Positions 1 to 64,000 of a stretch of DNA of 64,000 bases are shown here, piece after piece; within the stretch, counting starts at the first letter, position 1; each line of letters begins with the position of its first letter. The DNA comes from Bradyrhizobium sp. sBnM-33 (GTDB taxonomy: Bacteria; Pseudomonadota; Alphaproteobacteria; Rhizobiales; Xanthobacteraceae): NCBI RefSeq assembly GCF_032917945.1, contig NZ_CP136624.1, forward strand, positions 7,378,001 through 7,442,000, read 5' to 3'. The notes beneath the pieces are model-generated. The model did not search any database. It was given only the letters and a program-made list of their open reading frames with translations, and was not told the origin of the DNA. The translations under genes and the position numbers were made by a program.

Positions 1-321
1 TTCCCCGACCAGCCGTCCACCGGCCTCGATCCGGATCGTGTTGACGACACCTTCGAACTCGGCGGCCGGCCCGACCGCATCGCATAGCGCGAACGCCGCC
101 GGCTTGTGCGGCATCGTGAGATTGAAGCCGGCAACGCTCGGCGATTTCGCGGGCGTGCGGATTGTTTCGGAAAGATGTTCCGGCGCGATGTCGAGCAGCA
201 CCATGTGCCAGTCCAGCCCTGCGCCTTGAAAGTAAGGCGTGTAGTGGCGGGGCGCGCCGACATGGCCGGCCGGATGGGCAAAGATGAAGACAAATCGTGA
301 AGCACCGGTCGGAAGCCGCAT
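1..321 (-). CDS. Shikimate/quinate dehydrogenase-like protein (AroE family), partial
   Basis: Only the first 107 codons are in the window; the gene continues past the left edge. The translation begins MRLPTGASRFVFIFAHPAGH, which resembles the AroE N-terminal substrate domain, and includes GFNLTMPHK, the counterpart of the family motif NVTxPxK whose lysine is catalytic, followed by EGVVNTIR, the counterpart of the AVNTI segment. The family reduces 3-dehydroshikimate or oxidises shikimate/quinate with NAD(P)H. The ATG at 321 lies 5 bases after the stop of the sugar-type permease, so it is the last visible gene of that ABC operon. This suggests a catabolic role tied to the imported compound rather than the housekeeping aromatic pathway (inference). 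Confidence 0.82.
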   Translation of the reverse strand, partial: MRLPTGASRFVFIFAHPAGHVGAPRHYTPYFQGAGLDWHMVLLDIAPEHLSETIRTPAKSPSVAGFNLTMPHKPAAFALCDAVGPAAEFEGVVNTIRIEAGGRLVGE

Positions 322-326
322 CGCTC

Positions 327-1167
327 TCACCCTTTTACCGCGCCCGCCGTCAGCCCGCTCACCAGATAGCGGCGCACGGCGAGCGAGAAAATCAGGACCG
401 GCGCCATCACCAGCGAGCCGCCCGCGGCGATCTTGCCCCACTCCCAGCCCTCGTAGTTCATGAAGTTGACCACGGCGACCGGCGCTGTCCGTGCATTGGT
501 CCGCGTCAGGATCAGCGCAAAGAAGAAGTCGTTCCAGGCGTAGAGGAAGCACAGGATCGCGGTGGCGGCGATGCCGGGCGCGACCATCGGCAGCACGATC
601 TGGAGGAAGACGACCCGTGTCGACGCGCCGTCGACCAGCGCCGCCTCTTCCAGCGACCGCGGCACGGTTTCAAAAAACGGCTGCATCATCCAGATCACCA
701 GCGGGAGGTTGAAACTGGTGTAGACCAGCACCAGTCCGGTGACGGTGTCGAGCAGCCCGATCCAGCGATAGAACAGGAAGAACGGAATCGTAAACGCGAT
801 CGGCGGCGCCATTCGCGTCACCAGGATCGCAAAGCTCAGCGCGTGCTTTCCCCGCCCCGCCCATCGCGACAACGCGTAGGCCCGCGGGTACGCCTAGAAT
901 GAGCGCCAGCGCCGTGGAGAACGACGCACTCATCAGGCTGTTGACAAAGGAGGCCGCGAACGCGCCTTGCCAGAGCGACGCATAATTTTGCAGCGTCGGC
1001 GTGAAGATCAAGGGCGGCGGAAACTGCAGGATCAGGTCATTGGACTTGAAGCTCATCTGCAAGAGCCAGAGGAACGGTGACAGCAGCACAATCAGCGTCA
1101 CACCGATCGCCACGAGCCGGCGCGGGCTGGCCGAACGGCGGACCGGGCCACTCATGCCCCCGCTCAT
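327..1167 (-). pseudogene. Carbohydrate ABC transporter permease (MalG type), frameshifted
   Basis: This would be the second inner-membrane permease of a CUT1-type sugar importer. The N-terminal part (starting MSGGMSGPVRR, first TM segment VAIGVTLIVLLSPFLWLL) is in one frame. The rest, including the EAA-loop EEAALVDGAS that contacts the ATPase and the C-terminal TM segments, is in another. The frame changes near 880-884; removing one G from the GCGGGCC stretch would restore an AAYALSRWAGRG junction. The ATG at 1167 overlaps the upstream permease stop (ATGA). The encoded protein is broken as read; a sequencing error is the simplest alternative because both halves are otherwise well conserved. 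Confidence 0.8.
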
Positions 1168-2063
1168 GCCATGGCCTCGCGGCGGCGGCCCATCCACACC
1201 ACGCCGAGGCTAACCGCGATGACGAGCAGCAGCATCACGATCGTAACCGAACTGGAATAGCCGATTTCGTTGAAGTCGAATGCGAGCAGATAAGCGTAAT
1301 AGTTCGTCACCTCGGTGACGCTGCCCGGCCCGCCGCCGGTCAAGAGGAACACCAGCGGAAATGCCTTGACGCTGTCGATCAGGCGAAACATGCCCGATAT
1401 GACCAGGATCGGCGTGATGAAGGGCAGCGTGATGTAGAAGAAGATCTGCAGCCGGTTGGCGCCGTCGACCAGGGCTGCTTCGGAAAATTCCTCCGGAATG
1501 GTCTGCAGCGCGGCCAATACCATCAGGAAGGTGAAGGGCATCCATTCCCAGGTGTCGGCGATGATGATCGCGGTCAGCGCGAAATCGACGCTCGAAGTCA
1601 GCGACGGCATGGTCACGTTAAGCAGGCCTGCGGCGTAGTAGAGTGGGCTGATGTCGGGCGTGTAGATCAGTTTCCATATGATCGCCACGACGATCGGCGG
1701 CAGCACCATCGGAATCAGGAACAGAGTGCGGGCGAATTCCACGACGCGCGACTGCGTGTGCAGCAGTAGCGCGAGCAGCATGCCGAGCAGGACCTGCAAC
1801 AGCACGCCCCAGAACGACAGCTTGGCCTGCACCCATAGCGAATTGACGAAGCGCGGGTCGCCCGGAAGCAGGCGATAGTTCCGCAAGGGCGAGCTGAAAT
1901 CCGTCGACGATCCCGGATTGACGAGTTGGAACGGCGTCAGGCTGGTCACGACAAGATAGATCGCAGGCAAGCCTGCGATCACAAACAACACGATCAGGCT
2001 CGGCGCCAGCGCGAGGCGATTGAAGCGGCGGCGCTCGGCGTCAACCAATCCCTTTCCGCTCAA
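1164..2063 (-). CDS. Carbohydrate ABC transporter permease (MalF/UgpA type)
   Basis: This 299-residue integral membrane protein has about six TM segments. The first is ALAPSLIVLFVIAGLPAIYL near residues 17-36, and the motif PFQLVNPG in the following periplasmic loop is common in CUT1 permeases. The EAA loop EAALVDGANRLQ lies near residue 205 and would dock on the cytoplasmic ATPase. It forms the translocation pore with the adjacent (frameshifted) permease and receives substrate from the binding protein encoded just upstream; the start overlaps that gene's stop by 4 bases. No ATPase of this system is visible, so it lies beyond the left edge or elsewhere. The substrate is unknown. Confidence 0.92.
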   Translation of the reverse strand: MSGKGLVDAERRRFNRLALAPSLIVLFVIAGLPAIYLVVTSLTPFQLVNPGSSTDFSSPLRNYRLLPGDPRFVNSLWVQAKLSFWGVLLQVLLGMLLALLLHTQSRVVEFARTLFLIPMVLPPIVVAIIWKLIYTPDISPLYYAAGLLNVTMPSLTSSVDFALTAIIIADTWEWMPFTFLMVLAALQTIPEEFSEAALVDGANRLQIFFYITLPFITPILVISGMFRLIDSVKAFPLVFLLTGGGPGSVTEVTNYYAYLLAFDFNEIGYSSSVTIVMLLLVIAVSLGVVWMGRRREAMA

Positions 2064-3424
2064 AGCGCGGTCCCGGCCCGGCGGAGATTGGCCACCGCCT
2101 GCTCCTGCGCCGCGTTCATCGCAGCTTGAGCTGTGAGCTGCCCCGTCGCCACCTGTTCGAACGCCTTGTTGAGGACATCGCCGACGATCGGGAACTCCTT
2201 CACCGTGCGATAGGCCATGTAGTTCTCGCCCTTGGCCGGCAGCCCCAGCACTTCGAGATAGAGCGAGCCGAGGTCCTGGCCGTTGACCGTGTTCAGCTTG
2301 CGGTATTCCTCACTCTCGATCACGGATCTGCGGCAGACCGAGGAATGGCCGTGCTCCTTGACGAGCCGCATCGAGATTTCAGGGCTGAGCGCCCATTTGA
2401 TGAATTCCCAGGCCGCCTTCTTGTTTTTGGCGTTCTTGGGAATGCCGAGACCCTGGCTGTTGGCGGCTGGGAAATCATGCACGGGGCCCGCCGGCATCCT
2501 GACGACGCGTGAGGTTTCTTTCACCTTGCTGTCGTTCGAGAGCAGGATCGGCGTAATCCAGGCGCTGGAATGAATGAAGATATTGGAGCGGCCGGTCATG
2601 TGGGATTGCCGCGCCTGATCCTCGGTGTAGGTGAGCACGCCGCGCGGCGCGTAGTTCTTCAGAAGGTTCGCGTAATATTCAACGGCCTGGATAGCTTCCG
2701 GCGAATTCAGCGTCGGCATGATGTCGGTGGGCGGCTTGCGAAAAATATTGCCGCCAAAACCCTGGATGTAGGGCGGCAGGCACCAGTGATGGAGCTGGAA
2801 GCTGACGATGCCGCTGACATTGTCGGCGCCATGCATCGCGGCGCAAACCTGCTCCAGCTCGGCAAAGGTCTTCGGTATCTTGAGACCGCGCTTCTCCATC
2901 AAATCCATGCGCGACAGGCCCATCACCATGGCCCCGCCTTCCCAGGAGTAGGCGTAAGTGGCGCCCTTGGCGTCGCGGTAGGGCACCTGCGCGCCCTCGA
3001 CGAAATCTTTCGGATTCCATTCCGCCGGAGTCAGATTGGGATCACCGGTGAACTCGTCGAGATTGGCGAGCAGTCCCGCCGCCACCCAGCGCGCGGCAAG
3101 GATGAAGGTGACATTGACGAAATCGAACGCCGAACCGCCGGACGACAATTCGAGATTGGCCTGCTGGTTGTAGACCGGGAACGCGGAGAGCTGCAGATCG
3201 ACCTTCATGCCGGTCTGCGCCTCGAACTCCGGGATGTAGTTCTGCAGCAGTGTGAAGAAGCGGTGCTGGAAGGAGGCGCCGCGCAGCGTAATGCCGGCAA
3301 ACGGTTTTGTTTGCGCAATGGCCGGCAGGGGAAATGCGGCCGCGCCAAAGGTGACGGCGCCAGCCTGAAGCAGCGTTCGCCTGCTGAAGCCCGCAGACTG
3401 GTGGCTCGGATTCTTCTTCGTCAT
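2060..3424 (-). CDS. Extracellular solute-binding protein, family 1, Tat-exported
   Basis: The start is set at the ATG at 3424 because GGGAGG lies 6 bases upstream; the frame stays open to 3481 but that part covers the promoter. The 455-residue product has a twin-arginine signal, SRRTLLQAG at residues 14-22, a hydrophobic stretch and an Ala-x-Ala site (AIA before QTK, about residue 37). This indicates export as a folded protein. The mature part has the family 1 layout of sugar/polyol binding proteins (KFAEL- and WEFIKWALSPEI-like segments). It is the first gene of a binding protein, permease, permease, AroE-like operon. The substrate is probably a sugar, polyol or cyclic polyol (inference from the AroE-like partner). 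Confidence 0.9.
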   Translation of the reverse strand: MTKKNPSHQSAGFSRRTLLQAGAVTFGAAAFPLPAIAQTKPFAGITLRGASFQHRFFTLLQNYIPEFEAQTGMKVDLQLSAFPVYNQQANLELSSGGSAFDFVNVTFILAARWVAAGLLANLDEFTGDPNLTPAEWNPKDFVEGAQVPYRDAKGATYAYSWEGGAMVMGLSRMDLMEKRGLKIPKTFAELEQVCAAMHGADNVSGIVSFQLHHWCLPPYIQGFGGNIFRKPPTDIMPTLNSPEAIQAVEYYANLLKNYAPRGVLTYTEDQARQSHMTGRSNIFIHSSAWITPILLSNDSKVKETSRVVRMPAGPVHDFPAANSQGLGIPKNAKNKKAAWEFIKWALSPEISMRLVKEHGHSSVCRRSVIESEEYRKLNTVNGQDLGSLYLEVLGLPAKGENYMAYRTVKEFPIVGDVLNKAFEQVATGQLTAQAAMNAAQEQAVANLRRAGTAL

Positions 3425-3452
3425 AGCAGCCTCCCTGACAGTCTTTTTCGAC

Positions 3453-3481
3453 AATATGACCGACATAAAATATACTGTCAA
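3453..3481 (-). promoter_or_regulatory. Putative sigma70 promoter of the sugar-type ABC operon
   Basis: On the minus strand a perfect TTGACA (-35, 3481-3476) is followed after exactly 17 bases by CATATT (-10, 3458-3453). This is about 30 bases upstream of the binding-protein start at 3424. It lies beside the divergent GntR-family gene and its palindromic site. Confidence 0.6.
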
Positions 3482-3513
3482 AAGGAGGCTTCCCTCAGAA
3501 GCGCTGTTTTTGC

Positions 3514-3529
3514 GATGTCAATTGACATC
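3514..3529. promoter_or_regulatory. Perfect 16-bp palindrome, probable GntR/FadR-type operator
   Basis: GATGTCAATTGACATC is a perfect 8+8 palindrome flanked by TGC/GCA-like bases. It sits between the divergent ABC operon promoter and the FadR-type regulator gene. FadR-subfamily regulators bind short inverted repeats of this size near their own genes, so this is the best candidate for the autoregulatory and operon operator. Binding is inferred from position and symmetry only. Confidence 0.55.
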
Positions 3530-3578
3530 ATATCGCAATAAAGCAGACATTATTGTTTCAAGGCTTGAGGGTCCACAT

Positions 3579-4337
3579 TTGCCCAGGGACGTCGAACTCC
3601 GCCAGTCCAACACCCACGTCGCGCGCGAAATCGCCAAGCTCATCGTCTCCGGCACATGGCAGGAGGGAAAGACGCTGCCGCGCGAGATCGAGCTCGCTTC
3701 CCAATTCAGCGTCAGCCGCACCTCGATCCGGGAATCGCTGTCCACCCTCAAGGCAAAGGGCCTGATTGCGGCGCGACAGAAGGCCGGTACCCATGTGCGC
3801 GAGCGGATCAACTGGCACATGCTGGATGCCGAGCTTCTGGAATGGACATGGGCACTGCGTCCGACGGAAGAGTTTGCTCGCCAGCTCACGCAGGTGCGCC
3901 GGATCGTCGAGCCGGAGGCTTGCGCGATCTGCGCCGAGCGCGGCTCGGACGCCGACCTCGCCCGGATCGAACGGGCCTATCGCGAGATGGACGCCGCCGG
4001 GATGGACAGCCGCGCCTATTCCGAGCCCGACCTTCGCTTCCATCGCGGCATCCTGACCGCGACCGGCAACGACTTTCTGGTCGCCTTCGGCGCTACGGTG
4101 GAAGCGGCGCTGCGCATGTCGTTCGAACTCTCGACGCTGAACCCCGGCGCGCCGCGCAAGAGCCTGCCCTATCACCGCGCCATCCTCGACGAGATATGGG
4201 CGCGAAATCCCGATGGCGCGCGGCGCGCGATGCACCGCCTGATGGACCTGACCGAGCGCAATATTACCTCGGCGCTGTCACGCCGGCATGGCGAAGCGAT
4301 GGCGGCAGCGGATGCCAGCCGTGAACACGACGTGTAA
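3579..4337 (+). CDS. GntR-family transcriptional regulator, FadR/FCD subfamily
   Basis: The N-terminal winged helix covers VAREIAKLIVSGTWQ, LPREIELASQFSVSR and TSIRESLSTLKAKGLI, the usual GntR helix-turn-helix. The C-terminal all-helical FCD domain carries the metal/ligand residues in EPDLRFHRGIL and LPYHRAILDEIWA. It probably binds a carboxylated metabolite and controls the divergent ABC operon. The frame is open from an ATG at 3456, but that start lacks a ribosome site and would place coding sequence over the operator palindrome and divergent promoter. A TTG at 3579, 8 bases after GAGG, gives a normal-length 252-residue protein, so I prefer it. The start remains uncertain. Confidence 0.85.
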   Translation: MPRDVELRQSNTHVAREIAKLIVSGTWQEGKTLPREIELASQFSVSRTSIRESLSTLKAKGLIAARQKAGTHVRERINWHMLDAELLEWTWALRPTEEFARQLTQVRRIVEPEACAICAERGSDADLARIERAYREMDAAGMDSRAYSEPDLRFHRGILTATGNDFLVAFGATVEAALRMSFELSTLNPGAPRKSLPYHRAILDEIWARNPDGARRAMHRLMDLTERNITSALSRRHGEAMAAADASREHDV

Positions 4338-4355
4338 CGGAACAGGATAAGGTCT

Positions 4356-4433
4356 TTTTTGACGCGTTTTCTTCACGCGAACCGGTATCCACCCTCGGAT
4401 CAAGTCCCAGGGCATGCTTCGCGCGAAAACGCT
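4356..4433. repeat. Dispersed palindromic intergenic element
   Basis: Two arms, GCGTTTTCTTCACGCGAA (4364-4381) and TTCGCGCGAAAACGC (4418-4432), are inverted around a loop containing ACCGGTATCCAC and GGATCAAGTCC. Elements of this wording are common between genes in Bradyrhizobium genomes, as I recall them. It fills most of the gap between the GntR gene and the monooxygenase and may act as an RNA hairpin or terminator. Confidence 0.55.
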
Positions 4434-4504
4434 GCAGAACACTTGCTTTCCCTTGGGGTTGCGCGTTTCATTCCAGTCAAACATCAGCGACCGGGAAAAC
4501 GCCC

Positions 4505-5578
4505 ATGCCCGCAAGAATCATCGGAATGATCGGCACCCAGCAGGAGGGCGTCGCGGTTCACCTGATCAAGGGACAGATATCGCGACAATGGGTGGTCGAT
4601 TTCACCCGGCTGCACGAGCAGTGGAATTATGATTCCGTCCTGGTCGGATATTACGCCTCCGCCGCCGAAGGCTTTGCGATTGCACTCTATGCCGCCGATC
4701 ACACCGAGCGGATCAAGTTTTTGATCGCGCACCGGCCGGGCTCGGTGGCGCCCGCACTGGCCGCGCGGCAGGTCGCAACCTTCGACCAGCTCACGCAGGC
4801 CCGGATGGCGCTGCATATCATCGCCGGCACCAGCGACGCGGACCAGGCGAGCGAAGGCGACTTCCTGCCCAAGAATGACCGCTATCGCCGCGCTGGTGAA
4901 TATCTGGAAGTCATGCAGAAACTCTGGACCAGCGACAGTCCGATCGATCACAGGGGCGAGTTCTACCGCGTCGAGGGCGGTTTCTCCGACATCAAGCCCT
5001 ACCAGCGGCCTTACCCCACCCTCTTCTTCGGCGGTTCGTCCGAAGGCGCGCTGGAGATGGGCGCCAAACATTGCGACGTGTTCGCGATCTTCGGCGAGCC
5101 GCTGAAGGAAACGCGGGAACGGGTGCAGGATTTCCGGCGGCGCGCAGCCGCCTTTGGGCGCAACGTCGGCTTCAACATGTCGCTGCGGCCGATCATGGCG
5201 GATACCGAAGGCGCGGCGTGGGACAAGGCGAACGCGCTACTGGCGGATGTCGAGCGCAAGACCGGCGCCGCGCCCCAACCCACCAACCACTCCGCCGAGC
5301 GCCTGCTCGGTTACGCCGCGCGCGGCGACGTCCATGACGAGCGGCTATGGATGGGAATTGCGCGCGCCACCGGCGCTCCCGGCAATACGTCGTGCCTGGT
5401 TGGAACGCCTGAACAGATCGCGGCAGCGGTGCTGGAATATTACCGGCTCGGCATTCATTCCTTCCTGCTGCGCGGCTTTGAGAATCCGCACGACACGATC
5501 GCGATCGGCCGTGACTTGATTCCACTCATCAAGCAAGGCGCGCTGGCGATCGACCGGCAGGCCGAAGCGGCCGAATAG
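4505..5578 (+). CDS. LLM-class flavin-dependent monooxygenase (alkanesulfonate monooxygenase-like)
   Basis: The 357-residue protein matches the SsuD-type luciferase-like TIM barrel. It has YDSVLVGYYASAAEGF early, the LTQARMALHIIAGTSDADQA segment near residue 100, DRYRRAGEYLEVMQKLW, and a C-terminal GTPEQIAAAVLEYYRLGI helix. This family uses reduced FMN from a separate reductase and O2 to oxidise sulfonates or similar substrates. The ATG at 4505 follows GGGAAAACGCCC without a strong ribosome site. It is followed 84 bases later by a quinone reductase-like gene that could be co-transcribed. The substrate is not predictable; sulfonate use is only the family default. Confidence 0.88.
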   Translation: MPARIIGMIGTQQEGVAVHLIKGQISRQWVVDFTRLHEQWNYDSVLVGYYASAAEGFAIALYAADHTERIKFLIAHRPGSVAPALAARQVATFDQLTQARMALHIIAGTSDADQASEGDFLPKNDRYRRAGEYLEVMQKLWTSDSPIDHRGEFYRVEGGFSDIKPYQRPYPTLFFGGSSEGALEMGAKHCDVFAIFGEPLKETRERVQDFRRRAAAFGRNVGFNMSLRPIMADTEGAAWDKANALLADVERKTGAAPQPTNHSAERLLGYAARGDVHDERLWMGIARATGAPGNTSCLVGTPEQIAAAVLEYYRLGIHSFLLRGFENPHDTIAIGRDLIPLIKQGALAIDRQAEAAE

Positions 5579-5662
5579 AGTTCACCTGAAGAAGCCGCAG
5601 GCACCTCAAGACACCGGCGCAAGGTCTTGGCGTACGAAGGGAAAACGCATGAGAGAATTTGC

Positions 5663-6640
5663 ATGAAGGCGGTCGTTGTCGAGAACTACAATTCAATCGA
5701 CGGCATCTCGATCAAGGAGATCGATACGCCCGGCCTCGCCGCGGGCGAGGTCCGCGTCAGGATCGGCGCGGCGGCAGTCGGCTTCGTCGATGGCTTGAAG
5801 GTGCAGGGTCTCTACCAGACCAAGGACCCGCTGCCGTTCGTGCCGGGGACGGAGTTTGCCGGAACGGTCGATGCCGTCGCCGACAATGTCGGCGCGTTCA
5901 AGCCGGGCATGCCGGTGATCGGCATGGCCCGTTCCGGTGCGCTGGCCGAATATATCTCTGTGCCATCTGCGGCGCTCAAGCATCTGCCGCCGCAGATACC
6001 CTTCGAGGCCGGCGCGTCGTTTCAGGCCAACTATCTGACCGGGCTGTACGCGCTGGATGCCCGCGCGTCGCTGCGCGAAGGCGAGATATTGCTGGTGCTG
6101 GGCGCGGCCGGCGGCGTTGGGATCGCCGCCGTTCAGATCGGCAGATTGATGGGCGCGCGGGTGATCGCAGCTGCCTCAACGGCGGAGAAGCGTGACTTCG
6201 CGGTTCGTCACGGCGCCGATCAGACCATCGACTACACCCAGGCGGATTGGCGGGAGACGCTGAAGGAATTGACCGGCGGGCATGGGCCGGATGTCATTTT
6301 CGATCCCGTCGGCGGCGACGTATCGCTGCAGGCGTTTCGCTCGATCGCCTGGCTCGGGCGGCACCTCGTCGTCGGATTCGCCTCCGGCACCATTCCAGCG
6401 CTGGCGTTCAACCTGCCGCTGCTCAAGGGCGGCGCGCTGCTCGGCGTCGACCTCGCCCAGATCCAGAAGCGCGAGCCGGAAACTCACGCCCGCCTGATGG
6501 CGCAATTGTTCGACTGGCTGGCATCGGGCAAATTGCAGCCCGTGGTCGGCAAGATCGTGCCGTTCGAGAATTTTCGCGAGGCGTTCAAGACCATGCAGTC
6601 GCGATCGGCGCTTGGCAAGATGATCGTGAAATTCGGCTGA
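5663..6640 (+). CDS. NADPH:quinone oxidoreductase (MDR superfamily)
   Basis: The protein starts MKAVVVENYNSIDG; GAGAG lies 7 bases upstream of the ATG at 5663, so this start is preferred over the earlier in-frame one. The 325-residue zinc-free medium-chain dehydrogenase has an N-terminal GroES-like domain (VPGTEFAGTVDAV, about residue 67) and a Rossmann domain with GAAGGVGIAAVQIG near residue 150 for NADPH. The tail SALGKMIVKFG is typical of quinone/enoyl reductases. It could reduce quinones or alpha,beta-unsaturated carbonyls. Neighbouring flavin monooxygenase and DUF2889 genes on the same strand suggest a small oxidative catabolic operon with unknown substrate. Confidence 0.88.
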   Translation: MKAVVVENYNSIDGISIKEIDTPGLAAGEVRVRIGAAAVGFVDGLKVQGLYQTKDPLPFVPGTEFAGTVDAVADNVGAFKPGMPVIGMARSGALAEYISVPSAALKHLPPQIPFEAGASFQANYLTGLYALDARASLREGEILLVLGAAGGVGIAAVQIGRLMGARVIAAASTAEKRDFAVRHGADQTIDYTQADWRETLKELTGGHGPDVIFDPVGGDVSLQAFRSIAWLGRHLVVGFASGTIPALAFNLPLLKGGALLGVDLAQIQKREPETHARLMAQLFDWLASGKLQPVVGKIVPFENFREAFKTMQSRSALGKMIVKFG

Positions 6641-6669
6641 AGCGACGCGTCGAAGCAGGATACGGACTG

Positions 6670-7251
6670 ATGTCTCTGGAAAACAGCAAGCCATCGCGCC
6701 GCCTGATGCACAGGCGGTCGGTCGAATGCGAAGGCTTTCTGCGGAACGACGGGCTCTGGGAAGTCGAGGCCTGGCTGCGGGATACCAAGCCTTTCACCCA
6801 GCGCGCCGATCGTTTCCGCGGCGAACTGAAACCGGGCGATCCCGTCCACGACATCGGCCTGCGGCTTGCGATCGACGACGGCATGACCATCCACGAGGCG
6901 GAGGCGATGATGCGCGCCACGCCCTATCCGACCTGCATCGAGGTCGAGCCGATCCTGCGGCGTCTGATCGGCGAGCGAATAGGCCCGGGCTGGCGCGAGA
7001 CGGTGCGGCGCAAGATCGGCCGGCTCGAGACCTGCACGCATCTCGCCGAATTGCTCGGTCCTGCCGTGACCACGCTGTATCAGACCATGTCCTATGGCAG
7101 GAATCCGGAAGGCCGCGATACGCTGGAGAACCAGCAGAACTCCGGCCAACGTCCATTCTTCATCGGCGGCTGCCATTCCTGGCGGACCGACGGCCCCGTT
7201 GTCGCGGCGATGTTTCCGCAGTTCGCGACCAAGCCGGCGGCGAAAGATTAG
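6670..7251 (+). CDS. DUF2889 domain protein
   Basis: The 193-residue cytoplasmic protein begins MSLENSKPSRRLMHRRSVEC; the frame runs further upstream but that part lies inside the quinone reductase gene. The DUF2889 signature is visible: MHRRSVECEGFLRNDGLWEV near the start, then LRDTKPF, LKPGDPVHDIGLRLAID, and PFFIGGCHSWR near the end. The domain has no established function, but it recurs in degradation gene neighbourhoods, including steroid and aromatic degraders. The gene is 29 bases after the quinone reductase and ends 4 bases inside the convergent transporter gene. Confidence 0.85.
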   Translation: MSLENSKPSRRLMHRRSVECEGFLRNDGLWEVEAWLRDTKPFTQRADRFRGELKPGDPVHDIGLRLAIDDGMTIHEAEAMMRATPYPTCIEVEPILRRLIGERIGPGWRETVRRKIGRLETCTHLAELLGPAVTTLYQTMSYGRNPEGRDTLENQQNSGQRPFFIGGCHSWRTDGPVVAAMFPQFATKPAAKD

Positions 7252-8516
7252 CCGCGGACGCGATCGTAGATCGCAAACGCTGCGGCCAGCACGCATCCGG
7301 CGATGATGCCGAATGTCAGATCTTCGATCAGCGTGAGGCCGAAAGTTGCGATCAGCACCGCCGCACTGCGCCAATCGTGAAGCAAGCGAAGGAATTCTTC
7401 CTTCTCCGCCATGTTCCAGCACACCACCACCAGCACGCCCGCCAGCGCGGAGAGCGGAATGAAGCTCGCCAACGGCGCTGCGACCAGCATGAAAGCCAAA
7501 ACGAGGATCGCATGCGCCATGCCGGAGACCGGGCTGCAGGCGCCCGCCCGAATATTGGTCGCGGTACGCGCGATCGTTCCGGTCACGCTGATGCCGCCGA
7601 AGATGGCGGAGGCGACGTTCGCAATGCCCTGCGCCACCACCTCCATGTTGTAGCGGTGCTTGCGCCCGGTCATGCCGTCGGCGACCTTGGCGGACAACAG
7701 GCTCTCGACCGCACCCAGAAGAGTGAAGGACAGCGCCGCCGGCAACACCTCGAGCACCGAAGCATAGGAGATCGAGGGTAGCTGCGGTGACGGCACTCCA
7801 TCAGGCAATTGTCCGAAATGACTGCCGATGGTCTCTACCGGCAGATGAAGCAGAAAGACGGCGACCGAAGCGAGCGTGACCGCGATCAGCATTCCCGGCC
7901 AATTCGGTGCCAGCCGCCGCAGCAGGAAGATCAGGGCCGCCGACCCCACGCCAACCGCCAGCGCGGCCGGACTGATGGTCGGCAAGGATTGGCCGAGCAT
8001 CACAAGCTTCGGCAACAGCGGTCCGGGTTCGGCCGCAGGCAGCTTGAGGCCGCCGAGATCCCTGAGCTGACTGGCAAAGATCGTGACCGCAATGCCGCAT
8101 GTAAAGCCGACGGTCACCGGATGCGGAATGTAGCGGATCAGCGCCCCGAGCCGCAGCAGCCCGATCACCGTCAGCATGAAGCCGGAGATGAAGACCGTCA
8201 GCAGCAGCCCCTCGATGCCGAATTTCGTCACGGTTGCCGACACCAGGACGATGAACGCGCCCGCGGGTCCGCCGATCTGGTAACGGCTGCCACCGAGCGC
8301 CGATACTAAAAAGCCGCCGATCACGGCGGCGTACAATCCCCGCTCGGGCGAAACGCCCGAGGCGACGGCGATCGCCATCGACAGCGGGAGTGCAACGATG
8401 GCGACCGTCAAGGCCGCCAGCAAATCCTTTCGAAAGCAGCCGAGATCGTATCCCTCGGACAGGACGGTCGCGAGCTTTGGGCGATAATGATGGGCAGTAG
8501 CGGAGCCGTCGGGCAT
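7248..8516 (-). CDS. SulP-family anion transporter without STAS domain
   Basis: The 422-residue membrane protein has the SulP core: VAIVALPLSMAIAVASGVSP in TM1 region, RYQIGGPAGAFIVLVSATV (TM3 anion-site region) and IPHPVTVGFTCGIAVTI. It has about ten or more TM segments. It ends at YDRVRG right after the last TM helix, so the cytoplasmic STAS domain of typical sulfate permeases is absent. Substrates in the family include sulfate, bicarbonate and dicarboxylates. The stop overlaps the convergent DUF2889 gene by 4 bases. The nearby SsuD-like monooxygenase would release sulfite, so a sulfur link is possible but unproven. Confidence 0.9.
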   Translation of the reverse strand: MPDGSATAHHYRPKLATVLSEGYDLGCFRKDLLAALTVAIVALPLSMAIAVASGVSPERGLYAAVIGGFLVSALGGSRYQIGGPAGAFIVLVSATVTKFGIEGLLLTVFISGFMLTVIGLLRLGALIRYIPHPVTVGFTCGIAVTIFASQLRDLGGLKLPAAEPGPLLPKLVMLGQSLPTISPAALAVGVGSAALIFLLRRLAPNWPGMLIAVTLASVAVFLLHLPVETIGSHFGQLPDGVPSPQLPSISYASVLEVLPAALSFTLLGAVESLLSAKVADGMTGRKHRYNMEVVAQGIANVASAIFGGISVTGTIARTATNIRAGACSPVSGMAHAILVLAFMLVAAPLASFIPLSALAGVLVVVCWNMAEKEEFLRLLHDWRSAAVLIATFGLTLIEDLTFGIIAGCVLAAAFAIYDRVRG

Positions 8517-8872
8517 TTGGCGGGCGAACCAATCTGGGTTCGGAGACTATAGTCGAAGGCCCGGCGGACTGCCACCGGATCAAATACGGGCCGAAGCGAC
8601 TTTCGTTTGACCCAGGCGCATAGCTTCAACCAAGGCTGCCGGGCAATCATGCTTGCTCGCGACACGGGCACGCGACTGCATGCTTCCCCGTCGACCCTTC
8701 GCCCGCCCGACGATGCTACTGGGCTCCTTTCGCTGCCCGAACGGCGGAGGCAGATACCGTCCCTGTCCTGAAGAACCGCTTCGCGATGTGACACCGCGAC
8801 CGCGGCATGCCACGTCGCCGAAACCTGTGATAACCTTTCCACTGAACGGCTCCGGTTCATCGGAGAGTGACG
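8517..8872. other. Intergenic region, divergent promoters expected
   Basis: No gene is supported in these 356 bases. Short open frames on both strands show no family features. The stretch separates the divergent SulP and HD-domain genes and must hold their promoters, but no clear -35/-10 pair was found. GGAGAG at 8862-8867 is the ribosome site of the downstream gene. Confidence 0.5.
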
Positions 8873-9715
8873 ATGAGAACCATCACGGCGTCGGCAGCCC
8901 GCAGGCTCGGCAAATTCCTGACCAAGGACTTCCGCGAAATCTTTGGTCCCATGCATGACGATCTGGCGGAGCGCCTCGGCTCACTTGCCCGGATCACCAT
9001 CGAATGCATTGGAAGAAGCGACGCTCTCTATCACAATTATGAGCATACGTGGCTGGTCACGATGGCCGGCCGCGACATCCTGCAAGGCATGATGATGTCG
9101 CGCCGTATCGAACCTTCCGACTACACGCATCTCATCGTTGCCTGCCTGCTGCACGACATCGGCTATGTTCGCGGCATATTGAGCGGCGATACCGACGACG
9201 AGTTCGTGGTCGATGAAGACGGACGGAGAATCGCCTTGCCTCGCGGAGCGTCGGATGCCGCGCTGATGCCCTACCACGTCGACCGTTCGAAGCTGTTTGC
9301 CATGGAACGGCTCGGAAATTCACCAGTGATGGACGCCGCACGCATCGTTGAGGCGATCGAGCATACACGCTTCCCGCCTCCACCCGAGAGGAAGCCAACG
9401 GAGACGAACATACCTCGTCTGGTTCAGGCCGCGGACCTGATCGGGCAACTTGGCGACCCGATGTACGCAAGAAAGGTCAATGCGCTTTTTTACGAATTTG
9501 AGGAAACAGGGATGAATCACCAGCTTGGATATTCATGTCCGGCGGATCTGGTGGAAAAGTATCCGGACTTCTTCTGGAACAGCGTCTCGGAACATCTCGA
9601 CGAAGGCATCAAGTACCTGAACCTGACCGCTTCCGGCCGTCAATGGATCGCCAATCTTCACCACCATCTATTATGCGCGGAGAATGCTCGACGTCTGATG
9701 GGACCGCAGCATTGA
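8873..9715 (+). CDS. HD-domain metal-dependent phosphohydrolase-like protein
   Basis: The start is the ATG at 8873, 5 bases after GGAGAG. The 280-residue protein carries an HD-type fold: YHNYEHTWLV (first His, with the HxxxH spacing) near residue 45, CLLHDIGYVRG (the paired His-Asp) near residue 85, then IVEAIEHTRFPPP and LVQAADLIGQLGDP as later metal ligands. It is therefore a likely phosphohydrolase or nucleotide-signal hydrolase in the cytoplasm. There is no sensor or GGDEF/EAL partner. It stands alone between intergenic gaps, and its substrate is unknown. Confidence 0.82.
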   Translation: MRTITASAARRLGKFLTKDFREIFGPMHDDLAERLGSLARITIECIGRSDALYHNYEHTWLVTMAGRDILQGMMMSRRIEPSDYTHLIVACLLHDIGYVRGILSGDTDDEFVVDEDGRRIALPRGASDAALMPYHVDRSKLFAMERLGNSPVMDAARIVEAIEHTRFPPPPERKPTETNIPRLVQAADLIGQLGDPMYARKVNALFYEFEETGMNHQLGYSCPADLVEKYPDFFWNSVSEHLDEGIKYLNLTASGRQWIANLHHHLLCAENARRLMGPQH

Positions 9716-10012
9716 CAGATGATGCACATCATCCGCTGGAGTTTCGCCTGCCATCAGCGAGCGATGACACAGCAGGGCCAGGAAGCATCTGAGATTGCGA
9801 GCTTGCTAACGCGCGTTTTAACCGCTTCCCGTGAGACGAAATTCTCGCATTGCGAAATGCCATCGCGGCGCGACGCGCAAAAGGACGCAGCGGGAGCGAA
9901 CTGTCAGATTGAGCGTGACGCCGCGTCCGACAGGTGCCACTATCCAGGATAATCAAAAGCCGCGCACGTCGGACGAAGCGCGGCTGCCGAGGGGGAAATA
10001 AAAGCGTCAACG

Positions 10013-10996
10013 TTGGCGCGAGAGTTCCTTTTGGCCCAACCCGTCCGTTGGCGTCGCATGGGACAACAGATTGTCCATCGTCTGCTGATTTCGTTCCCCG
10101 CCTTGCTCGGGGTTCTTTTCCTCTGCTTTTGCCTGTTGCAAGTCGTGCCCGCCGATCCCGCGATGATCATCGCCGGGCCCGATGCCAAAGCCGAGACCAT
10201 TGCCGCGATCCGCCAGGAACTTGGTCTCGACAGATCGATCCCGATCCAGTTCTTCGAATACATCCTGCGTGTGCTGCGCGGGGATCTCGGCCGCTCCATT
10301 ATTTCCAATCGGATGGTGAGCGAGGAACTGGCGATGACGATCGGGCCGACGATCGAGCTGATGCTTGGGGCGATGTTGATCGCGGTGCCGAGCGGGCTCG
10401 CGCTCGGTACGCTGGCGGCCGTCAATCGCGGGCGCCTGTCCGACCGCGTCATCATGGCCTGCTCGGTCGCGGGCGTGTCGATGCCGGTGTTCTTCATCGG
10501 CCTGATCCTGATTCAGTTCGTCGGATTCAAATGGGCGCTGTTGCCGTTCACCGGCCGCACCGGCCCGGTATGGGACGGCGGATTGCCGAGCCTGATCCTC
10601 CCCGCCCTCACGCTGGGCGCGGTGCTGATCGGCCCGATCGCGCGACTGACGCGCACCGCCGTGCTCGAAGTGCTCGGCGCCGATTTCGTCCGCACGGCGC
10701 GCGCCAAGGGACTGCGCGAGCGGGTGGTGATCATTCACCACGCGCTGCGCAATGCCATGATTCCCGTCGTCACCCTGATCGGGCTGCAAGCGGCGTTCCT
10801 GCTCGGCGGCGCGGTCGTCACCGAAACGATGTTCTCATGGCCCGGCGTCGGCCGGCTCGCCGTCGGCGCCATCGTCTCCAGCGATTTTCCGACCGCGCAG
10901 GGCGCGATCATGATCCTCGCCGTCGCTTTTCTCACGATCAACCTCATCGTCGACGTGCTCTACGTCTATCTCGATCCGAGGGTGCAGCGCAGATGA
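10013..10996 (+). CDS. Dipeptide/oligopeptide-type ABC transporter permease (DppB-like)
   Basis: The membrane permease of about 327 residues has the DppB pattern: QQIVHRLLISFPALLGVLF as TM1, the periplasmic VPADPA segment, ELGLDRSIPIQFFEYI, and RTARAKGLRERVV as the ATPase-contact EAA-like loop, ending YVYLDPRVQRR. It is the first gene of a five-function operon (permeases, two binding proteins, two ATPases). The start is uncertain: TTG at 10013 or ATG at 10058, neither with a strong ribosome site. The stop overlaps the next permease start (ATGA). Substrates of the family include peptides, opines and nickel chelates. Confidence 0.9.
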   Translation: MAREFLLAQPVRWRRMGQQIVHRLLISFPALLGVLFLCFCLLQVVPADPAMIIAGPDAKAETIAAIRQELGLDRSIPIQFFEYILRVLRGDLGRSIISNRMVSEELAMTIGPTIELMLGAMLIAVPSGLALGTLAAVNRGRLSDRVIMACSVAGVSMPVFFIGLILIQFVGFKWALLPFTGRTGPVWDGGLPSLILPALTLGAVLIGPIARLTRTAVLEVLGADFVRTARAKGLRERVVIIHHALRNAMIPVVTLIGLQAAFLLGGAVVTETMFSWPGVGRLAVGAIVSSDFPTAQGAIMILAVAFLTINLIVDVLYVYLDPRVQRR

Positions 10997-11880
10997 GCGT
11001 CGAGGCTCTCGAACAAGGCTTTGTCCCGGAGCGCGAAACCGGCGTATTCGCGCGCGCCGGGGTGTTGCGCCGGCTGGCGCGAGACCGGGTTGCTGCGCTC
11101 GCCGGGCTGGCGCTCACGGCAATCGTGCTGGCGGCGCTGTTTGCGCCCTGGATCGCGCCCTACGATCCCTACTTCACCGACCTTACCAAGGTGATGCGGC
11201 CGCCCGACGCCGCGCACTGGTTCGGCACCGACAATACCGGGCGCGACATCTTCAGCCGCGTTCTCTACGGCACGCGCAACACGCTGATGCTCGGGCTGGT
11301 CGGCGTGATCGTCGGCGGTTTCATCGGCGGCGTTCTCGGCATCCTCGCCGCCTACTACCGGCGGCTGGACGGCTGGATCATGCGGCTGGTCGACGTGATG
11401 CTCGCCTTCCCTGCAATCCTGATCGGGCTTGCGGTGGCCGCGATCTTCGGCGCCGGATTGACGGCGGTGGTGATAGCGCTCGTCGTCGCCACCGTGCCTG
11501 ATGTGGCGCGGGTGGCGCGCGGTGCAGCGATCGGCGTGATGGGCCAGGAATTCATGGAGGCCGGCCGCGCCGTGGGTGTCTCCGACGGCGAACTGATCTG
11601 GCGCTACCTGACGCTGAACTGCATCTCGACCATTTTCGTGTTCCTGACGCTGCGCTTCGGCCAGATCATCCTGATCGGCGCTGCGCTCGGTTTTCTCGGC
11701 ATGGGTGCGCAGCCGCCGACCGCCGAACTCGGCATGATGGCGGCGCAGGGCCGCGACTTCCTGTTCATGGCACCGCATATCGCGACGATCCCAAGCTGTG
11801 CCATTTTCGTGATCGTGCTGGCCGCCAACCTTCTGGGCGACGCATTCCGCGACGTCCTCGATCCGAGGCTGCAGACATGA
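10993..11880 (+). CDS. Dipeptide/oligopeptide-type ABC transporter permease (DppC-like)
   Basis: The 295-residue permease starts at the ATG at 10993, which overlaps the DppB-like stop. The frame extends upstream into the previous gene but only as a shadow. DppC landmarks are LARDRVAALAGLALTAIVLA (TM1), the periplasmic HWFGTDNTGRDIFSRVLYGT and ARVARGAAIGVMGQEFMEA (EAA loop), ending DAFRDVLDPRL. It pairs with the preceding permease. Its own stop overlaps the first binding-protein start by 4 bases, so translation is probably coupled through the operon. Confidence 0.92.
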   Translation: MSVEALEQGFVPERETGVFARAGVLRRLARDRVAALAGLALTAIVLAALFAPWIAPYDPYFTDLTKVMRPPDAAHWFGTDNTGRDIFSRVLYGTRNTLMLGLVGVIVGGFIGGVLGILAAYYRRLDGWIMRLVDVMLAFPAILIGLAVAAIFGAGLTAVVIALVVATVPDVARVARGAAIGVMGQEFMEAGRAVGVSDGELIWRYLTLNCISTIFVFLTLRFGQIILIGAALGFLGMGAQPPTAELGMMAAQGRDFLFMAPHIATIPSCAIFVIVLAANLLGDAFRDVLDPRLQT

Positions 11881-13445
11881 TCAGGTTCGCGCTGGGAATG
11901 TCCTTGGCACTGTGCGTCACGGGTCCGGCGTCGGCCCAGACGCTCCAGCTCATGAAGGGGATAGACGCGCCGCATTACGATGCGCAGCGCACGACCTGGG
12001 GACCGACGTCTGATATCGTCAACATGTTCCAGGACACGCTGGTCGCGCTCGACTGGGACGGCCGCACGCCGATTCCCTATCTCGCCAAGTCGTGGACCAT
12101 CAGCGAGGACGGCAGGACCTATACGTTCAAGCTGCGCGACGACGTCACCTTCTGCAGCGGCAAGAAATTCACCGCGGATGACGTCATCTACAGCTTTAGG
12201 CGGCTCAAGGACCCCGCGATCAAGGCGCCCTACGCCTGGCGCGCCGGCGACATTAAGGAGCTGCGCGCGCCTGATCCCTACACAGTCGAGTACGAGCTCA
12301 ACGAGCCCTACTCCGAACTGCTGCTGCAGCTCACCATGTTCACCAACGTCATCCACAACAGGGAGAGCGTGGAGGCGCTCGGCAAGGATTACGGCATCAA
12401 GGGCGCCGATGGCACCGGACCGTGGTGTTTCGAGAGCTGGCAGCCGCGCACGGAAATCGTGCTCAAGCGCCACGATGCCTACCGTTGGGGCCCGTCGATG
12501 TACAAGAACAAGGGCCCCGTTAAATTCGAAAAGCTCAGCGTCAAGATCATGCCCGAAGAGTCCAGCCGTGTGGCGGCGATGATGGCCGGCCAGTTCGACA
12601 TGACCCATCAGTTCCCGCCGCAGTTCATCGCGCAGGCCAAGGCGGCCCCGATGCTGACGGTCACAGCGGCAAAGCCGAATTTCCAATTACTCTATTTCGG
12701 TTTCAAGACGACTCGGCCGATGGTGGCGGACCGGCGCGTGCGCGAGGCGATGAGCATCGCCATCAACCGCGCTGAAATTGCCAAGGGCGTCCTGCTCGGC
12801 AATGCCGATCCCGCCTTCACCATCGTCGACCCGGACGCACTCGATCACGACCCCGCCACCAAGAGCATCGTGAAGGAGGATATCGAGCGTGCAAAAGCAC
12901 TGCTCGACGAAGCCGGCTGGAAGATGGGCAGCGACGGCGTCCGCGAAAAGGACGGCGTCAAGCTGCAGCCCAAGGTCTATTACACCCAGGCCGGCAACAC
13001 GCCGCGGGTGGCCGAAGCGATCCAGGGTTACCTGCGCCGCATCGGCGTCCAGTGGCAGCTTCAACCCTGGGACTCGACCATCGCCTCCGCCAAGATGGCC
13101 GAGCAGGACTACGAGATCTGGTCGGTGACCGTGCCTTATCTGTCGGCCGGCGACCTCATGAACATCTACTTCGATTCCAGGAACATCCCGACGCCCAACC
13201 GGATGAACTGGAAGGACGCCGAAACCGATGAGTGGCTGAAGCAGGGCCGCTCGGCGCTGACCGATGCCGACCGCGCGAAATACTACGCGAAGGTCCAGCA
13301 GAAGGTGATGCGCGAGCACCTCTGGATGCCCGTGCTCAACATCAACATGGACCAGGTGACCAACAAGAAGATCGCCGACGCCAGGCCGCACATGATCTAC
13401 CAGAATACTTTCTACAAAGGCTTGGACGTGTCGCGCCAGAAATAA
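11877..13445 (+). CDS. ABC transporter substrate-binding protein, family 5 (copy 1)
   Basis: The 522-residue periplasmic binding protein has a signal peptide MIRFALGMSLALCVTGPASA cleaved before QTLQ. The family 5 core includes [20 protein letters not shown] near residue 75, FTADDVIYSFRRL, and the ligand-pocket region around [11 protein letters not shown]. It delivers substrate to the DppBC-like permeases encoded just upstream. The next gene encodes a close paralogue of the same length, so this operon has two alternative receptors for one transporter. The substrate is probably a peptide or peptide-like compound (family inference). Confidence 0.92.
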   Translation: MIRFALGMSLALCVTGPASAQTLQLMKGIDAPHYDAQRTTWGPTSDIVNMFQDTLVALDWDGRTPIPYLAKSWTISEDGRTYTFKLRDDVTFCSGKKFTADDVIYSFRRLKDPAIKAPYAWRAGDIKELRAPDPYTVEYELNEPYSELLLQLTMFTNVIHNRESVEALGKDYGIKGADGTGPWCFESWQPRTEIVLKRHDAYRWGPSMYKNKGPVKFEKLSVKIMPEESSRVAAMMAGQFDMTHQFPPQFIAQAKAAPMLTVTAAKPNFQLLYFGFKTTRPMVADRRVREAMSIAINRAEIAKGVLLGNADPAFTIVDPDALDHDPATKSIVKEDIERAKALLDEAGWKMGSDGVREKDGVKLQPKVYYTQAGNTPRVAEAIQGYLRRIGVQWQLQPWDSTIASAKMAEQDYEIWSVTVPYLSAGDLMNIYFDSRNIPTPNRMNWKDAETDEWLKQGRSALTDADRAKYYAKVQQKVMREHLWMPVLNINMDQVTNKKIADARPHMIYQNTFYKGLDVSRQK

Positions 13446-13461
13446 CGAGGGAGAGAACACG

Positions 13462-15033
13462 ATGCGCAGCATTTTGACGGGCGTTGCGGCGCTGCTGGGA
13501 GCGGCCGGAATGTGCGCGATGGCCGAGGCGCAGACCTTGCGGGTAATGAAGTCGCTGGACGCGCCGCATTACGACGGCCAGCGCACCACCTGGTCGCCGA
13601 CGTCTGATATCGTCAATATGTTCCAGGATACGCTGGTAGCGCTCGACTGGGACGGCAAGACGGCGATCCCTTACCTCGCGAAATCCTGGACCATCAGCGA
13701 GGACGGCAGGACCTATACGTTCAAGCTGCGCGACGACGTGACGTTCTGCAGCGGGAAGAAGTTCACCGCCGCCGACGTCATCTATACTTTCAAGCGGCTC
13801 AAGGATCCGGAAACCAAGGCGCCCTATGCATGGCGTGCCGGCGAGATCAAGGAGCTTCGCGCGCCCGATCCCTACACCGTCGAATATGAGCTGAACGAGC
13901 CCTACTCCGAGCTGCTGCTGCAGCTCACCATGTACACCAACGCAATCCACAACCAGGAAAGCGTCGAGCAACTCGGCAAGGATTACGGCATCAAGGGAAT
14001 CGACGGCACCGGTCCGTGGTGTTTCGAGAGCTGGCAACCGCGCACCGACATCGTGCTCAAGCGCCACGACGCGTACAAATGGGGTCCGTCGATGTATCAG
14101 AACAAGGGCCCGGTGAAGTTCGAAAAACTCAGCATCAAGATCGTGCCCGAAGATGCCAGCCGGGTCGCCGCCATCATGGGCGGGCAGTTCGACCTTACCC
14201 ATCAGGTCCCACTGCAGTTCATCGAACAGGTCAAGGCTGCGCCCAACCTGACCGTTCAGGAAGCCAAACCGAACTTCCAGCTCATGTACTACGGCTACAA
14301 GATCACGCGCCCGATGGTATCAGACAAGCGCGTGCGCGAGGCGATGAACATCGCGATCAACCGCGCCGACATCGTCAAGGGCGTCATGCTGGGCAATGCC
14401 GAGCCGGCGTTCACCTTTGTCGACCCCAAGGCACTCGACTTCGCCGAAAAAACCAAGGGTGTCATCAAGGAAGATGTCGAACGCGCAAAGAAGCTTTTGG
14501 ACGAGGCCGGTTGGAAGGTCGGCGCCGACGGCATTCGTGAGAAGGACGGCATGAAGCTCGCCCCCCGGGTGCTGTTCACGCAGGTCGCCTATTTCCCGCG
14601 CGTCTCCGAAGCCATTCAGGGCTACATGCGCAAGATCGGTGTCGACTGGAAGATCGTGGGCTTCGATTCCACGATTGCGCCTGCCGAGATGGGCAAGCAG
14701 GACTACGAGCTTTGGACGGTGACGGTTCCCTATCTGTCGGCCGGCGAGTTGATGAACATTTATTTCAACTCGAAGAACGTCCCCACCCCCAATCGCATGA
14801 ACTGGAAGGACGCCGAAACCGACGAGTGGCTGCGCGCCGGCCGCGCCGCCCTGACCGACACCGAGCGCGCACTCAACTATGCCCGCGTGCAGGAGAAGGT
14901 AACGAACGAGCATCTCTGGATGCCGGTGATGAACGTCGCGATGTACACAACCAGTTCAAAGAAGCTGAAAGGCGTCCGGCCGCACATGCTCTATCAAAAC
15001 ACCTTCTATAAGGGACTGGATTACTCCTTCTGA
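13462..15033 (+). CDS. ABC transporter substrate-binding protein, family 5 (copy 2, tandem paralogue)
   Basis: The 523-residue protein has a signal peptide ending in AMAEA before QTLR. It aligns with the preceding protein from end to end, sharing long runs such as [13 protein letters not shown] ([13 protein letters not shown] in copy 1) and [14 protein letters not shown]. The copies differ in part of the C-terminal lobe, for example KVYYTQAGNTPRV versus [13 protein letters not shown], where ligand contacts could differ. GAGGGAGAG precedes the ATG at 13462. The stop shares a base with the ATPase start (TGATG). A tandem duplication with diverging specificity is the likely origin. Confidence 0.92.
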
Positions 15034-16013
15034 TGGACACGCTCCTCGAGGTTCGCGGCCTAAAGACCCACTTCGCGACAGATCGCGGCCTGTTTCGCGC
15101 CGTCGACGGCATCAACTTCAGCGTTCCGCGCGGCCGCACCGTCGGCCTTGTCGGTGAGTCCGGCTGCGGCAAGAGCGTGACGTCGCTGTCGGTGATGGGC
15201 CTGGTGCCGAGCCCGCCGGGCAAGGTCGAGGCTGAGGCGGTGCTGTTCGGCAATCGCGACGTGCTGCGGCTTTCGGCCGACGAACGCCGCAAGCTGCGCG
15301 GCGGCAAGATGTCGATGATTTTTCAGGAGCCGATGACCTCGCTCAATCCGGTCCACACCGTCGGCCAGCAGATCGTCGAGGCGATCCTTGCCCACACCGC
15401 GATGTCGCCGCGCGCAGCGCGGGCACGGGCGATCGAGATGCTGGAATTGGTGCGGATTCCGTCAGCGGCGCAGCGCATCGACGATTTCCCCCACAATATG
15501 TCGGGCGGAATGCGCCAGCGCGTCATGATCGCGATGGCGCTCTCCTGCGAGCCGGCGCTGTTGATCGCCGACGAGCCGACAACGGCGCTCGACGTCACCA
15601 TCCAGGCCCAGATCCTTGACCTCTTGAGCGATTTGCAGCGGCGACTCGGCATGGCGATCCTGATCATCACCCATGATCTCGGCGTGATCGCTGAGGTCGC
15701 CGATGAGGTCCTGGTGATGTATGCCGGCCGCATCGTTGAGAGCGCGGACGTCAACGACCTGTTCGCCGATCCGCAGCATCCCTATACGATCGGCCTGCTC
15801 GGCTCGATCCCGCGCATCGATGTCGACCGCAAGCGCCTCGCCACCATCGAAGGTACCGTGCCCAGTCCCAACAACCAGCCGGCGGGCTGCCGCTTTGCAC
15901 CGCGCTGTCCATTTGCAGACCAGCGCTGCCGACTTGATCCGCCGCCCTTGCGCGACATCGCGCCCGGCCATCGGGTGGCATGCTGGAAGGCGCCGGTCGA
16001 GGTGGCGTCATGA
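15033..16013 (+). CDS. Oligopeptide-type ABC transporter ATP-binding protein (DppD/OppD-like)
   Basis: The 326-residue cytoplasmic ATPase has Walker A GESGCGKS at residues 41-48, Q-loop [10 protein letters not shown], signature [14 protein letters not shown] and Walker [13 protein letters not shown]. The C-terminal oligopeptide-transporter region [14 protein letters not shown] has the cysteine pattern that binds an iron-sulfur cluster in some DppD proteins. It powers the DppBC-like permeases together with the next ATPase. Start and stop overlap the neighbouring genes (TGATG and ATGA). Confidence 0.94.
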
Positions 16014-17143
16014 GCGATGTTCCGGTCCTGCAGGTCGATGGCCTGGTCAAGCATTTTGCGGTCACGCGCGGGCTGATCCGCCGCAAGACCATCGGACTGG
16101 TGCGTGCCGTCGAGGATGTGAGTTTTCAGATCGCCCGCGGCGAGACGCTGGCGCTGGTCGGCGAGTCCGGCTGCGGCAAGTCGACCACCGGCCGGCTGAT
16201 CCTGCGTTTGATGGACCCGACTGCAGGCTCTGTGCGCTTCAAGGGCAAGGAGATCGCCGACCTCGACAAGGACGCGCTGCGCCGGATGCGTCGGCACATG
16301 CAGATCATTTTCCAGGACCCCTATGCCTCGCTCAATCCGCGCATGACGGTCGGTGAGATCCTGGCTGAGCCGCTGCGGGTTCACGACATCGGCGATGACG
16401 CCTCGCGCGAAGCGCGCGTCCGCGAGCTTCTGGACATCGTCGGCCTGCTGCCCGAACATGCCGGGCGCTATCCGCATCAATTCTCGGGCGGGCAGCGCCA
16501 GCGCATCGGCATTGCGCGTGCGCTCGCCGCCAATCCTGATTTGATCGTCTGCGACGAGCCCGTGTCGGCGCTGGACGTCTCGATCCAGGCGCAGATCGTC
16601 AACCTCCTGCAGAACCTGCAGCAGCGATTTGGTCTTTCCTATCTGTTCATCGCCCATGATCTGGCTGTCGTGAAGCACATCAGCGACCGCGTCGCGGTGA
16701 TGTATTTGGGCAAGCTGGTCGAGATATCAGACAAGAAGTCGCTCTATAGCCGTCCGTTGCACCCCTATACCCAGGCGCTGCTCGCGGCCATTCCGAAACC
16801 CGATCCTGCGCTCCGCACCAAACGCGTGATGCTTCAAGGTGACGTGCCGAGCCCGTTCAGGCCGCCGACCGGCTGCCGCTTCCATACCCGCTGCCCGCAT
16901 GCACAAGCACGCTGCTCGGCAGAAGAGCCGGAGCTGCGCGAAGCAGCACCTGGCCATCGCGTGGCCTGTCATTTCTTCGAGACGCTGCCTACGCCGACCA
17001 TTTTGGCGCGCGCTGGCCTTGCGAACGGCAAATTCGCCGAGCGGCTGGCGGCCTTCGAGGCTGCGAAGCAGGGGCTGAAACGGACGGAAGCGCAGTTACC
17101 CGGCGTGTTCAATAGCGCGGATAGCACCACGCAGCTCCGCTAG
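16010..17143 (+). CDS. Oligopeptide-type ABC transporter ATP-binding protein (DppF/OppF-like)
   Basis: The start is the ATG at 16010 ([11 protein letters not shown]), overlapping the DppD-like stop by ATGA; an earlier in-frame ATG lies inside that gene. The 377-residue ATPase has Walker [14 protein letters not shown], the OppF-type [17 protein letters not shown], signature [14 protein letters not shown], Walker [13 protein letters not shown] and the cysteine-rich [14 protein letters not shown]. About 40 extra residues follow the usual end ([20 protein letters not shown]), an uncommon tail. Its 3' end overlaps the convergent uxuA-like gene by 48 bases. Confidence 0.93.
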
Positions 17144-18289
17144 CCCGCGCAGCCGGCCGATCGCGGTGTAGCCGGGATTGGCGCGTTTGGTTGCGGTGAG
17201 ATCGTCGAGCATGCGGTGGCCGTGATCGGGCCGGAACACGATCTGATTTTCCGCCGAACGCTTTCGGTTCTCCGCCAGCAAAGCCTTGAGCACCGCGATC
17301 ATATCGACATCACCGTCGAGATGATCGGATTCGAAGAACGAAAGCCCATCTGCTTCGCGTCTGGTCGCCCGCAGATGGGCAAAACCGATCCGCGATGCGA
17401 AGCGCTTGGCCATGACAGGCAGATCGTTCTCCGCGCGCACGCCGAGCGAACCGGTGCAGAAGCAGATGCCGTTGGCTTTTGATGGCACAGTGTCGAACAG
17501 CGCCTGATAGTCCTCCGCCGACGAGGCGATGCGCGGCAGGCCAAACAGCGGACGTGGCGGATCGTCCGGATGCAGCGTCAGCGTCACGCCGAGCTGCTCC
17601 GCCACCGGCGCGACGCGCGCGAGAAATTCGCATAAGTGCTGGCGCAGCACCTTGGAATCAATGCCGCGATACTGCTGCAGGCGGTCGCGGAATTGCGGAA
17701 TGGTCAGGGGATCGGTGGTCGATCCCGGCAGCGCGCTGGCAATGTTGGTGATGAGGCAGTCGATATCGGCCTGCGTCATTGCTTCATAGACCTGCTTCGC
17801 GCGGCGCTGCGCGGCCTCGGAATATTCCGCCGGCGCCTCGGGACGCTCAAGGATGTGCAGATCGAACGCCGCGAAACGGTCCTGATCGAAGCGCATCGCC
17901 TTGGCGCCGTTCGGCAGTTCCCATTCGAGATCGGTGCGGCACCAGTCAACGACCGGCATGAAATTGTAGCAGATGATCTTGATGCCGGCGGCGGCGACCG
18001 CCTCCATGCTCGCGATCCAGGCCTCGATCGAGCGGGTCGCGCCGCCCCCCAATCGCTTGACGTCGTCCGGTACGGGGATCGATTCCACCACCGACCAGGT
18101 CAGCGGCGAGCGGCCCGGTTGCGAGTTCTCGATCAGGTTCTTTCGTTCCTCGACGGCTGAGCGCGTCCAGGCCTCGCCGATCGGCACCTGATGCAGCGCC
18201 GTCACTACGTCGGTCGCGCCGGCCTGACGGATATCGTCGAGCGATACGGGATCGTTGGGTCCGTACCACCGCCATCCCTGCAGCATCAT
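17096..18289 (-). CDS. uxuA: Mannonate dehydratase
   Basis: UxuA dehydrates D-mannonate to 2-keto-3-deoxygluconate. The 397-residue TIM-barrel protein has the family landmarks [20 protein letters not shown] at the N-terminus, [50 protein letters not shown] and [14 protein letters not shown], which include the metal-binding His/Cys/Asp residues. AGGAG lies 7 bases upstream of the start. It is the last gene of the TRAP, dehydrogenase, uxuA transcription unit on the minus strand, 28 bases after the dehydrogenase. It fits glucuronate, gulonate or mannonate catabolism with the UxuB-like gene further upstream. Confidence 0.95.
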
Positions 18290-18317
18290 GCGGAAGCTCC
18301 TGAAATGAGAACGGCAA

Positions 18318-19364
18318 TCAAGCGGTCAGCACGACCTTGACGCTTTGCGAACGGTCGAGCGCCAGCCGCACAGCGTCGGGCGCGACCGCCAGCGGGCGTT
18401 GCGCCGTCACCAGCGACAGCACGTCCACACTGCCGTCGGCGATCAGTTCGACCGCCGTGAAGAATTCCGCCCCGAAGCGGAACGAGCCGCGCAGGTCGAT
18501 CTCCTTGGCCATCACCGCATTCGCCGGCACCTGAATCTGCCCGCCTGGCAGGTTGCCGACCTGAACCACGACGCCGCCGCGCCTGACCGCACCGATCGCG
18601 CTGGCCCAGCCCGCCGCGGTACCCGAGACTTCGAACGCCACATCGAACGGCTGCGCAGCAGCCTGCGCCTTCAGCGCCTCTTCGCCGCCGGAGATATCAA
18701 CGACATGATTGGCGCCCAATCTCGTGGCGAACGCCAGCGGCGCGGCCGCGATATCGACGACGGTCGTCTCTGCGATCCCGGCGCGCTGCGCCGCCAGCAT
18801 GGTCAACAGACCGATCGGGCCGGCGCCGAACAGCACCGCGCGCTTGCCAGTGACGTCCCCGGCGCGGGCGACCGCATGCAGACACACTGCGAGCGGCTCG
18901 GCAAGCGCCGCCGCCTGATAGGTCACGTGATCCGGAATCTTCACGCATTGCGCCGGGATGGCGTCGAAGTAAGACGCAAAGCCGCCCTGCATATGCGGGG
19001 TCTTCGAGGCCGATCCCATGAAGAAGATGTTTTCGCAGAGATTGGGCCGGTTCTCGCGGCACGGCTTGCAGTGGCCGCACCAGCGCGATGGGTTGACGGC
19101 GACGCGATCGCCGACTTTTACGCCGGGTGCGGAACCTGCGATCTCGACCACCTCACCGGCAATCTCGTGGCCGAGCACCAGCGGCGAGGTCACGACGAAA
19201 TCGCCGGTTCGGGCATGACGGTAGTAATGCATGTCCGAGCCGCAGATGCCGCCGGCACCGAAACGGATACGCACCATGCCCGAGGCGAGCGGATCGAGCG
19301 GCCGCTCGATCATGCGCAGATCTTCCGGTCCGAACAGCGTTGCAGCCAAAGCCATCGATGTCAT
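18318..19364 (-). CDS. Zinc-dependent L-idonate 5-dehydrogenase-type dehydrogenase
   Basis: The 348-residue MDR alcohol dehydrogenase has GGICGSDMHYY (catalytic-zinc Cys), GHEIAGEVVEIA (catalytic His/Glu), the four-cysteine structural zinc lobe in SRWCGHCKPCRENRPNLCE, and the NAD(P) motif FGAGPIGLLTMLAA. The sequence resembles IdnD, which interconverts L-idonate and 5-ketogluconate. Related enzymes oxidise L-gulonate or L-galactonate at C5. Given adjacent uxuA, the TRAP importer and uxuB, an L-gulonate to D-fructuronate role is attractive but not proven. The start overlaps the TRAP large-permease stop (ATGA). Confidence 0.88.
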   Translation of the reverse strand: MTSMALAATLFGPEDLRMIERPLDPLASGMVRIRFGAGGICGSDMHYYRHARTGDFVVTSPLVLGHEIAGEVVEIAGSAPGVKVGDRVAVNPSRWCGHCKPCRENRPNLCENIFFMGSASKTPHMQGGFASYFDAIPAQCVKIPDHVTYQAAALAEPLAVCLHAVARAGDVTGKRAVLFGAGPIGLLTMLAAQRAGIAETTVVDIAAAPLAFATRLGANHVVDISGGEEALKAQAAAQPFDVAFEVSGTAAGWASAIGAVRRGGVVVQVGNLPGGQIQVPANAVMAKEIDLRGSFRFGAEFFTAVELIADGSVDVLSLVTAQRPLAVAPDAVRLALDRSQSVKVVLTA

Positions 19365-20767
19365 CTTGAGAGTCCCATGTATTTAGGCAGCCAGAGCGTC
19401 AGCTCCGGGATGAAGGTGATGGCGACGAGCGCCAGTAACAGCGGCACCAGCCACGGCAGGATTGCCATGGTCGTGCGTTCGACCGACAGTTTCGCCACGC
19501 GCGCGAGCACGAACAGCACCATGCCGAGCGGTGGATGCAGGAGGCCGATCATCAGGTTCAGCGTCATGATCAGGCCGAAATGGATCGGGTCGATGCCGAG
19601 CTTGAGCACGATCGGCAGCAGAATCGGCACCAGGATGGTGATCGCGGCGATGGTGTCGATGAAGCAGCCGACGAACAGGATCAGGATATTCGCCAGCAGC
19701 AGGAACACCCATTTGTTCTGGGTGATGCTCAGCATCGCATCCGTCAGCATCTGCGCCGCCTGCGAGACCGTGAGCAGCCAGGCAAAGATCGAGGCCGCGG
19801 TCACGATGAACAGCACCGATGCCGTGGTCTCGATCGTATCGAACGTCGCTTTGGCGACGGTCTGCAGCGTCATCGAGCGGTAACGCACGAGGCCGAGGAA
19901 CAGCGACCAGATCACCGCGGCAATCGCGGCTTCGGTCGGCGTGAACCAGCCGAGCGTCATGCCGCCGATCAAAATGACTGGCGCCATCAACGCCATCACG
20001 GCAGAGAAATCGAAATACCAGTCGAGCGCCAGCAGCACCACAAGGCCGATTCCGACCGCCATGTTCACCGAGAGACCGACGACGACCAGCAGCCAGACCG
20101 CCAGCGGGAATCCCAGCACGATGAGGATCTCAAGCGCTGCCGAGCCAACCTGCGGCAAAGAGAATGGTGTATCGCTGCCCCAGCCGTTCTTGTGCGCGAA
20201 ATAGGCCACCGTCGCCATCATCGCCAGGGTCATGACGACGCCGGGAATCACGCCGCCCAGGAACAGCGCGCCGATCGAGACGTTCGCCATCATGCCGTAG
20301 ATCACGAACGGCAGCGAGGGCGGGATGATCGGGCCGAGGGTGGCGGAAGCCGCGGTGACGCCGACGGCGAACTCGGTGGAGTAGCCGTGATCCTTCATCG
20401 CCTTGATCTCGATGGTGCCGAGCCCCGCGGCATCCGCGATCGCGGTGCCGGACATGCCCGAAAAGATCACCGAGCCAACGATATTGACGTGGCCGAGGCC
20501 CCCGCGCATCCAGCCCACCAGCGCGACCGCAAACTTGTAGATGCGCCCGGTCACGCCCGCGATGTTCATGAGATTGCCGGCCAGAATGAAGAACGGCACC
20601 GCGAGCAGCGGGAAGCTCTCGACGCCGGCAATCATGCGCTGCGCCAGCGTGACATCCGGCGTGATGCCGGTGACGAGAATGTAGACCAGCGACGATACCG
20701 CCATCGAAAGCGCGACCGGCAGGCCGACCAGCATCAGCAGCAGAAATCCCCCAAGCAGCAGCAGCAT
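19361..20767 (-). CDS. TRAP transporter large permease (DctM-type)
   Basis: The 468-residue membrane protein has a dozen or so TM segments. DctM landmarks are LLVGLPVAL-type start (FLLLMLVGLPVALSMAVSSL), PLLAVPFFILAGNLMNIAGV, GSVIFSGMSGTAIADAAGLG and IDTIAAITILVPILLPI near the C-terminus. It is the cation-coupled translocating subunit of a TRAP importer. It is somewhat longer than the common 425-430 residues because of an enlarged central hydrophobic part near residues 205-260. The small permease gene is 4 bases upstream, and the dehydrogenase gene overlaps the end. Confidence 0.93.
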   Translation of the reverse strand: MLLLLGGFLLLMLVGLPVALSMAVSSLVYILVTGITPDVTLAQRMIAGVESFPLLAVPFFILAGNLMNIAGVTGRIYKFAVALVGWMRGGLGHVNIVGSVIFSGMSGTAIADAAGLGTIEIKAMKDHGYSTEFAVGVTAASATLGPIIPPSLPFVIYGMMANVSIGALFLGGVIPGVVMTLAMMATVAYFAHKNGWGSDTPFSLPQVGSAALEILIVLGFPLAVWLLVVVGLSVNMAVGIGLVVLLALDWYFDFSAVMALMAPVILIGGMTLGWFTPTEAAIAAVIWSLFLGLVRYRSMTLQTVAKATFDTIETTASVLFIVTAASIFAWLLTVSQAAQMLTDAMLSITQNKWVFLLLANILILFVGCFIDTIAAITILVPILLPIVLKLGIDPIHFGLIMTLNLMIGLLHPPLGMVLFVLARVAKLSVERTTMAILPWLVPLLLALVAITFIPELTLWLPKYMGLSR

Positions 20768-20771
20768 CGCC

Positions 20772-21350
20772 CTACCCTTCCGTTCCGTCGAATGCGCCGG
20801 GGCGCTCCAGGATGGAGTAGCCCCGCCGCCAGTTCTCGACGGCGATCTGGATCGAGCGCGCGAACATCAGCACGAAGCCGAGCAGCACGGCGTAATAGAC
20901 AAATCCCTTTTGAAATTTGATCGTGGTCATCCGCTCGTCGCCGATGATCTGGATGAACTGCCAAACCAGCTTGATCGCATAGCCGAAGAACGCGATCCGG
21001 ATCAGGTCGATGACGGTCGACAGCGCACGCGCCGGAAGATGCGGCAGATAGCGGAACACGAGATCGACCTGGATGTGCCGCGACAGCCGCACGCACATCG
21101 CCGAGCCGATGAAGACCACGCCGATCAGACAGTAGGTCGCGATCTCCTCGGTCCAGGCGTAGCTGTCGTTGAGGACGTAACGGGTGAAGAACTGCAGGAA
21201 GACGGAGAGCGCCATGATCCAAAAGATCACGAGCGCGAGCCAATCCTCGGCGGCATACTGGCCGAGATCGGCGCCCTTGGGCACCTCGTCCTCAAAAGTG
21301 TGGGCGATCTCGTCCGCCGTGGTCTGCTTGTGCACTTCAACCGTCGACAT
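20772..21350 (-). CDS. TRAP transporter small permease (DctQ-type)
   Basis: The 192-residue protein has four predicted TM helices (WLALVIFWIMALSVFLQFF near residue 33, EEIATYCLIGVVFIGSAM, LSTVIDLIRIAFFGYAIKLV, FVYYAVLLGFVLMFARSIQI), as expected for DctQ. It stabilises and couples the DctM subunit. It sits between the genes for the binding protein and the large permease, in the standard P-Q-M order on the minus strand. The N-terminal 25 residues are hydrophilic, and the C-terminal tail after the last helix is short. Confidence 0.9.
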   Translation of the reverse strand: MSTVEVHKQTTADEIAHTFEDEVPKGADLGQYAAEDWLALVIFWIMALSVFLQFFTRYVLNDSYAWTEEIATYCLIGVVFIGSAMCVRLSRHIQVDLVFRYLPHLPARALSTVIDLIRIAFFGYAIKLVWQFIQIIGDERMTTIKFQKGFVYYAVLLGFVLMFARSIQIAVENWRRGYSILERPGAFDGTEG

Positions 21351-21434
21351 GCGCCCTCCCCGAGCTGGCGTATTCGAGGCTTCCGCCGTGCCTGCCGTCG
21401 AAAATGGCGGAAAGCACGGACGAAAGCCCGCCGT

Positions 21435-22412
21435 TTACTTCACCGCCTGGATGCGATCCCAGTCGGACTTGCGGTAGTCGAAGGTCTCGAACTTCGTGGT
21501 CTTGATCACGGTGTCGCGGAACTCGTCCTTGTTGACCTCGGTGACCGTCAGCCCCTTCTGCTTGAAGAAATCGACCAGCTTGGCCTCGTTGGTCTTGATC
21601 TCGGCCGTGGCCTTTGCCGCCGCTTCCTGGGCGACGTCGGTGAAGATCTTGCGATCTTCTTCCGAAAGCTTCTTCCAGAGCGCACCGGCGACAACCGTAT
21701 TGAGGTGATCGACGATGTGGCCGGTCAGCACGATGTGCTTCTGCACCTCGTAGAACTTCTTGGCTTCGATTGTGGTGAGCGGATTTTCCTGGGCTTCCAC
21801 CGTGCCGTTCTGCAGGGCGAGGTAGACTTCCGCAAAGGCGATCGGCGCTGTGTTGGCGCCACAGGCGCGCGGCATCGCGAGATAGGCCGGCACGTCAGGC
21901 ACACGCATCTTGAGGCCCTTCATGTCGGCGCAGGCCTTGATCTGCTTGTTCGAAGAGGTGTGTCGCACCCCATAATAAGTCACCGCCACGATGTGATGGC
22001 CGCTCTTGTCCTCATAGCCCTTGGCAAGCTCCTTGAAGACGTCGCTCTTGGTGTAGGCCAGGAGATGATCGGCATCGCGGAACGTGTAGGGATAGTAGGT
22101 CACGCCTATCGGCGGAAAGCTCTTGGCTGCAAAGCTCGAGCCGGAAATGATGATATCGACCGAGCCCAGCGAAAGCCCCTGGTTAATGTCGGTTTCTTTG
22201 CCGAGTTGGGAAGCCGGATAGACGTCGATCTGGTAGCGCCCGTTGGTGCGCTTGTTGATCTCGCCAGCGGCCCAGACGGAGGCAGTGTGAAACGGCTCCG
22301 AGGTTTCGTAGACGTGAGCCCATTTCAGCTTGGTCTGCGCCATGCCTGATGAGGTTGCGGCCAGCAGCGCAGCAGCAGACGCCGCGAATGCAATCGTCAA
22401 TTTTTTTAACAC
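21435..22412 (-). CDS. TRAP transporter substrate-binding protein (DctP-type)
   Basis: The 325-residue periplasmic protein starts at a GTG 8 bases after GGAGG. Its signal peptide is MLKKLTIAFAASAAALLAA followed by SGMAQ. DctP features are LKWAHVYETSEPFHTASVWA, YPASQLGKETDINQGLSLGS and LKMRVPDVPAYLAMPRACGA, whose arginine normally binds the substrate carboxylate. The partner genes for a mannonate/gulonate-type pathway imply a C6 sugar acid ligand (inference). It is the first gene of the TRAP, dehydrogenase, uxuA unit. Confidence 0.93.
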   Translation of the reverse strand: MLKKLTIAFAASAAALLAATSSGMAQTKLKWAHVYETSEPFHTASVWAAGEINKRTNGRYQIDVYPASQLGKETDINQGLSLGSVDIIISGSSFAAKSFPPIGVTYYPYTFRDADHLLAYTKSDVFKELAKGYEDKSGHHIVAVTYYGVRHTSSNKQIKACADMKGLKMRVPDVPAYLAMPRACGANTAPIAFAEVYLALQNGTVEAQENPLTTIEAKKFYEVQKHIVLTGHIVDHLNTVVAGALWKKLSEEDRKIFTDVAQEAAAKATAEIKTNEAKLVDFFKQKGLTVTEVNKDEFRDTVIKTTKFETFDYRKSDWDRIQAVK

Positions 22413-22493
22413 GTGAATTTCCTCCGTCGTTACAATTTGCTTTTGTTACCCAACCGGACCGACATTTCGCCGAACCGTTCGAATTCCCGTCGT

Positions 22494-23231
22494 TCAGCCG
22501 CTGCTTGCGCGGATGCGCGAGGCGGACGAAGCTTCCGCCCCAAAATTTTGCGCAAAACGGGCCTGCGAACGCGCCAAGTGCTCGCGCATCGTGACGCGGG
22601 CGGCGTCGGGATCGTGCGCGGCGATGGCATCGCGGATCGCGCGGTGCTCGGCCAGCGCAGCATTCCAGGATTCCGGATTTTCGAAATAATGCGCGAGCTT
22701 GGCGAAATAGGGATTGAGCCGCTGGTCGAACAGCTCGCCGACGACGCGGACCAGCACAGCGTTGTCGAGGCATCCGGCCACCGCGATGTGAAACGCGCGG
22801 TCATGGATCATCGAGGCTTCGCCGGGATGCTGCACGGTCGCCATCGCCTCCAGCGAAGCATCGATGCGCGCGATGTCTTCGGCTGTCGCCACCCGCGCCG
22901 CCTGTTCGGCAATGGCGCCTTCGAGGAATTCGCGCGCGCGTAAGAGTTCGAACGGGCCTTCGATCTCGGCCGTCAGAGGCAAAGGCGGTGCGAGCGCCGG
23001 CGGCTCACTGACATAAATCCCCGAACCGACGCGAATCCGAACCCGGCCCTCGACTTCCAGAGCGATCAGGGCTTCGCGTACCGTCGGCCGCGACACTTTC
23101 AACTGTTCGGCAAGATCGCGCTCGGTCGGAAGACGGCTGCCCACGCGGTACTCGCCGCTGTCGATCAAGGCGCGAAGCTGATCGGCAACCTGGCGATAAA
23201 GGCGTCGTGCTTCCACGGCTTCGAGCGGCAC
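22494..23231 (-). CDS. GntR-family regulator, FadR subfamily, UxuR/ExuR-like
   Basis: The winged helix is visible in LYRQVADQLRALIDSGEYRV, LPTERDLAEQLKVSRPTVRE and RIRVGSGIYVSEPP, and the FCD domain has MIHDRAFHIAVAGCLDNAV and LAEHRAIRDAIAAHDPDAAR. I place the start at GTG 23231, 7 bases after GGGAGA. The frame stays open to 23297, but that would begin inside the operator-like palindrome. The 245-residue product matches FadR length. It lies between the TRAP/uxuA unit and the divergent uxuB-like gene, so it probably represses both in the absence of a hexuronate-derived inducer. Confidence 0.85.
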   Translation of the reverse strand: MPLEAVEARRLYRQVADQLRALIDSGEYRVGSRLPTERDLAEQLKVSRPTVREALIALEVEGRVRIRVGSGIYVSEPPALAPPLPLTAEIEGPFELLRAREFLEGAIAEQAARVATAEDIARIDASLEAMATVQHPGEASMIHDRAFHIAVAGCLDNAVLVRVVGELFDQRLNPYFAKLAHYFENPESWNAALAEHRAIRDAIAAHDPDAARVTMREHLARSQARFAQNFGAEASSASRIRASSG

Positions 23232-23287
23232 GCTCGGCTCTCCCTGACGATCCCCTGAAGTGATCGATTTTTCTTGCTTTGGTCGGG

Positions 23288-23325
23288 GTAAGGCCAATAA
23301 ATCTGGAAAATTGGCCTTACCAATT
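23288..23325. promoter_or_regulatory. UxuR-type operator palindromes
   Basis: Two overlapping symmetries are visible. One is GTAAGGCCAA (23288-23297) inverted against TTGGCCTTAC (23311-23320). The other is AATTGGCCTTACCAATT (23309-23325), a 6+5+6 palindrome. The second resembles the ATTGGTATACCAAT operator recognised by E. coli UxuR/ExuR, as I recall it. The position between the UxuR-like gene and uxuB fits control of both divergent genes. Confidence 0.62.
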
Positions 23326-23354
23326 GACCAAAAGATTGATGGATTGAGCCTCTC

Positions 23355-24875
23355 ATGTCAAGCGACGCGGCAAACAGCCCGCCAGCCGACCCGAAAAACG
23401 GCGAGTTCCGCCTATCGAATGCCAACCTTCATCGGCTTCCCGGCCAGATCCGCCGCCCCGGGTATGACCGCTCGCTCATCTCGCCAGGCATCGTTCATCT
23501 CGGAATTGGCGCGTTCCACCGGGCCCACCAGGCGGTGGTGATCGACCACCTGTTGGCAGGCGGCGCAATGGATTGGGGAATCGTTGGGGCCAGTTTGCGC
23601 AGCCCGGCGACACGCGATGCCCTCGCCCCGCAGGATGGCCTTTACACGCTGGCCGTCCGCTCCGGCGTGGGTACCGATCACCGCATCATCGGCTCGGTTC
23701 TCGGTATCGACGTCGCCAGCGAAAAACCCGGCCAGTTAATTGCGCGCCTGGCCAACCCGGCCACGCGTATCGTCTCGCTGACGGTCACCGAAAAGGGCTA
23801 TTGTCATACGCTGCAGACCGGCGATCTGGACGAGCATCATCCCGACATCGTTCACGACCTGCAGAACCCGGGCACGCCACGCTCGGCCATCGGATTCCTG
23901 GTAGCCGCGCTCGCGCGCCGACGGATCGCGGGCGAAGCCCCCTTCACCGTTCTCTCCTGCGACAATCTCTCCGCCAATGGCCAAACGGTCGGGCGGATCG
24001 TGACGCAGTTCGCTGCCTTGCGATCGCGCAATCTCGCCAAATGGATTGAAGCGGAGGTGGCCTTCCCTTCGACCATGGTGGACCGGATTGTGCCGGAGAC
24101 CACGGACCTCGACCGGGCGGAGATTTCTTCAGCGCTCGGCATGATCGACGCATGGCCCATTATCACAGAACCATTCACGCAATGGATCGTTGAAGACCGC
24201 TTTCCGGCTGGACGGCCGGACTTTGCGGCCGCGGGCGTGCAACTTGTTTCTGACGTGACGCCGTTCGAACATATGAAGCTGCGGCTACTCAACGCCAGCC
24301 ACTCGGCGCTCGCCTATCTCGGCTATCTCGCAGGCTTTGAAACCATCGCCGCAACGATGACCGACCTTCGCTTTGTGGCGTTTGCCCGACAGGTGATGCA
24401 GGACGCCGCGCCGACGCTGGCGATGCCTGAAGGCACGGATCTGGCAGCCTATAGTGCATCGCTGCTGCAGCGCTTCTCCAATCCGGCCCTGCATCATCGC
24501 ACCTGGCAGATCGCGATGGACGGATCGCAGAAGCTGCCGCAACGGCTGCTCGCGACCATGCAAGACCGGTTGCGGCTGGGCCTTTCGATCGATACCCACG
24601 CGCTCGCGGTGGCCGGCTGGATGCGTTACGTCACCGGGACCGACGAGCAAGGCCGCGCGATCGATTTGCGTGATCCCCTGGCGAGAGAATTGGCCGATAT
24701 CGCCGAGCGTGCCGGACCGGTCGCGGAGCGGCTTGCTCCCGCGCTGCTGGAGGTCGGCTCCATCTTCGGCACGCTCGGAACCGATCCTCGCATGCGCGGC
24801 GCCGTCACCGAGGCGCTGGCAAAGCTCTACGCACTGGGCGCGCGTCAGACCGTGCAGACGTTTCAGCCCACATGA
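23355..24875 (+). CDS. uxuB: Fructuronate reductase / mannitol dehydrogenase family protein
   Basis: The 506-residue long-chain polyol dehydrogenase reduces D-fructuronate to D-mannonate with NADH in the Ashwell pathway. Landmarks are PGIVHLGIGAFHRAHQAVVI (NAD-binding loop), SLTVTEKGYCH, SCDNLSANGQ, FPSTMVDRIVPETT, and KLRLLNASHSALAYLGYLAG, with the catalytic lysine and Asn/His. The gene is divergent from the UxuR-like regulator and shares its operator. Together with uxuA and the TRAP system it completes fructuronate to KDG; the isomerase UxuC is not in the window. Mannitol-type activity cannot be excluded from sequence alone. Confidence 0.9.
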   Translation: MSSDAANSPPADPKNGEFRLSNANLHRLPGQIRRPGYDRSLISPGIVHLGIGAFHRAHQAVVIDHLLAGGAMDWGIVGASLRSPATRDALAPQDGLYTLAVRSGVGTDHRIIGSVLGIDVASEKPGQLIARLANPATRIVSLTVTEKGYCHTLQTGDLDEHHPDIVHDLQNPGTPRSAIGFLVAALARRRIAGEAPFTVLSCDNLSANGQTVGRIVTQFAALRSRNLAKWIEAEVAFPSTMVDRIVPETTDLDRAEISSALGMIDAWPIITEPFTQWIVEDRFPAGRPDFAAAGVQLVSDVTPFEHMKLRLLNASHSALAYLGYLAGFETIAATMTDLRFVAFARQVMQDAAPTLAMPEGTDLAAYSASLLQRFSNPALHHRTWQIAMDGSQKLPQRLLATMQDRLRLGLSIDTHALAVAGWMRYVTGTDEQGRAIDLRDPLARELADIAERAGPVAERLAPALLEVGSIFGTLGTDPRMRGAVTEALAKLYALGARQTVQTFQPT

Positions 24876-24882
24876 CGCAAGA

Positions 24883-25341
24883 TCAGCGCGGCACTACTGC
24901 CGTCGCCTCGATCTCGACGCGCGCTTCCTTCTCGACCAGTCGCACCACCTGCACCAGCGCCATCGCCGGATAATGCGCGCCAAAAATCTCGCGATAGACG
25001 CGGCCGAGCTCCTTCAGGCTTGCGAGATATTCCTCGATGTCGACGACATACCAGGTCAGGCGCACCAGATGCTCAGGTTTCGCGCTGCCCTCGGCAAGGA
25101 TGTCGGCAATGTTGCGCAGAGTCTGACCCACCTGCGCGACGAAATCGGGCTCCAGGCGGCCCTGCGCATCCCAGCCGATCACGCCGCCGGTCACGACGAG
25201 ACGGCCATCGGCCGCCATGCCATTGGCGTATCCTTTCGGCATCGGCCAGCCGCTCGGCTGCAGCACTTGCGGGCTTGGCGGCGAGGTATCGGTCGTGGGA
25301 TGAGGCACCACGCTCAGTGTGGGGCCTTTGGGGGCGGTCAC
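24883..25341 (-). CDS. RidA/YjgF family protein (imine/enamine deaminase)
   Basis: The 152-residue protein has the RidA fold landmarks ANGMAADGRLVVTGGVIGWD, QVGQTLRNIADILAEGSAKP and LVRLTWYVVDIEEYLAS, ending EIEATAVVPR. The arginine used by RidA to hold a carboxylate is present in the VRLTWY segment. RidA proteins hydrolyse reactive enamines/imines, and some relatives are aminomuconate deaminases. It follows the aryl-CoA ligase by 26 bases on the same strand. In a 2-aminobenzoate pathway a RidA protein could remove the amino group from the dearomatised enamine intermediate (inference). Confidence 0.9.
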   Translation of the reverse strand: MTAPKGPTLSVVPHPTTDTSPPSPQVLQPSGWPMPKGYANGMAADGRLVVTGGVIGWDAQGRLEPDFVAQVGQTLRNIADILAEGSAKPEHLVRLTWYVVDIEEYLASLKELGRVYREIFGAHYPAMALVQVVRLVEKEARVEIEATAVVPR

Positions 25342-25367
25342 CGGCTTTTCTCCATCAGGGTTAGAAA

Positions 25368-27065
25368 TTATTCCGCGGCAACGCTTGGCGACGCTGGGCC
25401 GGCCGCAGCCATCTGCCGGAGCGTAAAGCGCCTCAGCTTGCCGGTTTCGGTCTTCGGCAGTTGCGCGACATATTCGATCGCACGTGGATATTTATAGGGC
25501 GCAATCGTCTGCTTGACGTGATCCTGCAACGCCTGCGTCAGCGCAGCATCGGCAGCAACGCCGCCCGCCAGAACCACATAGGCCTTGACGATCATGCCGC
25601 GCGCCTCGTCGGGCGCGCCGACCACGCCGCATTCGGCGACGGCAGGATGCGACAGCAGCGCCGCTTCGACCTCGGGCCCTGCAATGTTGTAGCCGGAAGA
25701 GACGATCATATCGTCCGAGCGGGCGATAAAGGACAGTCGGCCATTCGCGTTGCGGACAAAGGTATCGCCCGTCAGATTCCAGCCGTCGCGCACATAATTC
25801 GACTGCCTCTTGTCGGCGAGATAGCGGCACCCGGTCGGCCCGCGCACCGCGAGCTTGCCGACGGTGCCCGCCGGCAATTCGTTCATGTCGTCGTCGACGA
25901 TCTTTGCCTCGTAGCCCGTCACGGGATGTCCCGTCGTGCCCGCCACCGCATCGCCGACGCGGTTGGTGATGAAAATGTGCAGCAGTTCCGTCGAGCCGAT
26001 ACCGTCGAGAATGGTCTTGCCGGTCTTGCGGGTCCAGCTCTCGAATACCGGCGCCGGCAAGGTTTCGCCGGCGGAAACCGCGATCCGCAACGATGACAGA
26101 TCGGCGCCGTTGTCCATCGCCGCCATCATCGCGCGGTACGCCGTCGGGGAGGTGAAGCAGATCGTCGCTTTGTAGGTCTCGATGATCTTGACCATCTCGG
26201 GCGGCGAGGCGTTCTCCAACAGCGTCGCCGTCGCGCCGAACCGCAACGGGAAGATTGCGAGCCCCCCGAGCCCGAACGTGAAGGCAAGCGGCGGCGAGCC
26301 GACGAAAACGTCGTCCTCGGTAACGTTGAGCACTTCCCTGGCATAGCCATCGGCAATGATCATGAGGTCGCGATGGAAATGCATCGTCGCCTTCGGCTCG
26401 CCCGTCGTGCCCGAGGTGAATCCCAGCAAGGCGACGTCGTCGCGCCCTGTCTTCACCGCGTCGAACCGGACCGGCTTGTTCAGCGCCACCCGATCGAGCT
26501 CGGCATCGTGGTTGGACGTGCCGTCGAAATTCACCACCTGCTTCAGGAATCGGCTGGTTTTGCCGCATGCGACCAGCTCATCGGCGATGCGACTGTCGGT
26601 CAGCGCCAATGCAATCTCCGCCTTGTCGACGATCTTGCTCAGCTCACCGGCGCGCAGCATCGGCATGGTGTTGACGACGACCGCGCCTGCCTTTGTCGCC
26701 GCCAGCCATGCTGCGACCAGCGCCGGGTTGTTGCCGGAGCGGATCAGGACGCGGTTGCCGGGCTTGACGCCGTAGTTCTCCACCAGCGCGTGCGCCAGGC
26801 GATTCGACCAATCGGCCAATTCCTTGTAGGTGCGCTGGCGGCCGTTGCCGATCAGTGCGATCCGATCGCCCCAGCCTTTTTCGACGATGCGGTCGGTCAG
26901 TTCGACTGCGGCGTTGAGATATTCGGGATACTGAAATTCCGGCCGGTCGAGCAGCAGATCCGGCCATTGCTCTGATGGCGGCAGATTTCGCCGCGCAAAA
27001 TCATCGACGTGGCTCGACGGACCAAGAGACCGACCAAGGGATCGGCTGGGAGTTCTACCTGACAT
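25368..27065 (-). CDS. Aryl-CoA ligase, 2-aminobenzoate/benzoate-CoA ligase type
   Basis: The 565-residue AMP-forming ligase activates an aromatic acid to its CoA thioester using ATP. Motifs are LLGFTSGTTGEPKATMHFHR (P-loop, about residue 215), DGIGSTELLHIF (A5), GWNLTGDTFVR (A7), SGYNIAGPEVEAALLSHPAV (A8) and the catalytic lysine in PKTETGKLRRF. The N-terminal HVDDFARRNLPPSEQWPDL resembles 2-aminobenzoate-CoA ligases. GGAGAG lies 6 bases before the ATG. The fused monooxygenase/reductase further along the island makes anthranilate the best substrate guess. An operator-like motif lies about 80 bases upstream. Confidence 0.9.
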   Translation of the reverse strand: MSGRTPSRSLGRSLGPSSHVDDFARRNLPPSEQWPDLLLDRPEFQYPEYLNAAVELTDRIVEKGWGDRIALIGNGRQRTYKELADWSNRLAHALVENYGVKPGNRVLIRSGNNPALVAAWLAATKAGAVVVNTMPMLRAGELSKIVDKAEIALALTDSRIADELVACGKTSRFLKQVVNFDGTSNHDAELDRVALNKPVRFDAVKTGRDDVALLGFTSGTTGEPKATMHFHRDLMIIADGYAREVLNVTEDDVFVGSPPLAFTFGLGGLAIFPLRFGATATLLENASPPEMVKIIETYKATICFTSPTAYRAMMAAMDNGADLSSLRIAVSAGETLPAPVFESWTRKTGKTILDGIGSTELLHIFITNRVGDAVAGTTGHPVTGYEAKIVDDDMNELPAGTVGKLAVRGPTGCRYLADKRQSNYVRDGWNLTGDTFVRNANGRLSFIARSDDMIVSSGYNIAGPEVEAALLSHPAVAECGVVGAPDEARGMIVKAYVVLAGGVAADAALTQALQDHVKQTIAPYKYPRAIEYVAQLPKTETGKLRRFTLRQMAAAGPASPSVAAE

Positions 27066-27142
27066 TTCCGTCTCTCCTCGCTTTCATCAATGAAAGGCCC
27101 GAGATCGATATCGAGGACGCCCGGCAACGCCGTCTCGCTAAT

Positions 27143-27166
27143 CATTTTAGGCTTAAAACAATTTTT
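27143..27166 (-). promoter_or_regulatory. AT-rich operator-like motif (site a) before the aryl-CoA ligase
   Basis: On the minus strand the core reads TTTTAAGCCTAAAATGATT. It is a near-palindrome about 80 bases upstream of the ligase start. Site b before the fused monooxygenase matches it at 20 of 26 positions by eye. Weaker versions lie near the SDR, MarR and AraC genes. Confidence 0.5.
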
Positions 27167-27258
27167 CGCAAGGGTGGAATGACGCTTCCCACCATATAGG
27201 GAAGAACCGGACAGCAGCCGCCCGGCTCCCATTGGTGTTTCGGGAACTCCTCCCCGCC

Positions 27259-28753
27259 CTAGGCGACGGCCCGGTAACTCGGCGCTGCGGCGAGGAAGCG
27301 ACCGTAAGCGGCGGCATCGGGAGGGGTAAATTTCTCCACGAGCGGATTACGCCGGCGTCCGGATACGCCGATGTCGGCGAGCAGTTCGTCAAAATGCTTG
27401 AAGTGATAGGGCGCGACGCAAAGCCCGCCATAGACGCCGGCGGCCGGCCGCTCGACGCGCTTGAAATGCAGCATCATCTCGATGTTGTCCCGCATCTCCT
27501 TGGGCGTCGGCTGACGGGCGAGCTGTCCATCGGCGTAGCGCACGAGCCAGTTCGCGGCGAGGTCTGCGCATAATACCGTGCAGAAGCTGGAGTTGAAGCC
27601 GACAAATCCCATTTCGGGCAGGTCCGGATTGGCAATCAGCCGATAGAGCCGGTACTGCCCGTCAGGATCGACCAGCTTGTCGCGATACGCCTGCGGCAGG
27701 AAGGGAACGCCCAATTTGTAGCCGATCGCGAGCACGGCGACATCGGCCTGAACGCGCTGCCCGCCGGTCATCACGATCGTATTGCCGTCGTAGCGCTCAA
27801 AGCTGCCGCGGATAGCCTTGATGCGCTTGTCCGCGACCATCGGAAAGAATCCCGGCGTGGCAATCGGCACCGAGCAGTTGACGCCGTCCTCAATCCGCTC
27901 TTTCGGCACCATATCGCATTTGCCGAGCTTGAGCTGAACCTTCAGAAGGCTCTCCAGCCCGCGCCAGTTGGCCCAGATGAACGGCTTTGCGACCGCATAC
28001 GCTAACCGCGATATCGCGCCGATGCCCCAGCTCCGGAACATCTCCTCCTGCGCGCGGATGTAGAGAATGCGTTTGAAATTATCCAAGCCGCCGATGAAAT
28101 AGGGAATCCGCCACACCGGCTCGCGGTACACCAGCGTCACTTCCGCGGCGCCGGAATTGACCGCATTGACCGCGATGTCGGTTGCCGACTTCGAACCGCC
28201 GAGCACGACGATCCTGCGGCCTTTGGCAATCGCCGGGTCGTTGTATTGCGAGGAGTGCAGGATGTGTCCACCTTGCGCCATGAAGGCGTCTTCGCCGGGC
28301 AGACTGAGCGTCTGCGGCTTATTGAACTGCCCGGTGCATACCGCGACGAAATCGAAGTCTTCGTGCGTGGTACCGCCATCCGGCCCCACGCAGATCGAGC
28401 CGCCAGCCGGGCGCAGAATCCGGACGGCGGTCCATCTGCACCACCGTCGTGCGGAAGCGGATCGCGCCGAGGAGATTGTTGTCCTTTGCGTACTCGGTGA
28501 GATAGGCGTGGACCTGCGGACCCTTCGGCCATTCCGGGTATGAATCCGGCATCGCCTTGTCGGTGTAGCGGTAGAGATCCTTCGGGCTCTGCGTTTGCAC
28601 CTCCGGATAGGACCGCGCCGGCTCCCAGACCCCGCCCAGATCGCCGCTGCGCTCGACGATCGTGATCTCGTGTCCGCGCGCGGCGAAGGCTTTTGCGGCC
28701 GCAAGTCCGGATACGCCTGCGCCAATGACGCAGACTTTCTGTCGGCTGACCAT
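27259..28753 (-). pseudogene. Flavin-containing monooxygenase, frameshifted
   Basis: The first part (MVSRQKVCVIGAGVSGLAAA, FAD-binding GxGxxG at residues 11-16, then PEVQTQSPKDLYRY) is in one frame up to about 28395. The remaining 370 or so residues are in another: DFDFVAVCTGQFNKP (FMO signature-like), VVLGGSKSATDIAVNAV (NADPH motif) and FVGFNSSFCTVLCADLAANW. Skipping one base in the CTGCGTGGGG stretch (28383-28395) joins LDL to VGPDGG. The intact enzyme would be a class B flavin monooxygenase acting on an aromatic or amine substrate. It is either a recent pseudogene or a sequence error. The cupin gene lies 33 bases upstream. Confidence 0.82.
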
Positions 28754-28786
28754 GACGACGTCTCCAGCTAGGATGAGCTCAGGAAG

Positions 28787-29236
28787 TTATTCGTTGGCCT
28801 CGGGCGGCAAAAAGTTCACTTCGTGCTGCGCCGAGATCCGAACCACCTCTTCGGGGTCGGTCAGATTGTGGAGCTGGTTGAACAGCGCTTCGAGCTTCTG
28901 CATCGGCGAAACCCAGAACAGCGCGCGGGCCGGCTTGTCCGATTTGTTGAAATAGCCATGCGGAATGCCGCGCGGCATTCGAACAAGGTCGCCGGCCTTG
29001 GCTTGCATCCAAACGCCGTCGAGCTTGAGATCGAGAACGCCCTCCTGCACTAGGATGAATTCATCCTGTGTGGGGTGAACGTGCACCGGCACGAACTGGC
29101 CGGGCTCGCTGTTGGTCTCGAAGGCGAAGGTTGAATCGGTTACGGCTTTGGGGAAGTAGACTTGACCGAGGATATTCCAGGTCTTGCCGCCGTAGCCGGT
29201 GCCGTTTCGGGTGATGCCCTTTTCGAGTGCTGCCAT
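28787..29236 (-). CDS. Small single-domain cupin protein (copy 1)
   Basis: The 149-residue cupin has both canonical motifs: PVHVHPTQDEFILVQEG (motif 1, two His and Glu metal ligands) and GDLVRMPRGIPHGYFN (motif 2 with the third His). It begins MAALEKGITRNGTGYGGKTW. Such proteins may be dioxygenases, isomerases or metal-bound sensors; no activity can be assigned. It precedes the frameshifted flavin monooxygenase in the same direction. It resembles the second cupin at 33246-33701 over its whole length. Confidence 0.88.
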   Translation of the reverse strand: MAALEKGITRNGTGYGGKTWNILGQVYFPKAVTDSTFAFETNSEPGQFVPVHVHPTQDEFILVQEGVLDLKLDGVWMQAKAGDLVRMPRGIPHGYFNKSDKPARALFWVSPMQKLEALFNQLHNLTDPEEVVRISAQHEVNFLPPEANE

Positions 29237-29446
29237 GTCGCCATCTCCTCTGTCGTGGTTGGTGGTTGCGAGGCCCAGAACGGTTCGCGCAGGCTCTAAC
29301 GCAGCGCGGCGGCCGTCTAGCCGGAAAACGAATCCGTCGAACCCATCGCGAAAACTTTTGGATGCTGCGGCGCGATACGATCGGCTGCCTTCCGATCAGG
29401 CATAAGCGGCCATCAAATCGCCTTCCCAACCATCCGGCCCACAGAT

Positions 29447-29466
29447 ATTATAGACTTCAAATAATG
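29447..29466 (+). promoter_or_regulatory. AT-rich operator-like motif (site e) before the AraC gene
   Basis: TTATAGACTTCAAATAAT lies about 15 bases upstream of the AraC-family start, between it and the divergent cupin. It is the weakest match (about 12 of 19 positions) to the motif seen before the ligase and the fused monooxygenase. Confidence 0.3.
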
Positions 29467-29480
29467 CAGAGAGCCGGGCC

Positions 29481-30497
29481 GTGGAGACGGGCACCAGCAT
29501 TGTCAGGCATGACCCAACCGTCCGGCTGGCGGCATTTAACCGCGTTTCGACCGACAGCGTCGATGACGCCGCCGAGGCGATCGGACGCATATTCTGCCCG
29601 CATGAGCTAAAGCCCGCCCGCGCCTCATCCGAATTCTTCGCGCTGCATAACAGCGCGGTCTTTGGCGGGTTCTCCGTCAACTACGTCGCCTATGGCGGAT
29701 CGGTGTCGATCGACCCTGGCTGTCTCGAGCGTTTCTTCCTGTTGCAAATTCCCGTGCACGGTTCAGCGTGGATCCAAACCGCCTCGCGCGACGTCGCAAC
29801 CTCGCCCGGCGCAAGCGCCTCGCTGCTATCGCCGACGATTCCAACACGAATGATCTGGCAGGGTAGTTGCGCCCAGATCATTCTGCTGGTCGACCGTCGT
29901 CTGCTGGAGCAACGGGCAGCGGCGCTGTCAGGGCGGCCGGCAAGTGCGGTCGAGTTCGAGCCGGCGATCGATCTCTGCTCCGCAGCCGGCCGGGAGCTTC
30001 AGTCGCAGATTTTGGAGTTCGTCGATCTCGCCGAGCGCCTCGGACCGCGAAGACCGCGTTCGCCGATGGCCGCGGCCAACATGCGCGAGACATTATTGGG
30101 TGCTTTGCTCCACGGCCAGCATCACAGCGCCAGCGATGCCATCGAGCGATTTGGTGGCCGAGTCGAAACGCTGCCGCAATCGCTACGGCGGGCGCGCGAA
30201 TTCCTGCATGCGCATGCAGACGAGCCGCTCGACCTCGCACAGCTCGCCGCGGCCGCAGGCACGGGCATCCGCGCGCTGCAGCTCGGCTTCAGGCGGCATT
30301 TCGGAATGTCGATCTCGGAGATGCTGCGGGACATCCGCCTCGCGCACCTCAACGTCAGACTGGCCGGCGCCTCCCCTAAGGACAGCATCACCGACATCGC
30401 ATTCGAGCTCGGCTTTACCCACCTCAGCCGAATGGCAAGCGCCTATCGCGCCAAGTTCGGCGAGACGCCATCGGCGACCCTGCGCGGGATGAACTAG
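29481..30497 (+). CDS. AraC-family transcriptional regulator
   Basis: The 338-residue regulator has a C-terminal double helix-turn-helix: DEPLDLAQLAAAAGTGIRAL with FRRHFGMSISEMLRDIRL, then ITDIAFELGFTHLSRMASAY and RAKFGETPSATLR. The N-terminal 220 residues match the AraC-binding-like domain found in regulators of aromatic catabolism (VSIDPGCLERFFLLQIPVHG). The start is a GTG with AGAG upstream. It is divergent from the cupin/monooxygenase unit and probably activates it or the rest of the island in response to an aromatic inducer (inference). Confidence 0.9.
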   Translation: METGTSIVRHDPTVRLAAFNRVSTDSVDDAAEAIGRIFCPHELKPARASSEFFALHNSAVFGGFSVNYVAYGGSVSIDPGCLERFFLLQIPVHGSAWIQTASRDVATSPGASASLLSPTIPTRMIWQGSCAQIILLVDRRLLEQRAAALSGRPASAVEFEPAIDLCSAAGRELQSQILEFVDLAERLGPRRPRSPMAAANMRETLLGALLHGQHHSASDAIERFGGRVETLPQSLRRAREFLHAHADEPLDLAQLAAAAGTGIRALQLGFRRHFGMSISEMLRDIRLAHLNVRLAGASPKDSITDIAFELGFTHLSRMASAYRAKFGETPSATLRGMN

Positions 30498-31318
30498 CGC
30501 CCGGCCAGTTGCTTCAGCCGCAGCGTCATCGGCGAGTTTGGATCGGTAAGCGGCGCGATGGCGGTAAAATGGTTGGCCTCGGGAATCGTCGCAAATCGCG
30601 TCGCGGTGCCGACCGCGCCCCAGGCATCGACAATGGTGCGGCTCTGCCGGAGATACTCGGCGCTCTCATTGCCGCCCACCACCGCGTCCAGACTGCCGCG
30701 CATCGGCGATTTCCAGAACAAGGGACTCGCCGCCTTCGCGGATGCATCGTCGAGCTTCAAAGCCGTGTTGACGGATGTCTTGACCAGCGGACGAAGGTCA
30801 AACAGGCCTGATATGGCATAGGCAGCGGTTACAAGATTCTCCGGCAGCGACGGATCGAACGCGTGCCAGTCGGTCGCCAGCAGACAGGCCGCGAGATGGC
30901 CGCCCGCGGAATGGCCGCTGACGACGAGCGGCCGTCCGAGCTTTGCCAGTTCCCGCGCCGCCGCCCGCATCTCACCAATGATGTCGCCAACGGAAACGGC
31001 GGGACACAGATCGTAGCTCGGCACGGCGACGTCGATGCCGTGAGCATTCAATCCCGCAGCCAGGTGGCTGAATGACGAACCATCGAGCGCCTGCCAGTAG
31101 CCGCCATGGATAAAGACGACGATCGGACCCGCACCGTCGCCAGCAAACAGATCGATCCGATTGCGTTCGCCCGGGCCGTAAGAGATCACCTTGAGGCGCT
31201 CGCGATGCGCCTCGCAATAAGCCGCTGCATCGCGCGACCAGCCGGACATGATCGCGGGATGTTCGGGGACTCGCGCGCGGTTATTGTATTCGGCCTCGTA
31301 GTCCACATCCGCGTTCAA
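30494..31318 (-). CDS. Alpha/beta hydrolase, kynurenine formamidase-like
   Basis: The 274-residue protein has the oxyanion motif FIHGGYWQALDGSSF near residue 72, typical of arylformamidases, the nucleophile elbow VSGHSAGGHLAACL near residue 135 and a C-terminal EANHFTAIAPL catalytic histidine. Arylformamidase converts N-formylkynurenine to kynurenine, the precursor of anthranilate, or N-formylanthranilate to anthranilate. This would feed the island's CoA ligase. The stop overlaps the convergent AraC gene by 4 bases. A carboxylesterase role is the main alternative. Confidence 0.85.
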   Translation of the reverse strand: MNADVDYEAEYNNRARVPEHPAIMSGWSRDAAAYCEAHRERLKVISYGPGERNRIDLFAGDGAGPIVVFIHGGYWQALDGSSFSHLAAGLNAHGIDVAVPSYDLCPAVSVGDIIGEMRAAARELAKLGRPLVVSGHSAGGHLAACLLATDWHAFDPSLPENLVTAAYAISGLFDLRPLVKTSVNTALKLDDASAKAASPLFWKSPMRGSLDAVVGGNESAEYLRQSRTIVDAWGAVGTATRFATIPEANHFTAIAPLTDPNSPMTLRLKQLAGR

Positions 31319-31341
31319 GAATCACCCTTCCGTTGTCAGCC

Positions 31342-31836
31342 TCAGCCGCCCCGCACCTTCGCGGATTTCTGTGCCGAAGCCTTGGTCTTGGCCAAGAGGC
31401 GCATCAACTCGCGGACATCCTTCGGCGTCAGGTCCGCGAACATATCTGCGATCCATAATTCGTGTTCCGCCGCCATCTTGCGGAATTCGGCGCGACCCGC
31501 CTTGGTCAGGCGGATCACCTGCACGCGGCGGTCGACATCCGAGGTGCGACGGTCGAGATGCCCTGACTCGACCAGGCGCTCGACGAGGCCGGTGACGTTG
31601 CCATTCGAAACCATCATCCGCTTGGAAACATCGGACAGCGTCATGCCCTCTGGCACCTTGTCGAGTTGGGCCATCAGGTCGAACCGCGGCAGCGTGACAT
31701 CGAAGCGCTCGCGCAAACGGCTGCGTACCTCGCCCTCGATCAGGGTCGTGCAGGTCAGGAGGCGAAGCCATAGCCTGAGTTCGTCGCCATGATGCTCCGG
31801 GAGCTCGACGGCTTTGGTCTCTGAATCGAGAGTCAT
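31342..31836 (-). CDS. MarR-family transcriptional regulator
   Basis: The 164-residue protein has the MarR winged helix: RFDLMAQLDKVPEGMTLSDV, SKRMMVSNGNVTGLVERLVE as recognition helix region, and the wing HLDRRTSDVDRRVQVIRLTK. These proteins are dimers that often sense phenolic acids or aryl-CoA thioesters in degradation islands. It ends 23 bases before the hydrolase gene and may be co-transcribed with it. An AT-rich operator-like motif lies 70-90 bases upstream, shared with the divergent binding-protein gene. It is the best candidate to control the repeated motif in the island (inference). Confidence 0.9.
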   Translation of the reverse strand: MTLDSETKAVELPEHHGDELRLWLRLLTCTTLIEGEVRSRLRERFDVTLPRFDLMAQLDKVPEGMTLSDVSKRMMVSNGNVTGLVERLVESGHLDRRTSDVDRRVQVIRLTKAGRAEFRKMAAEHELWIADMFADLTPKDVRELMRLLAKTKASAQKSAKVRGG

Positions 31837-31903
31837 GGTGTTATCTTGTCTGCGTTGGACGTTCGGCGACCCCGAACAGACCGCAGCTCGGGATCATTGT
31901 CCA

Positions 31904-31927
31904 GATTTGTTTAAGTTTCAAGCAATT
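31904..31927 (+). promoter_or_regulatory. AT-rich operator-like motif (site d) between marR and the binding-protein gene
   Basis: TTTAAGTTTCAAGCAATT on the plus strand matches the ligase-site motif at about 15 of 24 positions by eye. Its position in the divergent intergenic region fits MarR autoregulation. Confidence 0.42.
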
Positions 31928-32048
31928 GGCGCATGGCTTGCATGGCTCCGTTGTTGCTTGCAGCTGCAGTCACCGCCAGAATAAGCTGCACTCCGAGCAT
32001 TTGATGTAGCGTGGGTTGGCTGCAGAGCCGCCGAACGGAGGAATAATT

Positions 32049-33224
32049 ATGAAGCAGTCGTTGAAGCTGACCGGGCTGGCCGTTTTGCTGGGTGTTGCCG
32101 CAGGGCCGGCGGTAGCGCAGGAGAAGATCAAGATCGGCGTGATCACGACCTTGTCCGGCCCTGCGGCCGTGCTCGGCCAGCAATCCCGCGATGGCTTCCA
32201 GCTCGCGGTCAAGGAGCTCGGCGGCAAAATGGCCGGCAAGGACGTCGAGGTCGTCGTCGTCGACGACGAACTCAAGCCCGATGGCGCCGTCACCAAGGTC
32301 AAGGGCCTGCTCGAGCGCGAGAAGGTCGACTTCGTCGTCGGACCGATCTTTTCCAACATCCTGCAGGCCATCCACCGACCGGTGACCGAGAACAAGACGT
32401 TCCTGATCAGCCCGAATGCGGGGCCGTCGAGCTATGCCGGCAAGGAGTGCAGCCCGTTCTTCTACGTGACTTCGTACCAGAACGATCAGGTTCACGAGAT
32501 CCTCGGCAAGGTCGCCCAGGACCGCGGCTACAAGCGCATGTATGTGCTGGTGCCGAACTATCAGGCCGGCAAGGATTCGGCGGCCGGATTCAAGCTCGAC
32601 TACAAGGGCGAGATCGTCGAGGAGAGCTACACCCCGCTCGGCACGCTGGATTTCCAGGTCGAGCTGACCAAGATCGCTTCCTCGAAAGTCGATGCGCTGT
32701 TCACCTTCATGCCGGGCGGCATGGGCGTCGGGCTTGTGAAGCAGTATCGGCAGGCCGGCCTCGCTGACAAGATTCCGGTACTGTCGGCGTTCACGGTCGA
32801 CGAATCGACCCTGCCCGCGCAGCAGGATGCCGCTGTCGGCATGTTCGGCGGCGCCAACTGGGCGCCGAACATGGACAATCCGCAGAGCAAAAAGTTCGTT
32901 GCTGCATACGAGGCCGCCTACAACAGCGTGCCCGGCACCTACGCCATGCAGGGCTACGATACGGCCATGCTGATCGACAGCGCGGTGAAGGCGGTCAAGG
33001 GCGATCTGAAAAACAAGGACGCAGTATCCGCTGCGTTGAAAAAGGCCGAGTTCACCTCGCTACGCGGCGACTTCAAGTTCAACGTCAACGGCTATCCGAT
33101 TCAGAATTTCTACCTGACCAAGGTCGCCAAGCGTCCGGACGGCAAATTCCAGACCGAGATCGTCGAGAAGGTATTTTCCAACTACGGCGACCGCTACGCC
33201 AAGGATTGCAGGCCCGCGAAATAA
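32049..33224 (+). CDS. ABC transporter substrate-binding protein, branched-chain amino acid/aromatic type (LivK-like)
   Basis: The start at 32049 has GGAGG 6 bases upstream. The 391-residue protein has a signal peptide MKQSLKLTGLAVLLGVAA ending AVAQ, then IKIGVITTLSGPAAVLGQQS, the periplasmic-binding fold type I start, and NKTFLISPNAGPSSYAGKEC. Family 6 members bind branched amino acids, amides or aromatic acids such as benzoate derivatives. No permease or ATPase gene lies nearby, so it must use a transporter encoded elsewhere. Its position in the island suggests an aromatic acid ligand (inference). Confidence 0.92.
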   Translation: MKQSLKLTGLAVLLGVAAGPAVAQEKIKIGVITTLSGPAAVLGQQSRDGFQLAVKELGGKMAGKDVEVVVVDDELKPDGAVTKVKGLLEREKVDFVVGPIFSNILQAIHRPVTENKTFLISPNAGPSSYAGKECSPFFYVTSYQNDQVHEILGKVAQDRGYKRMYVLVPNYQAGKDSAAGFKLDYKGEIVEESYTPLGTLDFQVELTKIASSKVDALFTFMPGGMGVGLVKQYRQAGLADKIPVLSAFTVDESTLPAQQDAAVGMFGGANWAPNMDNPQSKKFVAAYEAAYNSVPGTYAMQGYDTAMLIDSAVKAVKGDLKNKDAVSAALKKAEFTSLRGDFKFNVNGYPIQNFYLTKVAKRPDGKFQTEIVEKVFSNYGDRYAKDCRPAK

Positions 33225-33245
33225 TGTTTGGGAAGGGAACAGCAC

Positions 33246-33701
33246 ATGAAGACTGAAATCGCCGGCATCACCCGCGCCAATGAGGGAATCCAGGGAATTT
33301 CCTGGAGCATCCTCGGACAGATCTACGTGCCGAAGAGCGTTACCGAGCATTCCTTCTCCTGGCACGCGTCGTTCCCGCCCGAGACTTTCGTGCCGCCGCA
33401 CATCCACCCCGATCAGGACGAATACCTCTACATCCTGGAAGGCCAGCTCGACTTCTTCCTCGACGGCGCCGACACACAGGCGACACCCGGCGATCTGGTG
33501 CGGCTGCCGATGGGCAAGCCGCACGGCATCTTCAACAAGTCGGGACGGACCGCGAAGACGCTGTTCTGGGTCTCGCCGACACGGCGGCTCTACGACCTGT
33601 TCTGGGCGATCCACAACATGAAGGAGCAGACGCCGGACGCGGTGGTGGCGCTGGCGGCCGAGCACAACATCCACTTCCTGCCGCCGCCTCCGGGGGCGTG
33701 A
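33246..33701 (+). CDS. Small single-domain cupin protein (copy 2)
   Basis: The ATG at 33246 follows GGGAAGGGAA. The 151-residue cupin has PPHIHPDQDEYLYILEG (motif 1) and GDLVRLPMGKPHGIFNKS (motif 2), with all three His and the Glu metal ligands. It is similar to the cupin at 28787-29236, including the shared LFWVSP and FLPP segments. It lies 21 bases after the binding-protein gene and is probably co-transcribed. Function is unknown; a ring-cleaving or isomerase role in aromatic breakdown is possible. Confidence 0.88.
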   Translation: MKTEIAGITRANEGIQGISWSILGQIYVPKSVTEHSFSWHASFPPETFVPPHIHPDQDEYLYILEGQLDFFLDGADTQATPGDLVRLPMGKPHGIFNKSGRTAKTLFWVSPTRRLYDLFWAIHNMKEQTPDAVVALAAEHNIHFLPPPPGA

Positions 33702-33718
33702 GAGAATATCCCTTAGCC

Positions 33719-33803
33719 GTAGCCCGGATGGAGCGCAGCGAAATCCGGGTCGCGCGTCACGGCCATGACCGTCCCGGATTGCGCTTCGCTTCATCCAGGC
33801 TAC
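33719..33803. repeat. Dispersed palindromic element between convergent genes
   Basis: The left arm GTAGCCCGGATGGAGCGCAG (33719-33738 and on to 33749) is inverted against CCCGGATTGCGCTTCGCTTC (33773-33792 and on to 33803). The spacer is about 23 bases. The same family appears at 37728-37815. It may end transcription of the convergent cupin and monooxygenase genes. Confidence 0.65.
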
Positions 33804-33824
33804 GGGCGTGCTACGCGGATGTCC

Positions 33825-35078
33825 CTACGCCCGCACCGCCGCTAGCCCAAGCGGCGGCGGGGCGAAGCCGGCCTTGGACGCATAGCCGCGCACGATCGCC
33901 TCGCGCTGGGCGTGGCTCAGCACCTTTTCGATATCGGTAAAACCGTCCGGTGCCAGTTGCTCGACGGCGTCGATCACGCCCTCGGGGCCGCCACGGCGGT
34001 TCGCGCGCACGATCTCTGCCGTCATCGGCAGGCGCTTCTTCTCATAGGCGACCAGCGCCTGGCGCGGATGCTCGGCGCGCGCCAGTTCATCAGCAAGCGC
34101 CCGCGCATCGAGGATCGCTTGCGAGGCGCCGTTGGAGCCGACCGGATACATCGGATGCGCGGCGTCGCCGAGCAGCGTGACGCGTCCCCAGGTCCAGTAC
34201 GGCAGCGGATCGCGGTCGCAGCACGGATATTCATAGAATTCCGGCGTCGCCGAGATCAGGCTGCGCACGTCGACATACGGCACCTTGAACCGCTCGACAT
34301 GCGGCATCAGTTCCTCGCGCTTACCAGGCCGCGACCAGTCCTCGCGGCGCGGCGGCGGCGAATTGCCGTCGCCGATCTTCACCATGACAGCCCAATTGGT
34401 CAGCCGGCTCGATGGACTCGAGCCTTCCGCAATTGGATACACCACGACCTTGGCATTCAGCCCGCCGGCCACGATCATCGAGCGGCCGGTCAGGAACGCC
34501 GGCCAGTCGCGCGCGCCGCGCCACAGCATCAGGCCGTTCCAGCACGGCGGACCCTCGTCCGGGAACAGCATCTCGCGCACGCGCGAGTGAATGCCGTCGG
34601 CGCCGATCAAAATATCGCCACGCGCGGTTTTGACATGGGAGCCGGTGCGGTCGAAGAAGTGCGCGACCACGCCGCCCTCGTGCTGCGCGAATGCGCCGAG
34701 CCGGCAACCGGTGTGGATCGCCTCATTGCCGAGCCGTTCCTCGACGGCGCGATGGATCACGCTTTGCAGGCGGCCGCGATGGACCGAGAATTGCGGCACG
34801 TCGTGTCCGGCATCGAGACCGCGCGGCTCGCGCCAGACTTCCTGGCCGTGGCGGTTGAGGTAATACAATTGATCGGTGCGAACAGCTGCGGCGTCCAGCC
34901 GATCCAACAGGCCAAGGCCGGTCAATTCTCTGATCGCATGCGGCAGCGTGTTGATGCCGACACCGAGCTCGCGGATGGTGTCGGACTGCTCGAATACTTC
35001 GCAGTCGATGCCGCGGGCGCGCAGCATCAGCGCGGTGGTGAGGCCTCCGATGCCGCCTCCGACGATGATCGCTTTCAT
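33825..35078 (-). CDS. FAD-dependent aromatic monooxygenase (salicylate hydroxylase-like)
   Basis: The start is the ATG at 35078 (MKAIIVGGGIGGLTTALML), which puts the FAD GxGxxG right at the N-terminus; GGAG lies 8 bases upstream. The frame extends further but without family features. The 417-residue class A flavoprotein also has ADGIHSRVREMLFP (DG motif) and LGDAAHPMYPVGSNGASQAI (GD motif). The family hydroxylates aromatic acids with NAD(P)H and O2. It lies in the aromatic island but 209 bases from the fused monooxygenase gene and may serve a side branch of the pathway. Confidence 0.88.
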   Translation of the reverse strand: MKAIIVGGGIGGLTTALMLRARGIDCEVFEQSDTIRELGVGINTLPHAIRELTGLGLLDRLDAAAVRTDQLYYLNRHGQEVWREPRGLDAGHDVPQFSVHRGRLQSVIHRAVEERLGNEAIHTGCRLGAFAQHEGGVVAHFFDRTGSHVKTARGDILIGADGIHSRVREMLFPDEGPPCWNGLMLWRGARDWPAFLTGRSMIVAGGLNAKVVVYPIAEGSSPSSRLTNWAVMVKIGDGNSPPPRREDWSRPGKREELMPHVERFKVPYVDVRSLISATPEFYEYPCCDRDPLPYWTWGRVTLLGDAAHPMYPVGSNGASQAILDARALADELARAEHPRQALVAYEKKRLPMTAEIVRANRRGGPEGVIDAVEQLAPDGFTDIEKVLSHAQREAIVRGYASKAGFAPPPLGLAAVRA

Positions 35079-35287
35079 GCGCGTAACTCCAACTCTCTTC
35101 CTCAACCTCGCCCCACTTGCGGCGAGAGGTCGGATCGCCTCGGCGATGCGAAGCATCGTCCGGTGCGATCCGGGTGAGGGGTACCGCACTCACCGCGTTC
35201 ACAGCTCGCGGTGAGAGCCCCTCACCCCTGCCCTCTCCCCGCGAAGGGCGGGGAGAGGGAGGTGACGGAGAGAGCCTGCCATTCACC

Positions 35288-37636
35288 CTATTCGGCTGCA
35301 AGCGGCTTTGTCGCCTCGGCTTTCAGCTCGGCGCGGGTTTTCGGTTTAGCCTTAACCTTGAGGTCCTCGAAATCCTGCCGGTCGCGTACGCTGTTGCGGA
35401 AAATTTGTTCCTTGCCGGGCAGATATTGTGGCGGATAGGCAATGTCGGCGCCATACCAGGCCGCAGCCCGCATCGTGAACGACGGATCGACCAGATGCGG
35501 CCGGCCGAGCGCGACGAGGTCGGCGCGGCCGGCGGCCAAAATCGTATTCACCTGATCCGCGGTGGTGATGTTCCCGACGCACATGGTCGCCACTCGGGCC
35601 TCGTTGCGAACCTGTTCCGAAAACGGCGTCTGGAACATCCGGCCATAGACCGGCTGCGCGTCGCGCACGGTCTGGCCCGTGGAGACATCGATCAGATCGA
35701 CGCCGGCTTCGGCGAACGCCCGCGCGATCGCGACCGCATCGTCACCGGTGATGCCGCCCGCCGCCCAGTCGGTGGCGGAGATCCGCACCGACATCGGCTT
35801 GTGCGCCGGCCACGCCGCCCGCATCGCCTCGAACACCTCCAGCGGATAGCGCAGCCGGTTGGCGAGCGTGCCGCCATATTCGTCGGTCCGTTGATTGGTC
35901 AGCGGCGAGATGAAACTCGCCAGCAGATAACCGTGGGCGCAGTGCAGCTCCAGCATATCGAAGCCACACGCCACGCCGCGCAATGCCGACGCCACGAACT
36001 CGGCCTTGACGCTATCCATCGCGGCGCGATCCATCTCGCGCGGCACCTGGCTGTCGGGGAAATAAGGCAGCGGCGACGCCGAGATCACGTCCCAACCGCC
36101 CTGCTCCAGCGGCCGGTCCATCCCCTCCCACATTAACTTGGTCGCACCCTTGCGGCCGGCGTGTCCGAGTTGCAGGCAGATCTTTGCCGACGAATTGGCA
36201 TGGACGAAATCGACGATGCGCGTCCAGGCGGCCTGCTGCTCGTCGTTCCACAGACCGGTGCAGCCCGGCGTGATGCGGGCATCGCGGCCGACGCAGGTCA
36301 TCTCGGTGAAGATCAGCCCGGCGCCGCCGATCGCGCGCGAGCCGTAATGCACCAGATGGAAATCGCCGGGCACGCCCTCTTTCGCCGAATACATGCACAT
36401 CGGCGAGACCACCGCGCGGTTCCTCACTTCCATCTCGCGCAGCCTGAACGGCTGGAACATCGGCGCCACGGGCTTGTCGAGATCGACGTCAAAGCCTTTC
36501 GCACGCACCTGCTTCGCAAACGCCTTGTCGACCTCGCGGACAAACTCCGGCGCGCGCAGCGTCAGATTGTCATAGGTGATCGCCTTGGCGCGGGTCATGA
36601 CGCCGAAGGCGAACTGCACGGGATCGAAATCCCAGAAGCGATCGACATGCTCGAACCAGACCAGCGACACGTCGGCGGCGTGCTGGGTCTTCTCAACCTC
36701 TTCGCGCCGCCCCTGCTCGTAGGTCTGCAACGCGGCGTCGACGGTCGGCGCCTGCGCCATGGCGTCGGCGAGCGCAATCGCGTCTTCCATCGCGAGCTTG
36801 GTGCCCGAGCCGATCGAAAAATGCGCGGTCGCCTTGGCATCGCCAAGCAGCACCATGTTGTCCTTGATCCAGCGCTCGCTGCGGATCATCGGGAAATTGC
36901 GCCACATCGAGCGATTGATCAGCAGCGGATGACCGTCGAGGAACCAGCCGAAAATCTCCGCCATGCGATCGGCGGATTGCCGCTCGCTTAGGCCTTCGAG
37001 ACCGGCCCGCTGAAACGTCACGGCATCGGTCTCGAAAATCCAGGTCGAGCGGCCCGCTTCGTACTGGTAGGCGTGCGCGATGAACGGCCCCCACTCGGTC
37101 TCCTGGAAGATGAAGGTGAAGGCATCGAGCGGCCGGGTCGAACCCATCCAGGCGAACTTGTTGGAGCGCAGGTCGACCCGGGGCTGAAAATGCCCGATGT
37201 ATTTGTCGCGGAAGCGGCTGTTGATGCCGTCGGCGAGCACGATCAGATCAGCGTCGGCGAAGCGGGCTTCGTCATCGATGTCGGTTTCGAACAGCAACGT
37301 CACGCCAAGTTCGCGCGCGCGCTCCTGCAGGATCAACAGCAGCGTGCGGCGCGAGCAGCCGCAAAAACCGTTGCCGCCGACGCGGTGGACGGTGCCGCGG
37401 AAATGCACGGCGATATCGTCCCAATAGGCGAATTCCTCGGTGATGCGGCGATAGCTCGGCGGATCGTACTTTTCGAAATTGTCCAGCGTGGCATCGGAGA
37501 ACACGACGCCGAAGCCGAAGGTATCGTCGGCACGGTTGCGCTCATAGACGGTGATCTCGGCCTGCGGCCGCTGTTTCTTCAAGAGGATCGCGGCATAGAG
37601 ACCGGCCGGTCCGCCGCCGATTATCGCGATCTTCAT
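35288..37636 (-). CDS. Bifunctional aryl-CoA monooxygenase/ene-reductase (2-aminobenzoyl-CoA or salicylyl-CoA type)
   Basis: The 782-residue fusion has a class A FAD monooxygenase (residues about 1-395: [40 protein letters not shown]) joined to an Old Yellow Enzyme-type FMN barrel (about 400-760: [57 protein letters not shown]). This architecture is known from 2-aminobenzoyl-CoA monooxygenase/reductase, which hydroxylates and then reduces the ring. Databases also name it salicylyl-CoA 5-hydroxylase. With the 2-aminobenzoate-type CoA ligase and RidA, anthranilate dearomatisation is the likely role. An operator-like motif lies about 40 bases upstream. Confidence 0.9.
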
Positions 37637-37670
37637 CTACCGCCTCCGAAACAGGCTGTCGGGCTAGTTC

Positions 37671-37697
37671 CAAATTACTTTAAGCATAAAATAATTT
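37671..37697 (-). promoter_or_regulatory. AT-rich operator-like motif (site b) before the fused monooxygenase
   Basis: On the minus strand the core TTTTATGCTTAAAGTAATT is nearly the same as site a before the ligase. It is about 35-60 bases upstream of the start codon, where a repressor would block the promoter. Confidence 0.52.
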
Positions 37698-37727
37698 CGG
37701 AGCAAGGGGTCGCTTGCGTGTAGTTAC

Positions 37728-37815
37728 GTAGCCCGGGTGGAGCGAAAGCGAAACCCGGGGTTCTCGCCAGGTGAGGCAGTGGTCCCCGGGTTTCGCTTCG
37801 CTGCACCCGGGCTAC
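37728..37815. repeat. Dispersed palindromic element
   Basis: GTAGCCCGGGTGGAGCGAAA (from 37728) is inverted against TTTCGCTTCGCTGCACCCGG plus GCTAC (ending 37815), with outer arms of about 32 bases. It belongs to the same family as 33719-33803 and lies between the enoyl-CoA hydratase and fused monooxygenase genes. Confidence 0.65.
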
Positions 37816-37828
37816 GGTCAACGTCCTC

Positions 37829-38665
37829 TCAATTCCCCTGAAACACCGGGGTTCGCTTGTTCGAAAACGCCTCGAACGCCCTCGCGAAATCTTCCGTGGT
37901 CATGCAGAGCGCCTGGGCGACTGCTTCGGCCTCGATCGCTTCCTCCACCGACATTGCCCATTCCATCGCCAGCATGCGCTTGGTCATGGTGTTGGCGAAG
38001 GTGGGTCCTTCCGCAATCTGCTTGGCCAGTAATTGCGCCTGCCGCAGCGCTTGTTCCGGAGTGACGATCCTGGAGAAGAAGCCCCATTTCTCGCCCTCTT
38101 CCGCGGTCATGAAGCGGCCGGTGTAGAGCAGTTCCGAAGCCCGTGACTGGCCGATGATGCGCGGCAGGATCGCGCAGGCGCCCATGTCGCAGCCGGCGAG
38201 CCCGACCTTGTTGAAGAGGAAAGCGACCTTGGCACCGGTGGCGGCGAGACGGATGTCCGAGGCCATGGCAATGATCGCGCCCGCGCCGGCGCAAATGCCT
38301 TCGACGGAAGCCACGATCGGTTGCGGGCACGCGCGCATTGCCTTGACCAGATTACCGGTCATGCGGGTGAAGGCGGTCAAGCCCTTGGTGTCCATCTGAA
38401 TCAGGGGACCGATGATCTCGAACACATCACCGCCGGACGAGAAGTTGCCGCCGGCGCCGGTCACGACGACGGTCTTGACCTCGTCGTCCATCGCGCAGGC
38501 GCGGAAAAAGTCCGTGAGTTCGCGATAGCTATCGAAGGTCAGCGGATTCTTCCGCTCCGGGCGGTTGAGCGTCACTGTGGCGACGCGATCGACGACGGCC
38601 AGCAAGAAATGTTTCGGCGAATAGTCGGCCAGCGGCAGCGTGACGGGATTTGCAGGCTTGCTCAT
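37829..38665 (-). CDS. Enoyl-CoA hydratase/isomerase family protein
   Basis: The 278-residue crotonase-fold protein has the two oxyanion-hole segments [15 protein letters not shown] (near residue 75) and [18 protein letters not shown] (near residue 125), and the catalytic-loop region [19 protein letters not shown], where Asp replaces one of the usual glutamates. It would hydrate or open a ring-derived unsaturated CoA ester. The SDR gene is 36 bases upstream in the same direction. Together they fit the beta-oxidation-like steps after dearomatisation of the aryl-CoA. Confidence 0.9.
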
Positions 38666-38701
38666 GGGATCTCCCTGAATTGCATTATTGTCGTTGGCCG
38701 G

Positions 38702-39463
38702 TCAGACCTCGCCACCGGCGACCGCGATGGCCTGCCCCGTGATCGCGCCGGCGCCTTCGCCGCAGAGCCAGAGCACGGTATCAGCTACTTCCGACGGCGC
38801 CACGAGGCGTCCTTGCGGATTGTGCTTTGACAACTCTGTGATCGCCTGCTCGCGGCTGCGGCCGGTCTTCTTGATGATGTTGTCGATCGACCCTTCCAGC
38901 AGATCGGTCTCGGTGAAGCCGGGACACACGGCGTTCACGGTAACGCCGCTCTTGGCCGTCTCCAGCGCCAGCGAACGGACGAGGCCGATCACCGCGTGTT
39001 TCGCCGCGCTGTAGGCGCTGACATAAGCGTAGCCCTTGAGGCCAGCGGTCGACGCGACGGCGACGATCCGACCGCGGCGGCGCTCCAGCATTCCGGGCAA
39101 TACCGCCTGCGCGGCATGAACCACGCCCATGAAATTGATGTCCATCATCCGCTGGAACAACGCCGCATCGGAGCGGCCGAACGGCGCGGACTCCGCCGCG
39201 CCGGCGTTGGCAATGAGGATGTCGATCGGCTGTCGCGCGGCGGCTTCGGCAACTGCCGACTTGACGGAAGCCTGGTCGGCGACATCAGCAACGGCTGCAA
39301 ACTGCGCCGCACCGGATGCAATGGCTTCATCCAACGTCGCACGGTTGCGGCCGAGCACCGTCACCGTCGCGCCTGCATTCGACAGTGCCGCCGATATCGC
39401 AAGGCCAATGCCCCGCCCGCCGCCGGTGACGAGCGCATGGGAGGAACGCGACAATTGGGACAT
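38702..39463 (-). CDS. Short-chain dehydrogenase/reductase (3-hydroxyacyl-CoA dehydrogenase-like)
   Basis: The 253-residue classical SDR has the cofactor motif VTGGGRGIGLAIS at residues 12-24, ILIANAGA, the catalytic serine in VAVASTAGL and the YxxxK in SAYSAAKHA, with PGFTETDL after it. It probably oxidises a hydroxyacyl-CoA ring-fission intermediate with NAD+. It leads a two-gene unit with the enoyl-CoA hydratase. An operator-like motif (39494-39518) lies just upstream. Confidence 0.9.
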   Translation of the reverse strand: MSQLSRSSHALVTGGGRGIGLAISAALSNAGATVTVLGRNRATLDEAIASGAAQFAAVADVADQASVKSAVAEAAARQPIDILIANAGAAESAPFGRSDAALFQRMMDINFMGVVHAAQAVLPGMLERRRGRIVAVASTAGLKGYAYVSAYSAAKHAVIGLVRSLALETAKSGVTVNAVCPGFTETDLLEGSIDNIIKKTGRSREQAITELSKHNPQGRLVAPSEVADTVLWLCGEGAGAITGQAIAVAGGEV

Positions 39464-39493
39464 CGGTTATGCCTCCAGGATGATGGTTCAGCA

Positions 39494-39518
39494 TATATTT
39501 TAAACTTCAAGCTTTTGC
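39494..39518 (-). promoter_or_regulatory. AT-rich operator-like motif (site c) before the SDR/hydratase unit
   Basis: On the minus strand GCTTGAAGTTTAAAATATAT lies 31-55 bases upstream of the SDR start. It matches site a at about 15 of 25 positions by eye, including AAG and TAAAAT at the same spacing. Confidence 0.42.
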
Positions 39519-39548
39519 AAGGAAGGCGGCGGCTCTCGGCACGGGCCT

Positions 39549-39640
39549 CATGGTTCGAGACGCGCGGCGCTGCCGCGCTCCTCACCATGAGGGTCTCGGA
39601 CCTCATCCTGAGGAGGCGCAAAGCGCCGTCTCGAAGGATG
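39549..39640. repeat. Pair of dispersed hairpin repeats
   Basis: The hairpin around TCATGGTTCGAGACGCGCGG and CTCCTCACCATGA (39549-39590) is followed by CATCCTGAGGAGGCGC with AGGATG at the far end (39604-39640). These sequences recur between genes in many Bradyrhizobium-like genomes, in my recollection, and yield spurious short open frames. Confidence 0.55.
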
Positions 39641-39659
39641 CAGGCCCCGCTCTCTCCCC

Positions 39660-39740
39660 GTCATTGCGAGCGAAGCGAAGCAATCCATCGTTCCGCGGAC
39701 GAGGTGACAATGGATTGCTTCGCTTTCGCTCGCAATGACG
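39660..39740. repeat. Inverted repeat element
   Basis: GTCATTGCGAGCGAAGCGAA, continuing GCAATCCAT (39660-39688), is inverted against ATGGATTGCTTCGCTTTCGC, continuing TCGCAATGAC (39710-39740), around a 21-base spacer. This is a second, unrelated dispersed repeat family in the same gap. Confidence 0.68.
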
Positions 39741-39799
39741 TGGATACACCTTCGCGATCTCGCGACGCACTGCGCCCGAGGCTTGCCTGAAAACCACCC

Positions 39800-40180
39800 G
39801 CCCTCCTGATCAGAGGGCGCAGGGAAGACCGGGTGCGCGCCGCACCCGCGGTCTCGTGTGCAGTTTGCGCACTAAGAGCGCGCACACGAGCATACAGGTA
39901 CAGCGGGAGCATCCCGGCCTTCCCTGCGCAATGGCTTTACGGCTTACTCCGTGCTCTTCCCGGTGAACGGCTTTCTTGCCACCGTCATCGGCGGGACACT
40001 TCCCGCCAACTTAACGCCAGCACCGCGGCGCCAGAACCACACGACTTCGCCGTACGCGTCGGGCGCGCACGTGCAGCGCGCTTTCAGCGTCCATCGCATC
40101 TCACCGCACGTTCGTGACGATCGCGAGCGCCCCTCATCTGCCGTGAGACGGACGGAGTTATGCAGATGATTTGCTCTCGA
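39800..40180. repeat. Probable degenerate dispersed repeat, no gene supported
   Basis: This stretch has short open frames on both strands but none with family features. The segments starting GGGCGCAGGGAAGACCGGGT and CTTCCCTGCGCAATGGCTTT look like a long repeat that I recall from other Rhizobiales genomes, where it is often mis-called as hypothetical proteins. A small minus-strand open frame (39944-40282) may be part of it. Confidence 0.4.
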
Positions 40181-40340
40181 AGTTAAGCGGAATATTTTTG
40201 CCGGAAGGGCTGGACAGAGTTTTGGTGATTTGCCCGTCGTGCCAATTGGTCGCAGCCGCGCATTGAATTTTCGCTTGGGCACATGGCAAATCAGTTCGCA
40301 ATCCGTAGGTGGGCAAAGGCGACCACGTCCGCTGTAGCCC

Positions 40341-40433
40341 GTAGGGTGGGCAAAGCGGAAGCGTGCCCACCATCATGAAGCGCGCTCGATGATAGATGGT
40401 GGGCACGTCGCTACGCTCCTTTGCCCACCCTAC
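40341..40433. repeat. Inverted repeat element downstream of the CoA-transferase gene
   Basis: GTAGGGTGGGCAAAGCGGAA, continuing to CCCACCAT (40341-40373), is inverted against ATGGTGGGCACGTCGCTACG, continuing to CCCACCCTAC (40396-40433). It ends 2 bases before the CoA-transferase stop and could serve as its terminator-like 3' hairpin. Confidence 0.65.
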
Positions 40434-40435
40434 GC

Positions 40436-41620
40436 TCAAATAATCCCGTCTCTCCGCAGCGCTGCAATCGCGTCCGCGTCGTAGCCGATATCGGCCAGCA
40501 CGCGATCGGTGTGCTCGCCGAGCGTCGGCGGGCGCGTGACGATTTCGCCGGGGGTCTCCGACAGCCGCACCGCGGCGCGCGCCGTCGGCGCGGGGTTCGG
40601 CAAGCCGGGATAATCGACATCCTGCATGAAGCCGGTGGCGCGGATGTGCGGATGCTCCAGCGCCTGCTGTGGGCTTAAGACCGGACCGGCCGGGATCATC
40701 GCTTGGCCGAGCGTATCGACAGCTTGCTGCGTGGTGCGCTCGGCGCACCAGCGCGCCATTCGCTCACTGATGATAGGACCGTGGTCACCGCGCTTGATGT
40801 CATCGGCGAAGCGCGGATCGCTGAGCCAATGATCCTCGCCCATCAATTTCGCCCAGCGGATGAACAGGGGATGGCCGGTGACCTGGCACAGCACCCAGCC
40901 GTCTTTGGTGCGGTAGATGTCGGCGGGCGCTGCGGTCTGGCCGAGATTGCCTGTGGGCACGCGGTTGGCTGATATCACCGCCTGCTCGATCAGCGTCGCA
41001 TTGGTGAAGGAGAGCGCGGTCGCCAAGAGCGCTCCCTCGACGATCTGCCCGCGCCCGGACTTGCCGCGCTCGATCAGCGCGGCGAGCGTGCCGAACGCGC
41101 AATGCAGCGCGGTGCCGAAATCGACCCAGTTCACCGCGGCGCGGTACGGCGGATCGCCGCGGCCTGTCATGTACACCGCGCCCGACATTACCTGGCCAAC
41201 GCCATCAAAGCCGACGCGGTCGGACCATGGCCCCGGCCCACCGAAGGCGGTCGCCGTTGTCAGGATGATGTCCGGCTTGATTGCCTTCAGCGCGTCATAG
41301 TCGAGTTTCATCGCCCGCAGCGTCTGCGGCGGCAGGTTGGCGACGACGACGTCAGCGGTCGCAACCAGCCGGCGCATCACTTCCTGGCCTTGCGGCTTCA
41401 TCGGATTGAGCGTGATGCACTTCTTGTTGCGGTTGACCTGCAGGAACAGCGCCCCCTCGCCGCCTTCGCCGACCGGCGCGACAAAGCGGTCCTCGCTGCC
41501 GTCGCGTTTTTCCACCCGGATGACTTCCGCACCGAACTCCGCCAGCAATGTCGCGCAATACGGCCCCGCGATATAGCGTCCGAAATCGAGGACGCGAACG
41601 CCCTCCAGAACTCCCCCCAT
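40436..41620 (-). CDS. CaiB/BaiF family (family III) CoA-transferase
   Basis: The start at 41620 (MGGVLEGVRVLDFGRYIAGP) has GGAAGGA 3 bases upstream. The frame runs on to 42700 only as a shadow over the next gene. The 394-residue protein has FGRYIAGPYCATLLAEFGAE, LNPMKPQGQEVMRRL, the usual catalytic-aspartate region around FDGVGQVMSGAVYMTG, and LGEHTDRVLADIGY at the end. It moves CoA between organic acids. It is divergent from a DapA-family gene 108 bases away. The substrate is unknown; the aromatic island next door is a possible source. Confidence 0.92.
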   Translation of the reverse strand: MGGVLEGVRVLDFGRYIAGPYCATLLAEFGAEVIRVEKRDGSEDRFVAPVGEGGEGALFLQVNRNKKCITLNPMKPQGQEVMRRLVATADVVVANLPPQTLRAMKLDYDALKAIKPDIILTTATAFGGPGPWSDRVGFDGVGQVMSGAVYMTGRGDPPYRAAVNWVDFGTALHCAFGTLAALIERGKSGRGQIVEGALLATALSFTNATLIEQAVISANRVPTGNLGQTAAPADIYRTKDGWVLCQVTGHPLFIRWAKLMGEDHWLSDPRFADDIKRGDHGPIISERMARWCAERTTQQAVDTLGQAMIPAGPVLSPQQALEHPHIRATGFMQDVDYPGLPNPAPTARAAVRLSETPGEIVTRPPTLGEHTDRVLADIGYDADAIAALRRDGII

Positions 41621-41728
41621 CGGTCCTTCCTTGTCTGACTGCTCGATTGTGTCGAGCCTTCTATCATGTTGATGAATGAATTGGACGACCATACAATCAC
41701 TGATCCCTTTCGAACGGAACATCCTTAA

Positions 41729-42658
41729 ATGACCCCGACAGCACAACGGCCCTATCGCGGCGTCTTCCCCGTCGCTCCGACCATCTTCGACGATCAAGGG
41801 GAGCTCGATCTCGCGGGGCAGCGGCGCTGCATCGACTTCATGATCGACGCCGGCTCGAACGGCCTGTGCATCCTGGCCAATTTCTCCGAGCAGTTCGTCC
41901 TCACCGATGCCGAGCGCGAAACAGTGATGGTTGCGGTGCTGGAGCATGTCGCCGGCCGGGTGCCGGTGATCGTGACGACGACGCATTTCGGCTCGCGCAT
42001 CTGCGCCGAGCGCAGCCGCCAAGCGCAGGACGCGGGCGCGGCGATGGTGATGATCATGCCGCCGTATCACGGCGCCACGTTCCGCGTGCCGGAAAAGGCC
42101 ATTTTCGAGTTCTATCGCACCGTCTCCGATGCCATCGACATTCCCATCATGATCCAGGACGCGCCCGTTGCCGGGACGCCGCTTTCGGTCGACCTCTTGG
42201 CGCGCATGGCCAGGGAAATTCCGAACATCCGCTATTTCAAGATCGAGGTGCCGATGGCGGCGGCGAAGCTTCGCGATCTGATCGCGGCCGGCGGCGACAA
42301 CATCGAAGGTCCCTGGGACGGGGAGGAAGCGATCACGCTGATGGCCGATCTCGACGCCGGTGCGACCGGCGCCATGACGGGGGGCGGCTACCCTGACGGC
42401 ATCCGGCAGATCATCGATCCTTATCTGGCAGGCCGCCGCGAGGAAGCGATGGCAGCCTATGCGCGCTGGCTGCCGCTGATAAATTACGAGAACCGGCAGT
42501 GCGGCTTGCAGGCTGCCAAGATCCTGATGAAGGAAGGCGGCGTGATCGGTTCGGACGCGGTGCGCCACCCCCTGCAAAGGGTTCACCCGGCGGCGCGCGC
42601 CGGTCTCATCGAAATCGCCCGCCAGCTCGATCCCGTGGTGTTGCGCTGGGGCCGGTAG
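41729..42658 (+). CDS. Dihydrodipicolinate synthase/N-acetylneuraminate lyase family protein
   Basis: The 309-residue TIM-barrel aldolase-family protein has VAPTIFDDQGELDLAGQRRC at the start and SNGLCILANFSEQFVLTDAE at the substrate loop. FKIEVPMAAAKLRDLI holds the Schiff-base lysine (YFK-IE). The aligned region YHGATFRVPEKAIFEFYRTV has Tyr. The family includes DapA, sialic acid lyase, KDG aldolase and others, so the reaction cannot be set. It is divergent from the CoA-transferase gene. Confidence 0.86.
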   Translation: MTPTAQRPYRGVFPVAPTIFDDQGELDLAGQRRCIDFMIDAGSNGLCILANFSEQFVLTDAERETVMVAVLEHVAGRVPVIVTTTHFGSRICAERSRQAQDAGAAMVMIMPPYHGATFRVPEKAIFEFYRTVSDAIDIPIMIQDAPVAGTPLSVDLLARMAREIPNIRYFKIEVPMAAAKLRDLIAAGGDNIEGPWDGEEAITLMADLDAGATGAMTGGGYPDGIRQIIDPYLAGRREEAMAAYARWLPLINYENRQCGLQAAKILMKEGGVIGSDAVRHPLQRVHPAARAGLIEIARQLDPVVLRWGR

Positions 42659-42775
42659 ATCGCCACCGTCAGCGGCATCGCTCCGGCGCGGTATCGCCAA
42701 CTGCTCATCGCGACTTGACCCAGGAACGTCGTCGCTCGCTGCGCATTAAGGCGTAGAGACGCGGGACGGTTCGCC

Positions 42776-43801
42776 ATGAGCCATGTGAGTCACCTGCACG
42801 ACACGAACCCTGAGCCAGCCAAGGGCGAGCCGGATACTGAGGGAGATCCAGGCGATCAGGGCCGCGGCCGCCGCGCGGTATCTCCATGGCAAATTCCCTG
42901 GAGGGGATGGAAGGACATCCTGATCAGGACCTATCAGCAGGTCAGCGAAGACCGGCTTCTCGCGGTTGCCGCAGGCGTCGTGTTCTACGGCCTGCTTGCC
43001 CTGTTCCCGGCGATCACCGCCCTCGTCTCGTCCTACGCGCTGTTCGCCAAAGCAAGTACGATCAACGACCACATGACGATGCTTGCGGGCATCCTGCCGG
43101 AGGGCGCGCTCGGCATCGTCAGAGATCAGGTCAATCGCGTGCTTGCCAAGGGCGACGTCACGCTGGGACTGGCATTCCTGTTCTCCTTCCTGTTTGCCGT
43201 GTGGAGCGCCAATGGCGGCATCAAGGCCATCATCGATGCACTCAATGTGGTCTATGAGGAGGACGAGAAGCGCGGTTTTTTCAAGCTCAACGCGATCTCC
43301 CTCGCCTTCACCTTTGGCGGGCTTGTGGCGGTGCTTCTCGCCATCGGTTCCGTGGTCGCGCTTCCGATCGTTCTGTCCACTATCGGGCTAGGGGCCGTCA
43401 CCGATGCGCTGTTTCGATTCGGACGTTGGCCTGTCCTGGTCCTGACGATGCTTTTTGGCCTTGCGGTGCTCTATCGGTTCGGACCAAGCCGCCGCAGGCC
43501 GCAATGGCGTTGGCTGAGCGTCGGCAGCGTGGTTGCAACACTGACGTGGCTTGCCGGATCGGCCTTGCTATCCTTCTATCTCGCCAATTATGCGAATTAC
43601 GATGCGACTTACGGCTCACTCGGAGCCGCGATCGGCTTGATGATGTGGATGTGGATGTCGACGATCGTGGTCTTGCTTGGCGCCGAACTCAATGCGGAGA
43701 TCGAACATCAGACCGCGGCCGATAGCACCGAGGACGGAAACAAGCCGCTGGGTCAGCGCGGCGCGACGATGGCCGACACGATCGGAGAGGCGAAATCATA
43801 G
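42776..43801 (+). CDS. YihY/virulence factor BrkB family membrane protein
   Basis: The 341-residue inner-membrane protein of the former ribonuclease BN group has about six TM helices: AAGVVFYGLLALFPAITALV, LGLAFLFSFLFAVWSANGGI, LVAVLLAIGSVVALPIVLST, and WLAGSALLSFYLANYANYDA with the conserved YGSLGAAIGLMMWMW at the end. The first 60 residues and last 35 are hydrophilic. Function in the family is unresolved. It is followed 10 bases later by a tiny membrane-protein gene. Confidence 0.88.
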   Translation: MSHVSHLHDTNPEPAKGEPDTEGDPGDQGRGRRAVSPWQIPWRGWKDILIRTYQQVSEDRLLAVAAGVVFYGLLALFPAITALVSSYALFAKASTINDHMTMLAGILPEGALGIVRDQVNRVLAKGDVTLGLAFLFSFLFAVWSANGGIKAIIDALNVVYEEDEKRGFFKLNAISLAFTFGGLVAVLLAIGSVVALPIVLSTIGLGAVTDALFRFGRWPVLVLTMLFGLAVLYRFGPSRRRPQWRWLSVGSVVATLTWLAGSALLSFYLANYANYDATYGSLGAAIGLMMWMWMSTIVVLLGAELNAEIEHQTAADSTEDGNKPLGQRGATMADTIGEAKS

Positions 43802-43811
43802 CAAAGGCGGC

Positions 43812-43916
43812 ATGTTCCTGTTTTTCTCGAACAGGCTGGGATGTCTCGGCTCGTTGTTACTTTCGGCAGCCGTGACCATCGGCCTGCTTTTTGCGCTCGG
43901 CGTTCTCCGTTTTTGA
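43812..43916 (+). CDS. Small single-TM membrane protein (34 residues)
   Basis: The open frame begins MFLFFSNRLGCLGSLLLSAA and continues through VTIGLLFALGVL, one hydrophobic helix. The ATG at 43812 is preceded by AAAGGCGG. It starts 10 bases after the YihY stop. Similar tiny proteins are frequent in Bradyrhizobium annotations, as I recall. It could be a membrane regulator or accessory peptide; coding is likely but not certain. Confidence 0.55.
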   Translation: MFLFFSNRLGCLGSLLLSAAVTIGLLFALGVLRF

Positions 43917-43997
43917 TCGCGAAAATTGCGGAGGGCTGAACTGGAAATCAGAGTTGAAGTCATTACATCAAGTGCCCGCTCACATTGATTTCCCGCC

Positions 43998-44738
43998 GTG
44001 AAGAAATTCCTCGTCATTTTCCTTCTGCTTATGCTCGTTCCCATGGCTGTTTCCGCCGTGAAATACCTGCTCGGCGACAGGCGCGAGAACTGGCAAACGG
44101 CGGACCGTTCAAGCGCCGGGCTTCTTCCCAAAGCTTCCGAACACGCAGATGCCGTGATCAGGGTGTTCGCGGCAAGAACCGTACGCTGGCGCGGAATATT
44201 CGCGGTTCACACCTGGATCGTCGTGAAGGAGCGCGGGGCCAGGCGTTACAGCCGCTACGATTACACCGCCTGGGGTGAACCGATCCGGATCGACGGATTC
44301 CAGGCCGACGGGCGCTGGTTTGGCGAGATCCCCGAAACGGTCGTCAGAGTCGATGGTCCGAAAGCGGAAGCGCTGATTCCTAAAATCCGCTCGGTCATCG
44401 AGACTTACAAGTTTCGCGCCAATGGAGACTACAGCGCCTGGCCGGGTCCGAACTCCAACACGTTCATCCAGGCGATTCTGGACGCCGTTCCGGAACTTGA
44501 AGCGGTGTTGCCGCCGACGGCAATCGGCAAGGATTACCCTTACCACGGCGATTGGATCGGCTTCACGCCGTCCCGAACCGGCGTGTTTGCTTCCCTCGGA
44601 GGTTATCTTGGGCTGACGATCGGATGGATCGAAGGCATCGAACTCAATTTTTTCGGCGGCGTTCTCGGCTTCGACATCCGCCGCCCCGCATTGAAACTGC
44701 CGGGTGTCGGCCGGCTTGGGTTGCCGCTTGGCACGTGA
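43998..44738 (+). CDS. DUF3750 domain protein
   Basis: The 246-residue protein starts at a GTG with an N-terminal membrane anchor or signal FLVIFLLLMLVPMAVSAV. The DUF3750 segments are ARTVRWRGIFAVHTWIVVKE, YEAW-like YTAWGEPIRIDG, YSAWPGPNSNTFIQAIL and LGLTIGWIEGIELNFFGGVL. The conserved histidine in HTWIVVK and PGPNSNTF suggest a hydrolase-like fold, but no activity is established. It ends 8 bases before the convergent GH13 gene. Confidence 0.82.
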   Translation: MKKFLVIFLLLMLVPMAVSAVKYLLGDRRENWQTADRSSAGLLPKASEHADAVIRVFAARTVRWRGIFAVHTWIVVKERGARRYSRYDYTAWGEPIRIDGFQADGRWFGEIPETVVRVDGPKAEALIPKIRSVIETYKFRANGDYSAWPGPNSNTFIQAILDAVPELEAVLPPTAIGKDYPYHGDWIGFTPSRTGVFASLGGYLGLTIGWIEGIELNFFGGVLGFDIRRPALKLPGVGRLGLPLGT

Positions 44739-44746
44739 TCGCGGCT

Positions 44747-46342
44747 TCACCGGTTCACTTTGATAATCACGCCTTCATTTGGCCGCAGATGCGTCGGGCC
44801 CTCGACCTTACCCGCCTCGCGGTCGAGGTAGGTCGACATCAACCTGGTGCCGCTGCCCTGCCACTCCCACAATCTCGGCTCCCTGCAGAGATTGAGAGCG
44901 ACCAGGATTTCGGTTTGGTCAACTGTTCGTGCGAACCAGAAGATCTCGTTGTGCGCCCGCCGCGGCCGGTATTCGCCGCGCAATAGACAGGGCTCCTTGC
45001 GCCGCAGGGCGATGAGTTCACGGTAGAGATTCAGCAATGATCGCGCGTCACGCCGTTGCGCCTCGATGTTGCGCGAACGGTCTTCGCTGAGCGGCAACCA
45101 GGGCTCGCCGGTGGTGAACCCGCCGCGCCCGGTATCGTCCCAGCGCAGCGGCGCACGCTCCGGATCGCGGTTGAGATCAAATCCCTTCACCAGCTTTTCG
45201 AACGGGTCCCGGATTCTTTCGGGTGGCATCCTCACCTGCTCGGATCCGATCTCATCGCCGGCAAACAGGAAGGGCGTGCCACGGATCGTCATCAGCAGCA
45301 TCGCCAGAATTCTGGACTGAGCCTGGCCGAGCTTGCTCGCCACCCGATGCTTGTCGTGGCCGCCGATCACGAAGTCGGACCAGGCGCCATCCGGAATCGC
45401 GTTGAAATAGGCATCGATCGTCGCCTGCAGGGCGATCGCATTCCATTCCGTATCCAGAAGAGCGAAGTTGAGCGGCAGATGCAGCCGCGGCTTGTCGTTG
45501 CCGTAGAAATGGCCGATGCGATCGGTCTTGCCCTGCACCTCGCCGCAAAGCAGCCTCTCGTCATATTCGTTCAGAACGCTCCTGATAAATTCGAGGCAGC
45601 GCATGGCTTCTGGCCGGTCATCGGTGAAGACAGGCGTATATTTCTGCGGCGGCGGCGTGCTGTCGTCAGCCTCGGGATCGGCAGGATTGTCGCGCAGAAG
45701 ATCGTCCTTGATCAGCACGGCGCTGGCGTCGACGCGAAACCCGTCGACGCCGCGGTCGAGCCAAAAGCGCATGGTGTCGGCCATGGCCCGGCGGACCTGT
45801 TCGTTTCGCCAGTTCAGATCGGGCTGGCTGGTCAGAAACGAGTGGTAGTAAAACTGCCGGCGCGCCTCGCACCATTCCCAGGCGCTGCCGCCAAAGCGGC
45901 TCAGCCAGTTGTTCGGGGGGCCGCCGTTCGCGCCCGCTTCCGCCCACACGTACCAGTCGGCCTTGGGATTGTTTCGGGACGCGCGGCTTTCCTGAAACCA
46001 AGCATGCTGATCGGAGGTGTGGTTAGGGACGAAATCGAGGATGAGTTTGATGCCGGCCTCGTGCAACGCGTCCTTGAGGCGATCGAAATCCGCCATCGTG
46101 CCATAGCGCGGATCGACGGCGCAAAAATCTGAAATGTCGTAACCAAAGTCCTGATCGGGGCTCTTGTAAATCGGCGTCAGCCATACGGCGCCAACACCGA
46201 GCCACTTGAGATAACCGATCCGTTGCAACAGACCCGGAAGGTCGCCGTAGCCGTCGCCATTGCTGTCCTGAAATGAGATGGCAGCGATTTCGTAGATGAC
46301 GGCGTCGCGCCACCAGGCCGCCGACGTTTTCTTTGCACTCAC
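44747..46342 (-). CDS. GH13 family alpha-glucosidase-type enzyme, divergent copy
   Basis: The 531-residue protein has GH13 motifs: LILDFVPNHTSDQHAWF (region I), GVDGFRVDASAVLIKD (nucleophile Asp) and LLCGEVQGKTDRIG (acid/base Glu). The third motif reads IGGHDKHRVAS where NHD is usual, so Asn is replaced by Gly but the catalytic Asp is kept. The N-terminal IYEIAAISFQDSNGDGYGD also departs from YQIYPRSF. It would act on alpha-glucosides or trehalose-like sugars. It lies 75 bases after a closer-to-consensus paralogue in the same direction. Start is a GTG. Confidence 0.88.
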   Translation of the reverse strand: MSAKKTSAAWWRDAVIYEIAAISFQDSNGDGYGDLPGLLQRIGYLKWLGVGAVWLTPIYKSPDQDFGYDISDFCAVDPRYGTMADFDRLKDALHEAGIKLILDFVPNHTSDQHAWFQESRASRNNPKADWYVWAEAGANGGPPNNWLSRFGGSAWEWCEARRQFYYHSFLTSQPDLNWRNEQVRRAMADTMRFWLDRGVDGFRVDASAVLIKDDLLRDNPADPEADDSTPPPQKYTPVFTDDRPEAMRCLEFIRSVLNEYDERLLCGEVQGKTDRIGHFYGNDKPRLHLPLNFALLDTEWNAIALQATIDAYFNAIPDGAWSDFVIGGHDKHRVASKLGQAQSRILAMLLMTIRGTPFLFAGDEIGSEQVRMPPERIRDPFEKLVKGFDLNRDPERAPLRWDDTGRGGFTTGEPWLPLSEDRSRNIEAQRRDARSLLNLYRELIALRRKEPCLLRGEYRPRRAHNEIFWFARTVDQTEILVALNLCREPRLWEWQGSGTRLMSTYLDREAGKVEGPTHLRPNEGVIIKVNR

Positions 46343-46417
46343 GCGCGCAGCTAAGCTCCCTTCGTCAGGCGGGATCGCCTGACATGAGTGCCAAACGTCT
46401 GCTGGATGCGGTGGTTC

Positions 46418-48016
46418 CTAACGGCTCGCCATATCGATGACGAGCCCCTCGTCACCAGCAAGCGTGACGGTGCCCTTAACCAGGTCTCCGTCCCGCTTCG
46501 CTTCGGTCGACACCAGAATTCTCGCATGTGCGCCCTCTTCCAGCTTAAGGGCCTGCGGACCGTCGGTCAGATTCAAGACGATGAGTAGCCTACTGTCATT
46601 GAGCTCCCGGTAATAGGCCAGCAGATCCTCGTCCACGACATAGGGCCGATACGAGCCAAGCGACAGCGCGGGCCTTTCCTTGCGAACGCGCAACAGGCGG
46701 CGATAGAGATTTAAGATCGAAAGGGCATCCTCGCGCAGGTTCGCGACGTTGTTCGATCGCCAATCGTCCGCGAGCGGCAGCCACGGATCGACCCTGCTGA
46801 AGCCGGCATTCCGGCTCGAGTCCCACTGCATCGGCGTCCGGCAGCCGTCCCGGCCGACGCCGATCCCCGGCACGTTGCGCTCGAAGGGATCGCGCACGCG
46901 ATGCCGGGGAATATCGACCTGAGGCATTCCCAGTTCATCGCCATTATAGATCGTAGGCGTACCTCTCAGCGTCAGCAGGAGCATGGCGGCGACGGCGGCC
47001 TGCCGTTGCCCCACCCTGCCGGCAATGCGCGGCCGGTCGTGGTTGCCGAGCACCCAATTCGGCCACCCGCCTTTCGGCAGAGCGCCTTCATACTCCGTGA
47101 TCAGCGCCTGGAGATGCTTTGCGTCCCAGCGCGCACTGAGCAACGCGAAATTGAACGGCAGGTGCACGCCGCCGAGATCCCTGCCGTAATAGGCGACCAG
47201 GCGCTCCACCGGCAGGTATATCTCTCCGATCAGCAGGCGATCGGGAAACTCGTCGACCGTTCGGCGCAACGTCCCGATGACATCGTGCACCTCAGGTAGG
47301 TCGGTGGTGTAGAGCGGGATCAGCGCTTCGTTCGGCGGCCGTCCGGCGTGGTAGTTCGGATTGGGCGGATTGTCGCGAAACTGTCTGTCCTTGATCAAAT
47401 GCCAGATGACGTCGACGCGGAAGCCATCGATGCCCTTGCGCATCCAGAAGCGAAGCACGTCACGCATCGCTGCCACAACTTCCGGATTTCGCCAGTTCAG
47501 GTCGGGCTGGGAATTCAGGAACGCATGATAGTAATACTGGCCGGTCGCCGCGTCGAACTCCCAGGCGCTGCCGCCAAATTCGGACAGCCAATTGTTGGGC
47601 GGACCTCCGCCGGGAGCCGGATCGCGCCAGATGTACCAATCGCGTTTCGCACTGGTGCGCGACGCGCGGCTCTCGAGAAACCACGCATGCTGGTCGGAAG
47701 AATGGTTGGGGACGAAGTCCAAGATCACCTTGATCCCGCGCGCATGCGCCTCGGCAATCAGCCGCTCGAAATCCGCCATGGTGCCGAAGATCGGATCGAC
47801 GTCGACGTAATCGGAGATGTCGTAGCCGAAATCTTTCATCGGCGAACGGAAGATCGGCGAAATCCAGATCGCGTCGACGCCAAGATCGATCAGATCAGGC
47901 AGCCTCTGGGTGATGCCGTTGAGGTCGCCGATGCCGTCGTCATTGGTGTCCTGAAAGGACCTCGGATAGATCTGATAGATGACGGCGGATTGCCACCACG
48001 GCCTCGAACCATTCAT
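46418..48016 (-). CDS. GH13 family alpha-glucosidase (oligo-1,6-glucosidase type)
   Basis: The 532-residue enzyme has AVIYQIYPRSFQDTNDDGIG, VILDFVPNHSSDQHAWFLES, GIDGFRVDVIWHLIKD (nucleophile), LLIGEIYLPVERL (acid/base) and WVLGNHDRPRIAGRVG (third acid), all intact. It has no signal peptide, so it acts in the cytoplasm on imported alpha-glucosides. The start at 48016 (MNGSRPWWQSAVIY) is preferred over a GTG ten codons earlier on family length. It probably forms an operon with the second GH13 gene 75 bases downstream. Confidence 0.92.
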   Translation of the reverse strand: MNGSRPWWQSAVIYQIYPRSFQDTNDDGIGDLNGITQRLPDLIDLGVDAIWISPIFRSPMKDFGYDISDYVDVDPIFGTMADFERLIAEAHARGIKVILDFVPNHSSDQHAWFLESRASRTSAKRDWYIWRDPAPGGGPPNNWLSEFGGSAWEFDAATGQYYYHAFLNSQPDLNWRNPEVVAAMRDVLRFWMRKGIDGFRVDVIWHLIKDRQFRDNPPNPNYHAGRPPNEALIPLYTTDLPEVHDVIGTLRRTVDEFPDRLLIGEIYLPVERLVAYYGRDLGGVHLPFNFALLSARWDAKHLQALITEYEGALPKGGWPNWVLGNHDRPRIAGRVGQRQAAVAAMLLLTLRGTPTIYNGDELGMPQVDIPRHRVRDPFERNVPGIGVGRDGCRTPMQWDSSRNAGFSRVDPWLPLADDWRSNNVANLREDALSILNLYRRLLRVRKERPALSLGSYRPYVVDEDLLAYYRELNDSRLLIVLNLTDGPQALKLEEGAHARILVSTEAKRDGDLVKGTVTLAGDEGLVIDMASR

Positions 48017-48221
48017 GGCTGTCAATCGTTCCGATGCGGGGACCACGAAGTCGGGTCGCGATGGATAATCCTGCCGAAGGACGGCGAAATCTTTATGACT
48101 GCCGGCCGCCGACGCGTTCGCGACAACAATTCGTCGGGCAAGCCGCGGTTCCGAACATGTGACCGATGCAAGCGCGCGGGAACCTTGGCGACGCTCAGAC
48201 GTAAAGCCGGCGGAGGATCAC

Positions 48222-48413
48222 ATGACGCAAGAAAAGATCTTTGCGCCCATCCTGGGCGAGGCGGCCATCGCCATTTGGGGCGACATGCCCCGGGACATTC
48301 AGGAGGCGCTGTTCGAAACCGCGATGCGCAACCGCTCCGAGCTGCGTCACGATCTGGCGAAGCTGCTGCATGACCGCCATCCCAGAACGCAACATCCGGC
48401 CAAGCCCGACTGA
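48222..48413 (+). CDS. Small hypothetical protein (63 residues)
   Basis: The ATG at 48222 has GGAGG 5 bases upstream, a strong ribosome site. The product starts MTQEKIFAPILGEAAIAIWG and has a helical part IQEALFETAMRNRSELRHDL rich in charged residues. No family is recognised. It lies alone between the glucosidase and EEP genes and ends 9 bases before the convergent gene's stop. It looks like a real conserved small cytoplasmic protein. Confidence 0.68.
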   Translation: MTQEKIFAPILGEAAIAIWGDMPRDIQEALFETAMRNRSELRHDLAKLLHDRHPRTQHPAKPD

Positions 48414-48422
48414 TGCGGACCT

Positions 48423-49103
48423 CTATTCCGGAAACGCAACATCCGCGATGACGGGAAGATGGTCCGAATAGGCGCGCGCCTTGCGATCGGTCCAGGCCGA
48501 ACGGATCACGAGATCGCGCGAGGCGTAGATTCGGTCGAGCCGCATCATCGGCAAGCGCGCTGGAAACGTCCGCAACCGCGTTCGGACCGGGCAAATCCGC
48601 GCCAGCACGCCCCGCACCGATTTCACCCAGAACCAGTCATTGAAATCGCCGAGCACGAGCGTCCGCGTCGGGTGCACCAGCTCGGCCAAGGCATGCGCCT
48701 GGGCGTGCCGTTCATGGATGCTCAGGCCGAGATGCGTGGCAATGACCCTTACCTCGCCATGATCAGACAAAATGCGCGCGGTGATGGCTCTGCGGGGCTC
48801 CCGCTCCTGATACGAGACGTCGGAGATTTTCGGAGGCTCGGCGAACGGCCAGCGGCTCAACAGCACCTGTCCGTAGTCGCCGTCCTCGGTGACGATCGAT
48901 CGCGCATCGACGCTGTGGTCGCCGACGGCTTTCGCCAGAAGGGCAAAGGGATCGTCGGTTCTTCCGCGCGAATCGACCTCCTGCAATGCCACGATATCAG
49001 GCGACCAGCGGCGAATGACGGAACAGACGCCATCCAAATCAAACCCGGGATTGAGGTGGAAGATGCCGTGAACGTTCCACGTCATGATGCGAGTCGTAGC
49101 CAT
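48423..49103 (-). CDS. Endonuclease/exonuclease/phosphatase (EEP) family hydrolase
   Basis: The 226-residue protein starts MATTRIMTWNVHGIFHLNPG, the EEP N-terminus with catalytic Asn. It has DIVALQEVDSRG (metal-binding Glu), VIATHLGLSIHERHAQ, LVLGDFNDWFW (Asp/Asn) and the C-terminal YSDHLPVIADV (catalytic Asp-His). Substrates in the family include DNA, phospholipids and phosphoinositides. Its ATG shares a base with the stop of the phospholipase D gene (TGATG), so the two are translationally coupled. A phospholipid-related function is plausible. Confidence 0.9.
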   Translation of the reverse strand: MATTRIMTWNVHGIFHLNPGFDLDGVCSVIRRWSPDIVALQEVDSRGRTDDPFALLAKAVGDHSVDARSIVTEDGDYGQVLLSRWPFAEPPKISDVSYQEREPRRAITARILSDHGEVRVIATHLGLSIHERHAQAHALAELVHPTRTLVLGDFNDWFWVKSVRGVLARICPVRTRLRTFPARLPMMRLDRIYASRDLVIRSAWTDRKARAYSDHLPVIADVAFPE

Positions 49104-51352
49104 CACGTTCTTCGCCCCGCCAGCCAAGTCACCAGGAACTGCACGCCAAGGCACAGTGCGATCCAGGCGATGATCGCCAGTGCCAGCAGTAGCGCATTGG
49201 TCCAAGAGGCGTTTCGCGCCAGATCCGCGATCTGCGCGCCGAGCGCGGCCATCACAGCGATTCCCGGCGCCATACCCAGCACCGTGCCGAGCACAAAATC
49301 GCGCAGGCTCAATTTGCTGGCGCCCGCCACCACGTTCACGATCGAGAACGGAGCGATCGGCACCATCCGGATCATAGCGACCGCCATGACCCCCTTGCCG
49401 ATGATGCGGCTCTGAACCCGGGCGGCCCGGCGCCCGAGCAGCCGCTGCAAGCGCGCCTGGCCCAGCACGCGGCCGATCGAGAACAGCGTGAGCGCGCTGA
49501 GCAGCACGCCGGCACTCGCGCTCAAGAACCCCATCCACGGCCCCAGCGCCGCAGAGGTCGCGGCGATCAGTACCAGCACCGGAAAGACCACCAGCCCGCC
49601 GACAACAAAGGCGGCAATCGCAAACAGCGGCGCGAATTGCGACCACGCAGGCTGCGAGATGATCGAGGAGACCAAGCCGACATCGGTGAAATCGCGCAAC
49701 GACGTGTATTGCCAGGCGAGCGCCAGGCCGGCGAGCGCCGCCGCGAGGCCAGATACGGCCAAAATGGTTTTTGCCGTCCACATGCGATTGGCAGCGCGGT
49801 CGAGGTGAAGCGGTTCCCTGGGATCGGCGACGGGCTGCACCATGATCGCCACGCCGCCGACCGACGCGGCCGGATCAATCGGCTGCAACGATTTCGGGCC
49901 GTCGTCCTCCGCCAGGCGGTCGAGAAATCCAAACAGGTCGGCTTCGTGGCGTTCGATTTCGCGTTCATCGACGCCGCAGAAATGCCCGATCAGACAACGG
50001 CGAAGCCAGGCGATGTATTCACAATGCGCATCGGAGGTGGCCTCGAAGGCCAGATCGCATTCGGTGTCCGCCCCCATCGAGCGATTGTTGAGGTTGGCCG
50101 ATCCCACGCGCAGGATGCGATCGTCGACGATCATCACTTTGCTGTGCACCATGACCGCGGCCCCCTGCTCGGCATCCCGCGTCGATGGATAGACAAAGCG
50201 GACCCGGTCCATGACGCCTGCTGACACGAAGCGCGCGATAAATCCGCCGCGCCCGCTCTGCATGGCCTGCGATTCGAACCAGGACGAATGCATCTTCGGC
50301 ATGACGATCAGGACGCGGAGCTGCGGCACGTCCAGCATCCGCTGCGCCAGGAGGCGCGCGATGTCGGTGGCGCTGGTGAACTGGTTTTCGATATAGATGA
50401 AGCGGTCGGCCGCGTTGATGGACGCTGCGAACAGCCGCGCGACTTCGTTCACGCCGCCACCGCGCGCGGTGGCTATCTCGGTCCGGGCGATGCCCACCGT
50501 CATTCCCCGGCACTGCACCGGGACCGAGGCCGGCCATCGCTCGCCCTTGATCGCTGCGGGCCGCTCGACCGTGCAGCCGGCGACGCGCCACCTGTTCTCT
50601 GCGATTTCCGTCAGGCTGGCCGCAGCTTCGCCATCCACCATGCACTGCACGTCGTGAAACGGCGGATAGGGTCTGCCGTCGGGATCGGTACGAAGCGGAT
50701 GATGCGTCTCATGCGCGCTGGTGTCCCAGCGCCGGATCGTCAGGTCGAGACCGCCGACGAAGCCAAGCGCACCGTCAATGACGACGATCTTCTGATGCTG
50801 CGCTGAGCCCAAAGGAAGGCTGGAGTCGAAACAAAAGCGCAACCGGTCCGACGCGTGCGCGGTGAACTTGGCGACCGAATTCCACTCCCGCTCCGCGGCG
50901 TAGAGAGCCGGGAAATTCCAGATCAGGATGTTGATCCGCAGATCGGGCTTGGCCTTCAGCAGCGCTTTCAGAAACGCACCGAGCTCTTGCGGATAGCCGT
51001 CGTCGGCGTACCCGGAAGGCCCCACAAACCGGGTCTGGCTGTGGATGTCCCAGCCGATGATGTACACCTGCCGCGTTGCGAGCAGCAGCGCTTCCCGCAA
51101 AGCGGCGAAATATGCGGCCGCATCATTGAGGATTGTCAGCCGCCCTGCCTTGCACCTTCTCCAAACGGTTTCGCCAGGAATGAGGATGGATGAGCTCTGC
51201 AGCAGACGGCACCTCGGCAACGGAATGAGAAACCCGTTCGGGATCACGAACGAATGTTCGCCCGACGCCAATCCAACGATCTGCAGGCGCGACAGTTCCA
51301 GCCAAGCGGAACTTGCCGCCTTCCCTCCGCCTTCGGCACGTCGTTGGATCAC
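49103..51352 (-). CDS. Phospholipase D-VTT membrane fusion protein
   Basis: The N-terminal half has two PLD/HKD motifs: QHQKIVVIDGALGFVGG near residue 187 and VHSKVMIVDDRILRVGSANL near residue 405. Together they form one catalytic site for phosphodiester hydrolysis or transphosphatidylation. The C-terminal 220 residues form a VTT/DedA-like membrane domain (VVGGLVVFPVLVLIAATSAA, MIRMVPIAPFSIVNVVAGAS). The open frame gives 749 residues from a weak GTG at 51352. The first 55 or so residues lack family features, so the true start may be further in. It is coupled to the EEP gene. Confidence 0.88.
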   Translation of the reverse strand: MIQRRAEGGGKAASSAWLELSRLQIVGLASGEHSFVIPNGFLIPLPRCRLLQSSSILIPGETVWRRCKAGRLTILNDAAAYFAALREALLLATRQVYIIGWDIHSQTRFVGPSGYADDGYPQELGAFLKALLKAKPDLRINILIWNFPALYAAEREWNSVAKFTAHASDRLRFCFDSSLPLGSAQHQKIVVIDGALGFVGGLDLTIRRWDTSAHETHHPLRTDPDGRPYPPFHDVQCMVDGEAAASLTEIAENRWRVAGCTVERPAAIKGERWPASVPVQCRGMTVGIARTEIATARGGGVNEVARLFAASINAADRFIYIENQFTSATDIARLLAQRMLDVPQLRVLIVMPKMHSSWFESQAMQSGRGGFIARFVSAGVMDRVRFVYPSTRDAEQGAAVMVHSKVMIVDDRILRVGSANLNNRSMGADTECDLAFEATSDAHCEYIAWLRRCLIGHFCGVDEREIERHEADLFGFLDRLAEDDGPKSLQPIDPAASVGGVAIMVQPVADPREPLHLDRAANRMWTAKTILAVSGLAAALAGLALAWQYTSLRDFTDVGLVSSIISQPAWSQFAPLFAIAAFVVGGLVVFPVLVLIAATSAALGPWMGFLSASAGVLLSALTLFSIGRVLGQARLQRLLGRRAARVQSRIIGKGVMAVAMIRMVPIAPFSIVNVVAGASKLSLRDFVLGTVLGMAPGIAVMAALGAQIADLARNASWTNALLLALAIIAWIALCLGVQFLVTWLAGRRT

Positions 51353-51364
51353 CAGACACGCGCG

Positions 51365-51592
51365 TTAGCGACGGTTGCGCGTATCGGTGTTATCCGGGGG
51401 CATGGCGTCCCGGTCCGAGCGGGAGGCACTTTCTTCCTCAACCACAGGTTCGATGTAGGTGCTGTGCAGCGAGGTCGGGGACTTGAAACCGTCGAACATG
51501 ATGCGGACGGTGCTGCGATAGCGGCCGGAGCCGATGATCACCCCTTCCCGGCCGGCGAACTTTGGGCAGCGCGCCGCTCCAAGTGCGCTCAT
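51365..51592 (-). CDS. Small basic hypothetical protein (75 residues)
   Basis: The segment starting MSALGAARCPKFAGREGVII, followed by GSGRYRSTVRIMFDGFKSPT and LHSTYIEPVVEEE, looks like a small beta-barrel (KOW/SH3-like) unit that I recall in rhizobial small hypothetical proteins. The frame is open to 51724. No clear ribosome site supports a particular start, so 51592 is chosen on the conserved-looking part. Function is unknown. It is upstream of the phospholipase D gene by 12 bases. Confidence 0.5.
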   Translation of the reverse strand: MSALGAARCPKFAGREGVIIGSGRYRSTVRIMFDGFKSPTSLHSTYIEPVVEEESASRSDRDAMPPDNTDTRNRR

Positions 51593-51882
51593 CCTGACGC
51601 GTGTCCGTTCAGGCAACGGGGCCCGGTGATCGGGTGGCTCCTTGGGGGATCGCATCCTCGGGCCAAGCGCCTTCGCCGGTTCATCGATGCGCCGGCGATG
51701 AAATACGTTCGGTCTCGCATGCATGGCGAGAAATCCACCGGCGCACCATACGATTGACGAACGGTGGCGTCCCGGAGGTCATCGCGGCCGTCAGCCAACG
51801 CCTGACCTTTCCTGTCATCATGAGCATGCTGTCCTCCTCCCGACCGTGGGTCGGCCAACGGGACAATTCGGACAATTCTGCG

Positions 51883-53445
51883 CTATGCCGAGATGGAGTT
51901 TTCGTGGGCACCTTGCCGGTCCGGAATGCTGCGCCAATCGCGCCACTTTCTCACCGACGGTCCGCTCGCCGGTTCGATCGCGGCCAATAGCGCAGCATTG
52001 ATTTCCGCCATCCGCCCGAGCTTCACCATGCATCTGGCAACCGCGACGAACCCGTCCGGCGAATCCGGCTGCAGCCGCATGAACTCGAGATACTGACGCA
52101 GTGCCTCCTCGTGCTGACCGAGGCTTTCGCAGACCTGGCCCAGGCACTGCCATGCCTTGGCCGCATCGGGGCGAACCGTGGTCAAGGTTCGGAACAACCG
52201 TTTGGCCGCGGCGAAATCAGTCTTCGCCGCCAACAACTGGCCCAGCCGGTGCAATGCGTCGGCGTGTCTCGGCTGCACGTCCAAAATCCGACGGTAGCCC
52301 ATTTCGGCGTCGGCGGACTGTCCCTTGCGGTGAAGTTCGGTCGCCTGTTGCAGCAGGTCGGGAATGCACCTGACGTCGATCCGGCCGCCCAGATTCCTGC
52401 CACTCCTGGTTTCCACAACGATGGAGTGGATCTTGCGCTCCTTGCAACCGAACGAATATTTGTACGGCTCGTTGCCGCGCAGGAAGTCGTATTCGACAAA
52501 TCCGTGCTCGATGGCGTGGCGAATGCTGTAGGCATGCAGGATCATGCCCGCCGGCGGTCCCTCGAACGTCTCGTCGCGTCCGGTCATGTAGAACGAGAAG
52601 GTCCGCTTGCGCGGCTCCACCAGGGTGGCCAGCGCCGCAACGGGCCGGTCGCCATGCCAAAAGGTCGGCAGGTACACCAGACCGGAATGGAAACTGCGTG
52701 TCAGCATGGTGCCGTTGGAGCGGATCAGGCTATCCATCCGATCCCCCTTCCGCGCACGCCACTTGGTATCCCAGAATCCCAGCAGGGTTTTGAGGTCGCG
52801 ATCAAACGTGTCGGGCGTGGCGACGGTTATTCGATATTCGCTGGACGCTTCGACCTGCTTCAGCAGCCGCCGGATCTTCTGCCGTGTATTGGTGCTGAGC
52901 GCGTCGAGATAACTGTTCCAGTCCTTCGGCAGCGTGGCGTAGGGGCAGAGACTGTTGTCGACCCCGTCGACCTTGATGATCTTGTCGACTTTGGTCGAGT
53001 GAAAGCTTGCCTTCGGAAAACATGCCGTCAGCAATCGCCAGCGCCGCTCGGATATTCTGACATTGTCGAGATGGAGACGCGCCCAGTTCATCTGCCTGAT
53101 GGTGCGGGCAAAGGCCGGAATGACCTTGTGCTCCGCCTCTGGCCTGCAGACGATGCCGGTATAGTCGGCACCGAAATTGCCCGCCATCCGGATGTTGCCC
53201 AAAACGTCGGATTTCTCGATCGTGGTCTGAAGCCGCAACGGAAAGAATGCGACGTAAGGCAGATCGGCAGCGTCACGCTCCTTCGCCGCCAGGATGAACC
53301 ATGGTCCCGGGATGCAGGACAGCCAGCCGCTCAGCCATTTCCATGACAGGAATATCTGCGCTTCGTCGTCCGCGTCGTAGACGGCATTCCAGTTGTCCTC
53401 GAGTTTTGCCAGCGACGGCAAGCCTTCGATGATGTCGATATGCAC
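51883..53445 (-). CDS. FemAB/CelD-like GNAT acyltransferase fused to TPR repeats
   Basis: The 520-residue protein has an N-terminal GNAT domain of the type found in CelD/BcsL and FemAB proteins (residues about 1-375: QIFLSWKWLSGWLSCIPGPW, TNTRQKIRRLLKQVEA, GDRPVAALATLVEPRKRTFS, FLRGNEPYKYSFGCKERKIH). About four TPR units follow (about 375-490: AEMGYRRILDVQPRHADALH, RLFRTLTTVRPDAAKAWQCL, EALRQYLEFMRLQPDSPDGF). It lies 44 bases after the HlyD gene of the type I secretion unit in the same direction. It may acylate or aminoacylate a surface molecule or the secreted protein (inference). Confidence 0.85.
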   Translation of the reverse strand: MHIDIIEGLPSLAKLEDNWNAVYDADDEAQIFLSWKWLSGWLSCIPGPWFILAAKERDAADLPYVAFFPLRLQTTIEKSDVLGNIRMAGNFGADYTGIVCRPEAEHKVIPAFARTIRQMNWARLHLDNVRISERRWRLLTACFPKASFHSTKVDKIIKVDGVDNSLCPYATLPKDWNSYLDALSTNTRQKIRRLLKQVEASSEYRITVATPDTFDRDLKTLLGFWDTKWRARKGDRMDSLIRSNGTMLTRSFHSGLVYLPTFWHGDRPVAALATLVEPRKRTFSFYMTGRDETFEGPPAGMILHAYSIRHAIEHGFVEYDFLRGNEPYKYSFGCKERKIHSIVVETRSGRNLGGRIDVRCIPDLLQQATELHRKGQSADAEMGYRRILDVQPRHADALHRLGQLLAAKTDFAAAKRLFRTLTTVRPDAAKAWQCLGQVCESLGQHEEALRQYLEFMRLQPDSPDGFVAVARCMVKLGRMAEINAALLAAIEPASGPSVRKWRDWRSIPDRQGAHENSISA

Positions 53446-53489
53446 GGCGGACGCCTTTCCAAAGTGCGTGTTGAGTTCCTGTCGTGTGC

Positions 53490-54854
53490 CTAGCGCTCCC
53501 GGAATGCGCGCATAAAGCTGTCGTAGATGGGCCTCATGAGGTACTGGAAGAACGTACGCTCCGCCGTCTTGATGTAGACCTCGGCGGGCATGCCGGGCGT
53601 CGGACTGAAGCCCGGAAGGTTCCGGCTCTCTTCGCTGTTGAGCTTGACGCGCACGATATAAATGTCGGTCGGTCCCACCTGCTGGGACTTCTTTTCATCC
53701 GCCAGCGTATCTGCGGACAGATAGATGACGTCGCCGGATACCATCGGCGTGATGCGCTGGTTCAGTGCCGTCAACCGCACCATCGCCGTCTGCCCGTGCT
53801 TCACGCTGTCGATGTCCTGCGGCCGCAATCGCGCCTCGATGATGAGTTCGTCCTTCAGCGGCAAAAGCTCCATGATGTTCTTGCCGGCTTCGACCACGCC
53901 GCCCCGCGTATGATAGCGAAGCTTCACCACCACGCCGCTTACCGGCGCCACGACGCGGACCCGATCAAGTACGCCCTTGGCGCTCAGCATCCGCTCGCGG
54001 ACGTCAGCCAGTTCGCCGCGGATCTCGTGCATCTGCTCGACCGCGGTCTTGATCGCGGTCTTGCGCACACCATTGATCTGCTCGACCGCACGGGCGATAC
54101 GTTCCTTGGCATCGCCGATGTCGCCCATGATGCGGCCGACCTCACCTTCCAGATTGGCCTTCGACCGCTGCAGCAGCATCAGTTCCGGCTTGCGCACCAG
54201 CCCGGCCTGCACCAGCTTGTCCTTGGTCACGATTTCCTCGTCGAGCAGAGCGATCTGGCGCCGGACCGCGTCCAGTTGCACCCGCGATCCCCGGATCCGC
54301 TCCTCCAGAGCGTTGATGCTCTCCTGAATACTCTTGACGTCGCTGTTGAGGTTGTTGCGGCGCGCCGCAAACGTCATCTGCTGGCTGTCCACGATTTCCT
54401 TCACCTCGGGCGACTTGTCCAGCCAAGTCACGACCTCGGTCGGAAGCGTGATATCCGACTCTTCCCTCATCTCGGCCTGCAGCCTTGCATCCATGGCCGA
54501 CAGGCGGATGCGCCGCAGGAACAGCCGCTGCAGCTCCGCACGCGCCGCGGTGTCGTCAAGCTCAAGCAAGGTTTGTCCGGCTTCCACCGTGTCGCCTTCG
54601 CGCACGTAGATTTCGCGGATCATTCCGCCTTCGAGATGCTGGATGATCTTGTTCTGCCCGGTGACGACGAACACACCCGACGAGACCACGGCGCCGGCGA
54701 TCGGTGCCGTGTTGCCCCACACGCCGAAGCCCATCAGCACCACCGCCATGATCAGCGCACCGGCGACGGTTGGCAGCTTGGTCGATCGCGGCAGCGAATC
54801 GTACCAGGTGCCCGCTGATTCTGCGGACCGGTCCGCAATTTTCCTGTTGGCCAT
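53490..54854 (-). CDS. HlyD-family periplasmic adaptor of a type I secretion system
   Basis: The 454-residue membrane fusion protein has one N-terminal TM helix ([20 protein letters not shown] near residue 27) and a lipoyl-like half [21 protein letters not shown] long coiled coil follows (about residues 120-290, EVDNKL-free heptads such as [20 protein letters not shown]). The C-terminal beta-barrel ends [20 protein letters not shown], typical of PrtE/LapC-type adaptors. It bridges the ABC exporter to an outer membrane TolC-type channel, which is not in this window. It follows the exporter gene by 38 bases. Confidence 0.93.
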
Positions 54855-54892
54855 CGCGCAACCTCGTTCCTGTCAAATCCAGCCGACGTCCC

Positions 54893-56920
54893 TCAATTCA
54901 GCGAAGGGGGACTACCCGGCCCGGTCGGGGTATTGTTCGGCTTGCGTCCGCTAATCATCGGAATGATCTCGTCGCGGCTGCCGAAAGCCTGCACCGCGCC
55001 CTGATGCAGGATCATGATCTTGTCGACGCTCATCAGCAGTGCCGCGCGCTGCGTAATCGTCACCACCGTGATCTGCTTTTCCTTGGCGCGCAGCAGCGCC
55101 TTGGCCAGCGCCCGCTCGCCATTGGAGTCGAGATTCGAATTCGGCTCGTCGAGCACCATCAGGCGCGGGTTGCCGAAGAAGGCGCGCGCCAGTCCGATCC
55201 GCTGCCGCTGGCCGCCCGATAGCGGACTGCCGTCCATGCCGACGATGGTCTCGTAGCCCTGGGCAAAACTAGAGATCATCTCATGCACATCGGCCATCTC
55301 GGCGGCGTCGAAAACATCCTCGTCGCGTGCGTCGTCGCGCATGCGGCCGATGTTGGCCTTGATGGATGCGGGGAATAATTGCACGTCCTGCGGCAGGTAG
55401 CCTACGCTCTCGCCGAACTGCCGCGGATCCCAGTTGCGCAGATCCATCATATCCAGCCTGACGCTGCCGGCGGTCGGAATAATGGATCCAACCAGCATGC
55501 GCGCCAGCATAGTTTTCCCGGTTCCGGAGTCTCCAACGATGGCCAGCGATTCTCCGGGCTTCAATTGAAAGCTGATTCCGTTCAGGATCACCTTCTTGTT
55601 CGGCGGCGGCACGTAGAGAATGCGCTCGACGTTAAGATATCCGGCGGGACGCGGCAGGCGGAGCCGCTCCAGGTTGAGCGGCGAGTTGAGCAACAGAGAT
55701 TTGATGCGAGCATAGGCCGAACGCGCCTGCACGAAGTTGCGCCAGCCTTCGATGGTGCCCTCCAGCGGCGCCAACGCGCGGCTCGCGACGATCGAGGCCG
55801 CAATCACCATGCCGGCGGTGATCTGGCTTTCCAGCGCCAGCCATGCGCCCCAGCCCAGGATAGCGATCTGGGTGCACAGCCGCAGGAACTTCGACAACCC
55901 CGTCATCAGGATGTTGCGATCCTGTCCGATCACCTGCGCCTTCAGCGACTCCACGGTCTCGCGGCCCCATACCTGGACGCCTTCCGGAATCATGCCCATC
56001 GCATTGATGACTTGGGCATTGCGGGCCATCGATTCCGCCGTCAGGTTTGCCCTGGCGCCGTAATTGTTCGCCTGGTTGAACGGAATCGCGGTGACGCGCT
56101 GGTTCAGCAGCGCCACGATGATCAGCGCGACGCCCGACCCTAGCACGATGAAACCGAGATGCGGATGGATCAGGAACACGACGGCGAAATAGACCGGCGC
56201 GACCGGCGTATCGAACATCGTCAGCAATACCGGACCGGTAATGAACGCGCGGAGGTGCTGCAGGTCGGCCAGCGTCTGGAATTCGCGGCTGGATCCACTC
56301 TGCGCGGATTTGGCAGCGGCGCTCAGCACGGGTCCGCCCAATTTAGCTTCGGTCTCGACTGCGACCCGCATCAGGATGATGCGGCGCATCATGTCCATCA
56401 GCACATGGGCCCCGATTGCGATAACCACGATGATGGTCAGCATCACCAGCGTGTCCGTGCTGCGGCTGGTCAGCACGCGATCGGACATGTTGAAGAGGTA
56501 GATCGGAATAGCGAGCACCAGCAGGTTGACCGCAACCGAAAACAACGCCACGGTCACGAGGTTGCGGCGGGCGCTCGCGAGGCCCTTGCCGAGAACATCG
56601 CGAAATTCATTGTCGCTGGAGCGCTTTTGCAGCGGCGGCGAGCCGCCACCGCCTCCGCCGCCACCACCACCGGAGGAGCCGCCACCGTCCCTGTCGCCTC
56701 CACGCTGCAGCGGGGGCGCAGGAGTCTGCTGCTCGATCACGACGGTGGATCCCGGCGCCGGGGTCTTGGCTTCCTCCCGTAGGGATGGCTCGACCGCCGG
56801 CGGATCGGCGACTTTGGCTTCGGCCGGAGATGTCTTCTCGTCCGCTAGTTCGACCGGCGGATCCTTGGCATGCGGAGAGGGCTGATCAAACCATGGACGA
56901 AGCGGAATTATCTTTGCCAT
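54893..56920 (-). CDS. Type I secretion ABC exporter (permease-ATPase fusion)
   Basis: The start at 56920 (MAKIIPLRPWFDQPSPHAKD) is chosen because upstream codons overlap the preceding gene; no strong ribosome site helps. The 675-residue PrtD/LapB-like exporter has a disordered N-terminus with a run of ten glycines (about residues 86-95) and six TM helices (VALFSVAVNLLVLAIPIYLF and others). The ATPase has Walker A IVGDSGTGKTMLARMLVGS, signature [17 protein letters not shown] and Walker B LMVLDEPNSNLD. No C39 peptidase domain is present, so substrates keep a C-terminal signal. It follows the 643-residue acidic protein gene. Confidence 0.92.
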   Translation of the reverse strand: MAKIIPLRPWFDQPSPHAKDPPVELADEKTSPAEAKVADPPAVEPSLREEAKTPAPGSTVVIEQQTPAPPLQRGGDRDGGGSSGGGGGGGGGGSPPLQKRSSDNEFRDVLGKGLASARRNLVTVALFSVAVNLLVLAIPIYLFNMSDRVLTSRSTDTLVMLTIIVVIAIGAHVLMDMMRRIILMRVAVETEAKLGGPVLSAAAKSAQSGSSREFQTLADLQHLRAFITGPVLLTMFDTPVAPVYFAVVFLIHPHLGFIVLGSGVALIIVALLNQRVTAIPFNQANNYGARANLTAESMARNAQVINAMGMIPEGVQVWGRETVESLKAQVIGQDRNILMTGLSKFLRLCTQIAILGWGAWLALESQITAGMVIAASIVASRALAPLEGTIEGWRNFVQARSAYARIKSLLLNSPLNLERLRLPRPAGYLNVERILYVPPPNKKVILNGISFQLKPGESLAIVGDSGTGKTMLARMLVGSIIPTAGSVRLDMMDLRNWDPRQFGESVGYLPQDVQLFPASIKANIGRMRDDARDEDVFDAAEMADVHEMISSFAQGYETIVGMDGSPLSGGQRQRIGLARAFFGNPRLMVLDEPNSNLDSNGERALAKALLRAKEKQITVVTITQRAALLMSVDKIMILHQGAVQAFGSRDEIIPMISGRKPNNTPTGPGSPPSLN

Positions 56921-57035
56921 ATGCGGCGTTGCTTCGTCATACTCCCTCAAGCGCCAACTACCGCCTGGACGAACATCCCAACCCCACATTTGGAAAACTC
57001 CGTTACTTCCAATAATCAAAACATCTTGCTTGTCG

Positions 57036-58967
57036 CTAATGCAGCACGCTCGCCATCGGGTCTGACTGCACCGAATTGCCCATCCCTGCCGGCGGCTGGG
57101 TCGTCGCGTCCTGAGGGTGGTCATCGACGAAAGCAATGAGTTCGGTCACCAGCGCGTTGGTATCGGCGTTGACGGCATTGGACTCCGCCGGCACCAGATC
57201 GGCCTGCACCAGAATGGAATCGGTGTAGATCTCGCCCCTGACGTAGGTGGCATCAGGGTTGACGTCGACGATCGCAGCGTCGTTGGCCAGTTCATTGCCT
57301 CCGGTGGTGACCGACTGCGTCACGGCCCCATCGGGATCAAGCGCCATCAGATCGGCTAACGGCTGGTTCTGAAGCTGATACATCACGTCGACGTCGGAGG
57401 TGATGTTGGTCTGCCAGATCGCATTGATGTCGTAATAGTCGCCGGTGATGTAGAGCACCCTTAGGGGGCCGCCATGGCCGATGAGGGCGCCGGCCAGTTC
57501 GGGATCGAGTGATGTCAACCCGGCGGCCAGCAGGCTTTCGATCAGTTCGAGATGTGCCGGCAGTCCGTCAAAGGTATCGCCGCCATAGTTTGCAACTGCC
57601 GCTTCGTTCAACAGACTGTTGTCACCTGAACTCACAGATTGGGACGGATCGGCGCCGTCGGCCGCCATCTTGATCTTGTCGTTGTCCAACAAGATGTTGT
57701 TTTGAAAGATGACGTTCAGACCGTGATAGCTGCCCTTGATGATGATCAGGTCGTATTCGATGCTGCCATCAAGGATCTGGGCCAGATTGCCCTGGGTGTT
57801 GTAACCACCGACGAGGTTGTAGTGGCTACTGTCGCTGACCTGCGTTGCCACATCATTGTCGGAGAGATAGTTGACCTGAGCCACTGCATGAACGCTGTAG
57901 AAGTCGCCGTCGACCACATCGACGATCCAGTTCGGGCCGGCGAACTGGGCCGGGAAGCCGGCGTAGATGCTGGGGTTCTGGAGAAAATCGGCGATGTTGG
58001 TCGCGACGTTCTGATCGCTATTCGATGATGGCACACGGTCCCCGCCCGATACGCGGACACCGTCATCGTTGGCGATGGTGTTGGTCTGGAAGATGGCATC
58101 GGTCTTGAAGTAGTCTCCCATCACTACCATAGTGCGGGCGGACTCGCCGAGATCGACGAGCAGCGCTGCGTTGATGCTGAAGTTGCCGCCCAACGTCGCC
58201 CATTGCCCGATCCCGTCGCCGGTGTCCGGCAATTCTTGCGGCTCATGCGGCGGCGTCGGTTCCGAGGGTCGCTCCTGCAGCTCGCCGTTGACATAGTAGC
58301 CGGGGGTCACCGAGTTCGCGTCCGGCTCGCCGCCGCCATCAGCCCAGGCCGCGTCGCGAGCGATCAGGAAATCCGTAGCACCGCCGTCGGTCTGGGGCAT
58401 CTGCCAATCGGTGGGAATCGCGGCGTTCGCATCGGCCGCCAACTCCGCAATGGTGGCCATCGCATCGCTGTTGAGCTGTGTAATCAGAGGTTCAACGGCG
58501 AGTAGGAGATCCGCCGGCAAATTGGCGTCGTCATCATCCATGAAATTGTATTGATGAACCGTCAGTTGGCTCTCCGGGCCACCATCCTCGTATCGCACCT
58601 TGACGTGATAGTCGGGACTGCCTCCGCCGCCACCGCCGCCCGGCAGTTTTGGCAGCGGGACGCTTGGCGCCGGCGAACGCGGAAAGAAATCGGAATCGTC
58701 GTCCTGCGGACTACGGAGCTTCAGCGGGCGTCCCCGGCCGAACTGAATCAGATCCTCCGGTATCGGCTCCGGCACCGGGCCTGCCAGGGTCTCCATGTCC
58801 TCCGGCACGAAGCGATGGTCGTAATGCGGCCGCGGCGTCGTGTAGTCTTCGGAAGGACGCGGCGCGAGACTATCGTCATAATGGACGCGGTCGCGGGCGA
58901 TGTCGTGGAAGATCTGCAGATATCCTGCGAAGTGGGAAACGATCTCGTCGAAGCTCGCTGACGCCAT
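57036..58967 (-). CDS. Acidic repeat protein of unknown function, likely type I secretion substrate
   Basis: The 643-residue protein (ATG with GGGGAGG 5 bases upstream) has no signal peptide or TM segment. Residues 1-125 are proline- and acid-rich with seven glycines at 110-116. From about 260 a unit recurs: GNFSINAALLVD (261), GDYFKTDAIFQTN (284), GDFYSVHAVAQVN (354), GSYHGLNVIFQNN (412), GDYYDINAIWQTN (509) and GEIYTDSILVQAD (578). Each is usually preceded by a hydrophobic strand and followed by an Asp-rich turn such as SDND. The gene directly precedes the exporter gene. The layout suggests a secreted beta-rich repeat protein; no known family was recognised. Confidence 0.75.
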   Translation of the reverse strand: MASASFDEIVSHFAGYLQIFHDIARDRVHYDDSLAPRPSEDYTTPRPHYDHRFVPEDMETLAGPVPEPIPEDLIQFGRGRPLKLRSPQDDDSDFFPRSPAPSVPLPKLPGGGGGGGSPDYHVKVRYEDGGPESQLTVHQYNFMDDDDANLPADLLLAVEPLITQLNSDAMATIAELAADANAAIPTDWQMPQTDGGATDFLIARDAAWADGGGEPDANSVTPGYYVNGELQERPSEPTPPHEPQELPDTGDGIGQWATLGGNFSINAALLVDLGESARTMVVMGDYFKTDAIFQTNTIANDDGVRVSGGDRVPSSNSDQNVATNIADFLQNPSIYAGFPAQFAGPNWIVDVVDGDFYSVHAVAQVNYLSDNDVATQVSDSSHYNLVGGYNTQGNLAQILDGSIEYDLIIIKGSYHGLNVIFQNNILLDNDKIKMAADGADPSQSVSSGDNSLLNEAAVANYGGDTFDGLPAHLELIESLLAAGLTSLDPELAGALIGHGGPLRVLYITGDYYDINAIWQTNITSDVDVMYQLQNQPLADLMALDPDGAVTQSVTTGGNELANDAAIVDVNPDATYVRGEIYTDSILVQADLVPAESNAVNADTNALVTELIAFVDDHPQDATTQPPAGMGNSVQSDPMASVLH

Positions 58968-59057
58968 GGGAACCTCCCCGTGTCGCCGCGAACTACGGGG
59001 CGCGTGCGCGACCCGCAGCTTCTTGGCGGCAACAGCAGCGACTGAAATGAATTGACT

Positions 59058-59090
59058 GAAAAAAACCCGCGCGGCTGGTGCCGCGCGGGT
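59058..59090 (-). terminator. Intrinsic terminator after the low-complexity protein gene
   Basis: An 11-bp perfect stem ACCCGCGCGGC/GCCGCGCGGGT (59065-59075 with 59080-59090) has a 4-base loop and is followed on the minus strand by seven T residues. It lies 13 bases after the stop of the low-complexity protein gene and before the 643-residue protein gene. Confidence 0.85.
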
Positions 59091-59102
59091 CGAACGTGAA
59101 AG

Positions 59103-59933
59103 CTAAGCTGTATCGCTGTCGGTCAGATCGCCACCAGCAGCCTGAATGGTGATGCTGTTGAACTGAATGTTCGCACCCTGCGTGATGTTCTGATCGAAGG
59201 CCGACTGGTTGAGAACTGCGTCGGCGCTCGAAGATACGCTGCCACGCGCCCCAAAATCGCCGACGTCGCCGATCCTGGACTCGCCGCCCTCGATCTTGGC
59301 GTCCATGCTGAAGCTGGCACCCGGCTCACACCACGATCCGCCCGCGCCGCCGTTGTAGTTGGCAGACGAGCTGTTGCTGTCGTTATCGACCAGGTTGTTG
59401 ACCTGATCAATATTGAACTGGTTACCGTCGTTCATCTTCTGGTCCACCACGTCGGGCATGATGACCGAACCGTGCGTGTCGAAGTCGTAGAGAGCGATGA
59501 CCGGGGTGCTCAGGCCGCTTGTGTCCACATCGACATCCACATCGACATCGACGTCTACCTTGCTTTCGACGGTGTTTTCGATCTTGTTTTCGATGTCGTT
59601 GTCGATCTTGTTGTCGACCGTGTTGTCGACGTCGTTGTCGAGGTCGTTATCTACCTTGTTGTCGAGCTTGTTGTCGACCTCGTTCGAGTTTTCGTTCTTG
59701 TTCTCATTCTCATTTTCATTCTTGTTGTCATTGTCGTTGTCGTTCTCGTTCTCGCTCTTGGAATCCAGCGACTGAACGGCGAACTGCAATTGGCCCTGGC
59801 CCTGACCTTGGCCTTGACCCTGGCCCTGCAATTGAGCCTGGAGATTGGCCTGCGCTTGCAACTGGTCTTGCTTCTGGTCCTGGTCCTGTTCCTGATCGTT
59901 GGGATCCCAATAATTCTTGGCCTGCTTACCCAT
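59103..59933 (-). CDS. Low-complexity acidic protein with Q-x, N-x and [VIL]-D-N-x repeats
   Basis: The start at 59933 (MGKQAKNYWDPNDQEQDQDQ) has AGGAG 6 bases upstream. The 276-residue protein has no signal peptide. Residues 14-54 alternate Gln with D/L/A/G, including a GQGQGQGQ run. Residues 59-85 alternate Asn with E/D/K. Residues 86-125 are ten tetrapeptides of the VDNK, LDND, IENK kind, then six VD pairs (126-137). The last 140 residues are more ordinary and Gly/Ser/Asn-rich, ending GGDLTDSDTA. It is acidic, probably calcium-binding or matrix-forming and exported by the neighbouring type I system (inference). No family was recognised. Confidence 0.78.
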   Translation of the reverse strand: MGKQAKNYWDPNDQEQDQDQKQDQLQAQANLQAQLQGQGQGQGQGQGQLQFAVQSLDSKSENENDNDNDNKNENENENKNENSNEVDNKLDNKVDNDLDNDVDNTVDNKIDNDIENKIENTVESKVDVDVDVDVDVDTSGLSTPVIALYDFDTHGSVIMPDVVDQKMNDGNQFNIDQVNNLVDNDSNSSSANYNGGAGGSWCEPGASFSMDAKIEGGESRIGDVGDFGARGSVSSSADAVLNQSAFDQNITQGANIQFNSITIQAAGGDLTDSDTA

Positions 59934-60233
59934 AACGCGCTCCTGTGGTTGGAGCATCGCGGGCGGAACGAGATCGCTGATCTTCTAAGTCTGCGGTCTT
60001 CGATACGCGGGCGGTGCTCTTTACGTCGGTTCTCCCGACTGCCGACACTCGCCTTATTGCGAACGACGGCACGGTCAGAATGCCGACACATCTTCGCCAA
60101 CAACATGCATGCATTAGATGCGTCGCTGTATCTTGCGATATCAACCATCGACGCGGTTGGCGTTCAGAGCGAGTCAGTTTTTTGAATGAATAGCGGCGCG
60201 ACGATGCATGATCGTCCGTCATCGCGGTCTGCT
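59934..60233. other. Intergenic region upstream of the low-complexity protein gene
   Basis: No gene is supported here. The stretch should hold the promoter of the low-complexity protein and the 3' end of the HEPN-like gene. A short hairpin GACGATGCATGATCGTC lies at 60200-60216, but no T-run follows it, so it was not called a terminator. Confidence 0.4.
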
Positions 60234-60821
60234 TCAAGCCGCGTCGCGCGGCACGCTTTGTGGCTTCACGCCGTAAACATGCGCTTCAAGGCGCGGCAGG
60301 AGATCCCAGATCTCGCGGTTGATCTTCGTCATTTCGTGGGTCGTCCGCACCATCTCGTGCAGACGGCTTTCGTCCAGCGCCTTTATCTCTCCGAACCGCA
60401 AGCTCGACTTTGTTTCCATCAATCGCATCGATTGCGTGTGGGTGATGGCGCCCGAGGAATCGAAAATGAACATGCAATGATTCAATTCATTGCGAACCTT
60501 GGTCGATTCCGAAAAACGTTCGATGAGAGCTGTCAGATTTTTCGACAGTGCCTTGTCGCTGACCCTGATCTTGGCCAGCCGCTGGATCAGATCGAGTCTG
60601 GCGCGGGTCGTGTTCAATGTCGCGAACACGACTGCGGCGGAAGCCTCGTCGGTGCGCAACAGAATCATCAGCACGTAGATGAAAAGGCTCTCGTTATTCG
60701 ACCAACTGCAGATCAGGTTTCCCATCAAAGCGAGAACGAAGGTACGGCGATCCGCCGAGGCGGGAGCCGCGGCAGCGAGCAGGTCGAAATCCGGCTTTGG
60801 AGGCAGCTTGCTGACAAACAT
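60234..60821 (-). CDS. Hypothetical protein with HEPN-like RX4H motif
   Basis: The start at 60821 (MFVSKLPPKPDFDLLAAAAP) is chosen over an open frame to 60953 because GCGGAACC precedes it. The 195-residue helical protein has FVLALMGNLICSWSNNESLF, VVFATLNTTRARLDLIQRLA and VRNELNHCMFIFDSSGAITH. Arg-Asn-x-x-x-His (R, four residues, H) is the catalytic pattern of HEPN domains, some of which are RNases or nucleotidyltransferase partners. No nucleotidyltransferase lies next to it. It is divergent from the LuxR-type gene. Function is unknown. Confidence 0.68.
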   Translation of the reverse strand: MFVSKLPPKPDFDLLAAAAPASADRRTFVLALMGNLICSWSNNESLFIYVLMILLRTDEASAAVVFATLNTTRARLDLIQRLAKIRVSDKALSKNLTALIERFSESTKVRNELNHCMFIFDSSGAITHTQSMRLMETKSSLRFGEIKALDESRLHEMVRTTHEMTKINREIWDLLPRLEAHVYGVKPQSVPRDAA

Positions 60822-61132
60822 CGTATGGTTCCGCGCCTTGCAAGGCCGCAACGATACTACCGTACCTGCTTCGTTACGGCAGACGTACATATCAAAAGAT
60901 ATATTAGGGAGGATTGCGGGGTGCCGTTTTTGCAATGGGGAATGAAAAGGCACGTTTTAATGACAAATTTTTGACGACGTCCGGTCACATTTGGCCTGCT
61001 TGGCATTCCCCTTTAACGAGGGTAAAGTTTTTTTGAACATTTAAGATGCAGAGTGAACTAATTCATAGCGACCATGTGCGGTTCCGAAGGAATCTATCGA
61101 TAGCATCGGTCATAATTATCCGGGGGCGCGTT
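60822..61132. other. AT-richer divergent intergenic region
   Basis: No gene is supported. This stretch separates the HEPN-like and LuxR-type genes and is AT-richer than its surroundings. A small inverted repeat ATATCAAAAGATAT lies at 60889-60902. No confident -35/-10 pair was found. Confidence 0.4.
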
Positions 61133-61999
61133 ATGTCAGTCCCACGCAAAAAGACTGTATTTGTTGTAGACGCAATGGCCTTTCGACGAGCTCGAGCGGA
61201 GAGCTTCTTAAGTCCCTGGGCCAGCAACGAACAGGTCGAGCTGATTTCGCTCGATCCTGATGAGGCGCACACAAGGCTTATCGAGCGCACCGAATGCGAG
61301 ATGCTGATCTACAGCGTCGGCGCCCCCTCTCCCCATGAGGTCTTCACCGAGATACAGGTGTTGCATACCCTTCGCCGGGAGGCGGCACTCGCCATCATCT
61401 CTGACGATGAGCATCCCGCCACCGTTCTCGCCGCGATCCGTTGCGGAGCCCGGGGCTACTTCAGCAACTCCATGGCGCCCGACCTTGCGTTGCACGCTCT
61501 TTCATTCGTCCTCCATGGCGGCACTTACTTTCCGCCGGCCGCCATCCTGGCCAGCCAGACCTTCAGTCCGCCGGCGCCTGTCGAATACAGACAACCGGAT
61601 ATATCCCAGGAGCAAGCGCTTCCAGGGCTTGAAGAACAGACGCAGGCGCCCCCTCTCGGGCCGGATGACGGTCCTTACGACCAGCAAGGGTCCCTTTTCG
61701 ACGGTAAGGCAGTAAGCGTGCAGCGCGACCATGGCGTAAACGGCGCGCGGCAGTTTACCGAGCGGCAGTACGCGGTGCTGGCTTGCCTCTGCCAAGGCGA
61801 TCCCAACAAGGTGATCGGTCGTAAGCTCGGCATGACCGAAACGACCGTGAAAGTCCACGTCCGCGAAATCATGCGCAAACTGGGCGTGAGCAACCGGACC
61901 CAAGTCGCGATCGCCGCGGCGCGCGTCTGCTTGGACGGTCCCGTCGAACTGATTACTCCGGATTCACCCATGACGGTCAGGTCATCCATATCTCATTAG
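61133..61999 (+). CDS. LuxR/NarL-type regulator with degenerate receiver domain
   Basis: The start at 61133 (MSVPRKKTVFVVDAMAFRRA) is where receiver homology begins; the frame is open to 61046. The 288-residue protein has a receiver-like fold (residues 5-125) in which strand 3 reads CEMLIYSVG, so the phosphorylated Asp is missing. The usual Lys is Ser in GARGYFSNS. A Pro/Gln-rich linker follows, then a LuxR HTH: FTERQYAVLACLCQGDPNKV and TETTVKVHVREIMRKLGVSN. It probably works without phosphorylation. Its place beside the secretion locus suggests it controls those genes (inference). Confidence 0.85.
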   Translation: MSVPRKKTVFVVDAMAFRRARAESFLSPWASNEQVELISLDPDEAHTRLIERTECEMLIYSVGAPSPHEVFTEIQVLHTLRREAALAIISDDEHPATVLAAIRCGARGYFSNSMAPDLALHALSFVLHGGTYFPPAAILASQTFSPPAPVEYRQPDISQEQALPGLEEQTQAPPLGPDDGPYDQQGSLFDGKAVSVQRDHGVNGARQFTERQYAVLACLCQGDPNKVIGRKLGMTETTVKVHVREIMRKLGVSNRTQVAIAAARVCLDGPVELITPDSPMTVRSSISH

Positions 62000-62478
62000 C
62001 GATGGATTTTCGGCATTGCGCCGGTTGCCATTGGGCCATCCTGGATCGGCGCTTCTGCGATTCGCACGTAAGAAGTCACCAGTAAAAGGGAAACTGCGCC
62101 CGGGCTGACTTCGGATGTGGGGCCATGGGCGCTCATCGAAGTTCAGTTTTCGGAGTGGATTGCATCGTCCCACACGGAAATGAAACAGGACCCGGTCGCT
62201 GCCACAATGAGCCCGTTGGAGCAGTTAACGGATCATTGGTGATAATCCTTACGATATAGGGCACGAAAGATAGGTGCTGGCGAGACCTTCGCTCTCCCCT
62301 CGTTCCCTATCATCGGTTCCCTATTCATCGGTTCCCTGTCATCGCTCTGCCGGAACTCGCGGCAATTCCTCCGGCGGGCTGTCAGCCAGCGCCTCGTGGC
62401 GGAAAGCGGCGGTATCCCATTGCAATGTCGTAATATATGATTATCGTCATATAACAGCGATCGAACAGGAGCACCCCA
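62000..62478. other. Intergenic region before the thiolase gene
   Basis: No gene is supported in these 479 bases. A triple micro-repeat lies at 62302-62344 and is listed separately. AGGAG just before 62479 is the ribosome site of the thiolase gene. Confidence 0.45.
62302..62344 (+). repeat. Three tandem copies of a 14-15 base unit
   Basis: GTTCCCTATCATCG, GTTCCCTATTCATCG and GTTCCCTGTCATCG follow each other without gaps. The copies differ at one or two positions. This is a small tandem repeat in the region upstream of the thiolase gene. Confidence 0.7.
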
Positions 62479-63675
62479 ATGGCCGCGAGCCCCGATCCCG
62501 TCGTCATCCTTTCCGCCGCCCGCACGCCGCTTGGCCGGTTCATGGGCGAGTTGTCGCCCTTCAGCGCGCACAAGCTCGGCGCTCACGTGATCGGCGCGGC
62601 GCTGGAACGGGCGAAGCTCGCGCCGGAGCGGATCGAGGAGGTGTTCATGGGCAACGTGCTGCCGGCCGGACAGGGCCAGGCGCCGGCACGCCAGGCTGCG
62701 CGCGGCGCCGGACTGCCTGACGCCACCGGGGCCACCACGGTCAACAAGGTGTGCGGCTCCGGCATGAAGGCGACGATGCTGGCGCACGACATCATCAATG
62801 CCGGTTCAGCTTCGATCGTGCTATCCGGCGGCATGGAGAGCATGTCGAACGCGCCTTATTTGCTGGCGAAGGCGCGCGGCGGCTATCGCGCCGGGCATGA
62901 CCGGATCATCGATCACATGATGATGGATGGGCTGGAAGATGCTTACGAGACCGGCCGCTCGATGGGCGACTTTGGCGAGGCCACCGCGGAAGCCTATCAG
63001 TTCACCCGCAAGGATCAGGACGCTTACGCGATGGAGACCTTGACGCGCGCCCGCAAAGCGGTCGAGGGCGGCGCGTTCAGGGCCGAGATCGCGCCGATCA
63101 CATTGTCCGAGAAGGCGGGTCCGCGCGTCATCGCCAATGACGAGCACCCGCTCAAGGTGGATCCGGCCAAGATTCCCGGATTGAAGCCCGCATTCCGCGC
63201 TAGCGGCACCATCACGCCGGCCGCCTCTTCCGCGAATGCCGACGGCGCTGCCGCGCTGATTCTGGCCAAGCGCTCGCTCGCCGATCGCGACGGGCTGCCG
63301 GTGCTCGCAGAGATCAAGGGCCATGCCACCCACAGCCAGGAGCCGCAATGGTTCACCACCGCACCGATCCCGGCAATCCGCAAGCTGCTCGACAGGGTCG
63401 GATGGACTGTCTCGGACGTCGACCTGTTCGAGATCAACGAAGCGTTCGCGGTGGTGGCGATGGCGGCGCAGAAGGATCTCGGCATTCCCGGAGAAAAACT
63501 GAACGTCAATGGCGGCGCCTGCGCGCTCGGCCACCCGATCGGCGCCACCGGCGCGCGATTGATCGTGACGCTGCTGCATGCGCTGGAAGCGCGGAACTTA
63601 AAGCGCGGTGTCGCTGCGCTCTGTATCGGCGGCGGTGAAGCGACCGCGATCGCCGTCGAGCGCGCCGTGCGCTGA
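62479..63675 (+). CDS. Acetyl-CoA C-acyltransferase (thiolase)
   Basis: The 398-residue thiolase has the acylated cysteine in VNKVCGSGMKATMLAH (near residue 90), NEAFAVVAMAAQ, the catalytic histidine in GACALGHPIGATGARL and the second cysteine in ALCIGGGEATA. It condenses or cleaves acyl-CoA plus acetyl-CoA in beta-oxidation, polyhydroxybutyrate supply or the end of aromatic catabolism. AGGAG precedes the ATG at 62479. It is single-gene in this view and is some 23 kb from the aromatic island, so a link to it is only possible. Confidence 0.95.
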   Translation: MAASPDPVVILSAARTPLGRFMGELSPFSAHKLGAHVIGAALERAKLAPERIEEVFMGNVLPAGQGQAPARQAARGAGLPDATGATTVNKVCGSGMKATMLAHDIINAGSASIVLSGGMESMSNAPYLLAKARGGYRAGHDRIIDHMMMDGLEDAYETGRSMGDFGEATAEAYQFTRKDQDAYAMETLTRARKAVEGGAFRAEIAPITLSEKAGPRVIANDEHPLKVDPAKIPGLKPAFRASGTITPAASSANADGAAALILAKRSLADRDGLPVLAEIKGHATHSQEPQWFTTAPIPAIRKLLDRVGWTVSDVDLFEINEAFAVVAMAAQKDLGIPGEKLNVNGGACALGHPIGATGARLIVTLLHALEARNLKRGVAALCIGGGEATAIAVERAVR

Positions 63676-63751
63676 CCGCAGCCGCGCTTAGGAACCAACT
63701 ATCGCAACCACTATTGAACAAGTGGGTGGCTGCGAAGGGATATTGACGGCT

Positions 63752-64000
63752 GTGCCTGAGACCGCGGCGAAGGCGCCTCACCAATCTCGGAAAGATGGCA
63801 AGCGCCGCGGCTTCATGCGCGCTATAGGCCTTGGCGTCGTCACCGGAGCCGCCGACGACGATTGCTCGGCCATCGGCACTTACGCAAGCGCGGGTGCTCA
63901 ATTCGGCCCCGCGCTGCTTTGGACCGCACCCGTCACCTTCCCGATGATGTTCGCTGTCGTGTATCTGTCCTCCAAACTTGGGCAGGTGACGGGACGCGGT
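63752..64000 (+). CDS. Nramp-family divalent metal transporter, partial
   Basis: Only the first 83 codons are present; the gene runs off the right edge. The translation reads GVVTGAADDDCSAIGTYASA, then FGPALLWTAPVTFPMMFAVV, matching the first two TM helices of Nramp-related transporters, in which DDDPS or DPGN in helix 1 binds the metal. Here Pro is Cys. The start is a GTG at 63752 or a TTG at 63743, close to GAAGGGA. It transports a divalent cation, probably Mn2+ or Mg2+. Confidence 0.82.
   Translation, partial: MPETAAKAPHQSRKDGKRRGFMRAIGLGVVTGAADDDCSAIGTYASAGAQFGPALLWTAPVTFPMMFAVVYLSSKLGQVTGRG

Follow-up and report, generated by a model that had tools for sequence, protein, structure and literature searches.

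A conserved gene cassette predicted to export two acidic, low-complexity proteins by type I secretion in Bradyrhizobium sp. sBnM-33 and further Alphaproteobacteria

The genome of Bradyrhizobium sp. sBnM-33 carries a conserved gene cassette which, judged from its sequence, very probably encodes a dedicated type I secretion system for an abundant low-complexity protein and its beta-rich partner. The cassette lies in a window of 64,000 nucleotides (contig NZ_CP136624.1, positions 7,378,001 to 7,442,000), which is the whole stretch of DNA analysed here. In Hyphomicrobiales and Rhodobacterales it links three protein families, two unnamed and one HEPN-like, within a single conserved export unit. In open-access journal literature, no description of it was found in the titles and abstract beginnings of the matches listed. 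A preliminary description of the window had placed an ABC exporter, a HlyD adaptor, two acidic proteins and three flanking genes, and all of these open reading frames (ORFs) were confirmed at their coordinates.

Exporter genes and conservation of the cassette

The PrtD-type ABC permease/ATPase (54893..56920, minus strand, 675 aa) matches TIGR01842 (type_I_sec_PrtD) with 694.5 bits against a cut-off of 510.15, and the HlyD-family periplasmic adaptor (53490..54854, minus strand, 454 aa) matches TIGR01843 with 378.4 bits against 208.65. Both identities assigned earlier are thus backed by scores above curated NCBIfam cut-offs. The exporter has an N-terminal extension rich in proline and glycine, and no C39 peptidase is among the 13 Pfam families listed for it. 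The TolC family (TIGR01844) has three matches in the genome, two of them above cut-off, all unlinked to the cassette.

Concerning co-occurrence, the same 12 of 149 genomes of the family carry the larger cargo of 643 aa, the smaller cargo, the HEPN-like protein and an orthologue of the exporter. Exporter scores drop from 943 to 635 bits between these orthologues and the next exporters; two of the three next-best ones, those whose surroundings were inspected (G052 and G122), have other neighbours. In 36 of 38 loci from named genomes the exporter gene follows the 643-aa gene within 1.5 kb, and the two remaining loci end at contig edges; since these loci were chosen through the 643-aa protein, they are uninformative on exporters without that protein. 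The HlyD gene of one locus (L052) was recovered by tblastn. Plasmids yielded 32 loci, and in each of the ten examined an exporter matched beside the 643-aa gene, in two orders. Exporter, adaptor and HEPN-like gene are kept in these plasmid loci of Rhizobiaceae and Rhodobacterales, and a megaplasmid of Sinorhizobium meliloti carries the cassette. The distribution is patchy, with only 2 of 385 genomes in a sample of the class (G000, G334) holding the gene set. Conservation and co-occurrence of the gene set show that the arrangement is not due to chance. The earlier proposal that the exporter is dedicated to the two acidic proteins is supported by these counts. Homologues routinely located away from any type I exporter, which had been named as speaking against it, were not encountered; the one stray seen was in G078, where a mini version of the smaller cargo, 79 aa long, occurs without the exporter.

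In an exporter tree of 54 rows (rows shorter than 400 aa were dropped), six own-genome paralogues grouped together (100/99). Branches are long and the deep forks among cargo-linked exporters weak or open, so a single clade of these exporters is unsupported.

The two predicted cargo proteins

Both cargos of the window have a computed pI of 4.05, which we take to be the floor of the calculator. Across the two families the pI ranges from 4.05 to 4.37 and the median number of cysteines is 0 and 1 (37 and 34 proteins, two fragments of the 643-aa protein being left out). Inspection of the N-termini by eye revealed no hydrophobic signal peptide in either protein. The RTX motif GGxGxD is absent from both, with a mean per protein of 0.15 and 0.09 in the two families, and no Pfam or NCBIfam family matches either of them. 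Hence their initial characterisation as acidic, repetitive proteins without signal peptide or RTX nonapeptides and outside known families holds. A secreted effector or antibacterial toxin, as type I systems are generally known to export, is hardly probable: neither cargo has an above-chance match to an enzyme or toxin family in Pfam or NCBIfam, and no recurring neighbour cluster could be named an immunity gene, a 180-aa cluster (cluster 7) being nameless.

The smaller cargo (59103..59933, minus strand) belongs to an ORF of 284 aa which opens at 59957. Because a methionine is found at position M9 in all 18 aligned sequences, the start at 59933 is likely, and the protein would then comprise 276 aa. 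It has strict period-2 Q/N repeats and a conserved C-terminal module, GANIQFN, which the family keeps although the repeats change length and kind. Relatives in plasmid loci range from 183 to 1006 aa, and long Asp-rich versions (DADADA, GGD) occur in Stappiaceae and a Rhodobacteraceae bin. In two loci (L056 and L058) a long version was found in the sense frame, under an antisense frame.

These properties bear on two readings. The 643-aa protein might be the sole cargo and the smaller one an internal chaperone, anti-aggregation or regulatory factor, given that the 643-aa gene is directly 5' of the exporter gene and the smaller gene stands before a terminator and varies so widely in length on plasmids. 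We regard this as improbable, as the smaller protein is equally acidic and Cys-poor, shows the same co-occurrence and retains its C-terminal module despite varying repeats. The second reading is that the pair forms a non-amyloid surface layer or matrix, that is a calcium- or polysaccharide-bound coat with a role comparable to RsaA or the Rap proteins. RsaA is a surface-layer protein of Alphaproteobacteria exported by type I secretion, and the literature describes alphaproteobacterial type I cargos with such roles. Together with the long Asp-rich versions this makes such a non-amyloid coat a reasonable possibility, still short of probable, since searches of Pfam and NCBIfam found no calcium-binding, cadherin-like or S-layer domain in either cargo.

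The 643-aa protein (57036..58967, minus strand) has an N-terminal helix, a disordered linker, beta-rich imperfect repeats, with at least four imperfect copies of the stretch GDYY..N.I.Q.N, and a disordered tail ending in DPMASVLH; its structure model has a beta-rich core and a disordered tail. In the family (28 rows), pairwise identity reaches 0.52 in the N-terminal helix, and is 0.36 in the last ten residues as compared to 0.14 in the preceding linker. Asparagine or glutamine occupies 10 of 24 invariant columns, where 2.5 are expected. Imperfect repeats with conserved Asn/Gln are described for the functional amyloids Fap and curli (PMC12392863). A Foldseek search with the 643-aa protein returned 27 rows, none matching at E 0.001, among them two entries for FapC and one for CsgA. 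The FapC row (E 0.022) is no fold match, because its TM-scores are 0.04 and 0.15, and much of the remaining list consists of ordinary chains of beta-helix or adhesin type.

The amyloid likeness of the pair is at most a lead. It would imply cross-beta fibres outside the cell, with the Q/N-rich protein as their major subunit, nucleated by the 643-aa protein. This would resemble FapB/FapC or CsgB/CsgA, except that both proteins would be exported in one step by type I secretion. The Asn/Gln columns, the three amyloid entries and the period-2 Q/N repeats are in favour; the low Foldseek scores and the prevalence of other beta-rich chains argue against it. Nor does an amyloid-subunit family appear in the Pfam listings obtained at E up to 10, which comprise 10 families for 48 members and 9 families for 18 members. 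On balance we consider such fibres possible but doubtful.

The possibility of a repeat common to both cargos was evaluated through a Q-x-N..D-x-D motif and rejected. With a 159-segment profile of the 643-aa family, the real smaller cargos gave a best E of 0.13 and shuffled copies a best E of 0.18, and hhalign between the two cargos gave a probability of 2% (E 0.025). We claim no shared repeat, since shuffled copies score about as well as real ones.

The last residues of the window proteins are LH (643-aa protein) and TA (smaller protein), whereas RTX substrates are reported to end in [FLI][VAI] (PMC8861453). These ends, the stray mini copy, the Foldseek search without a match at E 0.001, the lack of a single exporter clade, the rejected shared repeat and the patchy distribution count against the proposed cassette.

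Transcription elements and flanking genes

Between both cargo genes lies a terminator hairpin (59064..59091, minus strand) with a 12-bp stem and a T tract. It is found in 26 of 34 sequences versus 2.1 expected, similar hairpins are rare 3' of the other genes, and 6 of the 12 stem pairs carry two-sided changes. Computation shows that the hairpin is under selection as a covarying terminator. A conserved element, TTGATATCGCAAGATAC (60128..60144, minus strand), 5' of the smaller cargo gene is a candidate regulator site; its 16-base core is exact in the window and in eight loci (L021-L028) and, with up to three mismatches allowed, was found in none of the remaining 30 loci. The genome has two sites for a 15-base core, one exact and the other with one mismatch. 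An EcfG-like promoter pattern occurs in 1 of 34 upstream regions and RpoN, RpoH and sigma-70 patterns in none of the 34, the patterns used being simple ones that exclude little.

The preliminary description had proposed a role in modifying or regulating the cargo for the genes at its flanks, a proposal that is only partly supported. The HEPN-like gene (60234..60953, minus strand; ORF of 239 aa, conserved from about residue 45) is a core partner of the cassette, being present in 35 of 38 loci and in all ten of the plasmid loci that were examined. We call it HEPN-like because R154-N155-x3-H159 is invariant in 27 of 27 sequences, and R-x4-6-H is read by us as a HEPN motif. PF18730 matches 3 of the 27 members weakly (best E 0.011), and the window's protein has no Pfam HEPN match. 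The two other genes are less constant. The GNAT-TPR protein (51883..53445, minus strand, 520 aa; PF13480 and TPR families) is accessory, its gene missing in 13 of 38 loci, three of which end at a contig edge. The divergent gene of a LuxR/NarL-type regulator (61046..61999, plus strand; ORF of 317 aa; GerE/LuxR, PF00196) is missing in 12 of 38.

Proposed mechanism and relation to known systems

We infer that the ABC exporter and the HlyD adaptor, with TolC encoded elsewhere, export both acidic proteins in one step without Sec. Uncleaved C-terminal signals would probably direct this export; the candidates are the conserved final residues in the 643-aa protein and, in the smaller one, its conserved C-terminal module. 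The terminator after the first gene may halt many transcripts, so that the smaller protein would be made in excess of both the 643-aa protein and the exporter, and the LuxR-type protein may regulate the cassette. Outside the cell the smaller protein could assemble into an acidic polymer rich in Gln/Asn or Asp, anchored or nucleated by the beta-rich repeats of the 643-aa protein, and perhaps the pair builds a coat or matrix around the cell. If so, root, soil and marine bacteria, whose matrix proteins are poorly known, would have a matrix system that leaves the cell in a single step and whose stoichiometry is fixed by a terminator. More speculatively, and in our opinion rather unlikely, it might represent an undescribed alphaproteobacterial extracellular polymer, amyloid- or liquid-like, made of two proteins exported by type I secretion, with a hypervariable, low-complexity major subunit overproduced through the conserved terminator, a conserved beta-repeat nucleator or anchor, and an obligate HEPN-type RNase partner tuning the cargo messages.

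PrtDEF, RsaDEF and rhizobial PrsDE are PrtD/HlyD-type type I systems. The cassette shares with this type an ABC protein without C39, a HlyD gene adjoining cargo genes and an unlinked TolC. It differs in that its two cargos lack RTX repeats and belong to unnamed families, in its HEPN-like core partner and in the covarying terminator between the cargo genes. Like RTX exoproteins the cargos are acidic, Asp-rich and encoded near a type I exporter, but they lack GGxGxD; the cassette hereby offers candidate non-RTX substrates for the question of type I exporter recognition. In Rhizobium leguminosarum, a study of RapD reportedly ties Rap proteins, cargo of PrsDE, to the matrix. Even though these too are rhizobial type I cargos, they carry Ra/cadherin-like domains, whereas our cargos have no such family match. 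New here are the covarying terminator, the conserved N-terminal helix and C-terminal end, the C-terminal module, the Asn/Gln columns and the HEPN-like partner.

FapF and CsgG are export proteins encoded beside Fap and curli genes. Our cassette resembles these sets in imperfect Asn/Gln repeats (643-aa family only) and two cargo genes per set, but has no sequence family match among those listed and an ABC exporter instead of FapF or CsgG. HlyC is a toxin acyltransferase encoded near a type I system. The cassette's enzyme differs from it, combining PF13480 with TPR, giving no HlyC match among 20 families listed and being absent from some loci, but resembles it as a GNAT-like enzyme adjoining a type I system.

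Gene layout and secretion apparatus

Every gene was found at the place in the window that the preliminary description had assigned to it. In minus-strand order these are the genes for the HEPN-like protein (60953-60234), the smaller, 276-aa acidic repeat protein (59933-59103), the 643-aa acidic repeat protein (58967-57036), the PrtD-type ABC exporter (56920-54893), the HlyD adaptor (54854-53490) and the GNAT-TPR protein (53445-51883), separated by gaps of 300, 135, 115, 38 and 44 bases; the LuxR-type gene (61046-61999) is divergent from them. The secretion apparatus is of a known kind; both the ABC and the HlyD gene exceed the NCBIfam cut-offs for type I secretion. Substrates, HEPN-like partner and cargo-gene terminator are new relative to the libraries searched. 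The exporter and its two neighbours, the presumed cargos, very probably form one secretion cassette. The cargo role is argued from where the genes lie and how they co-occur, and from the make-up and conserved ends of the proteins. Outside the cell, matrix or coat would be the likeliest of the roles considered for the cargos; a role as amyloid is possible.

Besides this exporter, the window's genome (a single 9.18-Mb contig) encodes six more that are type I-like and score above 330 bits. The ABC protein has a Pro/Gly-rich N-terminal extension (residues 1-105) ahead of the permease domain, and alignments with many distant relatives start only near residue 94-97.

Occurrence of the gene set

The family sample comprised 149 genomes, including the window's own. 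The 643-aa cargo is present in 12 of them, distributed over 7 of 47 genera, and the smaller cargo, the HEPN-like protein and an exporter orthologue (at least 943 bits) occur in the identical 12; beyond these there are only fragments of the smaller cargo in genome G078 and a weak HEPN-like match in G010. No simple probability attaches to this co-occurrence because the genomes are related. The next-best exporters drop to 635, 628 and 472 bits (G052, G122 and G080, respectively), and the first two, whose surroundings were read, have different neighbours. These two are sister exporters (53-54% identical; loci L060 and L061) and lie beside unrelated proteins of 1329 aa (L061 10821-14810, minus strand) and 401 aa (L060 10833-12038, minus strand), whose N-termini, by reading, have an FLTW-FFL stretch in common; perhaps they are another type I cargo family. 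A class-level sample gave matches in only 2 of 385 genomes, the window's own and G334. G078 encodes a 79-aa miniature of the smaller cargo with N/D repeats and the conserved C-terminal module (L063 8513-8752, minus strand), perhaps a remnant; no match to the exporter at E 1e-140, to the 643-aa cargo or to the HEPN-like gene was found there.

A scan with the 643-aa alignment yielded 38 loci, from Bradyrhizobium, Afipia, Nitrobacter, Blastochloris, Bosea, Salinarimonas, Chthonobacter, Stappiaceae, Pseudovibrio and a Rhodobacteraceae bin, among others. The exporter lies at most 1.5 kb downstream of the 643-aa gene in 36, L030 and L044 ending there at a contig edge. By ORF clustering, HlyD and the HEPN-like gene are each present in 35 loci (HlyD in 36 by tblastn, which adds L052), the smaller cargo in 33, the LuxR gene in 26 and the GNAT-TPR gene in 25. 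An unnamed protein of about 180 aa (22 loci; e.g. L058 17548-18075, minus strand) usually adjoins the HEPN-like gene and is absent from the window's own clade. Six Afipia loci (L029, at 17289-19859, L031, L032, L033, L043 and L050) carry an 850-aa protein, FecR-like by reading, after the cassette, followed in four by a 540-aa ABC gene, possibly a second, adjacent type I system.

The 643-aa repeat core was also matched in 32 plasmid records (24-34% identity). All ten plasmid loci examined contain ABC, HlyD and HEPN-like matches (ABC and HlyD partial in L073), and a smaller cargo with C-terminal module is readable in nine; its frame is apparently broken in L073, and on pSymB of Sinorhizobium meliloti Ak57 it has just 183 aa and retains EIVQGANLLSN. 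The gene set therefore extends over Hyphomicrobiales and Rhodobacterales.

The two presumed cargo proteins

The 643-aa protein had no Pfam or NCBIfam match at E up to 1. A 90% identical protein comes from Bradyrhizobium sp. 170, and several relatives bear the UniRef label 'Type I secretion protein'. The AlphaFold model of the 643-aa protein (48 sequences, mean pLDDT 73.5) has a low-confidence helix at 6-28, disorder at 29-119, a mostly beta region predicted with confidence at about 121-596, which includes two long helices, and a disordered tail. Among 28 diverse rows, close relatives removed, pairwise identity is 0.52 in the helix, 0.23 in the linker, 0.42 in the repeat core, 0.65 in block 606-614, 0.14 in the C-terminal linker and 0.36 in the last ten residues. 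The tail ends in DPMASVLH in the window and in MGTVMT, LGGVMT or MQTMLA in other members. Asn/Gln make up 10 of the 24 invariant columns (2.5 expected); Gly, with five, is also common.

For the smaller cargo, Pfam and NCBIfam gave chance-level rows only (best E 0.23). Over about residues 21-60 every second residue is Q; N in every second place and then VDNK-like four-residue steps follow. Two blocks are conserved, GNQFNIDQVNNLVDND and the C-terminal module around GANIQFN; among relatives the kind of repeat varies and the module is retained. L046, L056, L057 and L058 do not lack the gene: each encodes a long form, 651-753 aa, with abundant Gly-Gly-Asp, Asp-Ala or Asn/Asp repeats and a related C-terminus, least clearly in L046. 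Two tandem copies of the gene are present in G334 and at L064 (7012-7857 and 8173-9006), where they precede the 643-aa homologue.

Hairpin, HEPN-like partner and upstream element

A 12-bp hairpin with a T tract is located 11 bases past the smaller cargo stop in the window. Taken singly it proves little, since the region has 9 terminator-like sites against 7.9 expected. Among relatives, 26 of 34 sequences carry such a hairpin within 110 bases of this stop (2.1 expected by mononucleotide shuffling), compared with 1/38 after the 643-aa gene, 1/39 after the ABC gene and 3/36 after HlyD. In an alignment of 28 of these 34 sequences, comprising 24 from the 26 with a hairpin together with the hairpin-less L029, L040, L042 and L049, 94.8% of cells are paired and 6 of 12 pairs show two-sided changes; none of 500 shuffles reached the covariation score. 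Recurrence and covariation therefore place the hairpin under selection, and it presumably reduces transcription downstream.

The HEPN-like protein is a core part, given its near-universal presence. Its R-N-x3-H motif is invariant, and its predicted structure is a bundle of helices into which a small beta element is inserted; neither curated models nor fold searches settle HEPN identity, and RNase action is a guess. A second, weak match in the window's genome (57 bits; G000:C1:5085529-5085897) lies in surroundings (L062) where no cargo or exporter gene was recognised.

About 0.1-0.2 kb ahead of the smaller cargo ORF start lies the element TGATATCGCAAGATAC, exact in the window and in L021-L028, the Bradyrhizobium clade, and not found in the other 30 loci with up to 3 mismatches allowed. 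Its 15-base core occurs in the window's genome as one exact and one 1-mismatch copy. LuxR proteins of this clade are 51-91% identical to the window's, the remaining matches of at least 70 bits reaching 34%. Element and LuxR-type protein are suggested as a candidate site-regulator pair; close kinship could also account for the element's conservation. A small zinc-ribbon protein resembling, by reading, a transposase N-terminus recurs near the cassette (L049, L053, L056, L058 and L064 5452-5916) and is possibly a domesticated regulator.
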